Below are positions 1 through 64,000 of a stretch of 64,000 nt of DNA, in pieces; positions within the stretch are counted from its first letter, which is position 1; the number at the start of each line of letters is the position of its first letter. The stretch spans positions 1,589,071 through 1,653,070 of the forward strand of contig JAPYXD010000469.1 of assembly GCA_030998225.1 (NCBI GenBank), read 5' to 3'. Under the pieces are notes generated by a model. That model was not told the origin of the DNA and searched no databases. It worked only from the letters and a program-made list of their open reading frames with translations. Position numbers and translations under genes: made by a program. The stretch is from Diplolepis rosae (Eukaryota; Arthropoda; Insecta; Hymenoptera; Diplolepididae).

Positions 1-928
1 AGCAAATCGAAACGACTCGAACCGAACCCCAACGCGACGCGACGTATGTTCGGATGATATCAAATTTTCAGAAACTGATCCAAGCTCAAATTGAGTCAAA
101 ATTTATTGATTCGACGCACTTTACTGGGCGTGATGTTATTTTTTAAGTTCTATCTATTCATCGCAATTAAATTTATCTTTACATATTGAGTGAGAAATAA
201 TTATCTGCATTATTTTTTCTGAATTTTAAAAATTATAAAAAAAAAAACACATTTTTGTACTTTTTAATTTTGTTTTTATTTATGTTGCACCATAACTTTT
301 AACCATAGGTCAATTATTTAAAAAAACTTATTATTGTATATATTTAACTGGAGAGATTAAGAAAGAGTCAAAATTAATAATTAGATGAGCCATTTTTTCA
401 AACTTATGGTACATAGAAAATCACAAATATAATTATAATAATATAATAATTTTCCGTATTCATAAACTCAGTGCTACTTGTTATTTACTTAATTCCTCTC
501 TGAAGCATGTATATGAATTTATGCAAGCAATTGAATTAGAATTACATATTTAAAACGGAATAGAAATAAAAAAAATATTTTAGCACCTTTTTTAAATCGG
601 TAAAAATATAAATAAATGGAAATATATATAAACATGGATTAGTTTCCAAAAATTCGATACCTAAGCAGGCGCGCCGGCCCTAGCTTCGAATGAATTTTTT
701 CGACACGATTTATAGCTGAGTATGTTCGAAAAATAACCGATTCAATTTAATACAATGCATATTTCTAAAACTTTAAATTAAAATAACAAAATCAAAATCA
801 AAATTACGATCAATCATATTCTAAGAACAACTCCAATACTAATTATTAATTAAAATATATTATAATTAATAAATTGAATTTTTTCCACGTTCCTCAAAAT
901 GTTAAATTGCAATATAAACAGTACCTTG
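1..928. other. AT-rich sequence, nothing recognised
   Basis: No gene or clear repeat structure seen. Confidence 0.5.
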
Positions 929-932
929 TTAA

Positions 933-1293
933 GGGCATGTGATACTTAGGAAATGAGCAAATTTTATTAATTTTAAGTTTCTACATGTTTGTGTCTACTA
1001 CATAGAGTTGAGAACTATATAGAATTTTGTTTTGAAAATTTGGCAAATGGTAGAGAAGATGAAAACGGATGTAAATAGACAACTTTTGGTTTGAAAAATG
1101 AAAAAAAGTTCGATTTTAAAAAATCAATTGAATTTTTTATATTTTATTATCAAAACCAAAAGTAGTTTATCTGTGTTCATTTTAATCTTCTCTACAATTT
1201 CTTGAATTTTGAAGACTAAATTTTATGTATTTTCTACGTAAACATGTAGAAACTGGCCTAAGTATTTTAAGTGAACATGCTACTTTGATGCCC
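933..1293. mobile_element. TTAA-flanked palindromic MITE, family 1
   Basis: Left end GGGCATGTGATACTTAGG follows TTAA (929-932); the degenerate right end precedes TTAA (1294-1297). The interior folds back: 1019-1100 pairs with 1150-1230. The same ends occur at 4283 and 7152. TTAA duplications are typical of piggyBac and Kolobok superfamilies. Confidence 0.75.
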
Positions 1294-1297
1294 TTAA

Positions 1298-2123
1298 GAC
1301 CCAGTTTATTTAACGAAGTGCGTTTCATATACAAAATATAAGCGTCCTTTTCCATACAACAAATAAAGCCTAAAGTCCAAAAATTAATATTAATTAATTT
1401 CCTTTTCCTAATTAAATAGGAGAGCAATAAAGCAGTGCAGATTTCGTTATACCATTTGAGGCAGGAAAGGGAAACGGTAAATTATATATTTTTGAATAAA
1501 AATAAGCAAACATTCTAAACATTTGTACTTAATGTATAATCAATTTAATTCAAATTTAAAACTAATTAGGATTTCTTATAGCTTACCATGTTAGGTGCAG
1601 CCAATGAAATGCGGTGCAATGTGAATGTACATTTGAGTCTAAAGTCTTAATTATCAATTTGAATTATCTTTTCAAAAATAAGCCGCGCTTTGATCATATA
1701 ATAATATAAGATTGATAGTCAAGATTGTGAAAAATATTTTTTAGGTCACGACATTTATTATTTTAATGATTAATACCTTGAATATTTTAATTTAAACTTA
1801 TTTTTAACTTAATTTTAAGACCATGGACCAACCTGATCACGTTACCAATTATATGAATGAATATATTTCTGTGATATAATTTTTTTGTAAACAAAATACC
1901 TTTCTAGAAATTTGTAAAATAAAAGTTTCATCATTTAAAAAATTATTTTACCACAAAAATAAAAATAAAGAAATAAAAAGAAAAATGAAAAAGAAACTAT
2001 TCTTTAATAATTAAATTGATTACATCATTAAAGAAGACAAAATAAATAAAAGGAGATGGGAGAAATGAAATCATGAAAATAAATTAGATACCAGATTATG
2101 CAGGCGAGGCCCACTTGATGATC
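1298..2123. other. Downstream region of spin, AT-rich
   Basis: Expected to include the spin 3' untranslated region next to 2124. No other gene or repeat structure recognised. Confidence 0.5.
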
Positions 2124-2176
2124 TTACAATCGCGTCGATTCCGCTTTCCCATTTTGCTTAGATTCTAAACATTTGT
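2124..2176 (-). CDS. spin: spin exon 9 (C-terminal tail and stop)
   Basis: Acceptor GTTTCTTGCAG|ACAAATG. Joined to exon 8 it completes GAC and reads [17 protein letters not shown] then TAA at 2126-2124. Short charged tails after the last helix are typical here. A possible AATAAA on the minus strand lies near 1750. Confidence 0.8.
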
Positions 2177-5100
2177 CTGCAAGAAACACGGTTTATTAAA
2201 AAAGAAAAAATCTAACGCAACTAGGAAGGAAGTTTCTCAAATAAAAAACAATATTTGCAAATTTATTTCATGATTCATATGTTTGCTCGGATTTAAAGAA
2301 ATCAGAAAAGAAGAATTGTTAAACGATGCAAAACTCCAATGAAAATCGTAGAATAAAGACAAAATTTTATTTGCAAAATCTATTCAAAACTTTTAAAATG
2401 TATATAGTTTTCCAAATTAGAACTTATTTAATTATTTTTCTGTCCAGATTTTTGTGAAAAGATGAAAAAGCGTATTAGATTGAAAAGAAATTTTTGTAAA
2501 CATACGAAAAAAAAAAATTAAAGTTAATTTACATAATGAAAATACAATCCTTGATTTTTTATGTGCAATAGATTGTAGGGTTAATTAGTATTCTGTTGAA
2601 AAGTATATGGTATTAAATGATTAATATGAGCGTGATGAAACTGAGTTAGATCTCTTTCTGTATCAAGTATTAAAAATCAACGATACCACGTGACGTCAGT
2701 AATTGCAATTACAGTCCGTTTAGTACAAAAAATCAATCTTAATTATTAATTTTTGTATAACCCTAAAGACTGTAAATACAATTACCGACATCACGTGATC
2801 CGGTTGTTTCATGGCCTTAATTGGAATGCAAGAAAATATTTGAAAACAGTAATTTTTTGCATTAAGGGAAGCAAACCAGTTTGAATAAGCCTATCTTCAC
2901 CATGTTGACTTAGGTACAATTTTCTCAAAAACTACTCAAGATAGAGTTGAAATTTTACCCCCTTTATAAATGAGTCTTTTTACACATTTAGACAAGTGGG
3001 ATTTTTGATATCTTGTTTAGTTTTTAACTATGATTTTTTTTCAATACGCTTTTTAAAAACTAATATAATGTGTATGGTAATGACCTAAATGAGTGAGAAA
3101 AATTTCTTTACCATAGCAAAAGTACTTTTTGAGAAAATTGTACCTCAGTTAACATGGTGAAGATAGGTTTATTCAAACTGGTCTGCTCCCCTTAAATAGT
3201 TCAAAAATGAACATTAAAAACCAATCAAAATGTAAATTTAGTACTCTAAACTTATTAATTATTTTGAATTATTAATTAGTTGAGTTTGAAATTTCTGCCA
3301 CTGCCTAAATTATCGGAGAATCACTAGTCGCGTATCAGATAGGATACGTTGCCGACAGGTGTCCTCGTAAACAATTTCAAACTCTTATATCGCAAGTAAA
3401 TGCAAATTAAATTCAAATTTAAAGAATTTGAAATCCTTCTGTGGAAAAAAGACGCTTTCGACTGCGCTGGGATTCGAGCCCAGGTTTTTCGATTGCCGGT
3501 CGACACAGAAGGATTTTAAATTCTTTAAATTTGAATTATTAATTGTCTTTAAATTTTGGTTTTTGTCAATAGATAATCTTTTTATTTGGAAAAAATATTT
3601 ACAGGTTTAAATATTTACATAACTATTTATTCCTTATCTCTGACGCTAGTTCCTAAATTTCTTGGCTTTAACTGCAAACTTGAGATCAACTCGTGAACTG
3701 TGCCAAAAAGAAAAAAAAAATAGAACAAAACGCTAAATTTGAAATAAAAAAGTTTAAGAATCGAAAATAAAAAAATCTAAGATTCTTTAAAAAATTTTAA
3801 AGTAAAAGTAAACTCTGCAAATAAAATAAATCAATTAATTAAAGAGAAATGCGTTTAGGGAATACTTTTGATAGATGAAAAAATGCTTTTTACAAAAAGA
3901 GATAAACAAATTTGAATGGTAATGAATTAGAATCAATTAATGAATGTTACTTTTGCATTCAGGCAAACTGTTAACTAGCTAAGACGTAAAAAATCTCACT
4001 AAATGACAAATAGCTATCATTTTTCTCTATTTTCTTGACTCACCCGCTATGGTGAGATCAACTGAAGCCTTGTCTTTCTGAATGTGCAAGGCTGTAAGGA
4101 AGAAGAAGAGGCTTCCGATAACTTCAACGAAAATGGTCAGGAAGAGAGAATATTGAAGACTACGAAACTCCATTAAGTCATTCTCGTCTAACTGTTTTAA
4201 ATTCGAAACCCCTGAATTTTCTTGAGGCATCATTGCTGTTTTCAGCCCTTCTGAAAGCTAATAAATAATTTTATTTCATTAAGGGCATGTGATACATCGA
4301 TAATTAGCAAATTTTCTCATCATGGCGCTCGCGCTTCGCGTTCGATTTTCTGTATACATTTCAGTAACTTTTTAATAAATTACATGATTAAAATAATTTA
4401 TTTTCTTCCAAATCTCTCAAAAAGGAAAAACAATTGTAGACTTTATTTAAGGAAACGATTTTGCAGAACAACACTTATTTCGTATCTCACATATTTTGGT
4501 GAAAAAAATCGGATTTTTTTAATATTCATAATCAAAACATAAAATATGCATCCTGTCCCGAAATGTCTTAATGAGAATTTGTAGACCTCATTTAGGCAAA
4601 CAATTTTCCATCTAAACGTTTTTTTTTGTATCTCTCATATTTTGTCTAAAAAATGGAATTTTTGAATTTTAATCGTATTTTTTGGAATTGAAACGAAAAA
4701 TATATGTTTTATCAGAAACTGTGTGAGACTAAATTTGTAGATCTTTTTGAAACGAACAACTTTGTATTCTTACGTTTTTTGAATATTATTGCTAAAAATT
4801 GAATTTTGGATTTTCAATAGTTTTTTTTTTTAATTAAAAAGATAAATATGCATCTTATGAAAAAATGTTACAATTCAAATTTGTAGGTCTTTATTTATTT
4901 AATAATATTATATCATAACGTTTATTCGTATCTCGTATAATTTAACTTGAAAATGGAATTTTGATATTGAGTTTTTTCGAATTTGAATATGCTGTGACAT
5001 TTCTAATTTTGATTTAATCAAAAAATGTTATCAGGATAATTTGTAGAGATTTATGAGCAAACAATTTTCCATCTAAACGTTTTTTTTTTATCTCTCATAT

Positions 5101-5724
5101 TTTGTCTAAAAAATGGAATTTTTGAATTTTAATCGTATTTTTTGGAATTGAAACGAAAAATATATGTTTTTTCAGAAACTGTGTGAGAGAAAATTTGTAG
5201 ATCTTTTTGAAACAAACAACTTTGTATTCTTACGTTTTTTTCGTGTTTCGAATATTATTGCTAAAAAATTGAATTTTGGATTTTCAATAGTTTTTTTTTA
5301 ATTAAAAAGATAAATATGCATCTTATGAAAAAATGTTACAATTCAAATTTGTAGGTCTTCATTTATTTAATAATATTGTATCATAACGTTTTTTCGTATC
5401 TTGTATAATTTAACTGGAAAATGGAATTTTGATATTGACTTTTTTCGAATTTGAATATGCTGTGACATTTCTAATTTTGATTTAATCAAAAAATGTTATC
5501 AGGATAATTTGTAGAGATTTATGAGCACTATCAAAAACCAGTATTGAAATTTTTTATTTTTTCAAAAAGTTATTTTCAAAAACACAAAAGTAGTGCTCAA
5601 TCCCTCAATTTTGATTGGATATGGCTGATTAACGAACTTGTCCTTACTTTTTCGGTTCCGATAAAGTGTGCCAAAGCTCAATTCAATCTGATAATTCTAT
5701 CAAGAGTTATGCCGCACACGACCT

Positions 5725-5819
<95 letters not shown>

Positions 5820-8800
5820 CTTTCGTAAAAACCCTTTTTTATGACTCAGGGGGTCTCAAAACGTAAAGATTTGATGAAAATATCGAAAGTCATTTTTCAC
5901 ATAAAACCAATACCTTCTCATCCATGATGAGAATGTAAAAATCCAGAAAAATACATATATAGATTTTTGGGGTCGCTGATTTCGAACCCGAGGTCCGTTG
6001 ACCTCCGTCATATCAGATTCAAGGTCATTTGAAGGTCAGAATGTAAAAAACCGGATGAAAAAAAAAATACATATATATAAGTTTTTGGGAACGCTAAATC
6101 CAAAGGGGTTCATTTAACAGCATAACAGCTCAATGATATGATGGAGGTCAACGGACCTCGGATTCGAAATCGGCGACCCCAAAAACCTATGTATGTATTT
6201 TTCTGGATTTTTTTATCGGATTTTTGCAGTTTGACCTTCAAATGACCTTTAATCTGATATGATGGTGGTCAACGGTCTTCGGATTCGAAATCAGCGACCC
6301 CAAAAATCTATATATGTATTTTTCTCGATTTCGTTTATTGGGTTTTTTCCCAAAAACACGGCATAGAAGCGGTGAAGTTTTCATTCTTCTAAGGGATGCT
6401 TGGGGTGAATAGGGGGGATGAGGGTGGTTCGTTTAGGGTGGAATTGACTTCTTATTGTTAGTAGATACTGTAGGATTTTTTTCGAATTTTTTGGGCCAAA
6501 AACCGGCCTTAGAGACCCTCCCCCTTTTACAATATTTTTTATTTGATATTCTGAAATGAAATTTCTCCTGGTTAACCGAAATCAGAAAATCATACGAAAT
6601 GGACAATTGTTAAAGTCGCTGTCACAGTGAAAAAGGAAACAATCCCCTGCTCCAATGGGCGCTGTAGACAGCAGCCTAGGGCTAATTCGCACTCCTGCAC
6701 TCAAGTTGCTTGCTCGCTTTGCACAAATAAGGTGGGAATTTCGAAATGCATAATATAATATATAATTAAATCACTTTATGTAACACATTTAAAACAAATT
6801 AAAATCGTTTTTTATTAAAAATTTAAAAAAATTCCCGGTCATTTCCCGGTCCAACGGCCACCCTGTTATTGATATCAGGTTTCTACATGTTTGTGTCTTA
6901 AGTACATATTTTCTTTTCAAAATTTGGAAAATGATAGTAAAGTTTAAAGCGGGCATAGATAGACTACTTTTGAAAAATAATCAATTTTAGCAAAATATAC
7001 CGAAAATATTTTTTCATTATTAAAATCAAATCCGTTTTTATCTTCTCTAACATTTCCCAAATTTTGAAAACAAAATTTTGTATTTTTTGGACACAAACGT
7101 GTAAAAACGAAAAATCTATAAAAATTCCTTATTTCCTAAGTATCACATGCCCTTAATGTTAAATATAGAGGAAAGTAAAACTGCATAAGTTTCAAATATT
7201 TACTAAAAGATTATTAAAAATTTGGATTTAAAGAAGAAATTATACTTCACGTACAAGTCCAATAAGATAGGGACTCCCTGCATCTCCAAATGTGTGAGCT
7301 ATTAGAATTTGAAACGCCTCCGCCGTGGATCTTCTTGTAGGGATAACGACATACTGTAAAAAATTCGTCATAATATGTATTTTCTTCAGGTTTCATAACT
7401 TTTTACTAAAATTGCGATGCTATTTTTTAGCTATTATTTTACTTAAGAAAAACTGTTTTACCAACTTTTTAATGAAGTCATTTTACTATTTTTAATTAAA
7501 ATTTAACTTTCATTTGTTTGAGTTTATTCGCTATTGAATTTATATTTGCTATATTCTCAAAGAGCGATATCTTAAATATGTTGAGTTTTTGAATACGAAC
7601 ATAAAAATTTTTCGCAATAATTTTACGCAAAAATATATATGGCTTCGCTAGAGAAAAAATCTGTCTTACCAAAAGCATATCGGCAACAATCGACCAATTG
7701 ATATTAATAGCAATCTGGCCAAAAAATATCAACGCATAGCACCCAGCAGCGTTAAATCCAGCGAAGATAGTTCCAAAGAATATCAGAGGTGCGCTAATAA
7801 GAAGGCCTCCTGCGCAAATGAGCGGATCTGCATTCGGATAGAGGACCCGCAATTTTTGCGCTAAAATAGACCCCAAGGGAACGCCCACCACTCCAGCAAT
7901 CATTGCCGTCAATCCGAACTTATACGAAACCCTGATAAATTAAGGCATTTGTAATTATAAATTTTGTATCTTATAATTAGGTTCCAAAATACAAAAAGGC
8001 TTAACGAGATGTATTTATAGCATACTTCACATGTAATAAACATTTTAAAATTATGATTGAACAAGTTATTCAAACAATTTTATAAAAGAGAAGATAATTT
8101 TATTACCGGATGAAAAACCCCGCACCAAATGTACTGGAAATGGCTTCTTATAAAAAATTATATCTTTTTTTTTTGCGATACTTGTACTTTTTACAAGTAT
8201 TTTAATAGAAAAATGTCGTTTTTAACGAAAAGTTATCTATCTTAAAAACTTATTGTCGAAATTGGTTATATACCTCACACGATTTAGATCTAGCACACTG
8301 AATAAAAGTTTTACACTCATGAACTTTGTTAGATGAAAAGAATGGTTCTTCCAGGAATATAAAAAACCTTATTAATTTTTGCCAACGTTTCGACCTCTAC
8401 TCTGAAGACATCATCAGGACACTACTAGGGTGTTTGATATTGACGTGATAGAATGAACAAGAATCTTTTTTTTCGGCAAAATCGGTTTTATTTATCAAGG
8501 TATTCTCCTTTTAGCTCGATACAAAGAGTCCGACGAGCTTATACAGTCTGTTCCACAAGAAAAGGTACGCGTTTTCTCAGGAGTTTCAAAAAATTTTATT
8601 CCTTTCTATTATGTCCTGACTGTACGTTCGAAGGGCTACGGCGCAACCACCGATTTGTTTCAGTCTTGTTCGAAGTGTCAGATATTACACAACATTAAGC
8701 TATGAGTGCTATCTACGCTAAACGTTACGAAGAGAGAGACGCGAGCAACGTCCAGTAAGGAGGATAAGATGATCGTTGCACTGTTCAAGCGCAACCCAAC

Positions 8801-11800
8801 TCTCCGGCTGCGTGAAGCCAAAGCTAAGCTAGCGGAGAAGGGACTACACATTAGTATAAACACCATAAGACGCAGATTAGCTCAGGCGAAAGTGCAGCAC
8901 CGTCCCACGAGGCAGAAACCCCTGCTCTCAGAGGTTCACATGGAAAAACGCTTGGCATGGGCTACGGAAAATGTTGATCACGATTGGTCCAATGTACTTT
9001 TTTCGGACGAAGCGTTCTTTTGGGCATGGGTTACTATAAAACGTGCCTGGTCAGCCGCTGGTGAGCGTTTCCTCCAGCGAACTGTTTTGGCTGTTTAGAG
9101 CTTTTTACTGAAAACCTCAAAGCTCACAAAATGCTTCAAATCTACGAACATGGTCTTCTGAGATCTGCAGAGAAGATGTTTGGAGCCAACAATAAAGATT
9201 GGATCCTTCAAGTGGACAACGGCCCCAAACATCGCAGTCATCTCTGCACGTCCTGGAAAGTGGAAAATGGCATCGCGACCTTGGACTGGCCTTCACAATC
9301 TTCTGATGCGAATCCAATAGAAAATGTGTGGAGTGTCGTGAAAAGGAAACTTGCAGGAAGGCGTCCATTCACCCTGAAGCAGCTCTCTCGACGAATTAAG
9401 GAGGTATGGAGCTCTCTACCTACGGAATATGCCGAAAAACTAGTCGAGAGCATGCCCAGAAGGTGCACTGTTGTGCCAAAAAATAAAAATGAGGTTTTCT
9501 TTAAAACTTTCCGAGTAAACGCGTACCTTTTCTTGTGGAACAGACTGCAACTTTTCTATGCCTGCCAAATAATACGATTTGTCAAACCCTCCAAAATACC
9601 CTTCTGTTTTTCATTCAATTTCTTCGTTCGATTCAAAACGCCTACCATACAGCCATCTCTTGAGGTTTGGGAACAGATAATAGTTGCTGGGTTGATGGCT
9701 ATTTCAAAGAGCTCGACGGTTCTCGCTATAAACAGGGTATCAAAGCTGTTGAACATCGTTGGGAAAAGTATATCGAGCAAAAAAGAAGACTACGTTGAGA
9801 AATAAAGGTGATTTTTTCCAAATTTGTTGGGTGTTCTTTGTTAGGTCGGATACTTCTGGGACTACAGTAAAACCCCGTTTATCACAACACCCGTCTATTG
9901 CAACTCCCGTTTATTGCAACTTGTCTCTCCCGTTTATCGCAATAAACTCTACCATTTTTCCCCCTCCTATTAGTAGAAGGAGAGGTCACGTGATTCTTAA
10001 GGATAGGTGGGAATACCCCTCACTCTTAAATTTGTGATAAACAGCGAACGCGCGCGAAACTACTCGTTGAGGCGCAGGCGCCGACAAGCAGTTGGTCAGA
10101 CTGGTGGTCGAGGAGTGGGAACCCCTCCGTATTTGCGATAAACGGGAGGCATTTACTTGGAAGGTGTTGCAATAAACGGGGTTTTACTGTACCCTCGTAG
10201 GAATATACAGGAATTGTGTGCTACAAGGATATTTCATTGAACTTATTCTGAAGGTGGTTTTATCATCCCTCGAATAATGAAGCGGAAAAATTGATATTTC
10301 ATATATGAAATGATTTCGACATGTGTACAGGTAATGTGAGCTACGAGAATATGCCTTTAAATTTATTCTGAAGATTGTTTTCTCATTACTTATACACTTT
10401 GACCAAGAAATCTAGTTCGCAATCTACCAACACTTTTGAGGGAAGTGCGAGGTCGCTTGATAAAATTAGGTTAATTTTATAGATTATAGATTATGATCCT
10501 GGAATACAAAAATGTAAAGTACTTTTCGAAAAATTGATCCTTTAATCGTTAGTCAACTATTTTTTATAAAAAAAAGAAATGAAATTAATGTTTCTTATGC
10601 TGTTAAATTGTAAAATTTAACTTCACAGTGGAGACAAGAGGGAAAAAAATATGGCCAGGCTTTTATCGAAATTTCCCACTGAACCACTTTCTCGACATTT
10701 CACTTTTTCCTTTTCTCTCGATCTCTTGTAGTATATATGTCTTTTTCTAGATATATTTTCCCCTCTGAGGGGTTGATCTTTTGTTTTTCTGAATAAATCA
10801 TTATAATTATTAATTTTCTATTAGAATAATTATCAAAAATAAAAGTTCGTAAACGCAATAAAAAGTTTTTCGAGGTTTTGAAGCGTTGCGGTTGTCTCGA
10901 ATTTCCGAGTAAATTCTCTTTCGAGCTTTTCTATCGTCGAGACTTATTCTTTCACATATTGATATGATATATATATTTAAACATTCGAAAAAGTGAAAAT
11001 TTTCAGTTTTCATGCTTCAGTTTCGAAAAAATCAATTTTGTAAAAGTTTTATTTCTGGAATTTAGTGATGAAAATGTGATCTTAAATTGGCAACAAGTTG
11101 TTTGTCGATTGCATATTGCAAAATGATCTTTTATTTTACTTAAAAAATAAGGAAATTCGCATACTTACTCAGTAAGAAGGTGGGCATTGAATGGCATTGA
11201 AATGTCAAAATCTGGAAAGAAACGGAATCGAAAATGAAACATTTGAATGCCTTCTAATACCAAGGAATTAAAATGCATTCAAAAGTTTCATTCTCAATTC
11301 CGTTTCTTTCCAGATCTTGACATTTCAATGCCATTTAATGCCCACCTTCTTACTGGGTAGGTACATAAGTATATTGGATCTTGTGTTGGTAGATCCTGGA
11401 CTAATCATCATTACTGAAAAATTTGAAATCACGAAAGATTTTTTGATCAAACACACGGGGTAGGGAGTCTCTTCTATATATGGGACATTATTTCTCAACT
11501 GCCCCAACATTTTATGTCACGTTTTTCGATTGTCTTCATATTTTCAGAATTTGTTTGCCTACTTGATGGGAGTTTACCCCTCAAATTACAGACATTTGTA
11601 ATCACCCCTTTCCAAACTACAGGAGGTGGAATTTTCACCCATAACGTCCGTCACGGTATTTTCAAATGGCAATGCAATTCTGCAAGAATTCCAAAATCAT
11701 GTTTGTGATGTACAATATTTATGTTTTTAATGAGAGAGAGTGTACGTCTGGCGACCTAGTGGTGAAATAATGAACTATTATTTATTTTATTGGCTACTTA

Positions 11801-14800
11801 CAAGACGGCGTCAGTGACGCGGCCCGTAGCCGCGGTGATTCAGACTTTTACGAAAGCGCGGGCGAGAGATTCGCTTCAATCGAGCCCCATATGTCCGATA
11901 CTATCAGCCATCCCATTTTGTTTTTACAGGAATTTGTTGTAAAAAAGTTGAGGTTTCTTTTGATATTAGTTTAAAAAAAATCAAAAGTACCCGAATGATA
12001 GAAAATGTTAAATAAATATTTAATTCAGTAGTTTCTTTATGAAAATGGAAAAATAATAAAAAATGGATGTAATATAATGAAAGGGTGTAAAAAATCCTTT
12101 CGAAATAACCCATAGAAAATTCAATTCGCATTTCTAAAAAGGGACTTGTTGCTATTTGAAAATACCGTGACGGACGTTATGGGTGAAAATTTCACCCTCT
12201 GTAGTTTGGAAAGGGGTGGTAACAAATGACTGTACTTTGGGGGGTAAACTCCCATCAAGTAAGCAAACAAATTCTGGAAATATGAAGACAATCGAAACAC
12301 GTGACATAAAATGTTAGGGCAGTTGAGAAATAATGCCCCATATGTACATGAAGTGTGCATTATGAGGGTATGCTTTTCAATTTATTTTAAGGGTTTTTTT
12401 CATCATCTGGCCTTTAACACTGAGGTAGAGAAATCATCATTACGTGTAAATTTTGAAAACAAGAGGTTTTTCGAACAAGCTATTGGGATTAACAAGGTCT
12501 GTCGCAAAAGTTCTAAGACAAGCTAAAAATCAATAAAACTAACAATGTTTTAGGCAAAGTTGATTTATTTTATTCAAAATAGTCCTCTTCGGACTCAATA
12601 CACCGCTTTGCAAGGTCAAGAAGCGAATTGAGATACATTTTTATTTTATCAGTAGAAATTATGTTTAGGATGGCGATCGTCTACCTTTGAATGTCTTCAA
12701 TGTCTACATAACGCGTTCCTTTCATGGACAAATGTAATTCTCGGAATAAATAAAAATCACGCGGTGCACCAAGATAATGCCAAGATAAAACACGGCTTCG
12801 ACTGTTTAGCCCTTTAGAAAGAAGATTTCGGCTCTTTTTTATGAATTCACGCACAATTTCAACGTTTTTTTCATTCACAGCTGATCTTGACCGACCCGAA
12901 CATTTGTCCTTTGTCTTACAGACCTTTTTAAGGGGTTATATACGTTGTGGTCCAAGAAAATTAAAATATTTTTGTGGTTTTTTTAGGCAATCTTCAACGG
13001 TTTATTCAAAGTGAACAAATCAGGTTTGAATATTACATATTCTAATGAAAAAATGTAGTGGTCGGTTATGAAAATATATAAAAAATTGCAGAAGTTATAG
13101 CTCCTTCCCCCAAACGCATTTTTTTCGCAGAGTCTGGCGGTGAACACGATATGATGCCAACAACTCAGCTGCAACAAAAAAGGCAACGAATTTACAGTAT
13201 TATATTACAGCACCGTGTGTTTGAACGAAAGGTTTTGGAAAACATCAATTTTTTTGTAACGGAAATCAACACGCAACAAAAAAATCGGTTTTTTTGGTCT
13301 TCAAAATTTATTTAAAAAAAAAATTATTGTTGAAGCAATAACCTACATATGAAAAAATTATCGTTCAAGTACACCGGGTTGTGATAAGGAAGAATTTTTA
13401 AAAAATTTAGATAAATCGGTCAAGTATTTGAGAAATCGTGTTCACCGCAAAGGCACTTTTTGAAAAACACAATTCTGAGATATTCATGTTTGAAGTTTTG
13501 AGTATGCTTAATTTGTTAACAATAGCAATTCAATTAGACTCACAAACTGTCGTCGATAAACTTTCGAAAGTATGTTCATTGAAAATAAGTCATACAATTT
13601 TTTTTCGATTTTTTGACTCACCACAACGTATATAACCCCTTAAATCGTTTGAACCAAGGGCTAAACCACTCTAAAATCAGCGAGACAACGTTCATCGTTA
13701 TATGGACGTTATGCTCTGATTTTTCAATATCGGTAATCCTAATGTAATTAAAATAAGAAATTTATCTTATGAGCCTGTTAGAGTAGTACCAACGCAATAG
13801 GCGATCGTTATTCGTGACGTCGGAGTTACTCTCTCTTTCTTATAAGCTAGCAATAAGTTCGTCGTTCGTTCTTGTTTCTAAGTATGAATACACTGTTTAC
13901 TCGTCACGAAGAGTAAGACTCGGAGAAATCCACACGTTGTAGTAAGCGATCGAATGCTATTGTTTCTTATTCAACACTTATCCCATCGTCATTTCCCTCC
14001 GCGGCGCGTTGTGTATAGCTACACTTGTAATTTATTTCCTTAGCCGTTGATTTGAACGATTTTATTCGTATGTGAATGATTTCATTTTATGAAATAAGAA
14101 GCTTATCTTATACATTAAAAAAATTCTTTCGACAGCTACACTGCGTTAAGTAAAATAAAGCTACGCTTATTTAAAGACCATCTAAAGATTTTTAATTTTA
14201 AAAAATCATGATTCTAGAGTGGTTTGCCCCTCGTTTGAACCACTCGTAGATAGTGGGACGGGATAAATGCTCATCACAAGAAAATTTTTGCACCATTTTA
14301 TGCGTCTCGGCAACTGTTTTATCGAGTTTAAAAAATATTGGTTCTTTGTTCAAAATTTATTTTTCGACCAATGGTTTAAACGTACTGTCACATTAGGTGC
14401 AATAACTCAGCTTCTATACATCCGAATGTCATGAAATTTTGACACAAGGAGGATTAGATTTTCAAAAGATCTAACAGATGTCGCTACTAGTATTAACTAT
14501 TTTTGGCTTGTCTGGAAACTTTTGCAATAGACCTTGTATATAAATAACTTTTTTTGTTTATAAAATATCTTTCTCAAAATTTGGAAAATGTACGAGAAGA
14601 TAATAAGGAACGTCTGTTTAATATATTTTAGTAAAAATTCTGCAATTTTTTCCATTTTAAAATATGAAACTGAAGTGATATCGGCAATTACAGCTCTGTA
14701 ACTACATTTCTACGAAGAATGAAATATCGCTATGAAATTTTGGCTAATAAATAAAGAATTACTGAGAGAGGTCTGTTATCCCTTGAATATTCATTATGAT

Positions 14801-17800
14801 ATAAAACAATTTTGATAAAAACAAGCAATTTTAGTAAATTGATGTGACCTGCATGATCCATGGTCTCAAGAAATTGTTAAATTTCATTTCTTGATTTGTA
14901 ATATGAACTTATATTATGCGAGGCATGAAAGTTGCTGATTCTTCACAGTCAATATACAAATTGTGATTAGCAATGTAAGCTTTCATCATAGTAGGATAAT
15001 TCCTCTTGGACCTCAATCTCAAGATCCTAAAGTATAATTTAACCCAAAAAGAAAAATTTTTTGATGAATATCGGCTTTTGATGTCGATTGTGCAGGCTCA
15101 TCTCGCTTGCTCCATGATATTTTTTGCACGACGTTATTGTAAACAACCCTTTTTTCATCGCCCATTATAATTCGCTTTAAAAATGGGTCAGTTTCGTTAC
15201 GTTTCAGCAGTGAATCGCAAATGGAAATTCGTTTGGTGAGTTGAATTTCGTTCAATTTGCGAGAAACCCAAATATCGAGCTTATTAACGTAACCAAGTTG
15301 TTTTAAATGTGTTTCAACGCATGCATGTGATATTTTAAGCTTCTCTGCAATCTCTCGTGTCGTACTACGCCGGTTATTTTCTATCATTGCTTTTATTTTA
15401 TCGTCGTCAACTTCAGTTGGTCGTCCAGAGCGTGGTGCATCTTGGAGGTCAAAATTTCCGGAATGAAAACGAGCAAACCAATCCTGGCATTGGAGTTATG
15501 TTAATGATTTTTCGCCATAAACATAATACAACTTTTTCCGAGCTTGCACTGCGTTTTTACCTTTTCGGGAGTAATAAAGTGAAACGTGACGAAAATGACC
15601 GTCTGGAATCTCCATTTCAAATCAATGCAAAGCAATAAATAAACAACAAAACTTGAAACTTTTTTTTACTGAATAATATATGAAACGTCAGCTGTCAAAT
15701 ACCATATACGGTCTGAAGTTTGCAATGGAGAAGAACGACTCCGAACAACTAAAGTCATTTAGCTGAAAAAAGCGAAATGACTTTGTCGCCAACCCAATAT
15801 TGACAGTTTTTATTTAAATTAATTATTCAAGTTTTGAAAAATAATAAAACTTAAAATTTATACAAAAAGATTTATGCCACATAAATATCATGCTAATACG
15901 AACATATAGAATAAACTTACTCATTTTCATCGATGGTGCTATCGCCGAGTTGTAGTTTTAAACCTAATTTGATAAAAGTTGGCCCCCACCAAGCTAACGC
16001 GCCAGTAACAAATGAAACACATGTAAATCCAGCGGTGGAAAGCATGAAACTATGACTGCAGTGAAAAATATTTATTTTTTAGAAATAGGGAAATAAAACT
16101 AATTGTCATTTTTTATTGATTTAAAAATTCGAAATGAGTTCACTTTTTAAGAAGAGCTTTGACATCATCTCCCCATGAAGTACTGGCGATGTTGGTTCCT
16201 CCCTCTTTCTCGCCTCTAATTGGATCTCGCACCAGAGCGAGAATTAGAATGATCGCTACAATTCCCAAAGCCGGAGTTATTCGCAATCCCCACTGCCACG
16301 AGCCAGTCGCTCTAGCAGTTTCTCCCCCAGTTATGTATCCTAAACCACTGAAAATAATATATTGTGCAACTATGGAAAACAATAGTATATTACATAACAA
16401 GGGCAGAAAGTTGAGATTCCTGCACTGCGCGCCATAATGCCCGAGGAGAAGCCGAGGGCATCATGGCACGCAGTTCAGGGCTCTCAAATTTCTGCCCATG
16501 TAGTGTATACTATTTTTCTTGCTACCCGGTCGAAAGTACGAAAACAATTGCATGTGTCCATTGGAATATATTGATGCCTGCCCCGACATTTGCGGCACGA
16601 GCGGAGCGAGTGCTGCTGGTCGGGGGCAGCCCCCTGCATCTCTGAGTTGAAAATGACATGAATTGTGACTGGCTTCCATGGTGGCGCTGAATGTTCATTG
16701 GGCCGACTTACACGAAAATCACATTACAAAACATAGTTTTTTAAGGTTTTCTCTGTAAATTTTCAAATTTTCGAGTTCTTGAACGGTAGTGAGATAAAGT
16801 TCGCGAGTTTAGAAACAAATTTCCAAAAAAATTGACGTAAAAAATGGTGAAATGTGTGTGTTTTGGGTGCAAATCCGGATATAAGTCTTGCTCTGACAAA
16901 GTTCGTTTTTTCATTGTACCGAAGGATGAAAATACGATAAATTTATGACTCATAGTTTTACTGAATTACATAGAATTCCTAAAGTAATAGGAATTGAAAA
17001 CTTAAATTTATAATTTAAAAAAATTAAGATGGCTGATATAAAGAAGGCCAATCTTGAAAAGAAAAAGGCAGCAAAGCTGACAGGCCTAACTTAATAATGT
17101 GCTCACATACCAAATATTATATTTATGAGATGTTCAAAATGGATGAGAACACCGTATCATCTAAACAAAAAAATTAGACGTTAATATAAGTTATCAGAGA
17201 ATTACTTTTATTAGATAAACTCCAGTCAATTAAAAAATCACTTTTACTCGATGTTATTTATACAATAATCTAAGTGCAATTTGCTTTAAACCTATTCCAC
17301 TGCTTTGAATTATAATATATTATAATAATATATTATTAATATATTTCATAGTATAATATTAACAAATTTTAGTCCAAATTCCAAACATTATTTTTGAAAT
17401 ATTTTTTTTGAAAAGGAGTTTCATTTAATTACAGTAGTAATATATAGTATATGTATTATATGTTTTTGTTATATGTTATATTATATATGTGTTATATAAT
17501 ATGAAAAATTATCAAATTTTATTGTAACGAGGTTAATTATTAGTATTAATATTTAAATGAACGCAAAACAATAATAAAATAAAAAACATGATACAAATAA
17601 TGCAATTCCCGCCAGAATTTAGAAATTAGATTTTCTGCCTAATGTGAATTTCTTAACCTTTTCGAAGAGAATAAATTTTTGTGAAAAATATGAAGATCTT
17701 ATTAGGTTATTGTCATGTATAAGAAAATGCGATAAAATAGTTTTTATTAGGAGAAAATTAATTTTTTATGCTCTTTCCTATGCATTTTTTTTAATCTAGG

Positions 17801-20800
17801 GCCTATGAACAGTCAGCGCCGCCACCGACGCTAGTCAACTTTCACGTAATTCTTTTCTTATGCATTTGGTGGCAAGATACAGGGGGCTGGTCGGGGGGGG
17901 GGGGGGGGCAGGCATCAAATACATCTATGAATTAAGGTTCAGATTTCTACTTCCTTGTTTCCATCTTTGGTAATTATCATGGACTAACATGTATCTGTCA
18001 ACGGACTTTTTGGGTAAGGTGTCAGTTTCTACTATTAATTGAGCTTCAGTTTCAAAGTTTTTATTAATGTCTTCTTCATCTGTCGATTCATCAGATGATA
18101 TGTCTTTCATTTTTTTTTTTCTTATTTTTGTTACACTTCAGTCACTACTATTACATTCTAAATAATATTCACTCATTGCCACTAATAAACATTAGCAGAG
18201 AGCGTCAAATTTTGACGCTTGAGGTTATTTACATTTTTACTCCCGCTATTATAGAGGGCGCGCATATAGCTTGACCAATGCATGAAAGTTAGACTTTCTG
18301 CCGTGAAATTGGTGCCGAAACCACGTACTTTCGACTAGGGTAGTAAGAAAATGTATTTTATTGAGTATGAAGTTTGATGCCCAAGCAAAGCGAGGTTGAC
18401 AGGTACACAAGTAAAATTAATGTTTTTCCCATGTCGCACACGATTTTTTTCTACTACAAGGAGAAAAAAATCGAACTATTACAGTGTCTATACTGTCAAA
18501 ACAATGTTCTCGCCTGACTACGGTCGTAAGAAACTCACCCTACTTCAGTATGAGTTCTCTTACAACCGAGAGGACACGTGAGGTGCTACGTTCGAAAGTA
18601 GGCGTGGCCTAACATCTCGCTTGTAAGAGAATTCATACTGAAATAGGATGGGTTTCTTGCAATCATAGTAAGGCGAAGTTCGAACTATTTTCGCAAGGCA
18701 CAACTGCTCTAAAAGCATGATACTTAGTACTTTTTTAGCATGAAGGGATCCCTGCTTAAAATGTATGATTTTTTTCATCAGGATAGCAAGAACGAAACCT
18801 GCTACAAAAGCATGACTAGTGTTCTTACTATTATAGTCAGATTTTTTTCTCCGTGTAGGAGGTCAAAAAATGGATTTGGTTGTCCCACACGGGGCAAAAA
18901 AATTCACTTTATGACCTGATAGTAAAAATAGTAGATTGTGCACCAAGGGTGGTATGCACGTCTTTATAGCCGAGAGTGATGTTTGTTGGACGAGTCGTAG
19001 GTCGAATCTAACGAAAAAGCAAGGCTAAAGACGTACCTTACTCACTGTTGTGCACAGACAACTTTATCCAACACAAATGTGCGTTATGGGCTCCTAGATA
19101 AATTTAGCAAAGTAAGATTATGAAGCTTGACTTGGGACTTGTTGATAAGAAAATAGCTATATCTCAACTTGGAGGGAGTAATAGAGCCTTCATTACTCCC
19201 ATAGGAAATAATGAAGAATTACTGCGCATGCGTCGGTAACTTCGCATGCTCACTCGTCATTGGTTACATATAAGCGATTTTGCTCCCGCTTTGCACTTGA
19301 AAAATGTGGCTTTTAGTGATGTTAGGAAAAAAAACATTTTTTTATTGACTACATTTTAATCTGTCGATCATTTTTTAAGGTGAATAACCCAGGAATCGTA
19401 AACTTGGTCCCAGTAATTGTTGAGCCAAAAATATTTTTTTATAAGCAATTATAATTCATTTTCACTGTTTTTTGATAATCCATATGTAGCTAAATCGTAT
19501 TATCATTTGTTGTAAAATACTTCACTTGAGGCAATGCTCTAGACGTGAATTTATCCAATTCTTTCGGTCCTTCTCATTCTGAAATAAATGAATGAAATAA
19601 AATCTCAAAGGAATGATCAGGATATATTTATCTGTTATGGAAAATCCATTTGAGTTATTATTTTCAGAATGAAAAAGGGCCAAAAAATTATTATCTAAAA
19701 TACAACTAAACAAATAACGATCACTGGGTCATTTTTTTCACGGTCAACTAAAAACAATCGAGTTTATCATTATAACTTATTAATAATACTGATTTATACG
19801 CTATACATTCGACTCGCGCTAAGGCGAACTTCGCTAACGCGTCGGCAAAGTTCCCGATAAGGCGTCGGGCGTTGCTTTCCCTTTACCACCACCACGAATC
19901 ATGAGTTTCCAACGTGACTCTGTTTACATGCGCAGACATCAAAACTAAACCCACGAGACAGGTTGCAGAAAGTGAATGGAATCCCCTCTCGCGGACGCCT
20001 TACCGCGAACACTCGGTTTTATCTGCGTCGCCTTAGCGCGAGTCGAGTGTATGTTGATCTTAAATTTTTTTAAATCATTTACCATATGTGACTTACCTTC
20101 CAACTGGAATAGCGAAATAAAAAAGAGCAAGCATTTTTGAACGAACATCTTTAACAAACAAGTCGCTAATGATAGTCGGCGCTATTGTTGAATAACTCGC
20201 CTCCCCTACTCCAACTAGTGTCCTAAATAATAAGAACCACTCGTACGTCTAAAATTAAAAATTTTAATTTGGATTAAAATTTTTGAGCATTTTTTTAACT
20301 TGTATATGATCAAATCTATGGAATTTTCAAATCCAGAAATACAAAAATATAATTTTGATAGCATATGAATAGGATTTATTTTAGAAGCTGAAAGCGTTTA
20401 AGATATAGTACAGACTAATTAAAATTATCTACATGGGTGAAATACGAAAGGATTTCGATCCTTGAATGATTAGACTTAACAATCGCCTATTCTGCTTCCC
20501 CCCTAAACAGTTTTAATTTTGCACAGTTAGTAACTGCGCAACTTTTCTGCATTTTTGCCTGATAACTGGAAAATCATAAACTTATTGCAAACACTTTGAT
20601 TGACTTAATAATCCCCTCGATTTACTAACAATGAGTCAATCGATGGCTCACTGTAATATGAAAAATAAATTGTAAACATATTATAAATAAACTCGTCCTT
20701 ACTTTTTGGGCTCAGATACAGTATGTAAATGCGCAATAAAATTCGATCATTCTGTCAAGAGTTATCGTGTTCACAGATGCCGGACAGACGACATACAAAA

Positions 20801-23800
20801 AGATAGACACTTTCGTAAAAACCATTTTTTTTGCTCAAGGGGTCTCAAAACGTAAAGATTTTATGAAAATTCCAAAAGTGATTTTTCACATAAAACCAAT
20901 GCCTTTTCATATGAATCTAAAAAGATATTAATATTTCGTATAATTTCGGTCGTTATAATCGTCCTTCTGAGAGCACTATTAAGAATTTTGTGGATAAATT
21001 TGATTCTACTGGTTCGGTGCATAACATACCAAGAACAAGTGTTCTTCCAGGTTGTTCAGCTGAAAATATTTCTGCTATAAGTGAAAGTGTTTTCGCTTGT
21101 CTAGTCGTCATCTTTCAATTGTTACTATGTTTATCTTATTAATCTCATTTGTAGTTAACTCCCATAATTAGGATTTTCAATAAATAATTATTGACATAAG
21201 GACCCGGCTATGCTTAGACAACCTAGCCATTTCGTGTTAGGACGTATATAATGCATTAGTTTCGACGCGTTTTGTTCTATTAACATTTCGGTGAAGGTAC
21301 TTAGCAGTGGGATCTCGCCCAAGCGTTTCGTGTAAAGGCTCGCCTAGTTTGGGGTAATGGTTCTCCCAAATTGAGAGAACCGTTCAACTAAACACAGGTC
21401 GAGCAGCTTTCCGTGTGTTTAGCGCAACAGGGCTACGTGTTGGGCGAGCAGTTCCACCAAACTTTTCTCCGTGCAGTAGCCTGTTCGATGATGAAATTCG
21501 CATATGTCAAACATTTTTCGTGGTCAACTGGCAATAATCTTTGTGTACTATGTATTCTGTACGGATACATACCAAAATCATCGTAAATAATGCGACGAAG
21601 AGAGGTGTGAGCAATATTCGTTGGGTCATTAAATATGAAGTTGGATGTTCGGATTCAAAAGTTTGCTTTATTGTTCTGCAAATAAAATAAAATTTCAGGC
21701 ATAGAAGCCTGGAGATCGTGAAACCGATGAAAGCGCGGAAGAAATTTTCGACAGCCTGTTGGGAATTGGATATTTTTCCCTGTAAGAAGTTATCCAAATT
21801 CCGAAATAAATGATAATCAGCTGGTAAAATATTCTGTGAATACGGAAGATGATCAATAGTTTCCAAATCTAATTCTAGTATTTTTAATTGCGTCCGATTT
21901 GCAGTGTGTGGGCAAGCATTATCATGTAGGAGCATTACCATGTCTTTATTCACTAATTTCGACTGTTTTTCTGACAGATTCTTCATCATGATGTCCAGTT
22001 GGTTACAGTAGGTCTCTGTTGTGATCGATTGACCAAGTTTTATGAAGCTACAATGAATTAAACCGTGACTACTCCACCAAGCAGTAACCATGCGCTTCTT
22101 TTGATGAATGTTTGGTTTTGGTTTGTATTTTGGTACTTGATCCTTATCTCATAACCTTGCTGAACGCTTACGATTATCATAGAGGATCAATTTTTCATCA
22201 CAAGTAACGATTTGAGGCAGAAAAGGCTTCTCTCTATTCCGTGAAAGCAAAGAAACGCAGGTATCGAAACGTTCCTTCATCTGATGTACGTTTAATTTGT
22301 GCGGAATAGAAACACCAAATGTCGATGCTAACTTACGAGTAGTTTGAGATGTGTCACTCTCTACAGTAGATTTGAGTTCATCATTATTTACTTTGGGTTG
22401 GGGTCTTCCACGTGGTTCATTTTCAAGGCTGAAATCCCCAGAACAAAATTTCGCAAACCAAAATGATACTGTGCTATAACTAGTTAAACCTTCTTCAAAT
22501 ATACTATTAATTTCACGAGCTGTCTCCGATGCATTGGTTCCACAACGAAACTCGTATTAAAAAATTGTACGAATTTTCGACTTATCCATAGTTGCACAAA
22601 ATATTTTCCACAAAATACTATTCAAAAGATAATATTAAATACTTTTCCCCGTAAAAGTTCAGAAAATACAAATTTTGACTGATGTTAGTGTATAATTGAA
22701 TAATATGACACCATGAGTGATTCCCATCATTTGTTTTGAATCATTGGTATCACTAAATTATTTCACATCAAATAAAATAAATGACATGCGATTTTTTTAT
22801 TATATAACGAAAATACGGCGAGTTAAATATAAAAAACATTGACTTTTTTATTGAGAGAAGTAACAAGTTTTTAATTTTAAGAATAAAACTGTCGTGAAGT
22901 TGACAACGACAAAGCTACATAAACAAAAGAAAAGTAGAGTTACGTATTATTTGAACAGCCCCTTTCTGTTTTGATGATATTTTTATTTTCCTATGGATTT
23001 GGCGATTTAGACAACACTTATGCGCGTTTTCGAGCTTTCGACAAGTTATAGAATCTGAGACCTCAATTTTACATGTATTTCATTCTAAAAAACTAATTAA
23101 TGGTAATTATAGTACATCTAATTTCAATGAACTAAATTTTCGGTGAGTCTTTACCATTCATATATTAAAATATGTGAATATCTACGCTTCGCGCTCTCAA
23201 GATGTTTTCAAAAATGTACATCTTTACGGACTTGACATATATTTTGGGTGCGTTTCTAAAAAATGTATACCTTTTTTAAACGTGAAGATTAATAGTAAAT
23301 TATTTTGCTATTAATGCGTGGAGACAAATAAGAATAAAGGTTCCAGAAATTTTCACGTATACTCTTTAAAATATCGTTAGCTTTTATAATTAATAAAATT
23401 TATTTAAATTGAAAACTAATCTTTTGTTTTGTAATAAATTAGCAAATTAAAGATAATTCAAGAGAATGGATAAATCGTACCTTCATGTAAGAGCCAATTA
23501 AGGTAGTAAGGCACCAAAGAAATACTCCGAAGCTCATAATAATTTTTCGGTTATAACGGTCGCCCAAATATCCAAATAAGGGCGCGAAAATCATGTAACT
23601 TATGATAAATGCTGTTTGTAAAAGACCAGCTTTGTCATTGCTGATACCGAAGTCCTTTTTTACGTCATCCAGGATTCCTGGAAGCAAAATGATAAACTTT
23701 CATATAAAAAATACTGCACGTCAGAACAAAGATTTTTAAAACGGAAGTGGAAATAAATGGAAAATTAAAATAAACAACTCCTGAACAAATTTAAATAGTA

Positions 23801-26800
23801 ATTAAACAAAGACAGAAAAATCCATTTGAAAATTGAAAAAATGCGATACATTTCAATTTTCTTTGTTAGTATCAAATTGCACAAGAAATTAGAAAGCCTC
23901 TAGAGGCTAGAGGCAATTCGAAAATTGGTCGAGTGATTGTAATAAAATATATATTTTATGTGTACCCAGTGCTGCATTGGTTTCTTCAGAAACTAAGTAG
24001 GGGGTCCTAGAACCGGGTGCGTCCTCGGGTTGTGGATAGAGGGACTCTGTACCAAGGGATTCTGCTAAATACGGACCCAAACTAAATAAGCAGTCGCGGA
24101 CAATGTTCAAAGGATGGTCCTAAAGTAATAGCCCCCAAGCCAAAGTGTTAACGACTGTGCCGAGGGCTGCATGACACCAGTGAGTCACACTATGGCGTCT
24201 CCAGGAAACCAGGTCGCCTACTGGAGATTCAGACTTGACCACTGCAGGCGGGGCTCTGCAGGGGTGGACCTCATGCTTCTCTAGCTGATCGTGGAAATAA
24301 TATGGAGAGAAATGATTTAAATAAAAGTATGTGCGAGGAATAATTCGAAGGAAAGTTGGAAGTAACGGTGATACACGAATGCTTTGAGAGGTCTGACAGG
24401 AGGCGGCAAAAAGACTGCCTGTACAGGACGCTTCAGATTGCGATGTGAAACGCATTTCCACCACTGAGAAAATGGTCCAAAAGATACATGAATTTTTCGG
24501 GATAAAAAAAAACATACTCTTGGTAGGAAGGTGAAACTGTATTAAACGCAGTGTTAAGAGCGTCAGGGATGATGGCTGCCAGACAGTTCCAAAAACTGTA
24601 GTGAGCAGTACTTCGGACTTGCGGAAACGGACGAAAGAGCCAACCGTAAGCCTATAGGCGACTGCAGCCAAGAATCCGGAGGTAAGAAGGTCTAAGCATC
24701 TATAAAGGAAGAGGAATGGGTGGAGCTCCCAACCAGGAAGAACCTCCGGACGCAAAAACTTAAACCGGATGCTAAGAAACCGGAGTGGCCAAGGCGTGCT
24801 TGCCCAGAAGTGAAGCTAATAAAGCCCGCTGAGGGAGTGAGCTACGCGGCCAATTTAAAAAACCTCAAGAAGCGCGTCAAACCTGACGAACTAGGGTTCA
24901 CAGTCCAAGGAATTAGGGAGACTCGCTCTAAGGACCCGCTCGTGGAACTGAAATGTTCCAAAGAAGGCAAAGGGCAGTTAGATACCGCCTTGAAAGAGGT
25001 TATTGATTATTGTGGGACTGTCCGCCACGTCATCCCTAGGATGGAGGTCGATATCGCGGACATAGAACCCGGCATTGAAGCCGAGGATATCGGAGATGCG
25101 GGTAGGTCTCCTGCAGGGTCCACTGAAAGATGGTGGTAAATCGGTGTTGCAGCTGTCTTGGCTTCGGCTACATGGCGGCGAACTGCCCGGTGCCCGATCG
25201 AAGCAGAAGTTGCTGGAGTGCGGCGAACAGGAGCATGCTGCAAGGTCCTGCACAAGGAAACCACAGTGCTACATTTGCGCCGCTAGAGAAGATAAGCCCC
25301 GGGACGACCATATGAAGCTTTCGAGAGGCCCCGCATGAAGCCAAGCACACATAAATAAGGACGCCGAAGCTAGGCGTAGAGCACCTATAGAACGTCACCC
25401 TGAAGTTTAAAGCTAACGCAGTTCTGGGGCCATGGGCTGGTGGGATAGCAGGGGAGTTTCAAATTTAGTGTGTATTTCTGCAGCCGAGTCCCAAACAACG
25501 TGCGTAAATGCATGCTCTATCTCCCCTCAACAAAACAACAAAACCTGCCTGCTTGACAGGCACATTCTCATCGCGCGCGCAAGTTTGAGCGTGCCTAGGG
25601 CGCGCAATTTGATCGTCGCGCTTCGCGGTCCGTTCTTTCTGGACCTCGCGCTTCGCGCTCGGTCTTGTGTTCTTCGCATACATTTAAGTTTATTTCTTAT
25701 AATTTAATACTGAAGCTGAAACCAATTTTATACTATTAAAGATTATGTAAATTACTCATTTTCTCAAATTCACTAAATTTCTTTTTCAGTTTCGGCCTTA
25801 AGGAACACATTCTCATCATGACACCCGCGCTTCGCGCTCGATTTTCTGTATACATTTCAGTAACTTTTTAATAAATTACATAATTAAAATAATTTATTTT
25901 CTACCAAATATCTAAAAAAGGAAAAACAATCTTAGACTTTATTTAAGGAAACGATTTGCAGAACAAGGCTTATTTCGTATCTCACATATTTTGGTGAAAA
26001 AAATCGAATTTTTTCAAGATTTCTAAATCTAAACGTTTTTTATGTATCTCATATATTTTGTCTAAAAAATGGAATTCATGAATTTTAATCGTATTTTTTG
26101 GAATTCAAACATATTATTGTTAAAAAATTGAATTTTGCATTTTCAATAGTTTTTCTTTTAAATTAAAAAGAAAAATATGCATCTTATGAAAAAATGTTAC
26201 AATTCAAATTTGTAGGTCCTTATGAAGAAAATAATATTGTATCATAACGTTTTTTCGTATCTCGTATAATTTAACTGGAAAATGAAATTTTGATATTGAC
26301 TTTTTTCAAGTTTTAATATGCTGTAACATTTCTAATTTTGATTTAATCAAAAAATGTTATCAGGATAATTTGTAGAGATTTACGAGCACTATCAAAAACC
26401 GGTATTGGAATTTTTGATTTTTTCAAAAAGTTATTTTCAAACACACAAAAGTAGTGCTCAATCCCTGAATTTTGATTGGATGTGGCTGGTTAACGAACTT
26501 GTCCTTACTTTTTCGGCTCCGATAAAGTGTGCCGAAGCTCAATTCAATCTGATAATTCTATCGAGAGTTATGCCGCACACGACCTACTACAGACAGACAG
26601 ACACTTTCGTAAAAACCCTTTTTTCGGACTCAGGGGGTCTCAAAACGTAAAGATTTGATGAAATTTTCGAAAGTCATTTTTCATATAAAACCAATACCTT
26701 CTCATCCATGATGAGAATGTAAAAATGTATATCTTATGTGTATATCTTATCTTTAACATAAACATATAGAGTTAGCTATCTAGATAGTTAATTTTAACAT

Positions 26801-29800
26801 TTATTTCATTCAGTCTTCTTTGCTCTTTGCTATGATTAATGAAAAATCTAATTCCAAATTTTTCTGATAATCAATAGTTTGGTAATAGAAAAAAAAGCTA
26901 AACATTGATTAATCTAAATTATCTCAATATTATTTTAAATAAAAAAGCTATTTGTATAGATTAACACTGAAATCGACTGCAGTCCACTCGGCTGACGACC
27001 GCTTTGACTCCGGAGTGTAGTGATGGATTCAGGTTTCGTCCATTGTCACATACCGACGCAAAAAATTCGGTTAATTTCAGCGAAACAACTCGAAACAGCG
27101 CTCGGAATCAACGACACGTTGTCGCTTTTGATCCACCGTGAGCAAACGCGGCACCCACTTTGACAAAAGCTTCCTCATAGATGAATGTTCATGCAAAATA
27201 GCTTACACACTGCCGTATGATATCTTTAAGGTGTCAGCTATCTCACGCAATTTTAATTTACGGTTTTCGAAAACGATTTGGTGGACTTTTTTTATGGTTT
27301 CCGGTGTAACCACCTCATTCGGCCGGCCGGAGCGTTCAGCATCTTCAGTGTCTGTACGACCACGTTTAAACTCAGCATACCACCGACAAATGGTTGTTTT
27401 TGATGGAGCAGAGTCCCGGTAGCACTTTTCAAGCCATTGCTAAGCTTGCACAGTGTTTTTTTTTTCATGAAAAAGCAATGGTAAATCAACACACGAAATT
27501 GTTTCGAATCCATTGTTTTGTGAATATCAAGACTAGCGTCAATTAAATCACTGTAACTCGTGGACCAAACATCAGAATGTCATGGAATTTTGACAGGTAT
27601 CTTTTGAAGGTTGGTACTCATGAAAAATCATACAGAACTTTTGTTGGCAACGCCATCTATGTGTCAGTCCCGGGACTTATTGATCCACGTGTTACAGATC
27701 CTGAATTTCATGATAAAAATGTAGGTTGTTTGTAATTTAGAATTAATGGAAATTTAGGGGACTGGAAAACTTTGAAATTAGGAACATTCAAAGTCATAAA
27801 CTTTTATAGCAGCAAAAAGAATGTGGAATAAGTGGAAAAATTAAGAGATTTCATGAAAACTCCATAAAAATCGAATTCAGCTTTAAAATAATTTATTTGA
27901 CTATGCGCGTTATACCTGCGGGTCATTAATCAATCTGTAGTAGCAAAGATTATAAAAGTGACGTTGTTTCCCCATCATTCATTAATTTAAGGTTTTGGCC
28001 AAGGCACAAAATACTTTCATCTATTTAGATACTTTATAAATGAATATATGAATTGAGAGATTTGGGGCCTTTTAAATATTGATGACTAGGGTGTATTTAT
28101 TTTTTACCAAGAAAGAAGCACAAATTATTTTGATTGAATTAGCTGAGCTTTGGCATACATTATCTGAGTCGAAGATGTAATGACAAGTTCGCTAACCAGC
28201 CACATCCGACCAAAACTGTGAAAATAGGAGAATTTGTTGTGTTTTTGAAAGAAACTTAACGAAAAAATCCAAAATTCCAATATTGGTTTCTGATAGTGCT
28301 CATAAATCTCTACTAATTATCCTAATAAGATTTTTCGATTAAACTAAAGTTAGGAAAGGTAAAGAATGATAAAACTTGAGAGAAGTTAAGATCTAAATTT
28401 CATTTTCCAGTTACATTATACGAAATACGAAAAAAAATTTATGTTACAAAATTTTTTATTACATAAAGATCTAAGGTCCCTGAAGCTGGAATGACAATAT
28501 TGTTATATCAACACAGGAACTACTTAAGAATTTAGTTCTAATTTGTGCCGCATGAAATGAATTTTGTGCTGCGTAATTTTTTTTTTTAATGTAATGCTAG
28601 CTTTCGCTGAAGCTACAACTCCACTACGTAAAAAATAATCACATTGAATTATGCTTTATACAGGAATTTTGTATTAATTAAGTGCTCTCGATTCACTTTC
28701 TGTACATAGACCTAGCATTTTTATTTTTTTTAAAAGCGCATCTAGCTACCGCTGAAGCTACAACTCCACTATGTAAAAAATAATCACTATAAACAAATTT
28801 TTCTTAATCATTTCAGTCGATTATGTCGATAATTAGAAGAGTGTATAATTCACCATGATAACCGAACTCTACCATATACCATATACCATATACCATATAC
28901 CATATACCATATACCTATACAGGAATTTTGTGCTAATTAAGTGCTCTCGATTCACTATATCTACATAAACCTAGCATTTTTATTTTTTTTTTAAAGCGTA
29001 GGAGTTCTAGATTCCGCTGAAACTACAACTCCACTATGTAAAAAATAATCAGATTGTATTAATGTACATACAGTTTTGAACGTTCATTGAACGATGAAAA
29101 ATATTTTTTTTTTAAACTAACTAATTGGTTTTTTACATTCTCATCATGGATGAGAAGGTATTTGTTTTTATTTGAAAAATGACTTTCGAAAATTTCATCA
29201 AATCTTTACGTTTTGAGTCCCCCTGAGTCAGAAAAAAGGGTTTTTACGAAAGTGTCTGTCTGTCTGTAGTAGGTTGTGTGCGGCATAACTCTCGATAGAA
29301 TTATCACATTGAATTGAGCTTTGGCACACTTTATCGGAGCCGAAAAAGTAAGGACAAGTTCGTTAACCAGCCACATCCAATCAAAATTGAGGGATTGAGC
29401 ACTACTTTTGTGTTTGAAAAAAACTTTTTGAAAAAATCAAAAATTTCAATACTGGTTTTTGATAGCGCTCATAAATCTCTACAAATTATCCTAATAACAT
29501 TTTTTGATTAAATCAAAATTAGAAATGTTACAGCATATTAAAACTTGGAAAACGTCAATATCAAAATTCCATTTTCCATTTAAATTATACGAGATACGAA
29601 AAAACGTTATGATACAATATTATTTTCTACATAAAGACCTACAAATTTGAATTGTAACATTTTTTCATAAGATGCATATTTTTCTTTGTAATTTAAAAAA
29701 AATATATTGAAAATCCAAAATTCAATTTTTTAACAATAATATGTGAAATACGAAAAAAACCTAAGAATACAAAGTTGTTCGTTTCAAAAAGATCTACAAG

Positions 29801-32800
29801 TTTTGTCTTACACAGTTTATGAAAAAACATATATTTTTCGTTTCAATTCCAAAAAATACGATTAAAATTCAATAATTCCATTTTTTAGACAAAATATATG
29901 AGATACATAAAAAACGTTTAGATTCTTATTAAGAAATTTCTCGACCGGATGTATATTTTATGTTTTGATTTTTAATATTGAAAAAATTCGATTTTTTTCA
30001 CCAAAATATGTGAGATACGAAATAAGCCTTGTTCTGCAAACTCGTTTCCTTAAATAAAGTCTACGATTGTTTTTCCTTTTTGAGAGATTTGGAAGAAAAT
30101 GAATTATTTTAATCATCTAATTTATTAAAAAGTTACTGAAATGTATACAGAAAATCGAGCGCGAAGCGCGAGTGTCATGATGAGAATGTGTTCCTTAAGG
30201 CCCATAGAGCCTTAAGTAAATTGAATTTCCTGTTTCACTTAATCTGAAAAAGAAATTTAGTGAATTTAAGAAAATGAGTAATTCACATCATCTTTAATAT
30301 TATAAAATTGGTTTGAGCTTCAGTATTAAATTATAAGAAATAAACTTAAATGTATGCGAAGATCACAAGACCGAGCGCGAAGCGCGACGATCAAATCGCG
30401 CGCCCTAGGCGCGGTCAAGCTTGCGAGCGAAGCGCGAGATGAAAATGTGCCCGCTTCGCGGGCACATTTTTTCCCATTAATTTACAAAATAGCGTATATT
30501 TAATAACAGATTGTATATTCGAAAGGCTCTGAATATAGACATAATAATTAATTTTGTTTTGTAAGAAAAAATTTAGTCATCGTTCAATGAACGTTCAAAA
30601 CTGTAAGTAGATATTGTATTATGCTTTATACAGGAATTTTGTGCTAATGAAGGGGGGATTCTGCTATAATCGATGAAAATCTTTGTTTAACTTTGTGCGT
30701 GGATAGGAAAAAAACCGTTGATGTTATCAACACAAAAATTGAAACGCATTTACAGCTTTAGTTATAAAAGTAGACAATAAAAGAATTTGGTGCACAATTT
30801 GTGTTTAAACATCATATTTAAACATGCAAAGTAGGGCCTGCCTTCGGCGCAAAGGCGAAGGGTGTGACAAGTTGCAGGAAATTCAAATGTCTACTGTCGC
30901 CAGCTAATGAAATTGGACAAAAAAATCAAGGAAAAGCGAACAGAACTGGCAACTCGTAAAGACGTCATCAAGATAACGCCAGACCACATACATCTTTAGT
31001 CACTCGCAAAAAATTATTGGAGTTAGGCTGGGAAGTGATGCCTCATCCACCATATAGTCCTAACCTTACACCATCCGATTATCATTCATTCTGTTCACTT
31101 CAAAACTATTTGAATGAAAAAACATTCGATTCAAATGAGGCTCTCAAAAATGAGTTGATTCAGTTTTTTTCCTCTAAGAACCAAACTTTCTATGAAAGCG
31201 GAATTATGAAGCTGACTAAATGATGGCAAAAGGTCATCGAACAAAATGGTCAATACATAATTGATTAATGTTTGTTATTTGTATTAATAAACTTACTTTG
31301 AAAATCATAAAAAAAAACGAAATGACTTTGTTGCCAACTCAATAGTTTGAAAATAGAATCTTTTATTTTCAATAGTATTTTTTTAAATTAAAACGAAAAA
31401 TATACATATTTATCATTTAAAAAGAAATTGAATTGCAATTTTTTAATCTTTTTTGAGTAAATAGTTTTTTGTCATCCTCACATGAAAATGACAACATTCT
31501 AGCACAAATTTTAGTACGCAATGTTCCTGATTCTTGCATTTTTGGAATGATGCAAGAATTTTCGATTCTCGCATTATTTGAGTTTGAAATAGAGCGAGGA
31601 TCATACTTCCCCACAATTTTTCTCCTCAGAACACGTAAACATTCACGTATCGGTCGTCTGTGGTAACGTCTAAATGAGCGCCATCTGTTAAAAAACGAAG
31701 GTAGCCTATTGTTTTTGTCAGTCGGGTACCATCTCCAATAACATTTGCAGGTTATGTAATTGTCATTTTTGGCGCCTAGTCAGGCACATTGCATACTAAA
31801 ATTGGTACTAATCTAATAGAATGGGGTCATTTTCATGTGTAAATAACAAATAATAGTATGTCTTGCGTGGGCGTAATAAGTGACTCTCTTATCAATGTAA
31901 GGCCTGCACTTAGCTTGGCACAAACGATACCTCTTCGATGGGTTGCCGGTGTCGTCTTATCTCGGGGTCGCTCGACTCGCTTTCGGCTAGTATTAGCATA
32001 CCTATCGCCTCGGCATCGTCTGCTCCTGCGCCTTGTGCTGGCCTCACCTACATCGTGTCCTTGCTACACAATATACTATTGCATCATAGGTCTTTTCGAG
32101 ATGCCTAACCGCCTTATTGCCTAATTTATTGCACTTCATTTCATTAACCCTTTGACTCCTGCCAAATAATTTTTTTATCTAAATATGAGCTCTGTACGTA
32201 TTCTTCACTGGGATTACAAAAATCCAGAATTTTAACTATTCTTAAGATTTGAAGGAAATAACTTTCAATACATTGAATTTGTTTTGAAGCCGATAGCGAA
32301 ATTTTTTGAGAAAAAAATGTTATAAAAACACGTAACTTCTTACATGGCTTCAAATATTCGTCAGTAAAAAAAAGTATAATCCAAAGCAGACCTGAAAGGG
32401 CCAGATTTCCTGATGGAAGAACGTTTGAACAACAATATCATATTCTTAAAAAAATTCTAATCATGAAATAATTAAATTTGACAGTAGGGCGTTAAATTAA
32501 TCTGAAATGAGGCCTTAGTTATGATTAAAGTGAGAACCCTATTTAACAATGTGGTTATGCCAGCTTAATGTACCTTTTCATTATAACGTTTTTTCGTAAC
32601 TCGAATACACTACCGGTCAAAATTGTGGGACCACCTACAAAAATTGTATTAAAAACATGCTCGTCTTTGAAAGCGGCTATCTCCGTGAAAAATTAAGTTA
32701 GCAATATTTTCAAAAAGGCGTTTGGAAGATTATAAAATTTCTCGTCGAATAAGCTCTATTTGAAGTATTTTCATTAAATAGAAGCCGAGATAGTGTATGA

Positions 32801-35800
32801 GAAAGGCCGACGTAATTTCCGATTTTGACAAATTTTCACTTTTAAACTTCAGCTCCCTGCATACTTTAGGGAAGTGATAGGAAAAATTTGAAACTTTGCG
32901 AAAATAACGCCTTAAAGCCTTAGCTATAAATTGAGCCCAAAAACATTTAAAAAATTTCATTAGTTTCCGAGATATGACTTTATTTGTTGAGCGATGATCG
33001 AAAGATTTTTGAGGCAGCGTTTCAGCCGGTCGCTCGACTCACGAGACACTGTCAGGGCACAATAGGCGGTAGGCGCCAAACGGGGCACCACCACTATTCG
33101 GAAAATCTTTATTCTTTTTTTAATCTTTTGTCATTCAAATACATTTTACTTGTTTTCGTAAACACAATTTTTTTCACATAGATAATATCTCCTTTCTTTA
33201 TTTAAGGGCTCTTTATTTAGAAATAAAATATTTGTATAAACCTCTGCGAACAATTGTAGGTATCATCAAGAAATACAGTCAAAACATTTTAATTAACTTT
33301 TTTTTATCAATTTACATCAGGAAAACAGCATAATTGGTGTGTTAAGAATGAATGAGAGTATAATTTTCAAACAATTAAATTTTTTTTTTCATCAAATATT
33401 ATATTTTATTTAAAATTTGTTTAAATTCAAATTTTGTAATGTAGCACAAAATTATTATTAATTATGGAAACTAATAACCAGACGCCCATGAAGATCTAGG
33501 ATGGTTCGCAATATCTCTAGTCTTTGCATATTTACAAAGAAAAATTCCATTTTTGGACACTCATAATTGTTTAGCATTTGTCTTTTAAGAAAGGGATGAG
33601 AAAAAATTAAAACAAGTGAAAATCAGTTTCAAATAATATTTGATGAAAAAAAATTTAATTGTTTGAAAATTATCGACTGATTGTTACAAATTTTTCATTC
33701 TTAACACACCAATTATGCTGTTTTTTCTGGTGTAAATTGATATTAAAGTTAATTAATTAAAATGTTCTAACTATATTTCCTGACAGTGTCTCGTGAGTCG
33801 AGCGACCGGCTGAAACGCTGCCTCAAAAATCTTTCGATCATCGCTCAACAAATAAAGTCATATCTCGGAAACTAATGAAATTTTTTAAATGTTTTTGGGC
33901 TCAATTTATAGCTAAGGCTTTAAGGCGTTATTTTCGCAAAGTTTCAAATTTTTCCTATCACTTCCCTAAAGTATGCAGGGAGCTGAAGTTTAAAAGTGAA
34001 AATTTGTCAAAATCGGAAATTACGTCGGCCTTTCTCATACGCTATCTCGGCTTCTATTTAATGAAAATACTTCAAATAGAGCTTATTCGACGAGAAATTT
34101 TATAATCTTCCAAACGCCTTTTTGAAAATATTGCTAACTTAATTTTTCACGGAGATAGCTGCATTCAAAGAGTAGTGTAATTTTACAGGAAAATAAATTT
34201 GATTATTGGTTTCATCAAGTTTTTTAATATTGTAAAGAACGTGCATAGGAGTTTAATTACTTATACTAATTATTTTTGTACATTCTCATCATGTGAAAAG
34301 GTATTGGTTTGATGTAAAAAATCACTTTAGAAATTTTTATCAGACTTTATATTTTGAGGTTCCTTGAGTCAGAAAAACAGTTTTTACGGAAGAGTCTGTC
34401 TCTCCGGTGTCTGTGGAGACGATAACTTTCGATAGAATTATCGAAATTTGTTAAGTAGACGTTTTTGACAAATGGTTCTAGTTTTATCCATAAAAAACAT
34501 TTTTTGTAAAAATAAAAAATTCCAGTTTCCCGACAAAATTTACAAGATTCTTTAAATTTGTCATTAATGTTGAGAAACAAAATTCTTTATTATAAAGAGA
34601 TCTACAAATTTCCTGCTGACCATTTCTTCATAGAGGTTATATATATATATATTTTTTTTTATTAATGAAAAATGTTATTAAAAATAAGAACCTATGGTTT
34701 CCAAAAATACTATACAAGATGTGAAAAAAATGTTGAAGACAAAATTATTCATCTCGAGAAGATATACAAATTTAATTAAAATTAATTAAGGACGTTCTCT
34801 TGAAAATCACTTTTCTTTAGATTTCTTTCAAACTTCGTAAATAAGTACTTTTTACCATGATCTACAAAGCGGTAAAAAGATTAGCATCAAGACCGGTACT
34901 TAAAATCGAGAAATTAAACTCTAAAGTTGAATCTCTTAACACGTGTTAGATAGGCGTAGTTCAGTTTTGCGATACCTTTCTTTACATTAAAAGCACAATT
35001 TTCTTTAGATTTTTTTGGAAAACTAGTGTATTATACTAGAGATTATAAGGAATCGTATGCCATCATAAAAAATACGTGTACCGGCACTACTTTTAAAGAT
35101 ATACGTTGTTGAAACTCGCAGTTGCAAAAATTCTTAGCCGGCTTGCTGAAGCAAATATGGTGACTTGGCAACCCAGTATCAACAGCGCGCGCGTACGCTT
35201 ACATTTGACATTGCTTCCAGAGCTTTGTTTTTACGAGCAGCTGATTTTTGTGAAATAAAAAATCCATTTTTGTTGCGAAATTTATTATAAATCTTATTAG
35301 TATTTACAAACTGTCAATAAACTCATAATATAACCTCTCTCACACCATATGCTTTCGACTCGATATGAGAAAGACAGGAAAGCGGTGTTGCTAAATCCAC
35401 AAATCGACGCAGAAGACACATTTTGTTACTTTTGCGCATAAACAGTGCTCAACTCATTCGGATAGAAAGCTTAACAGTAATCCCACTACCTATAATAGAG
35501 TAGGATGAGCACATCTACGGGCAAGAGAACGTCCTTAATAATAAAGAATTCTATTTAGCACCAAATCTATGCGAGATGTAAAAGAAATGTTAGGGAAAAA
35601 AATTGTTCGTTTTAAAAAAATATACAAATTAGCTTCTTACTATTTTTTCATAAGAGTTATATCTTTCCATTTATTCATAAAAATGTATTTATGGAAATAA
35701 AAAATTCAATTTTCCCGCCAAACTATACGAGACAAGGAAAAATGTTAGGAAACAAAATTGTTCATTTCGAAAAGATCTACAACCATGGTTTCGAACATTT

Positions 35801-37480
35801 TTTCATATGAGTTATATCTCGTGTTTTTTAATGAAAAAAAAATTTTAATAAAAAAAACATCTTTCTAAGCAAAACTCTACGCGAAATACGAAAAAACACT
35901 GAGTGCAAAGCGCGAGATCCACATGTTTTGGAGCGCGATGACCGAAACGCGCGCCCCAGGTGGACTCAAATTTTTACTTTTGATGCAAATGTGTCTCTAA
36001 TGGATATAAAATAAAAAATAGAGCGCGAAGCGCGTGTCATGAAAAAATAAATAAAATTGAAATTTTTTGTTGATTTATTTATAATATTTGTTTTATTTCA
36101 GACACAGAGGCGACAGATAAAAACAGTTTTTTTAGATTGACCAAATGCCAATACAAATAAGGCTATAACGATTTTAATCTTGGTTCAAGATAAAAAGCTA
36201 TCGATATGAATAGAAACATGTCTCAAAATAATTTCCTCAATTTGGTTTGATTTGAAAATTTCCTAAGGACAACGTGTATAGCTTTTTGAGCAATATCAGA
36301 AATTGGTATTCAAATATTGGATTTTTACAAAAAGTAGTTTTCAAACATTCTAAAAATGCTCTAGTTTTAGAAACTTTGATCAGATATGGCTAGTTTAAGA
36401 AATCGTCCTTTCTTTTTTTGCTCTGATAAAGTGTACTAAAGCGCATTTGAATCTGATGATTCTTTCGAAAGTTATCGTGTCCACAAACGGCGACAACAAC
36501 GATGGTAGAGATGAGAGAAAGATGATAGACGGACAGGATTGAAAAAACCCGTTTTTGGATTCATGGGATCATGAAATGCAGATATTAGTAGAAAAAAGTG
36601 GATGTTGATTTTACACAAACTTAATAACTTCTCATGCGTGATGAGAATGTGAAAATAGTTCAGGCTTTTAAATATTTATTTAAAATATATAGTTTCCTAA
36701 TTCCAATTATTTTTTAATTCACAAGATTTCCAATTTGGATTAAATTTCTAAATTTAAGCATTTAATTACTCAAATTCTTTTGTAATTCGAAAATTTGTCT
36801 ATTAAATTCAATTAGAATTTAAAAAAAAAAAATATATATATATACAGAGTGGGCACGAGTGGGTTGCAGAATAGGAATATAGTGTTAAGACTTTAGTATA
36901 CTGTATATAATATGTTTTGCCGACTGAGAAAAATGCATTGTATGCTTAACTATTTTATACTATACAATTCCTATTCTGCAACCCACTCGTGCCCACTCTG
37001 TATATATATATATATATATATAATTATTTTTAAATTTTCAAAATACGTATTTCAATCAACTAGAAGAATCTGTGTTTCGAAAATGAAAATTTGAAAACAA
37101 TTTTCGATATATTTAGAAACCAAGGCGCTAAGGACCAAAAATTATGTGTCATTCTTGCTTTTCGTGCCTCTCTGATTTATTAGCAAAACAATTTAATTGC
37201 AAAATAATAGAAATGAAACCTTGAACCATGAACTAAAAATGATGGAGAAATAGACATTTTATAAATAGAATTTACCGGCGATTGTAAGTCTGTCCATATA
37301 GTTGATCAAATTGACGAAACACAAGACTAAGACAGTGATCCATTCTCTAGTAGAAACGACTCTACTTTCGTAATTATTATTGGATCTTTTGATTTCCCTG
37401 GTAGATGAAGAACTTCCTTGTTCATTGTTGACCATTAAACACTGATTGGAAATGTTTGTGGGGATCATCGTTTCATTCAT
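2124..37480 (-). CDS. spin: Spinster/SPNS-family lysosomal MFS transporter, 9 coding exons
   Basis: Coding joins, 5' to 3' on minus: 37480-37276, 23677-23481, 20248-20097, 16347-16144, 16055-15921, 7931-7670, 7353-7255, 4257-4044, 2176-2124. Every junction is GT-AG and phases match, giving 1521 nt and 506 residues. The product is a 12-helix major facilitator; motifs seen include [11 protein letters not shown] (TM1), [10 protein letters not shown] (MFS loop 2-3 motif), [32 protein letters not shown] and [12 protein letters not shown], all hallmarks of Spinster/SPNS. Family members act in late endosomes and lysosomes; vertebrate SPNS1 exports lysophospholipids, and fly spinster controls lysosome homeostasis and synapse growth. 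Start: the frame is open upstream of the first ATG but contains no other ATG, so 37480 is chosen. N-terminal about 43 residues are polar and low in complexity, as usual for the family. The gene looks intact despite about 34 kb of intron filled with transposons. Function is inferred from family membership. Confidence 0.95.
2684..2802. repeat. Short palindromic element
   Basis: CCACGTGACGTCAGTAATTG at the left pairs with the imperfect reverse complement ending ACATCACGTGATCC at the right. Probably a small MITE in spin intron 8. Confidence 0.55.
2866..3191. mobile_element. TTAA-flanked MITE, family 2
   Basis: Flanked by TTAA at 2862-2865 and 3192-3195. The terminal inverted repeats are about 48 bp and nearly identical (GGGAAGCAAACCAGTTTGAA and reverse complement). 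No coding capacity. Piggybac- or Kolobok-like by target site. Confidence 0.8.
3297..3540 (-). repeat. Foldback element carrying a tRNA-like segment (copy 1)
   Basis: Arms 3412-3442 and 3504-3535 are inverted repeats. Between them, read on minus, lies about 60 bp with the T-arm-like CTGGGCTCGAATCCCAG, matching a Pol III B box, followed by GTC and a T6 run like a Pol III terminator. No full cloverleaf is visible, so this is SINE-like, not a tRNA gene. The flank 3297-3460 is repeated in reverse at 40578-40745. Confidence 0.6.
4044..4257 (-). CDS. spin: spin exon 8 (residues 419-490)
   Basis: Acceptor ATTTATTAG|CTTTCAG, donor ATAGCGG|GTGAGTC. Codes [10 protein letters not shown], a variable loop, and the last membrane helix ([21 protein letters not shown]). 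Read-through would reach a stop after 6 more codons, so a shorter isoform is possible; the strong donor and the fitting exon 9 favour splicing. Confidence 0.93.
4596..5524 (+). repeat. 461-bp tandem duplication inside copy A
   Basis: Unit 1 is 4596-5056 and unit 2 starts at 5057; both begin GCAAACAATTTTCCATC and end ATTTGTAGAGATTTATGA. The units differ by scattered substitutions and small indels. Confidence 0.8.
5726..5819 (+). repeat. (ACAG)n microsatellite
   Basis: About 23 near-perfect tetranucleotide repeats near the 3' end of Helentron-like copy A. Open in every frame, which produces a spurious TDRQ-repeat protein. Confidence 0.95.
5942..6330. repeat. Palindromic repeat with three related arms
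   Basis: A stretch containing TTTTTGGGGTCGCTGATTTC (5966 onward) recurs inverted near 6140-6235 and again near 6245-6330. Noncoding. Confidence 0.7.
7255..7353 (-). CDS. spin: spin exon 7 (residues 386-418)
   Basis: Acceptor TTTTTACAG|TATGTC, donor GGACTT|GTACGTG, phase 0. Codes [20 protein letters not shown] and [12 protein letters not shown], the most conserved signature of the family. Confidence 0.95.
7670..7931 (-). CDS. spin: spin exon 6 (residues 298-385)
   Basis: Acceptor AATTTATCAG|GGTTTCG, donor CTTTTG|GTAAGAC, phase 0. Codes [29 protein letters not shown] and [19 protein letters not shown], three helices of the C-terminal bundle. Confidence 0.95.
8544..9547 (+). mobile_element. 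Tc1-like DNA transposon, degenerate
   Basis: Ends CAGTCTGTTCCACAAGAAAA and its reverse complement, about 45-bp imperfect inverted repeats. A TA precedes the left end; the right flank is CA, so the target duplication has decayed. About 1.0 kb, short for an autonomous Tc1 (about 1.3-1.6 kb). Lies in spin intron 5. Confidence 0.85.
8706..9480 (+). pseudogene. Tc1-family transposase, frameshifted
   Basis: First part 8706-9098 has the HTH region (TIRRRLAQA) and the first catalytic Asp in LFSDEAFF; it stops at 9098. The second part, in another frame from 9131, has the second Asp in QVDNGPKH and the catalytic Glu in DANPIENVW, spaced as in the DD34E Tc1 group. The N-terminal DNA-binding domain is shortened and a central segment is lost, so it cannot make active enzyme. 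Confidence 0.88.
9865..10189. mobile_element. Pogo/Tigger-like MITE
   Basis: Starts CAGTAAAACCCCGTTTAT and ends with the reverse complement; flanked by TA on both sides. 325 bp, GC-richer than its surroundings, noncoding. CAGT termini, a TA target and this end sequence fit the pogo group of Tc1/mariner. Confidence 0.8.
10190..11167. other. Intronic sequence, nothing recognised
   Basis: AT-rich part of spin intron 5. No gene or clear repeat was found. Confidence 0.5.
11168..11357. mobile_element. Palindromic Tc1/mariner-type MITE, 190 bp
   Basis: Ends CTCAGTAAGAAGGTGGGCA and a near-exact reverse complement, TA on both sides. Arms of about 75 bp leave a small loop. Confidence 0.8.
11478..12343. 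mobile_element. Foldback element, about 190-bp arms
   Basis: Arms 11478-11672 and 12143-12343 are imperfect inverted repeats (TTATTTCTCAACTGCC, TACTTGATGGGAGTTTACC). The loop holds unrelated sequence without a gene. Short ORFs in the arms mirror each other and are not coding. Confidence 0.7.
12932..13639. mobile_element. TTAA-flanked element, family 3
   Basis: TTAA at 12928-12931 and 13640-13643; termini GGGGTTATATACGTTGTGG and exact reverse complement. 708 bp, no transposase. Inserted in mariner debris. Confidence 0.8.
13657..14230. mobile_element. 574-bp MITE with a long target duplication
   Basis: Inverted ends of about 22 bp (AGGGCTAAACCACTCTAAAAT; the right end is its imperfect reverse complement). 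Direct copies of TCGTTTGAACCA lie at 13645-13656 and 14231-14242. A duplication of 9-12 bp suggests a Mutator-like element. No ORF. Confidence 0.65.
15019..15800 (-). pseudogene. mariner transposase, N-terminal half
   Basis: Reading minus from the inverted-repeat end near 15797 (CGAAATGACTTTGTCGCCAA on plus), remnants of the N-terminal HTH precede an open segment at 15387-15019 with [10 protein letters not shown] and the first catalytic Asp in MGDEK. The second and third Asp are missing. The end sequence matches that at 31317-31344, so both belong to one mariner family. Confidence 0.82.
15921..16055 (-). CDS. spin: spin exon 5 (residues 253-298)
   Basis: Acceptor TTCACTGCAG|TCATAG, donor AAAATGA|GTAAGT, phase 2. 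Codes [14 protein letters not shown] and [13 protein letters not shown], near-identical to the Spinster family pattern. Confidence 0.95.
16144..16347 (-). CDS. spin: spin exon 4 (residues 185-253)
   Basis: Acceptor TATTTTCAG|TGGTTTAG, donor CTTAAAAA|GTGAAC, phase 2. Codes [20 protein letters not shown], the next helix and the RDPIRGE loop. Only an 88-bp intron separates it from exon 5. Confidence 0.94.
16571..17918 (+). mobile_element. Non-autonomous P-like element with THAP fragment
   Basis: Perfect 14-bp ends TTGATGCCTGCCCC and reverse complement, plus inner inverted stretches (CAGCCCCCTG, TGGCGCTGA-like). It carries the start of a THAP-domain gene, and THAP domains are the DNA-binding part of P-element transposases. 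No clear 8-bp target duplication is seen. The right end has an 18-G run. Confidence 0.6.
16844..16948 (+). pseudogene. THAP zinc-finger N-terminus, truncated
   Basis: 34 codons from ATG to TGA. Starts [15 protein letters not shown] and continues to RFFIVPKDE, the typical first half of a C2CH THAP domain: paired Cys, then F and P residues. The His and last Cys are absent because the frame ends early. Likely a remnant of a P-like transposase; a truncated host THAP gene is less likely because it lies between transposon ends. Confidence 0.7.
17925..18110 (-). CDS. Unrecognised acidic ORF, possible transposon gene start
   Basis: 61 codons from ATG. An acidic serine-rich start ([13 protein letters not shown]) is followed by [19 protein letters not shown], resembling N-terminal core-binding segments of Crypton-type tyrosine recombinases, though I cannot confirm this. 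The frame ends close to the junction with the THAP element, suggesting disruption. Confidence 0.3.
   Translation of the reverse strand: MKDISSDESTDEEDINKNFETEAQLIVETDTLPKKSVDRYMLVHDNYQRWKQGSRNLNLNS
18380..19085. repeat. Cluster of imperfect palindromes
   Basis: 18500-18555 pairs with 18620-18680 (GTAAGAAACTCACCCTACTT and a diverged reverse complement); 18838-18870 pairs loosely with 18880-18920; 18970-18985 with 19022-19040. No gene. Confidence 0.55.
19803..20053. mobile_element. Palindromic MITE beside spin exon 3
   Basis: ATACATTCGACTCGCGCTAA at the left and its near-exact reverse complement at the right; 251 bp, GC-rich compared with flanks. It ends about 44 bp from the exon 3 donor. Confidence 0.7.
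20097..20248 (-). CDS. spin: spin exon 3 (residues 135-185)
   Basis: Acceptor AAATTTTAG|ACGTACGAG, donor TTGGAAG|GTAAGTC, phase 2. Codes the strongly conserved [17 protein letters not shown] stretch and [10 protein letters not shown] palindromic element (19803-20053) begins only about 44 bp past the donor. Confidence 0.95.
20690..20925 (+). repeat. Helentron-like 3' fragment, copy E
   Basis: Matches the 3' part of copies A and B: CGTCCTTACTTTTTGGGCTC, CACTTTCGTAAAAACC, GGGGTCTCAAAACGTAAAG, AAAACCAATGCCTTTTCAT. The terminal hairpin is lost. Confidence 0.7.
21660..22589 (-). pseudogene. mariner transposase, full length but broken
   Basis: Reads from ATG at 22589 with an in-frame stop soon after, then [10 protein letters not shown], the first Asp in CDEKL, another stop, an open stretch from 22091 with the second Asp in [10 protein letters not shown] and the third in ILPADYHLF, as in DD34D mariners. 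A frameshift near 21740 breaks the C-terminus. An end-like TTGGGTCATTAAATATGAA is at 21621; the other end was not found. Confidence 0.85.
22620..23480. other. Intronic sequence, nothing recognised
   Basis: AT-rich part of spin intron 2 between the mariner and exon 2. No gene or repeat structure seen. Confidence 0.5.
23481..23677 (-). CDS. spin: spin exon 2 (residues 69-134)
   Basis: Acceptor TTGCTTCCAG|GAATCC, donor ATGAAG|GTACGA, phase 0 at the end. Codes [10 protein letters not shown], then helix 2 and the loop motif [10 protein letters not shown]. It is preceded by a 13.6-kb intron, the largest of the gene. Confidence 0.95.
24670..25430 (+). pseudogene. R1-clade-like LINE ORF1 (gag) remnant
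   Basis: Frame from 24720 gives [19 protein letters not shown] and [15 protein letters not shown], typical of gag-like ORF1 of R1/TRAS-type LINEs. The zinc-knuckle region follows in two shifted frames: [17 protein letters not shown] (about 25136) and [19 protein letters not shown] (about 25230), the usual CCHC series. GC content is well above the surroundings. No reverse transcriptase follows. 24120-24669 is probably the upstream part of the same copy. Confidence 0.7.
25546..26720 (+). mobile_element. Helentron-like element, copy B
   Basis: 5' end GCACATTCTCATC near a small hairpin, a GC-rich zone with CGCGCTTCGCG palindromes, an AT-rich body, a reduced (ACAG) tract at 26589-26600, and the 3' hairpin TTCTCATC-CAT-GATGAGAA then TGTAAAA. 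Same order as copies A and C. Abuts the LINE remnant. No protein. Confidence 0.65.
26985..27692 (-). pseudogene. mariner transposase, N-terminal part (Mos1-like group)
   Basis: Minus frame from ATG at 27513 with shifts: fragments [44 protein letters not shown] and near the left edge [10 protein letters not shown], where the first catalytic Asp region should be. The end GGACTTATTGATCCACGTG lies at about 27672-27692 followed by TTA. The catalytic core after this is missing. Confidence 0.8.
28120..28480 (-). repeat. Helentron-like fragment, copy F
   Basis: Diverged reverse-orientation copy of the 3' body: GAGCTTTGGCATACATTATC, AACCAGCCACATCC, TAGTGCTCATAAATCTCTAC. Confidence 0.65.
28600..29060. 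repeat. Irregular tandem repeats with (ATATACC)n
   Basis: CGCTGAAGCTACAACTCCAC recurs near 28608, 28751 and 29015; ACAGGAATTTTGTGCTAATT-type blocks recur near 28661, 28919 and 30630. A 7-bp array of ATATACC spans 28870-28914. Confidence 0.75.
29071..30603. mobile_element. TA-flanked MITE split by Helentron-like copy C
   Basis: Ends CAGTTTTGAACGTTCATTG and reverse complement, TA at 29069-29070 and 30604-30605. Copy C occupies 29135-30470. Confidence 0.75.
29135..30470 (-). mobile_element. Helentron-like element, copy C
   Basis: Reverse orientation. The 3' hairpin with ACATTCTCATCATGGATGAG is at the left; the GC-rich zone with GAGCGCGAAGCGCG repeats is at the right. It finishes in a perfect hairpin, AAAATGTGCCCGC-TTC-GCGGGCACATTTT split as arms 30442-30454 and 30458-30470. 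The microsatellite is reduced to GTCTGTCTGTCTG. Confidence 0.65.
30888..31344 (+). pseudogene. mariner transposase, C-terminal part
   Basis: Contains [15 protein letters not shown] (second catalytic Asp) and [20 protein letters not shown] (third Asp, DD34D), then [11 protein letters not shown] and stop. Ends with the inverted-repeat end CGAAATGACTTTGTTGCCAA at 31318, matching the one at 15773-15800. The N-terminal half is missing. Confidence 0.85.
31480..31838. mobile_element. Possible MITE with 22-bp ends
   Basis: ACATGAAAATGACAACATTC at the left and TGGGGTCATTTTCATGT at the right are imperfect inverted repeats. No clear target duplication, no gene. Confidence 0.5.
31857..32570. other. Intronic sequence, no gene recognised
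   Basis: 31857-32124 is somewhat GC-richer and open on plus, but its translation is low-complexity and matches no family I know. The rest is AT-rich. Confidence 0.4.
32608..34177. mobile_element. Long-inverted-repeat Tc1/mariner-type element
   Basis: TA flanks at 32606-32607 and 34178-34179; ends CACTACCGGTC... and ...AGTAGTG. Arms of several hundred bp pair 32675-33055 with 33780-34160, continuing 33272-33400 with 33630-33775; the left arm has about 220 extra bp. Each arm contains the same 76-codon open frame in mirror, which is a by-product of the repeat. Confidence 0.8.
34277..36045 (-). mobile_element. Helentron-like element, copy D1, diverged
   Basis: Reverse orientation: ACATTCTCATCATG at the left, GAGCGCGAAGCGCG at the right. 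Older than copies A-C. Interrupted by a TTAA element at 34790-35534. Confidence 0.55.
34790..35534. mobile_element. TTAA-flanked element, family 4
   Basis: TTAA at 34786-34789 and 35535-35538; ends GGACGTTCTCTTG and TGGGC-type CAAGAGAACGTCC. 745 bp, no transposase. Confidence 0.75.
36240..36656 (+). repeat. Helentron-like 3' fragment, copy D2
   Basis: Forward orientation, head to head with D1. Has GTCCTTTCTTTTTTTGCTC, GAAAAAACCCGTTTTTGGAT and the terminal CTTCTCATGCGTGATGAGAATGT. Confidence 0.6.
36845..37000. mobile_element. 156-bp MITE near spin exon 1
   Basis: Ends CAGAGTGGGCACGAGTGGG and exact reverse complement (35-bp arms), inside (TA)n with TA on both sides. It lies 276 bp into intron 1 from the exon 1 donor. 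Confidence 0.85.
37276..37480 (-). CDS. spin: spin exon 1 (residues 1-68)
   Basis: Start ATG at 37480-37478, in the context AACAGCATGAATG. Encodes the polar N-terminus and the first membrane helix ([15 protein letters not shown]). Donor is GCCG|GTAAAT, phase 1. No further coding exon is needed upstream; a non-coding 5' exon cannot be excluded. Confidence 0.92.
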
Positions 37481-38110
37481 GCTGTTTCCTTTAATTAGTT
37501 TTCTAACCTCAACATGCAATTGTAGGAGCACTTTCCGAACGGACCTGAAGTTCTTCCAATTTTCACTTTAAACTTTCGTTTTACTCTCGATTCCATGAGC
37601 ATAATATACTCGACCGAACACAAATAACTGTTCTGAAAAAAGCTACGACATACATCACAACTGATCACATCATTTACTTCATTTCAACCATTTCAACCAA
37701 TTTCAACCGCACCGCGACTAACCGTGACGCAACTATCCTGTATGATACGTGATGATAAGTGATGATAAGAAAAAAGAATAAAAATATTTACTGAGCATAT
37801 GGGGTGAAAAGGACGAACTAGGTGGTTATTTTTACATGTGTACTTCGTGGGACAGGGATGGGTTTTGACACGTCATTTGGGCTGATCACAATATATTCAA
37901 AAATCAGGATCAAAACGTAAAGAAAAATGTGTCTGTCTTCTTCTATAAAGGTGCAGGCATACCTGAAAAAGCTAGGCACTATATTATATGAGAGTTCGCA
38001 TTGGGTGAATTTACCATAGTTGAATTTACACGTATCGGAATTTTAACTCGGACATTTATTTACTAAGCATCTAGTTACTCATCGTACTTTTGTAACTAAA
38101 ATTTTCTAGT
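37481..38110 (-). other. spin: Presumed 5' region of spin
   Basis: About 50 bp of open frame without ATG, then AT-rich sequence with no recognised element. The promoter should lie here, but no TATA box or initiator stands out. Confidence 0.4.
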
Positions 38111-39987
38111 GTCATATTTGAAATCATGGAGACTAGATATAGGGGGCGTGTCCGAATTGGCAAAGTACATTACGAACAGCCCTATCCGACGACGAGCTAA
38201 ATTTCGGTCTCTTAGTGATGACAGGTGGAAACTAATCCGTAAGGCGGCGCCACCTCCGTCCTCTCTTATAAAAGTATTGTTTTGCATGGTATTTATGAAT
38301 AAATTTAAACAATTATTGGAAAAATGGAAACATTTCCTAAATTCTAATAATTGTTTTCATTATTAATGAAGTTTAGTGTTTTTAGTGCAAATTTATTTAG
38401 TCATAAACATGAACTAAGTAAGTAAATCAGAACTGAGTAAGTGTACTTATATCCCATTAACAAAATCAATTTATAGAATTAATTATGTTTAATATTTAAA
38501 AGAAAATGTTTAATTTGTTTTTGACGAGTTTATGAAGCTTGTTTAACTAAATAATGATTTATACTTATCATGTATTGATATATTTGTCTGTGATTAAAAA
38601 GCTAATACACATGTGATAGAAAATTGTTGATAAGAGTGTGAAAAAAGCACAAAAAGAAAAGTAATAAATACATTTAAAGTTTTTGAAAAATGCTATTGAG
38701 TGATTTATTTATTAGTTTGATTGTATATTTTTGATGCATACTGTACTTTAAAAAATGGATCAGAATACTGACAATTTCCGCATGAAATATTAAAGTTTCT
38801 TTGATTTAATGGAATACCCTTTCAATAGGTGCTATAACAATTTTTTGCAAATATGAAAAAAAAAATTTATTGGTCGACTTTTTGTCTCCATGGCGCAATT
38901 ATTTCAGTGCAAGATTTCTTATGGTTTTCAACTGACTAAATATTTTAATTATTTCTAAACTTAACGTTCAATAATGTTTCATATTAGTTCATTAAAATAA
39001 TTTGAATATGATTAATGTTTCATAATAATATAATAATAGACAATTTTTATTTTTTCAATTAATTTATTAATTGAATTTTTTATTAGATCATTAATAATTT
39101 ATTGCTTGAATTAATTATATATATTAATTCAATTCATCAATTAATACTTATACTTTATTAAAGCAACTATATTAAATCAAATGATAAGGTCTTGTTACTC
39201 ATAATACAATGCATAATATTTTGTATTATCAACATAAAATAAGGCAATTAATGAAGAAAAGCAATAAATAAATATATTGCTAATATGTCCATTATTATCG
39301 ATATTGGTAAAGAAATATTAATAAAGAAATAATTTTACTCTAATTATTTGTGATATAAGGATCCTATATGCAAGACAATTTATTTCTTGTATTTTTGCGA
39401 TTAATTTTCTAGAGTGTTATAACTATTTTATGTTTCAAGATCTGATTATTATTTAAAGATGTTATTTCAATAAAATTGATAATCGTAGTTCTTCAAAAAT
39501 CATAAAACTTTAATTGTTTATCAATTTTCTCCATATAAAACAATACTTTCATGCGAGAGGACGGAGGTGGCGCCGCCTTGCGGATTAGTTTCCACCTGTC
39601 ATCACTAAGAGACGACTTTTTTAACATTGAAAAAGGCCTTCGTCGGACAGGACTGATTATGAAGTAAATACTTCCCCCATAGGATGAAAAGAGTCAGTTG
39701 TTACGTCAGCAAACGCTGGCCTCTTTTCATCCTATGGTGGAAGTATTTGCTTCGTAATGTACTCAGGGTTGCAAAATTACGCGTAACTTGAGGCTCTCCA
39801 TGGAAATTACGTAAAATACGTAATTTACGTAATTTACGTCGAAAACTGTAGTTAATTACATATTCAAGGTAGCGAACCTTAAAAGAGTGTGTATAATCTC
39901 TCTTGTTGCGTTTGTTTATGCAATTAATTATAATTGAAATTTAAATCTGCATTCCTCTTAATTCGGCAAGTGTCGAAATTAAAATCA

Positions 39988-40466
39988 ATGTATAAAATGA
40001 GCAAATCTGAAGGAGGAAAAAGAATGAAATGCGCAAATAAAATTCCATGGTCGGAATTGAATTTCAAGTGTTCAAAAGAAACTGATAAAATTGTGGCAAA
40101 ATGTTTACAGTGTGACCAAATTTTAAAAAACAGTGCTTACGATCGGCTTTCAGGTCACAGGTAAGTAAATAAAAATTAAAATCTATTAATTTATTTGTTT
40201 ATTATCTTTTGCTTATCACTGGAATATCAATAATATGTTATATTCAGGATAACGTAAATTTCTTTTCAATAAATATTATAGTAATATACAGACTTTATAA
40301 TGTTTGTTAATGCTGTGATCACTTTGTTTTATACTTATACTAAATTATTGTTTTATTTATGTTAAGAAACGTCTGTAAAGTGAAATCGACGGAAATATAC
40401 AATTCTGGGAATAATAATCATCCATCTCAAGAGCTTTTTAGTGATCCTTTATTTACAGCAAAATAA
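39988..40466 (+). CDS. BED-type zinc-finger protein of the hAT element, two exons
   Basis: Exon 1 39988-40160 (donor CACAG|GTAAGTAA), exon 2 40367-40466 (acceptor TTTATGTTAAG|AAACG). Joined: 90 residues. The finger is W21, C39, C42, H57, C61 (CLQC...GHRNVC), the C2HC layout of BED domains that bind DNA in hAT transposases. The last 29 residues are polar and unrecognised. Both exons are free of stops, but the RNase-H-like domain is absent. A start at 39997 is also possible. Possibly a truncated repressor-like product or a decaying remnant. Confidence 0.6.
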
Positions 40467-40489
40467 AAAAATATTAATAGCTTTAATAA

Positions 40490-40755
40490 TAACGCTTTCG
40501 ACTGCGCTGGGATTCGAGCCCAGGTATTTCGATTGCTGGTCGACTGCTAGACCTGGGCTCGAATTCCAGCGCAGTCGAAAGCGTCTTTTCCCCACAGAAA
40601 GATTACAAATTCTTTAAATTTGAATTTAATTTGCATTCATTTGCGATATAAGAGTTTGAAATTGTCTTCGAGGACACCTGTTGGCAACGTATCCTATCTG
40701 ATACGCGACTAATGATTCTCCGATAATGTAGGCAGTGGCAGAAATTTCAAACTCA
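40490..40755 (+). repeat. tRNA-like foldback element, copy 2 (inside hAT)
   Basis: 40495-40534 and 40551-40590 are inverted copies of CGACTGCGCTGGGATTCGAG. The right one, read on plus, has CCTGGGCTCGAATTCCAGCG then GTCTTTTCC, a B-box-like and terminator-like pair. The following 165 bp match the reverse complement of 3297-3460. Confidence 0.6.
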
Positions 40756-41919
40756 ACTAATTAATTTAAAATAAATCAATAATAATTAATAATTTTATAT
40801 TCAATAATTCAAACTCAAATTTTATTTTATTTATAAGCATAATTTTTTAGCATGTCAGTAGTTGAGTCTTGAGATTTAGAAAAATAGTTTTATAAAGTCT
40901 ATATCATTCGATTTCTAACTCAAGAAAAAAATTGTTCATTGAAAAAAAGTACTAAAAAGACATAAACTAAATTTAATAGTTATATTATAATTTGTGCAAA
41001 ATTAAGAACATTTTTTATTTCTTTTGTGAACCATTTTTACTATTAAATAATTTTAGCCACGGTAAATTCTTTTTAATTGACATGATATTGAAGTTTTATT
41101 TCATATAAGCATTAAGCACAAGACTTACTTTAGCGTTATTGTTTAACAGCATTATTTCTTCTGAAGAAACATTGCTTTTATTGAGCACAAGACTCATACT
41201 TAAAGTGCAAGTGCTATCTTGCCTTTTGTCAATATGCATCTGCTCATCTGCTAGCAAATCATTTTCAATGGCAATGCATCTTTTCCTGGAAAAAAGTAGT
41301 TTTCGTGCATTGGCCTACCACCCTTACTTATGTTTAAATTATAGTTTTGAAATTTATTAACAAAATGACAAGATTCGCAAACGATACACAAAAATGAGGT
41401 TAGCTTGCGCACCCGCCAAAACTTTAAGTCTAGCATATAGGTAAATTACGTGTATAAAACCTCCACGTAATATACATAGTAAATTACGTGTAGAAAACCA
41501 TGTAATTTACGGTAGGTATTTTACCTTCGTCACCCTGAATGTACTTCGCCAATTCGGACACGGTCAGGGAGACCAATTTCTTATGGCCGTACTTCATAAA
41601 GCACGAAATGACGTTCTGCCAAGGACTTAGTTAGGAAAATTTCCGATGAGGGCGCGTGTTTCCCTGGGTGCAAAATGGCGGCATCCACGGTTTATAATAA
41701 TCTAATAAATATAAGATAAATACTTTGACATCATTTATTGGGCGTCGCCATTTTGCACCCAGGGAACACACATGCCCTCATCGGGAAGTTTTGTAACTAT
41801 GTACTTAGCAGAACTTCATTTCGGGAATGGATGTATCGAGATTAGTCTTCTTATATCTAATCTCCATGATAAATACTTTGACATCATATCATGGAGAATA
41901 TTAAGGAGACCAATCTCTT

Positions 41920-42260
41920 ATGCATGAACTTGAGAAAAGTTGAGCACGTTTTTGTCGGAAGTACATGGAAAAGGTACAAGGACTTCTCGATTGATGGCGC
42001 GAATGCAAGTGGCGTAAAAAATGTCGACTTCCTTCTGTTCGCTCAAAATATTCTAACATAACCGCAAATTAAGATTAATATTTGTAAATGTTTGTAAACA
42101 TTCTTATGATAAATATATGTTACCATGACAACCTGAATGCATGCAAAGGTACACGAAGAGTTCTTTTTTTTACGCTACTTGCAGGAGTGCCATCTCTTGG
42201 ACAGTTCCCGTACTCAATCAATGTACTTCCGACAAAAAGATGCTGATTTTCAGTTACATT
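41920..42260. repeat. Palindromic element between the two MITE copies
   Basis: 41960-42045 pairs with 42150-42250 (TTTTTGTCGGAAGTACATGG against CATGTACTTCCGAC-like; GGCGTAAAAAATG against TTTTTTTACGC). Confidence 0.55.
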
Positions 42261-42305
42261 AGTTTGGTCTCCTTATGTCTATTCTCCATGGGTAAAGTAA
42301 TGGAC

Positions 42306-42592
42306 ATTGAGACTAGATATAAGGAGACCAATCTCTTAAGGCCGTACTTCACAAAACACGGAATGAAGTTCTGCCAAGTACATAGTTAGGAAACTTCCCG
42401 ATGAGGGCACGTGTGTTCCCTGGGTGCAAAATGGTGGCATCCACGGTTTATAAGCATCGTGTATTAGACGTCGCCATTTTGCCCTCAAGGAACACACATG
42501 CCCTCATTGGGAAGTTTTGTAACTATGTACTTGGCAGAACTTCATTTCGGGAATGGATATATGGAGATTGGTCTCCTTATATCTAGTCTCCA
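42306..42592. mobile_element. GAGACTAGATATAAGG MITE, copy 2, intact
   Basis: GAGACTAGATATAAGGAGAC and exact reverse complement at the ends; arms of over 100 bp. Each arm contains a CAAAATGG motif facing inward, matching the YY1/Pho core. Confidence 0.75.
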
Positions 42593-43383
42593 TGGTAATG
42601 GAATAAGAGAATTTCATAAAAGTGGTGTAACGATAGCCGATTCCGACGCTAGAGGCGTCTCGATCCGCGCGCGAAATGTTCAAATTAAGATTATAAATCA
42701 AACAACAAAGGTAGACAAGATAGTTTAGAAACACCCTAGAAACTAATTATTTAGAATATAATGTAATGAGATTGGCATAGAATAAGAGCGATTCGACATT
42801 AAGAAACGTATATTGAATTCGAACGAAGCATGCTAATTTTATAACAATAATAACAATAATAATATAACAATAATAACGCCGTGTCCGTGTGAAGCGAGTA
42901 GGGAGAGACGACGGGGCGCGATGCTTTTGTTTCTTCCTCGTCGTTCTTGCGTGCGAGAACGGCACCTCCAACTTCTCCTTATTCTCCTCGGTTCCTCCTT
43001 GCAATGCTATTTTTAGATTTCATGCTGTCTGTTAGTGTATTTTTCTCGACTCCGTGCAAAAGAGGCGGGAAGCAGACGACAATTTCGAATTTACGAAATA
43101 TATAGTTATAGAATACTTCTTTTTTCAATATTTTTGAAAAAATCTGCTTGATTTGAACTTTTGAAATCTCCTACAAAATTGTATAAGGATTTTAACACTT
43201 GAAAAATAAAAAATTTAATGCCAATCAATATTTACAATTTTAACCCATATAGAAATTCAATATAATTTTAGGTTTTCAAATTAAATCTTAAATCATGAAT
43301 TTCGGATTTCCATTCATCTTACCCGTACATTTAAAATAAATGTAATCAGTGAATTATTTTCTATTAAATAGAATGTCTTAATA

Positions 43384-44140
43384 AAGGGTTTCCCAATAAG
43401 GGTGATATGTTTTGAAATTGAAAAGAAACACTGAATATTCATTCGGAATTGATCGAAATCTTTTTTATTATATTGGATATTCTATGCCATTTATGATTTA
43501 AACAATATATCGGCCAAATGTCCCCCGAGACTTGAGCCAAAAATGCGCCTCATCAGAAAAGATGATTTTTTGATGAAAATTGGGATCATTTTCAATTGAT
43601 TCCAGAGCCCAATCCGCGAACTCCCGACGCAAACGATGGTCATTAGGCTTCAGTTCTTGGGCCAGAATCATCTTATAGGGATGCAGGCCAAGATCCAATC
43701 GCAATATACGCCAGGTAGTCATCCTGGACAGGCCCAATTCCTGAGATCGGCGTGGCACGGACAATTCACGGTTTTCCTCGATACTGGCCTGTATGGCGGC
43801 TATATTCTGTGTAGAACGTGCGGTACGCATACGATTTTTAGGCTTAGTATCCAATAGAGTAAATTCACTCTCCAACTTATCGATTATTCGACGAATTGAG
43901 AGCGCGGATGGAGCAGAATGACGACCATATTTTGCACAATATGCTCTTTGAACACCGACAAAACTTCTCGAATTTTGATAAAATAATTGGACAATTTCCA
44001 AACGTTGTGGAAGCGTGAAACTACTCATGATTAAATGGCAAACCTTACTGATGACAACTGACAGCAGACGTCAAAAATTTCAGTTCAAATGAGCCCGATA
44101 GGGACATTCAAAATCATATCACCCCTATTGGGAAACCCTT
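43384..44140 (-). mobile_element. Tc1/mariner-superfamily deletion derivative
   Basis: Ends AAGGGTTTCCCAATAAGGG and reverse complement (about 30 bp), TA at 43382-43383 and 44141-44142. 757 bp, with most of the transposase gene deleted. Confidence 0.85.
43498..44028 (-). pseudogene. HTH (DUF4817-like) transposase, internally deleted
   Basis: 176 codons from ATG at 44028. N-terminal helix-turn-helix of the DUF4817 type (FTLPQRLEIVQLFYQNSRS), a second HTH around ELGLSRMTTWRILR, then the first catalytic Asp in FSDEAHFWL. Immediately after, the frame shifts: GGHLADILF, the usual C-terminal motif, appears in another frame. So a deletion removed the second and third acidic residues. The upstream frame is intact, so insertion was fairly recent. 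Confidence 0.85.
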
Positions 44141-45489
44141 TAGAAAACCTAAAATTCTATTCAATTTTTATATTGGTTAAAATTGTAAGTATTGATTGTT
44201 ATTAAATTTTTTATTTTTCAAATGTTAAAATCCTTATACAATTTTGTAGGAGATTTCAGATGTTCAAATCAAGCAGATTTTTTTAAAACTATTGAAGCAG
44301 AGATTTTTATTTAAAAAATTAAATGCTGTACGAAAAAGAGAGTTTTCTCAAGTGAAGTATTTGACTTAAAATGTAAAGAACATTTAAATTAATATATTGA
44401 CGTGAAATTTTAAACATTTTTTGACTTTTTATTTTACTAGTTAATTATATTTCGAGTTTTTAAATCTCCTATTAGTTTTACAAGATCTTCCAACCGTTTA
44501 ATTCAGGCAAGTATTTTTCAAGTACAAAATCGATATATTCAATTCTATATAGTAAAATTATTTTTATCTTAATTTTTTTTAGCCTAAGCATACATTTTGA
44601 GTTTAAAATATAATTTATGTACTTCTATTAGAAATTTTTTCCTTTACGTAGAGTATTTCATTTTTTGTTAAAAAATGTAAGATGAAAATATTTCTAACCC
44701 AAAATTGAGTATATCAATTTTAAGCTTGAATAGAAATTTAAATTTTCCATTAAAACATTCTTTTTAATAGAAAATAATGCTCTGATTGAAATTTTTTTAA
44801 ATGTACGGGTAAGATGAATGGAAATCCGAAATTCATGATTTAAGATTTAATTTGAAAACCTAAAATTCTATTGAATTTCTATATGGGTTAAAATTGTAAA
44901 TATTGATTGGCATTAAATTTTTTATTTTTCAAGTGTTAAAATCCTTATACAATTTTGTAGGAGATTTCAAAAGTTCAAATCAAGCAGATTTTTTCAAAAA
45001 TATTGAAAAAAGAAGTATTCTATAACTATATATTTCGTAAATTCGAAATTGTCGTCTGCTTCCCGCCTCTTTTGCACGGAGTCGAGAAAAATACAATTCT
45101 CAATTTCGACTCTCTAACAGACAGCATGAAATCTAAAAATAGCATTGCAAGGAGGAACCGAGGAAAATAAGGAGAAGTTGCAGGTGCCGTTCTCGCACGC
45201 AAGAACGACGAGGAAGAAACAAAAGCATCGCGCCCCGTCGTCTCTCCCGACTCGCTTCACACGGACACGGCGTGCCATCGGGTCTGTAGGTACCCCGGTT
45301 TGCAATCTGAGCACACCAGTGTCTCCAGAACGTGGGATTTTTCGGCCCCCACCACGTTCCCATCTGGGAGAAACACATGCAAACGTGGCGTGTCAGTGTG
45401 TCGGCTCTGCTACACGCTGCGGTCACCAGCTTCGTGTAAAGCCGAAGGTGCACGAAGACGGACTTCGTTACAATGCTTGAGTTTTCAAC

Positions 45490-45725
45490 TTATTTTTAGA
45501 TTTCACGCTTTCGTTTATCGAGTCGAAATTAAGAATTGTATTTTTCTCGAGTACGTGCAAAAGAGGCGCGAAGCAGACGACGAATTTGAATTTACGAAGT
45601 ATATAGTTCAAGAAATAACACTTTTCTTCAATTTCTTGAAGAAAGTCTGCATGAAATAAACATCAGTATGATCTTGGAAAATTTCATGAGGATTTCAGAA
45701 CTTCAAAAATAAACTTTCAGTGAAA
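45490..45725. repeat. Third, diverged copy of the foldback arm
   Basis: Matches the left arm in direct orientation: GTGCAAAAGAGGCGCGAAGC, GAATTTACGAAGTATATAG, AAGAAAGTCTGC. Confidence 0.7.
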
Positions 45726-45739
45726 TTTAGTGACAATAA

Positions 45740-46430
45740 ATGTATAAAATTTGAATCAATATATAATTTTCCATTCAAATTTATATACTTCTTACTAATT
45801 TTGTACATTTAACAATTTTTCAATTAGAACAATATTTTCTATCAAGATAAAATGAACATAAAATTCAAGTTCATAATTTATATTTTCAGTTATATGTTAG
45901 AAATATTTTCATCTCACATTTTTGTAGCCTAAGCACAAACTTTTTCATTCCAAAACTTAAAATCTCTACGGAAATGGAAAATTGTCTAATAGCAGTAGAT
46001 AAATTAAAAAGCTAAAATATGTGTTTATTGGTATTTCCAAATTAACATATAAATATCAATCAACTTTAAATTTTACATAAAAATGTTCGTTCGAAGTGTT
46101 CAAATCTTGTTACAATTTGACAAGATTTTATGGAGGAGTGCAATCTTTTGGATGAAATATTTTGTAGTTCGTAATTTGTCTGTCCGTCTGAAATCGTAGT
46201 AAGATTTGAACAGTAAACAACAAATTTTCCAATAGAATTCAGGATCAATAATAATTGATTCAGGAAATACTTCAACTCTGTAGAGCATTTTTGTATTTCG
46301 AATTAAAAATGTGTGCTTAAGCCACAAAAAAGTAAGCTGAAAATGTAGATATAAAACTAATTATGTCATGTTTATGTCTTCTTAATGGAAAATACTTTGC
46401 ATATAATCCTCTAATTCGATATTTTTTTAA
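45740..46430. other. AT-rich, nothing recognised
   Basis: Two overlapping minus ORFs at 46066-46327 show no domain. Confidence 0.4.
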
Positions 46431-46435
46431 TGTAT

Positions 46436-47203
46436 TGTTACGTCACAAGTACGTAAATACTTACTTTGATCGAAGATTCCTCGTTTTAAGTTAGGATCGA
46501 ATGATCCTCGCTTAGGGATGAGGATAAGTCAATGAAAAGACACAATGATTATCAAATAATAAAAATTGAATTTATTAAAATAATTATAAATTGAAAATAT
46601 TAAATGGTCGATACAATTGATTTATAATTGGAGGCACAGGCTGGTTGGTTGGAAAGAGATAGAACATACATATATATATAGAGAGAGAGAGAGAGAGAAG
46701 AGTTCGGTACCTTTATGATTTCCCTTTGTTTCCTTAAATATTCCTCACAGGTATGACTGCGATGCGATTCCCACAGGTGTGACTGCGAAGGAGTGAATAT
46801 CCACAGGTGTGATAAGGACACAACAACTATTCACTCTTTTTAGCACTGAGTCTAAGATCCTTTCAAGTATTGAAAAACGGACCACGGTAAATTTATGACT
46901 CTCGGGTCTTTACACTGTCAAAATGCACGGTATAATTGTCTCACGCTGAGAATCCTTTTTAGTTTTTTAGAAAATGCCGCACTTAAATTCTGCTCACAAG
47001 ACTAGCTTTCCCTTGGCGGCGTGTCCTTTTTATATTATATTTTTTGGTGACGTCACGCGTTGCGCAGTCTCCCGCTGCGTGTGACGTAGTTATACCTCTC
47101 TTTTCAATAGGTGGTTTTCTCTCTCTTTTAGTAATTTCCCCAGATTTCTCTCTAGACCTAGCCTATGCCTATAGTACATTCTAATGCGTCGCGGGACGTG
47201 ACA
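46436..47203 (-). mobile_element. 3' LTR of an env-bearing retroelement
   Basis: On minus it begins TGTCACGTCCCGCG and ends GACGTAACA, with the TG...CA termini and inverted tips of LTRs. A TATA box (TATAAAAAG, 47034-47026) and a polyadenylation signal AATAAA (46576-46571) define U3-R-U5 order. A purine-rich tract directly precedes it. 768 bp. It includes a (GA)n tract at 46680-46699. The 5' LTR is not in the window. Confidence 0.8.
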
Positions 47204-47214
47204 CCTCCCCACCT
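47204..47214 (-). promoter_or_regulatory. Polypurine tract
   Basis: AGGTGGGGAGG directly before the LTR on minus: the primer site for plus-strand DNA synthesis in LTR retroelements. It fixes the orientation of the element. Confidence 0.75.
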
Positions 47215-47641
47215 AGTTCGTGCGCGGGGGTGAAGCATCCGCGATCGAATCTTCGGAAGAAGAATACATTCTTTAATGTTTTTGAAGATACATTGAATTT
47301 CTATTTCTGACGTAATAACCAACATTCATTTCGGCGTCTCTTTTACAATTTGTATTTTTTGCATTTCACTATTTGATTCCAATATCGAACATTTTTTTTT
47401 TTTTTTTGGATGTCATAAAAATTTATATTATCTAAATATTATAATTTTGTTATAAATAATTACATAGTTTTTTTTTTGAAATAGTATGAACTTAACATAA
47501 GGTTACATATGATTTTTTCTTATATAACTAAATACATCAATAATTTTTATTTCATATTCGTAAATTATAAATATCATGTAATATAAAATAATAATATATA
47601 AAACTGTAATATAAAGCGTAATTTCATAATGTCGTAGATTT
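47215..47641 (-). other. 3' untranslated region of the retroelement
   Basis: AT-rich, no ORF; separates the last accessory gene from the polypurine tract. Confidence 0.5.
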
Positions 47642-48091
47642 TTAAGAATTATTTTTATATTTTCTATTACGTACAGGGTTGCGGCAGTTATGAGCTAAAT
47701 GCCCTCTTTGAAAACACCTTTCACAAGAGTTGGTCCATTTTGGCAAGGTTTCTTTACTGATTTCATCACTTATTTTGAAAATTCTCGTTTCTGGGATTAA
47801 GCTTTTTTCTTTCATTTCTTCTAAAAATACATATCTTGTGGAAAGCATTTCCAAGAGTTTAGATGCTGCATTTTGCTTTGCAGACTTTTTTTGAGGGGCT
47901 GGTTCCCCAATACAAGAAAAAGTTATTTTATTTTTAAAAATTTCGCAAGTCGCTTGGAACGGTGGCAGTTTTTGGTGTTTTCCAAGCGATTTTACAGTAT
48001 ATGAGGGTTCGGAGAAATCATACTCAATGCTTATCTCGTTTAAAACTTGTACAGCAGTGCCTTTCGATAGGTCTCTTGTCTGCAAGGCCAT
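47642..48091 (-). CDS. dsRNA-binding-domain plus CCHC zinc-knuckle accessory protein
   Basis: 149 residues from ATG in the context CAAAACAATGG; a splice acceptor TTCTTTTGCAG ends 9 bp upstream, so it is probably read from a spliced message. Residues about 13-84 fit a double-stranded-RNA-binding domain: helix VQVLNEISIEY, strands around PPFQATCEI and ITFSCIGE, and the RNA-contacting KKSAKQNAASKLLEML helix with KKxAK at 68-72. Residues 123-136 are a perfect retroviral-type CCHC knuckle (C123, C126, H131, C136), followed by a basic tail. It lies between env-side ORFs and the LTR. dsRBDs occur in Dicer partners and in some viral RNAi suppressors; suppression of silencing is my inference. The frame is open throughout. 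Confidence 0.72.
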   Translation of the reverse strand: MALQTRDLSKGTAVQVLNEISIEYDFSEPSYTVKSLGKHQKLPPFQATCEIFKNKITFSCIGEPAPQKKSAKQNAASKLLEMLSTRYVFLEEMKEKSLIPETRIFKISDEISKETLPKWTNSCERCFQRGHLAHNCRNPVRNRKYKNNS

Positions 48092-48453
48092 TGTTTTGAT
48101 CTGCAAAAGAATTACCTGTTTGAGTTGATGATTGAATTTATTGAAATTCTAAAGTTAGTTAGTTTTTTTTTGTAATAATTTTGTGTTTGTTGATATATTC
48201 ACTTTTCGCGTTGCCTAAATCAAAGAGATATTTCATGCAGAGAAAACAGTGGTCTGTTTTTAAGAACATTTTAATTTATTAAGGTTTGTCGTTACATTAA
48301 AGCGGTTAAGGAAGAAGTAGTGGTGTATATGAAATATGATTTTAAACAACGAATACAAAATTAAAAGGGAAAATTTTTTAACAAAAGTTAGTAATAGATA
48401 TTGTTTATATTTAGAAGAAAGAATAATAAAAAATATGTTTTGATTTATTATTT

Positions 48454-48885
48454 TTATTCGTCGTTGTTATAAATAATAGTCGATGCTTCGGAATCGACGT
48501 CGTTATACAGTGCTTCTTGTTGGTATAAATGAATTACACGTTCGGCACAAGTTACACATAAATCTGCTCTTTGCCGCATGTAAAAAATTTGTGTATTGCA
48601 AATGGAGCAGTCGAGGCTAGATAGTTTTAACGTACAATATAAGTCTTTAGTAACTATGTGGTCTATTCGGACGGGTAATGTTACTTCGGTTTCGAAAAAG
48701 CTGAGTTCTGTCATCCAACAATCCTCGCAAACAAGTTTTTTTTCGAGAATATTCATGTAAAAATTCTCGACCAGGGTTGTGCAGCAGTATTCTGACCATA
48801 ATTGATTTTCAAAATACGGCTGAACATCTTGCTCGCTTGCTCGAACTTCTTCTGCTTCGATTGTTTCGATTTCTTGGGGCAGCAT
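48454..48885 (-). CDS. Cysteine-rich accessory protein 2, putative zinc binder
   Basis: 143 residues from ATG at 48885; acceptor-like TTTCCCCAACAG ends 4 bp before the ATG. Three CxxC pairs (53/56, 93/96, 110/113) and C84 form C-x8-CxxC-x13-CxxC, the exact spacing of the neighbouring ORF at 49025-49432, so the two are ancient duplicates. N-terminus and C-terminus are acidic. No membrane segment or signal peptide. Function unknown. Confidence 0.65.
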   Translation of the reverse strand: MLPQEIETIEAEEVRASEQDVQPYFENQLWSEYCCTTLVENFYMNILEKKLVCEDCWMTELSFFETEVTLPVRIDHIVTKDLYCTLKLSSLDCSICNTQIFYMRQRADLCVTCAERVIHLYQQEALYNDVDSEASTIIYNNDE

Positions 48886-49024
48886 TTTTCTGTTGGGGAA
48901 ATTTACAATATTTAAGGAATTTGAAATATTTGCAAAATTTACAATTTTTTAGTATTAAGGATTTTATTCAATTTAACAAAATTTTTCATGCGTGATTACA
49001 TGCGTGGAAGGTAGATACGTATAA

Positions 49025-49432
49025 TCATGCAGGGGTATTTTCTACTTGAACTTCGTTTCCTTGGCTAATTTCGAATTTATAATTTAAATATTGTTCGATA
49101 CATTCTTTACAATCAGCTGCTTTTTTTCCCGGAGTAATTAATAGTTCTTGACAACCGTAACAATTCATATATATGCATTCCAATTTACAAATGGAATGCC
49201 ATGAAGTAAAAAATTCACAGTTATTTTGAGTTTCCTGATCTAATTTCTCGAAACAGAATTGGCAATATCTTTTTGTGGTTTGGTGATTATAATATAAAAA
49301 CAATGTTGAGGGTTCTAATTCGAAGCAATAACTTTGTAATAGGTGCGCGTATGCTATCGGATAGTCTTGCGGACATACACCGTCTACTGGTCCAAGATGA
49401 TTAACAATAGGTTCACTTGGAGTCGGTATCAT
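49025..49432 (-). CDS. Cysteine-rich accessory protein 1, putative zinc binder
   Basis: 135 residues from ATG at 49432; the acceptor CTAACAATTTGTAG, with a branch-like CTAAC, ends 3 bp before AAAATG. CxxC pairs at 57/60, 91/94 and 108/111; C82-x8-CxxC-x13-CxxC matches its neighbour exactly, though overall residue identity is low. Function unknown; it could fold as a treble-clef or RING-like zinc module. Confidence 0.65.
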   Translation of the reverse strand: MIPTPSEPIVNHLGPVDGVCPQDYPIAYAHLLQSYCFELEPSTLFLYYNHQTTKRYCQFCFEKLDQETQNNCEFFTSWHSICKLECIYMNCYGCQELLITPGKKAADCKECIEQYLNYKFEISQGNEVQVENTPA

Positions 49433-49456
49433 TTTCTACAAATTGTTAGAATAGAT

Positions 49457-49606
49457 TTATTTTATTAAGGCCTGATAAGGAGGTTGAATAATAACTTGTA
49501 TACATTTTCTAATCATGCAAGGTAAAGATTTTGCTAAAACTATTTTACTTTCCGTCAGAAAAACAACTTTTGTATTACAGTTTGTTATTTCTTTTGTTAG
49601 AAACAT
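49457..49606 (-). CDS. Possible small ORF between env and accessory genes
   Basis: 49 codons from ATG; the frame is open 15 further codons upstream. Contains three Cys and looks more protein-like than chance, but shows no domain. Could be a further accessory gene or a leftover of one. Confidence 0.3.
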   Translation of the reverse strand: MFLTKEITNCNTKVVFLTESKIVLAKSLPCMIRKCIQVIIQPPYQALIK

Positions 49607-49764
49607 TAAAGGCGTGGGTACAAAAACTGTCCTTCTGACGGTATAGGACGTTCATGCACGTGGTTTTGAGGAAGGTAAGGACGGAATGTACCTGTATTTA
49701 AAAATTTTGTGAATTGACTTCAAGTCTATTAAAGAAAAGAGTGAAAGATGGAATAAAGGAAAGG

Positions 49765-50697
49765 TCAAAAGTTAAACGTTAAGTCGGTCAGTAAAGGTTT
49801 TGTCACTGAGCTTAAAGGAGTTTTTTGTATAAGTTCTATACGTGTTGGCGTTTTGTTTATTTTTTTAGATATTTTTTGAATGTTCAATAGTAATAATCCT
49901 AAAATTGTAATCATAAGTAAAGTGATAATAATTAGTGCTAATGTTAATTTATGTGCACTAGAAATAAAAATAGATGGAATAATTTTTTGAATGTTTGCAT
50001 ATTTTGTAAGGATAAAGACATGGTTTTCGAAGATTGATAATGGCATGTCTTCTTTTTGCTGAAGAAGAAGTAATACCTTTTTTAGTAAGTGAGGTTCTTG
50101 AATGGAAATATTATATAAAAATGGTGAAATTATAGCAAGGGAAGTAGTTGATTTGCTGACTGGAATTGAATTATCCATTATATTCAAATGGTTTTGAAGA
50201 TGGTAATATGGAGTTGATGAATCTGGATTGCAACCTGATTTTGTTTGCAAAATTCCTATTCCTTGGAGTGTGATTAAGGTCTTAGAGTTTTTTCGACATG
50301 ATAAGAAAATTTGTCGGGGGAAAATTGTTGAGTATAGCCATCCATGATGAAATTGCAATGGTGTTAGAAAGGGATATTCACTAAAACTGATGAATATTTT
50401 ACACTTGTATGGTTGAGAATTTAAAAACATTGATGTATGATTGGTTATTTGAAGAAATAGCGAGATAAGAATTTTGAGGTTTTATGTAAATAGAGGAAAT
50501 TACGTCAGTATTGAAATCAAGATGTATTGGAATTGGATGTGGTTTAAATAATTGAAATTCTTCAGCAGATGGGATTGGTATAGTCATAATAAAAATCAAG
50601 TACTTATCGAATAAGAAGTATTGTATTTTAGAAAATGGAAGGACCATAGAAAAAAGGGATGTTGAAAGCTGTGAGTTTTCTTTGTTAGATTTGAAGT
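49765..50697 (-). pseudogene. Envelope fusion protein (errantivirus/F-like), truncated and frameshifted
   Basis: Two overlapping frames. The upstream one (open from the junction at 50697 to 50399) has IPIPSAEEFQLFKPHPIP and SYLAIS, matching the central part of insect errantivirus Env, kin to baculovirus F. The second (50430-49765) has the GSG-like CRKNSKTLITLQGIGIL...GC motif, a membrane anchor at residues 161-183 and a tail of about 38 residues. The frames are out of register near 50400-50430, and the first half of Env, including the cleavage site and fusion peptide, is missing. Not functional as it stands. Family members mediate entry of enveloped virus-like particles. Confidence 0.7.
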
Positions 50698-51010
50698 CTA
50701 CCCTACCGGAAATCTAGACGAGTTCTAGACAAGATTGTCTAGGAGCGATCCTCTAGAATTGACCCCTTTCTAGAGTCATGCTAGACTCATTCTAGATGAA
50801 TAAAGGTTCAGTCCCTTTTTTACAAGGGTAGCAGTAAAGTCATAAATTGTCCTTAAGCCGACCCTATCGATATCTATACCTGTTTTATGATCGTTCAGCA
50901 TGGGTCTAGAACGAATCTAGAACGTGTCTAGTGCGCATCTAGAATGAGTCTAGTGCGCATCTAGAATATGTCTAGTGCGTATCTAGAGATAGTCTAGTCC
51001 AGTCAAGAAA
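50698..51010. repeat. TCTAG-rich repeat with tandem array
   Basis: The word TCTAG or CTAGA recurs more than 15 times. From about 50908 to 50995 it forms a tandem series of GTCTAGTGCGCATCTAGAAT-type units of about 29 bp, made of two half-units. It starts exactly where env breaks off. No gene. Confidence 0.8.
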
Positions 51011-51125
51011 TAAAGTATGTCTAAAAAAATATTCAAGTACATTTTTTTTTAATTTCCTTTATTCTTTGCAACTAGTATCACAATTATATAACGACGTACA
51101 TAATATTTATACAACTACAATATAT

Positions 51126-51540
51126 ACACTACACGTCGGAAATATGAGAACACCTGTTTTTCGTATATCGTTTAAAAATAAATTAAAAGCTATCAACATT
51201 TACTTAAAATAAACTCAGGACGAAATTACTTTGACAATTTTTTAAGACGATATTGCAAAAAAACTTTAAATCTCAAGGTTTTATAAAAATACTAATAACT
51301 TTGTAAATAATAAACATTTTTAAAAATTTCTTGGGCCCATTTTAAAGCTAAATTTCTATGGGATCTGAAAAACTTATTATTATAATTTGGTATAATCGTA
51401 CAATTATTAGGCTGCATTGGCGAGGACATAAAATTGGCGCAAAAAATTTGGACATATTTGAATATTCTTCCTGTTGAGATAAATATTTCTATAAAATAAA
51501 GGAAATAATTAATCATGAAGTTTCTGCTAAAATATATTTA
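51126..51540. repeat. Single arm related to the long-inverted-repeat family
   Basis: Begins TACACTACACGTCGGAAAT, like the ends at 32608 and 58964, and shares TTGGGCCCATTTTAAAGCTA with the arms at 32.9 kb. The opposite arm is absent. Confidence 0.45.
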
Positions 51541-52423
51541 AATTTACACACTTGATTTTTATTATTATTTTCCTACTGAATAGGTAATATTGAACTTTTC
51601 ACGTATTTTAAAACCAAATTTAAGCCCTTGTATAATGCACAGAAATAACTATACAATTATTTCAATACGTTTATCAGATTCTATAGAAATTTACGTTCGG
51701 AATGAGTCTAAACAATTTGAAAAATGTTCATTATTTCAAAAGATATTGACATTTTCATAATACATTGTGATTTGACTTTTTTTTACAATATCATCTTAAA
51801 AAATTGATAAAGTGACTTCATCCTATAAGAATTATTTATCATGTAGTATATTTATTAATATAATTATTAATTATGTAATAAGTTAACAAAGTAAACAGTT
51901 ATTGCTTGTATATTCGTTACACTGAGAGAAAGTGTTAGTCGTGTCTGCCCATTTTTTTTATGTAAAAAAGGGTCACAAGTATGTTTTTTAATCTGTATCA
52001 TCTAAACACCTTGGTTCTTACAGCTAGATTAACATTGTAGGAATAATTAAAATTTTTATTCAGACTTACAAAATCCGATTAGTCGGCTTGTTTTGTAGCC
52101 GGGATTATTTTCATGCATTCCCACAATGTATTGATCTTATAATAGAAGTTACCAATACGTTTTTGTAAAACTTACTAATTTCGTTAATTGCTATTACTAT
52201 TTGTCGAGTTTAGTCATTAAAAAAAATATATATTTTTTCGACATAACGGAGAATAGTCGTATTAAAAACTATTTCAATATCTTAATTAGAAACTGATGAA
52301 TTTTTTCATCCGTACATGATTAAAATAGTAATTCCAACTTTGAAAAAATGTTAAATTCATCATTCTATCTATTTTATTTCGGTTAAAGTCGATGGAAACT
52401 TTCTTAGGTTAGAATTGTTTACT

Positions 52424-52694
52424 CTCTAAAACTGAATCAGTCAAATTTTTACTGATTGAATCAGTGAATTGTCTTTTCACTGATTCATCAGTGAAAACAA
52501 TATTTTCTACTGTTAAATCAGTTATTTTTTGCTGTTAAATTAGTGAAAACAATATTTTCCACTGTTAAATCAGTTAATTTTCACTGAAGTAATCAGTGAA
52601 ATTTGACTGATTCGCGGTAACCTCTTTTTAGCTATTTAAATCAGTTAAATTTCACTGATAATCAGTAGATTTTGACTAATTCCGATTTAGAGAA
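52424..52694. mobile_element. ATCAGT-rich MITE
   Basis: Ends CTCTAAAACTGAATCAGTCA and a diverged reverse complement. The interior is built from CTGTTAAATCAGT and TTTTCACTGA words in both orientations. Confidence 0.6.
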
Positions 52695-52699
52695 TAGGA

Positions 52700-53234
52700 T
52701 AAAAACTTTTTTAATTATGGTCTTTCAAAATGTAACAAAGGACGACAATTGTTGACATATTTTTTATCACAAACTGCACAACAGTTTACAATTATACTTT
52801 AAAATTATCATGATTTAATTTTTCTCATTTTGATGAAGAACAAAAGCAAAATTTTAAATAATCAATGTATGTGACGATTTCAAAACGATTCAAAACAGTT
52901 GATAAGCAGGAAAAATCTAATTCGTCTGTACAATTATTTCTTGAAGTTTACTATCATCAAAGATTTATAATTACACGAAATATTACATATGAAAATAAAA
53001 TAATTACTTTTCTCAAAATAAATGAATCTGATCAATTTTACAAAAAAAAAAACTAGTAGCATACTTAGTTCCATAGACTATCTATTCTACGACCAAGGCT
53101 GGTAAAAACTTTTACAGTTCGTATTACTTGAACTTCTAGCAGGTGGTTCAGGTTCAGCTCTCGTGGATAAAATGATTTTTTCTTTAGTACCCTGGAAGAC
53201 AATATTGTTGGCTTCGACACTCGGGACTTCAGTT
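52700..53234 (-). other. 3' flank of the BEN gene
   Basis: AT-rich; the 3' untranslated region of the BEN gene should start here. Nothing else recognised. Confidence 0.4.
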
Positions 53235-55171
53235 CTACCAATTTTGATTTTTTTTAACTGAAATGTTATCTTCGGTTTGTGCAGTTGAGGTCGAAGCTTT
53301 CAAGACAATTGAGGAATTGCAAGCTTTAGATCTTGGATTTGTTCTGGATCCATTTTCTTCTTGGTCATGCCGTCTTTTTTCGGCTAGTAGCCATCCACAT
53401 TTCTTGTTTATGTAAAAATTCATTTTCCTCAGTTGCTCAAATACCTGTCGTGTTTCGTATGCCATGTCATGGACTAACCATCTTTCAAACTCACCTGCAA
53501 ATATATAATATAATTTTTACTTTATGTTGTTAAATATATAATAATTTTACTTTGTGTCGTTAAATATATAATGTATATTTTTCCAATACAACTCATTTAC
53601 TTACAACGTATTGCTTCCATTTTTTCTGGACACAATACTCCTTTTTTCTTATTTTTTCCATATATAGTATTTGACATTAATGTTTTTTTGTCAAAAACAA
53701 GTTCTGCCAAATCTCCAACAAAAATTGATGGTGTCTTGCTCATTGTTCGTATAGTGCGTAAATTTTTTTGACACATAGTCACTCCATTGGCCAAAGTAAC
53801 CTAGAAAATATAATATTTTTAATACGCTTATGAAAAATAGGGTGGTTTTGTGATTTTCATTGACACTGTACAAGAATTTCCTTACGGTATCTGTAAAGAG
53901 TTTTTATTGCTACAAAATTATTTACCTGTCCATTTAGTGGTGCACATCTGTTCGTAGCATTGTTAATGTCAACATGATAGGAGGCTTGTGTGGGTGGGCT
54001 GCTCGTATCTAAAAGTTTACGTATAACTTTAAAATATATGCGAATAATTTTGTTTTCATATTATTGTAAGTCAAGCAACTTTATATATGAACGGCTGAAA
54101 GCAAAAAGATGACAAAATTATTTTGTGAGTAAGAATTGAACAAAAACGTCTTTAAAGTAAAAACGGAAGAAACAAATTTTCCGCGTAAAAACGGAACAAG
54201 TAAGCGCCAATCCAGACCTTCCATGCATTTTCATCCGTGCGTTGATTGGCGCTCACTTGTTCCGTTTTTACGCGGATGATTTATTTGAGCTGTTTTAATA
54301 CCAAATTTAGTCCTAATACGATTCCTAGTTTGTACAGTCCTCACAAAAATTGATGTCTCGTTTTAACTTTCAGCTGCTTACATTTCAATGAAAAAATTGG
54401 GGAAAGTAACTAAAGAAAAAATTAATAACTTTACCTGCATTAACTTTCATAGTTACTGCTTCCAACCGAGAAATCACTTCATCCAACTTCCCAATTACTT
54501 CTTCTAAGTGCTTATCTTTTTTTGCACATTCGTCTCGTAGAAATAAGTTCTCTTTTCTTAGGAACTCTAACTCTTTTAATAAATTATTATCTTCTGTAGA
54601 CGTAGTTAAATAATTCTGAGACGTACTTTCCTTTGGTTGGTTGTCATTAAATTCGGGGGCTTGGCATTCTAGTCGATGTAATGCAATTACTGGCTGTACT
54701 TGCGTTGCAAACATCGCTTTCTTCTGCAACATATCATCCACTTTTTTCATTCTCTCTTCAAAAAATTTGTCCTCTGTAGTCTGTAAAAGAAATTTATTAG
54801 TACTCAGAAAAAAGTAATGTTCATATTTAATAGACAAAAATGAGTTTACATTCAGCTTTGCAAGTCAAGCGAAAACGTTGCCTTTAGTGAAGACTAAAAC
54901 GCCCCTATATTTCTTTTAAATCGTTAAATATTTTTTGTCGCCCTTTATGATTAAAATTTTTCTTAAATATTTTTTTAAAATTGTTTTTATAATCACAAAG
55001 CTGCTCAGATTCGAAGAAAAATTTTAATCATTTATTGCATCACAAACAGACATTCTTGTATATATAATATTTTTATTCTAACAGACTAAACAATACACAC
55101 AGAAAAATCACCATAATTTTTGCTCACAAACATTTTTTAAAATTTCAACCTAAAAAATGCAGTTTATATAA

Positions 55172-55222
<51 letters not shown>

Positions 55223-55426
55223 GTAAATAATATTAAAAATGAGAATAATTTTTATATAAAACTTAAATTAAACTCACCGCTACATTTTGCTGCGGTGGAG
55301 AAAATGGAGTTTCATTTCCGCTATTACATGAGTCGCTTTCATTAGATTGGTGATGCAGATACTTTAAGGGGAGAAGACGAGTTCTTCTACTTGTTTGTTT
55401 TGGCCGTACTAAATCGGCCTTCTTCT
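53235..55426 (-). CDS. BEN-domain protein, 5' end not found
   Basis: Exons on minus: 55426-55278, 54780-54435, 54008-53926, 53800-53605, 53494-53235 (TAA). All junctions are GT-AG and in phase; 343 residues follow two bases carried from a missing upstream exon. Exon A is basic (KKADLVRPKQTSRRTR), a possible nuclear signal. Exon B has a coiled coil (LLKELEFLRKENLFLRDECA through RLEAV). Exons D-E form the BEN domain: NLRTIRTMSKTPSIFVGDLA, LCPEKMEAIRC, FERWLVHDM and VFEQLRKMNFYINKKCGW. BEN domains bind DNA or chromatin; insect relatives include Insensitive and the Elba proteins, which repress or insulate transcription. The tail is polar. The gene looks intact over the visible part; the first exon probably lies beyond 55.5 kb across repeats. 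Confidence 0.82.
55168..55220. repeat. (TA)n microsatellite
   Basis: About 25 TA repeats in the intron between BEN exons A and B. Confidence 0.95.
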
Positions 55427-56171
55427 CTGAAAGTACAGAATATTAGTAAATTGAATAAAAATCATTAAATTCTATGATGTTAAAAGATAAAGAGGAATTG
55501 AAAAAGTTAAAGGACCCAATGGATTTTATTTTGGCTTAACGAGAACTTAGTCTTGTGTGAAAATAAATACGTAAGACAAGTACCAGACCCTTTATTTAAG
55601 AAAATTAATATCAAAAAATAAAATCTATAAATTGATTCGAAATTTTTTTTAAATTTTAATGGAAATATGTAAGTTTTACAAGTTTCATAAAAATTATTAG
55701 AACGCTGAATGCTTCTTTCAAACTCATGTGATGGTTACTAATCATAACGGAAATACTGTTTTTAACTTATGGCACTGAAGAAGGCCCCCATATGTGATTG
55801 AAACGTTTGTCCTTCTTCTTTTTGCGTCTTTTTGATACATACCATTGATAATTTAAATAAATAAAATAAGAAAAAGCTGACCCTATGCCAAAACAACAAG
55901 AAAGTCAGTAAATATTGTGTATTTTTGGCTCAATATAATGGTAGACATGTTTTCAAATATGTCACACTATAATTGAGAATTATGTTTCACACAAATTCAC
56001 ACACGGAATTACACAGTAGGATTTCTCCGATTTAAGGAAACATTAAAAAACATTCCATTTGAATAAAATACTTTAAAAAGTTTTAAAATATATGTAACAT
56101 TTTCTACAAGTGAATTTCGATACATATAAGTGTAAAAATAGGTTTGTATCGGTCCTCAAATAATGATTTAA
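55427..56171. other. Region upstream of BEN exon A
   Basis: Intronic by inference. No convincing first exon with ATG and a phase-2 donor was found. Confidence 0.4.
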
Positions 56172-56726
56172 TACAATGTTGTTGTTCATAATTGGCTTTA
56201 GGGTCCAGAAATGATAGCTCAGGAAGTTATATACTTTCAAACGTTTCGACTGATCGGAGTCCTCATCAGTCATCTTAATTTCTGAAATATCAAAACTTTG
56301 GATAAATATTGCACATATGAGCTCTATCTTGGAATAAACTTTGGCAATGTGAAAAATGTTAAAATTTTTTTTTTAAATTGTAAAATGTTGTGAGAAAATC
56401 TACATAAAATTGTACAGAAGACATCGATAAATTACCTAAAACTTCCTCAGTAATGACAATAAAATTCTACACTGAGAAAAAAGAATATTTGAATCAAAGA
56501 ATATTTTTTTGATTCAAATAAATGGTTGAGCTGGATGGTGACGAATAACTATTTTTTTAGATCAAAGAAATATTTTTATTGTCTTTAAAAAATGAATAAT
56601 TAAAGCAAAAAAAATTCTTGAGGTTAATGCCAATACAATAGCGCAAACGATTTTTTTTTCCAATCGGAAATATTTTTATTTTCGAGTTGGAAATCAAAAA
56701 TCTGTATCTCGAGGTGTACTGGCGAT

Positions 56727-57498
56727 CAAAAGGGCGTATCCCAACATTAGCTCTTATGGGAAATCCGGGTTTTTTTTTGAGCGTCAGGTTGTTTCGTTAT
56801 TTTTCCTACAGATTGTGGTATCTAGCGTCGTCACCGAGTAGTGTGGACCTCGTACGACATCAGCTTCCTGAGAAATTCCGGTTTATTTGTGTCTATCTGT
56901 GTCCTACCATCGATTTCGTGCGTGTGCGACATAGACGTTCGTCGAATTTTGGAATAAAAAGTGTTGTGTTTCTGAAAAAACCAGTTTTTGCACAAAAAGG
57001 TATTGTTGCTCATATCCTCGTGCACATTTTGATGTATTATAGTTATCATTATTCCTTCTAGAAGTCCAGTTATGGCGAATAAAAAGAATAAAAAAATAAA
57101 ATAAATTAAACCTAAAAAACCAATTTTTTCACTTGAATTTTAAAAAATTGAAAAACATTTTGACAATACGTGTGAAGAATAAAGAAAAAACAGGAAAAAC
57201 CGAAAATTTATATGAATTTTCTCATTAATTACCTGCGACGGAAAAGAATCAACGAGAGGGCCGAGACGAGATACGCCCTTTTGATGCCGATACACATCGA
57301 GTTACGCCCTGGCATAACTTTACAGGCGAATATCTACCGAAGTATCAATTTGAAATCAACTGCCTCACGGGTTTCGACATTTCCCTATGTAATTAGCAAC
57401 ATATCCGAGTTGCAGATTTTTCGGTTAAAAATTGTCGAAATGGGAACGTTTTTGTGCCACCGTCTAAAATTTCAGAAATGTGGGTTACGCCCTTTTGA
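56727..57498. mobile_element. MITE with AAAAGGGCGTA ends
   Basis: ATCAAAAGGGCGTATCCC at the left, GGGTTACGCCCTTTTGA at the right. Two open frames inside (56687-57061 and 57212-57529) have no recognisable domain. Confidence 0.5.
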
Positions 57499-57813
57499 AT
57501 GTCCACTCTTCATTTGTTTTCCATTCTAATATATGATTCCTTGTTTGTAATGAGCGTATTGTAAATTGAGAGAAATATTTCTTTGAAATGAGGAGATAAT
57601 TTTTGGTAGGATTGAATAATTATTTGCTCCGAAGATGTGATTTACTGTTTAAAATGGTCAAGTAGTAAAGTGTATTGAGTAATAATGGATGCATAGAACG
57701 ATAATATTGCCTATAGTAAGTTAGAGATTTATGTCAAAAAGATGTTACTGATATGAATAAACGTGTTTTGAAATTTAAGAAATATTTCTTAAAAAAGTAA
57801 TATAAACTTCATG

Positions 57814-58768
57814 CACTGAGAGAAATCGGCTTTGGTTCCTGTGCACATAGCACATAAATTTGTTGTACAGTAGTTGCCTTGACCAAAAAAGTTGAGAGAA
57901 GCTACTACTTTTATAGTTATCATGACAGTAATTTGGACTTTTTTGTGTATTCGGTTGTTGTGACCAAAGTTGATGATTAGAATGAGCTTTATACGTACCC
58001 CAACGGTTAGTACACGTACATTTTCTTTATGTGTACTGCCAAGCTCCTTTGGTTACTACAACCGCAGCGTTCGCTGTTGCGCTAGACAAATCAAGTATAA
58101 CTTTCATTGAAAGATATGCAGCCTAAGTTGAATCCTGCCAATTCTCGTTCTCGATTCCTGGACTATATTTCACCGTGCCAAGCATTATCAGGTAAATAAT
58201 TCTATTATAAATATAGTTTGGCAATTCTTTCTAAATGATAAACGATTTTGTTCGGGGACAATGCAATGCGTTCCAATTTTGCTGTCTCGTCGTATTTTGT
58301 CAAAACTATAGTCATTCAAAAAAGTTTATTGTGATGAAAAAAGTGACAATTTTTTAACTTAATCGACGAAATTTATCATAAATATCATTATTCCGGATTA
58401 TTTTTCTTAGATCTTTTCGGTGAAACTTTATTTTTTCTAATCAAATTGAATTTGTATTTTGATAACTAAGAGAACCATACCTATAACCTCAAAAATAATT
58501 TTGGCTGGGTATTTACTGTCCGTAGACTTAGTCATTTTAACTAAACTCTATGCGCGGCTTTACGATGGACTTTGGTTCCTATAACCGCAGCGCTATGGTA
58601 TTTCAAGTACCAGAATCGTGGTCTCAGTAACGTTCCTTGTCGTTGAAGTAAACACTTTTCCCATGTATGACAGCCACTACCATGATTGTCATGAGAACTT
58701 TAACATTTTTGTAAAGACGATTTTAACAAAAAAACTTTGGTCAGTGAAACCTAAAATTTCTCTCTGTG
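57814..58768. mobile_element. MITE with CACTGAGAGAAAT ends
   Basis: Left CACTGAGAGAAATC, right AAATTTCTCTCTGTG. CTTTGGTTCCTRTAACCGCAGC-type words recur at 57830, 58052 and 58568. Confidence 0.5.
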
Positions 58769-58963
58769 TGAATTGTAAGGAGTTAAGTAATGGTTTTCTT
58801 AAATAACAAAAACCTGTCATTAGTCATCCGATACATACAATCATCAAAACATCATACAATTTCATTCACACCATTCAGTCGCAGCCAATCATATTTTCTA
58901 TCACAAATACACTTAAATATGCAGCTACGCAAATATAACCCTAATGACTAAAATTTATATATA

Positions 58964-60248
58964 CACTACCGTCGGAAATTGTGCGCACGGTGCTTGTGAT
59001 CGCTATTAAAAATTACTGCTGACTTTGAACCACGATATCTCGGTAAAAAAAAAAGAGATAGGGCATTTTTAAAAATACCGTTGGAAAGCTTATGAAATTT
59101 CACATCTAGTGATGTTCAACAAATATTTTTTTGATTTTCTGAAAATAATACAGCACGTGAGGAGTTAAAAAAAAAAATTCAAGATTTTCTCAAATTCTTT
59201 ACCTTAACTTCAACTTTTAGCATGACCTAGGAAAATTTTTCCAAAATCTAAAAATTATATGACATAGAGTCTAAAATCTCATCTTTAATTTAAGCCAAGA
59301 AAACTTAAAAAATATTCATGGGTACCCGAGATACGATTTAAAATGTTCAATCGTATCAGAGTTGAATTTAAATCGAATATCGCGGTTCTCGGCCGGTTTG
59401 TTGTTTGCCTCCTTTGTTGAGGCAGGACCGAATAGGCCACGCACAAAGGTGGTGCTTAAGTGGAGCTCTCTTATATGTTCTTTGATCCAAGAACGTGTTT
59501 CCTTTATTTCCTTTCCTTTCAATCTTAGTTGATATTTACAATGACTATTTAAATTTTTATCAATGTTCTAGTTTATAAGAATTTTAAGAAATAAAAAATG
59601 TTTAGATATCATCGTTCTATTCGTTAGTATGGAGATAATATTGGATTAAAATAATTGTTAATAATCACAAATAACAATAAATATTTTGTAAAATTTAGAA
59701 TAATTAGAAATGAAAATTACTAATGAACAGAATCAAAAATACATATAAGAGAGCTCCACTTAAGCGCCACCTTTGTGTGTGGCCTATTCGGTCCTGCCTT
59801 AACGAAGGAGGCTAGCAACAAACCGGCCGAGAACCGTGATCGTCGATTAAAATTCAACTCTGATACGATTGAACATTTTTAATCGTATCTCGAGTACCCA
59901 TGAATATTGTTTAAGTTTTCTTGGCTTAAATTAAAGATAAGATTTCAGACTCTATGTCGTATAATATTCAGATTTTGGAAAAATTTCTAGATCATGCTAA
60001 AAGTTGAAGTTAGGGTAGAGAATTTGAGAAAATCTTGAATTTTTTTTAACTCCTCACGTGCTGTATTATTTTCAGAAAATCAAAAAAATATTTGTTGAAC
60101 ATCACTAGATGTGAAATTTCATAAGCTTTCCAACTGTATTTTTAAAAATGCTCTATCTCTTTTTTTTACCGAGATATCGTGGTTCAAAGTCAACAGTAAT
60201 TTTTAATAGCGATCACAAGCACCGTGCGCACAATTTCCGACGGTAGTG
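58964..60248. mobile_element. Long-inverted-repeat Tc1/mariner-type element, second member
   Basis: TA flanks at 58962-58963 and 60249-60250; ends CACTACCGTCGGAAATTGTG and exact reverse complement. Arms of about 550 bp face each other over a short AT-rich centre near 59640. Same family style as 32608-34177. Confidence 0.8.
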
Positions 60249-60497
60249 TAAGACGATCATAGAGATATTATAGATAGAGGAGACAAGCCAGCCTGGAAAC
60301 CTGTCAGCTCGGGCGAGAGAGTGAATTGTGGGTTAGGTTAGGCTTAAATAAACAAATTTTTTTAAACGAAAAATACCTACAGTTTTTTTCAAAAAATACT
60401 TCTTTCTTTAAAAAAATTGGAGTTTTTTGGTTTTTAAATTATTTTATATTAGTAGTAATGTAGGCGGATATTTCCTAGGAGATATATAACCCTCCGA

Positions 60498-60722
60498 ATT
60501 TGCCAAACTTATGAGGGATTCCCTCAGTGGGGTCAGTTTTTTTTTCGAAATAACTTCGAATTTACGCTTCACACAGTCTGGTCCGTTTGAATACCTTTCC
60601 ACAAAATTATTCCTGAAGCTTTTTGTAGCAATAAAAAATTTTCAAGTAGAACACTCATTCAATAATCACTTTTCAAAACCAAAGGTGACGTGAATTCTGA
60701 GATAATCCCTCCATAGTTTGGC
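60498..60722. mobile_element. 225-bp MITE
   Basis: GCCAAACTTATGAGGGATTC at the left; the right end is an imperfect reverse complement (GAGATAATCCCTCCATAGTT). Confidence 0.6.
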
Positions 60723-61844
60723 TTTTCCATGCAATGGGAAATAGCTTGAGTTCTTGAGTGCGGTGTTGCCACATTTTGATGTTACACGTTCAGCCAAAGT
60801 AGTTGTAACATTTGGCAACACTGCCTAGATATTCTAACACGCAGAGGGAAATCCTCTAAGGATTTTGTAGTAAACGTGTAACAATTTTTTAAGATTTAGT
60901 AATGGAGGTCTAATAAAAAGATTTGACTCTATAAAATATGTTGCACAGGATTCAAAAAGATTGACAATTGGAACAATGATGCCAAACATTTATATAAAAG
61001 AAATTATTTATTTTAACTGAACGTACTTGCAGTCATTTCAACAAAATATTGTTTTCTTTGAAATAAATGTTCTTTTTAACATGAATTCTTCCATTCTACT
61101 GTTCACAAAAAACATTCCTTTCAACTAAAGAAATAAATATTTATGTAAACACAATATTTTATTCATATAAAAAAACGTTACTTTAATATACATGTATCAA
61201 CTCTTTGAATCGAATAAATATCTTCCTAAATTAATACCTCAATTAAATTAATATTTCCTTGATTCAACTAAACCTAAAGCTTGATTCACCCATGGATAAA
61301 TTATTTGATTCAATTGCACGTCGCTTGTTGAATTAAAAAAATGGGACTTATTGAATCAAATAAATATTTCTTTGAGTGTGAAAACAAGATTTAAATAAAC
61401 TAGGTACTTTGTTCCAGACATAATTTGGTTGAGTTAATTCGCTCACATTTACAAGCAAAGAAATATTTCTTTGTATTGAAGAAATGCCTATCAAATAAAT
61501 TATTTCTTTAAATCAAAGCACGCGTTTCATGCTTCTAAAAAAATATTTAATTGAATTTTTTTCAGTTAATATCACATAAATCTTAGATACATCCACTAAC
61601 AACTAGTATATATTTGTGCCTAAAAGTCACTGAGGATATAGATGCAAGTACTTATATAGTATAAAAATTACAAAGGATTATTTATATGAGAATTATCTTA
61701 GAATTGCTAATATGAATTTTACACTTTTAAAAATTTCTACCGCAATTTTCCAGAATATGTGACTGATGTTTTATTCAGCTATCGCTTCACAAAATTAAGG
61801 CAGAATTTCAGAAAATTCTGTTACTTTTTAGTAAATTTATGGTA

Positions 61845-62335
61845 AGAAATAGTATATTACATTACTATTTTTCATAGCAACTCTTTTGAGAATCTGATTG
61901 GCTGTAACTGTGGAACAGGTTGAAACAGCGACTTTCAACAACCCTAGGTAGACTTTCAACCCTAGGGTTGAAAGTCGTTGTTTCAACCCGCTCTACAGGT
62001 ACTGAAAATCGGATTTTCAAAGGAGGCGCTATGAAAAATATTATACATTACTCGAAACAAAACACAGCGAAAGCATTTACAAATTGTGATTGCAGCCCTC
62101 GTTTCACTCGGGCAGAGCAAACTTCACACTCATGCAATCGCTCTGTTTCGCCCCTTGTAATGTAATATACTATTTCATAGCAACTCTCTCTTGAGAATCT
62201 GATTGGCTGTAACTGTGGAGCGGGTTGAAACAGCGACTTTCAACCCTAGGGTTGAAAATCGTAGTTTCAACCCGCTCTGCAGGTACCGAAAATCGGATTT
62301 TCAAAGAGAGGCGCAATGAAAAATTTTTTATTGTA
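61845..62335 (+). repeat. Direct tandem duplication of about 315-bp period with CCTAGG palindromes
   Basis: 61868-62036 and 62180-62330 are near-identical (GAATCTGATTGGCTGTAACT, TTGAAACAGCGACTTTCAAC, GAAAATCGGATTTTCAAA). Each contains a palindrome around CAACCCTAGGGTTG. Confidence 0.75.
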
Positions 62336-63496
62336 TAAAATTCAGTTACAAAATGTTGAATATTCTGTATATGTCCTTCTGGAAATACTGAAACTTGTAA
62401 TATGAATAATTTAACGTTTTTGTAACTGAAGTTGTAATGCAGTTACATGCAGCTTGAAATTCCGCCACATACAACCAAAACTTCCATTTACAGCTACGTA
62501 ATTTTTGTGATAAACTAATAACAGTTCACTGTTACAAGTTTGGTAGTTTTAAGATACATTTATGAATATTCAGTTGAGCTCCATAATATTAAGAATTTTT
62601 TTCTTGAAAATTCAGTAATTTTTCCCAAACCTTTGAAATATATAAAAATACATAAAGGTATTTTTTGTAAATTTGCGAGCATTTCTAACAGTGTAGTGTT
62701 CAAATACTTATTTCTTCATTTCAAAATAATAACAATTTTTTATAAAAACGTGTAAAAAAACTTTTAGGGTAAAAAATTGAAATATAGCGAATAAACTTGC
62801 AATATAAACGTAAAATTATAAATAGCTCATAATAATGCCAGTTTTCAAATATTAGTTTTACAAAAACAATGTGTTCTGACAAAAGCATATTTAAATTTTT
62901 CGGACTCATCAACACTTGGAGTTTGAAAATAAATTCAACTAACCTTATGCAATGTAGTATTCTAAAGTTTCTGGAAACTGAGGGATTGTGATACCCTCAG
63001 ATAATTTAAAAAAAAAATTTGTTTTTCTTCTAACAGAGTAAAATTCATATTAGCAATTCTAAGAGAATTCTCATATAAATAATCCTTTGTAATTTTATAC
63101 TATATAAGTACTTGCCTCTATATCCTCAGTGACTTTTGGGCACAAATATATACTATCGTTGTTAGTGAATGTATCTAAGATTTATGTGATAGAATTTTAT
63201 TGTCATTACTGAGGAAGTGTTAAGTAATTCATAGATGTCTTCTGTACACTTTTATATGTAAATTTTTCTCACAACATTTTACAATTTTAAAAATAATTTT
63301 TAAAAAATTTTTTACATTACCAAAGTTTATTCCAAGATATGGCTCATATGTGCAATATTTATCCAAGGTTTTGATATTTCAGAAATAAAGATGACTGATG
63401 AGGACTTCGATCAGAGTCGAAACGTTTGAAAGTATATAACTTCCTGAGTTATCAGTTCTGGACCCTAAAGCCAATTATGATCAACATTGTATTTAG

Positions 63497-64000
63497 TTTT
63501 TTGTAAAATGACTTTATATGAACTGTTTAGAATATTTGTAAAGTTTGTATCTAGTTTTTTGTATGATTGACTTAATAAAAGCACGTGTTTTTTATAAAGC
63601 CAACATTATAAAAAAATGTATACATTATGAGTATTAATAATGTAATTTTATGAAAACTGAATAAATGTAACAATTTTGTATATAGTAAACCTTATGAAAG
63701 TTTTATAAAGTTTTCTATTTTTATAAAGAACTTTTTTTTATTAAAAGACTAAACTTTATAAAATTTTTGTATAGTTGACTTTATGAAGTCAGTATTTTTA
63801 TGAGGATTCGTTTTTTTATAAAAAATTGCATTTCATAAAAAGTACTACATTCGAGCATGACGCACGTCTGTATACACATGCACACAAGTGCACTGCTCAC
63901 GCGAGCACGCCGCACACTAATGCACGGAGTCATTTATAGTTGATGCCATCAGTCCGAAAAAAACCAGTAAAATCTGCCTTGAATTTGAGGTTTTTATTCC
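63497..64000. other. AT-rich, nothing recognised
   Basis: TTTTATAAAG-type words recur from 63580 to 63850; a CA-rich stretch lies at 63860-63920. No gene. Confidence 0.4.

What the first reader, a model, noticed from the sequence alone, without database searches (positions are those of the whole stretch)
47642..48106. A retroelement gene fusing a dsRNA-binding domain to a retroviral-type zinc knuckle
The ORF joins a credible dsRBD (PPF strand, KKSAK and helix 2) to a C-x2-C-x4-H-x4-C knuckle. It lies downstream of an env remnant and about 430 bp before a polypurine tract and LTR. I know of no described errantivirus-type element with such a gene. By analogy with dsRBD silencing suppressors of RNA viruses, it could shield element RNA from Dicer-2 or piRNA pathways; the knuckle could alternatively tie it to RNA packaging.
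Basis: partly seen in the sequence, partly recalled or inferred. Interest (0 to 1): 0.88.

Follow-up and report, generated by a model that had tools for sequence, protein, structure and literature searches.

The report
Insect retroelement with RNA-silencing-shield genes
A very abundant 17.6-kilobase retrovirus-like element in a genome that is likely an insect's carries, besides pol and a gag-type gene, two envelope-type genes of different viral families and three genes with predicted double-stranded-RNA-binding domains, the last of them kept by purifying selection, and these would likely shield the element's RNA from the host's RNA silencing.

Summary
On the minus strand, 48091-47642 encodes 149 residues with a dsRBD (Pfam above cutoff; predicted dsRBD fold) and a C-x2-C-x4-H-x4-C knuckle, 438 bp before a polypurine tract and a 768-bp 3' LTR.

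The window copy is a fragment. Other copies in the same assembly show a 17.6-kb Ty3/gypsy-type element: 762-bp LTRs, 4-bp target duplications (5 of 5) and near-identical LTR pairs. It has a gag-type ORF and pol, then seven ORFs: a Monjiviricetes/chuvirus-type fusion glycoprotein, a tandem-dsRBD protein, a second dsRBD+knuckle protein, a Baculo_F envelope, two CxxC proteins and the ORF of the finding. That makes four dsRBD matches in three genes (two of the four below Pfam's cutoff) and two unrelated envelope-type genes. Acceptor-like sites precede the seven ORFs.

Two young subfamilies give dN/dS of about 0.14 for the 149-residue gene; dsRBD and knuckle are constrained, the linker less so.

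Most likely function (inferred): an accessory suppressor of RNA silencing. Packaging or RNA transport is the main rival. My paper searches listed no LTR retroelement with dsRBD genes, but one key eLife paper could not be read.

The parts
47642..48091 (-). dsRBD3: 149-residue ORF, dsRBD (residues 14-83) plus CCHC knuckle (C123, C126, H131, C136)
   Evidence: Pfam dsrm E=6e-7; predicted fold and Foldseek match; dN/dS about 0.14 between young subfamilies
48101..48116 (-). predicted 3' splice acceptor (attcttttgcag) 9 nt before the dsRBD3 ATG
   Evidence: score matched or exceeded at 30 of 2180 ATGs of the window; kept in 30 of 30 loci, the window's own included, and in 9 of 9 further copies with upstream sequence
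48454..48885 (-). CxxC2: 143-residue ORF with CxxC pairs, acceptor-like AG 4 nt before its ATG
   Evidence: 34 database relatives; intact-looking in 22 of 30 loci; no Pfam family above cutoff
49025..49432 (-). CxxC1: 135-residue ORF with CxxC pairs, weak acceptor-like AG 3 nt before its ATG
   Evidence: full length without stop or indel in 10 of 10 longer copies; dN/dS 0.11 between subfamilies over 132 codons; no Pfam family
49765..50700 (-). remnant of the Baculo_F-type env gene, broken by a loss of about 110 nt near 50435
   Evidence: Baculo_F E=2.2e-6 for 50713-50402, no Pfam hit for 50481-49768; 97% identity to other copies, which have the missing stretch
47204..47213 (-). polypurine tract directly before the LTR
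   Evidence: run of five or more purines before TGTCACGT in 30 of 30 loci, the window's own included
46436..47203 (-). 3' LTR, 768 bp, TGTCACG...GTAACA
   Evidence: matches the 762-bp LTRs of intact-ended copies; homology of the 29 other loci stops within 21 nt of 46436

Best explanation
The ORF is the last of seven open reading frames after pol in a 17.6-kb Ty3/gypsy-type LTR retroelement, and its protein is predicted to bind double-stranded RNA and would likely suppress the host's Dicer-dependent RNA silencing. Shown: the element, its gene order, the dsRBD match and the knuckle pattern, and purifying selection on both domains between subfamilies. Predicted: the element is expressed like a complex retrovirus, each of the seven genes from its own spliced mRNA, because an acceptor-like AG lies just before each start codon. 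Inferred: dsRBD3, which keeps the KKxAK dsRNA-contact lysines, coats dsRNA of the element and siRNA duplexes, so that Dicer cannot cut them and RISC cannot be loaded. The tandem-dsRBD protein (dsRBD1), arranged like the first two domains of Loquacious/TRBP-class Dicer partners, would compete at the same step. dsRBD2, which has lost those lysines, would act by protein contact. The knuckle would add single-strand RNA binding or guide the protein to element RNA.
For: dsRBD by profile and predicted fold. Element with paired LTRs, 4-bp target duplications in 5 of 5 copies and length 17,615-17,638 bp. Gene order from Pfam. Two more dsRBD genes in the same element: dsrm E=1.5e-11 and 0.0012; the dsRBD2 protein also has the knuckle and matches dsRBD3 at E=1e-6. 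Tandem domain in dsRBD1: E=0.0019 for the first, about 1e-11 for the second. dN/dS 0.10-0.19 for dsRBD3 between two copies of one young subfamily and eight copies of other subfamilies. KKxAK-type motif in 14 of 16 full-length database relatives. Acceptor-like sites before seven of seven ORFs, combined P 6e-5 within 20 nt. A single-dsRBD viral protein of like size, IIV-6 340R, blocks Dcr-2 processing and RISC loading (PMC4231766, passages).
Against: No binding, expression or silencing was tested. In IIV-6 340R the dsRBD alone did not bind RNA or suppress, so a dsRBD does not prove the function. PDB and viral fold matches are to many kinds of dsRBD. The splice-donor patterns tried gave nothing in the leader, and no transcript was examined. 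Alone, the sites before dsRBD1, CxxC1 and CxxC2 are unremarkable (fractions 0.08-0.15), and the start of the glycoprotein was chosen with the site in view. Among recent copies selection is hardly visible. dsRBD2, the paralog with a knuckle, is open over its whole length in only 6 of 10 copies. Repression of LTR elements in insect gonads runs largely through piRNAs, which need no Dicer (recalled), so a Dicer-directed shield may not meet the main threat.
Confidence: 0.55

Rival explanations
1. dsRBD3 is an RNA packaging, chaperone or nuclear-export factor: knuckle and dsRBD together recognise structured element RNA and help load or export a 17.6-kb genome and its unspliced or partly spliced RNAs.
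For: The knuckle is of nucleocapsid type and the most constrained part (dN 0.041, dS 0.458 for knuckle and tail). A long element with many predicted acceptors would need export of unspliced RNA.
Against: The gag-type ORF already has two CCHC knuckles. Three dsRBD genes with different RNA-contact residues are more than packaging needs (inference).
Confidence: 0.25
2. The dsRBD proteins act by protein contact, as mimics of Dicer partners that join Dicer or other small-RNA factors, rather than by coating RNA.
For: dsRBD1 has two tandem dsRBDs and its only PDB sequence match is Loquacious-PB, E=0.0046 with no single stretch passing on its own. dsRBD2 has TSELAEN where the KKxAK lysines would be (sequence). 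Several top fold matches are Dicer-partner domains.
Against: dsRBD3 itself keeps the lysines, so for the ORF of the finding RNA binding is the simpler reading.
Confidence: 0.15
3. dsRBD3 is a passenger, a captured gene without function for the element.
For: Among recent copies differences are too few to show selection (window against L002: 3 nonsynonymous, 0 synonymous), and non-coding spacers diverge less than synonymous sites in older pairs.
Against: Same place in 30 of 30 loci. Omega 0.50 over 35 distinct copies, log-likelihood -1964.6 against -1975.0 for omega 1. dN/dS 0.10-0.19 between subfamilies at dS of about 1.
Confidence: 0.04
4. It is a host gene that merely lies beside an LTR.
For: None found; a host donor gene was not searched with success.
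Against: At least 150 matching places in the assembly, with the same LTR downstream in 29 of 29 other loci examined.
Confidence: 0.01

Closest known systems
Insect errantiviruses (env-bearing Ty3/gypsy elements, Metaviridae)
   Same: Ty3-type RT, integrase with H2C2 domain, LTRs with TG...CA ends, 4-bp target duplications, Baculo_F-type env.
   Different: 17.6 kb, a second and unrelated fusion glycoprotein, three dsRBD genes and two CxxC genes. That classic errantiviruses lack such genes is recalled; my paper searches listed none with them.
LTR elements with chuvirus-type glycoprotein (Anakin, BEL-Pao, mosquitoes)
   Same: A glycoprotein of chuvirus type captured by an LTR retroelement (PMC7642597, listing and passages).
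   Different: Here the element is Ty3/gypsy and keeps an F-type env too. PMC10084718 (parts 1-3 of 5 read) found the glycoprotein near gypsy fragments but no clear capture by gypsy. PMC13172572 (passages) mentions gypsy elements with type III fusion glycoproteins.
dsRBD-type viral suppressors of RNAi (IIV-6 340R, DCV 1A)
   Same: Small protein, one dsRBD with a C-terminal extension; same predicted fold. An iridovirus dsRBD protein is rank 11 among viral fold matches.
   Different: Encoded by a retroelement, with a zinc knuckle and in three paralogous or related genes; suppression untested.
Loquacious/R2D2/TRBP-class Dicer partners
   Same: Tandem dsRBDs in dsRBD1; best fold match of dsRBD3 is Loquacious dsRBD1.
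   Different: No third Loqs-type domain was found; zinc knuckle or half knuckle instead. Descent from such a host gene is not shown.
Complex retroviruses (Retroviridae with accessory genes)
   Same: Small genes around and after env, predicted to be expressed by splicing.
   Different: Pol is Ty3-type; no homologous accessory gene is known to me (recalled).

Membership tests
Errantivirus-type Ty3/gypsy element (Metaviridae) | Ty3/gypsy-type RT and RNase H | tested here: met
   RVT_1 E=1.2e-35, RT_RNaseH E=7e-39; best PDB match Ty3 Gag-Pol E=9.8e-97. No RT tree was built.
Errantivirus-type Ty3/gypsy element (Metaviridae) | Integrase after RT | tested here: met
   Integrase_H2C2 E=5.4e-21 and rve E=5.4e-13, downstream of RT
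Errantivirus-type Ty3/gypsy element (Metaviridae) | Paired LTRs, TG...CA ends, short target duplication | tested here: met
   762-bp LTRs, 4-bp duplications in 5 of 5 copies
Errantivirus-type Ty3/gypsy element (Metaviridae) | F-type envelope downstream of pol | tested here: met
   Baculo_F E=1.7e-21 over 295-580 of 618 residues
Errantivirus-type Ty3/gypsy element (Metaviridae) | tRNA primer-binding site beside the 5' LTR | not tested
   The 24 bases after the 5' LTR were seen but not compared with tRNAs
Errantivirus-type Ty3/gypsy element (Metaviridae) | Gag | tested here: inconclusive
   626-residue ORF in gag position with two CCHC patterns; zf-CCHC 20.5 bits, just below its cutoff of 20.8, and no gag family
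dsRBD (PF00035), dsRBD3 | Profile match above cutoff | tested here: met
   30.3 bits against 23
dsRBD (PF00035), dsRBD3 | Alpha-beta-beta-beta-alpha fold | tested here: met
   Predicted model only; a first model failed
dsRBD (PF00035), dsRBD3 | dsRNA-contact lysines KKxAK | tested here: met
   QKKSAK in the window; 14 of 16 full-length relatives, 44 of 66 with fragments
dsRBD (PF00035), dsRBD3 | Binds dsRNA | not testable with these tools
   Needs a binding assay
dsRBD (PF00035), dsRBD2 and first domain of dsRBD1 | Profile match above cutoff | tested here: not met
   dsRBD2 19.8 and 21.5 bits, first domain of dsRBD1 19.2 bits, cutoff 23; dsRBD2 is tied to the family by its paralogy to dsRBD3
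CCHC zinc knuckle | C-x2-C-x4-H-x4-C | tested here: met
   Sequence; strict pattern in 12 of 16 full-length relatives
CCHC zinc knuckle | Profile match above cutoff | tested here: not met
   zf-CCHC_3 23.8 bits against 27, zf-CCHC 11.1 against 20.8
Monjiviricetes (chuvirus-type) fusion glycoprotein | Profile match | tested here: met
   E=8e-248 over profile positions 6-649 of 653; no PDB sequence match
Viral suppressor of RNAi | Relieves silencing | not testable with these tools
   Needs a reporter assay
Complex retrovirus (Retroviridae) | Retroviridae-type pol | tested here: not met
   Ty3 matches at about 1e-96, retroviral RTs at about 1e-38

The most novel reading that the evidence does not exclude
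Insects host a lineage of truly complex retrovirus-like elements: a 17.6-kb Ty3/gypsy element with two envelope glycoproteins of independent viral origin and an arsenal of four dsRBDs in three genes that disarms the host's Dicer pathway, all expressed by alternative splicing. It would be the first LTR retroelement known to encode its own dsRBD-type suppressors of RNA silencing.
Probability: 0.5. Interest if true: 0.94.

Novelty: new variant of a known kind. Interest (0 to 1): 0.87.

Why it matters
Transposable elements are held down by small-RNA pathways, yet I know of no animal LTR element that carries a dsRBD silencing suppressor (recalled; searches listed none). This family offers three candidate genes, one of them with clear purifying selection, at least 150 matching copies in one genome, and LTR pairs that differ by at most one base, so the activity is recent and can be tested protein by protein. 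Two envelope-type genes of different ancestry in one element also raise the question of how it enters cells and whether the two serve different steps.

Tried and rejected
Shallow AlphaFold2 model: useless; rebuilt with paralogs. Scan of viral contigs for the ORF: 22 pattern matches, no relative. Ten window ORFs scanned and three element pieces aligned to the window show no part of the element outside 50700-46436. Host donor of the dsRBD: not found out, because the genome search for PF00035 did not complete. CxxC1 and CxxC2 as paralogs: E=0.051 only, left open. dsRBD1 against dsRBD2: no BLASTP match. Contig-length coincidences among database proteins (10089, 4429, 3167, 7902 bases) agree with linkage but are weak beside the genome loci. 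A first orientation of the loci reported only 14 of 30 and was replaced.

Selection, results against included. Recent copies: pairwise dN/dS 0.26-0.51 by dS bin, while the non-coding spacers diverge less than synonymous sites in the bins with more pairs and higher dS, so dN against spacer is only mildly low there; single pairs have too few changes, some with dN above dS (dsRBD1 6 to 1, envF 6 to 1); fixed-difference tests P=0.038, 0.032 and 0.28. Dropped before the omega: 6 of 50 copies with frame-breaking indels; 44 rows, 35 distinct. Dropped: 2 of 10 fetched copies with 148 codons. Copies were chosen by protein similarity, which lowers dN. In one search the log-likelihood was -1541.4 free against -1586.3 at omega 1 with kappa 4, the highest of three kappa values tried, so the gap is an upper bound; the free omega was not printed.

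Full report
What is in the window. The ORF lies on the minus strand, ATG at 48091, stop ending at 47642, 149 residues. Pfam finds a dsRBD above its curated cutoff and a zinc knuckle below its own. Further up the same strand lie two ORFs with CxxC pairs (48885-48454 and 49432-49025) and the C-terminal part of an envelope gene with a Baculo_F match. Below lies the 3' LTR, 47203-46436, after a polypurine tract; 438 bases separate ORF and LTR. The window copy begins abruptly at 50700 inside env and lacks about 110 nt near 50435 that other copies have. No other part of the element was found in the window.

The family in the genome. The window's assembly has 757.7 Mb in 428 contigs. A search with the protein gave 2351 first-look candidates; 150 were scored and all 150 matched, the window's own included. 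By my count of the listing, 124 of 150 have no internal stop and 25 share one identical score. In the 29 other copies fetched with 1.5 kb on each side, homology stops within 21 nt of the same LTR end, and the ORF is exactly 149 codons in 27 of 30 loci. A second search, with a relative about 60% identical, scored 150 of 1708 candidates: it found another young subfamily, 21 places of identical score by my count, and a 100% match to that relative itself. So the database relatives appear to include proteins of this very species, and spread to other hosts is not shown. That the host is an insect is taken from the finding and the mobile elements; it was not tested.

The whole element. Ten copies were followed upstream and five of them to the 5' LTR. 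The LTRs are 762 bp with TG...CA ends and 4-bp target duplications in 5 of 5 copies; pairs differ by 0, 1, 0, 0 and 0 bases; length is 17,615-17,638 bp. From 5' to 3': a 626-residue ORF in gag position with two knuckle patterns but no gag profile match; RT and RNase H (Ty3 Gag-Pol is the best PDB match); integrase; a fusion glycoprotein matching Monjiviricetes_fusion at E=8e-248 over almost the whole profile, a group to which chuviruses belong (recalled); dsRBD1, 245 residues with two tandem dsRBDs, the first below Pfam's cutoff; dsRBD2, a dsRBD just below cutoff plus a CCHC knuckle; an F-type envelope, 593 residues from its ATG; CxxC1; CxxC2; and dsRBD3, the ORF of the finding. dsRBD2 and dsRBD3 match over dsRBD and knuckle (E=1e-6); dsRBD1 and dsRBD3 match over the dsRBD (E=4e-5); dsRBD1 and dsRBD2 do not match by BLASTP. 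Glycoprotein and dsRBD1 are present in 9 of 10 longer copies; full length without stop or indel are the glycoprotein in 7 of 10, CxxC1 in 10 of 10, CxxC2 in 22 of 30 and dsRBD3 in 28 of 30. dsRBD2 has two C-terminal forms in three copies each, and is shorter or not found in the other four of ten.

Expression. An acceptor-like AG lies 1-16 nt before the ATG of each of the seven ORFs after pol. Against the 359 ATGs of three sense-strand pieces, the combined P is 6e-5 within 20 nt and 2e-4 within 40 nt; singly, four of seven are below 0.05 within 20 nt. The weight matrix is a recalled generic one. For the glycoprotein I took the second ATG of the frame, with the site in view; its Pfam match starts just after it. 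The dsRBD3 acceptor is kept in 30 of 30 loci and in 9 of 9 further copies with upstream sequence. Against: the donor patterns tried found nothing between the 5' LTR and the start of gag, and no transcript was examined.

Selection. Within recent copies there is too little change and the controls are mixed. Over 35 distinct copies omega is 0.50, with a log-likelihood about 10 units better than omega 1; post-insertion branches pull it up and the choice of copies by protein similarity pulls it down. Between young subfamilies, L002 against L066 gives dN 0.147 and dS 1.085, ratio 0.14; over two copies of one subfamily against eight of others the ratio is 0.10-0.19. By region: dsRBD dN 0.149, dS 1.380; linker 0.249 and 0.536; knuckle and tail 0.041 and 0.458. 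dS above 1 is imprecise. One copy of the second subfamily, followed 8 kb upstream, has the same gene order. There integrase, glycoprotein, env and CxxC1 give dN/dS 0.11-0.14 and dsRBD1 0.28; the glycoprotein, dsRBD1 and dsRBD2 frames are broken in that copy, the dsRBD2 row is a cross-match, and CxxC2 (about 40% identical) is saturated in dS. dS is about 0.2 in integrase and glycoprotein but above 1 in env and CxxC1, so the two subfamilies look like mosaics, most simply by recombination (inference).

Structure. With paralogous domains in the alignment the dsRBD of dsRBD3 is modelled with good confidence and the knuckle part with low confidence. The top PDB matches are Loquacious dsRBD1 (E=1.5e-4), a DCL4 dsRBD2 and TARBP2 with Dicer; the top viral match is a nudivirus dsRBD protein. 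Such matches show the fold, not the ancestor.

How it likely works. dsRBD3 keeps the KKxAK lysines (14 of 16 full-length database relatives) and is predicted to bind dsRNA. The nearest tested analogue is IIV-6 340R, one dsRBD with a C-terminal extension, which binds long dsRNA and siRNA and blocks Dcr-2 processing and RISC loading (PMC4231766, passages); there the dsRBD alone did not suffice. By analogy I commit to suppression of silencing, at 0.55. Packaging or export is the main rival; protein contact fits dsRBD1 and dsRBD2 better than dsRBD3.

What is known. Searches joining errantivirus, LTR retrotransposon or retrotransposon with dsRBD, dsRNA-binding or silencing-suppressor terms listed no paper that by title or abstract describes a retroelement with such a gene; the lists were capped or partial (30 of 113, 20 of 27, 15 of 21, 13 of 13, 15 of 15). 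Chuvirus-type glycoproteins in BEL-Pao elements are known (PMC7642597, passages). PMC10084718 (parts 1-3 of 5 read) saw them near gypsy fragments without clear capture by gypsy. PMC13172572 (passages) mentions gypsy elements with type III fusion glycoproteins and builds on a catalogue of 289 metazoan errantiviruses (Chary and Hayashi 2025), which is not held here; elements with two envelopes may be in print there.

Noticed in passing
L034:2304-7838 (G000:C380): Two unrelated envelope-type genes in one element: Monjiviricetes fusion glycoprotein and Baculo_F envelope, with two dsRBD genes between them.
   Followed up: partly
L076 against L034: Synonymous divergence jumps from about 0.2 (integrase, glycoprotein) to above 1 (env, CxxC1) between two subfamilies: a mosaic, perhaps by recombination near dsRBD1/dsRBD2.
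   Followed up: partly
L039: Deletion derivative: LTR and gag-type ORF, then an ORF containing dsRBD2, then env and CxxC1; glycoprotein and dsRBD1 gave no match.
   Followed up: partly
L032 and L038, about 6105-7830: About 1.7 kb lies between env and CxxC1 in both copies; an ungapped comparison of the two gave 36% identity, so they were not shown to be the same insert.
   Followed up: partly
L034:4639-5373: The dsRBD1 protein ends in CFKCGYRPPNQYNKF, which looks like half of a zinc knuckle.
   Followed up: no
L031 and L034, end of dsRBD2: Two C-terminal forms of dsRBD2 by a one-base difference; one has a proline-rich FPPPVPPRN stretch.
   Followed up: no
window 43498-44070: Minus-strand ORF that looks like a piece of a Tc1/mariner-type transposase (label recalled).
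   Followed up: no
window 7496-7939: Minus-strand ORF that looks like an exon of a membrane transporter (spinster-like, recalled): a possible host gene.
   Followed up: no
window 58962-60250: A 1.3-kb stretch that is its own reverse complement at 86% identity, a long palindrome.
   Followed up: no
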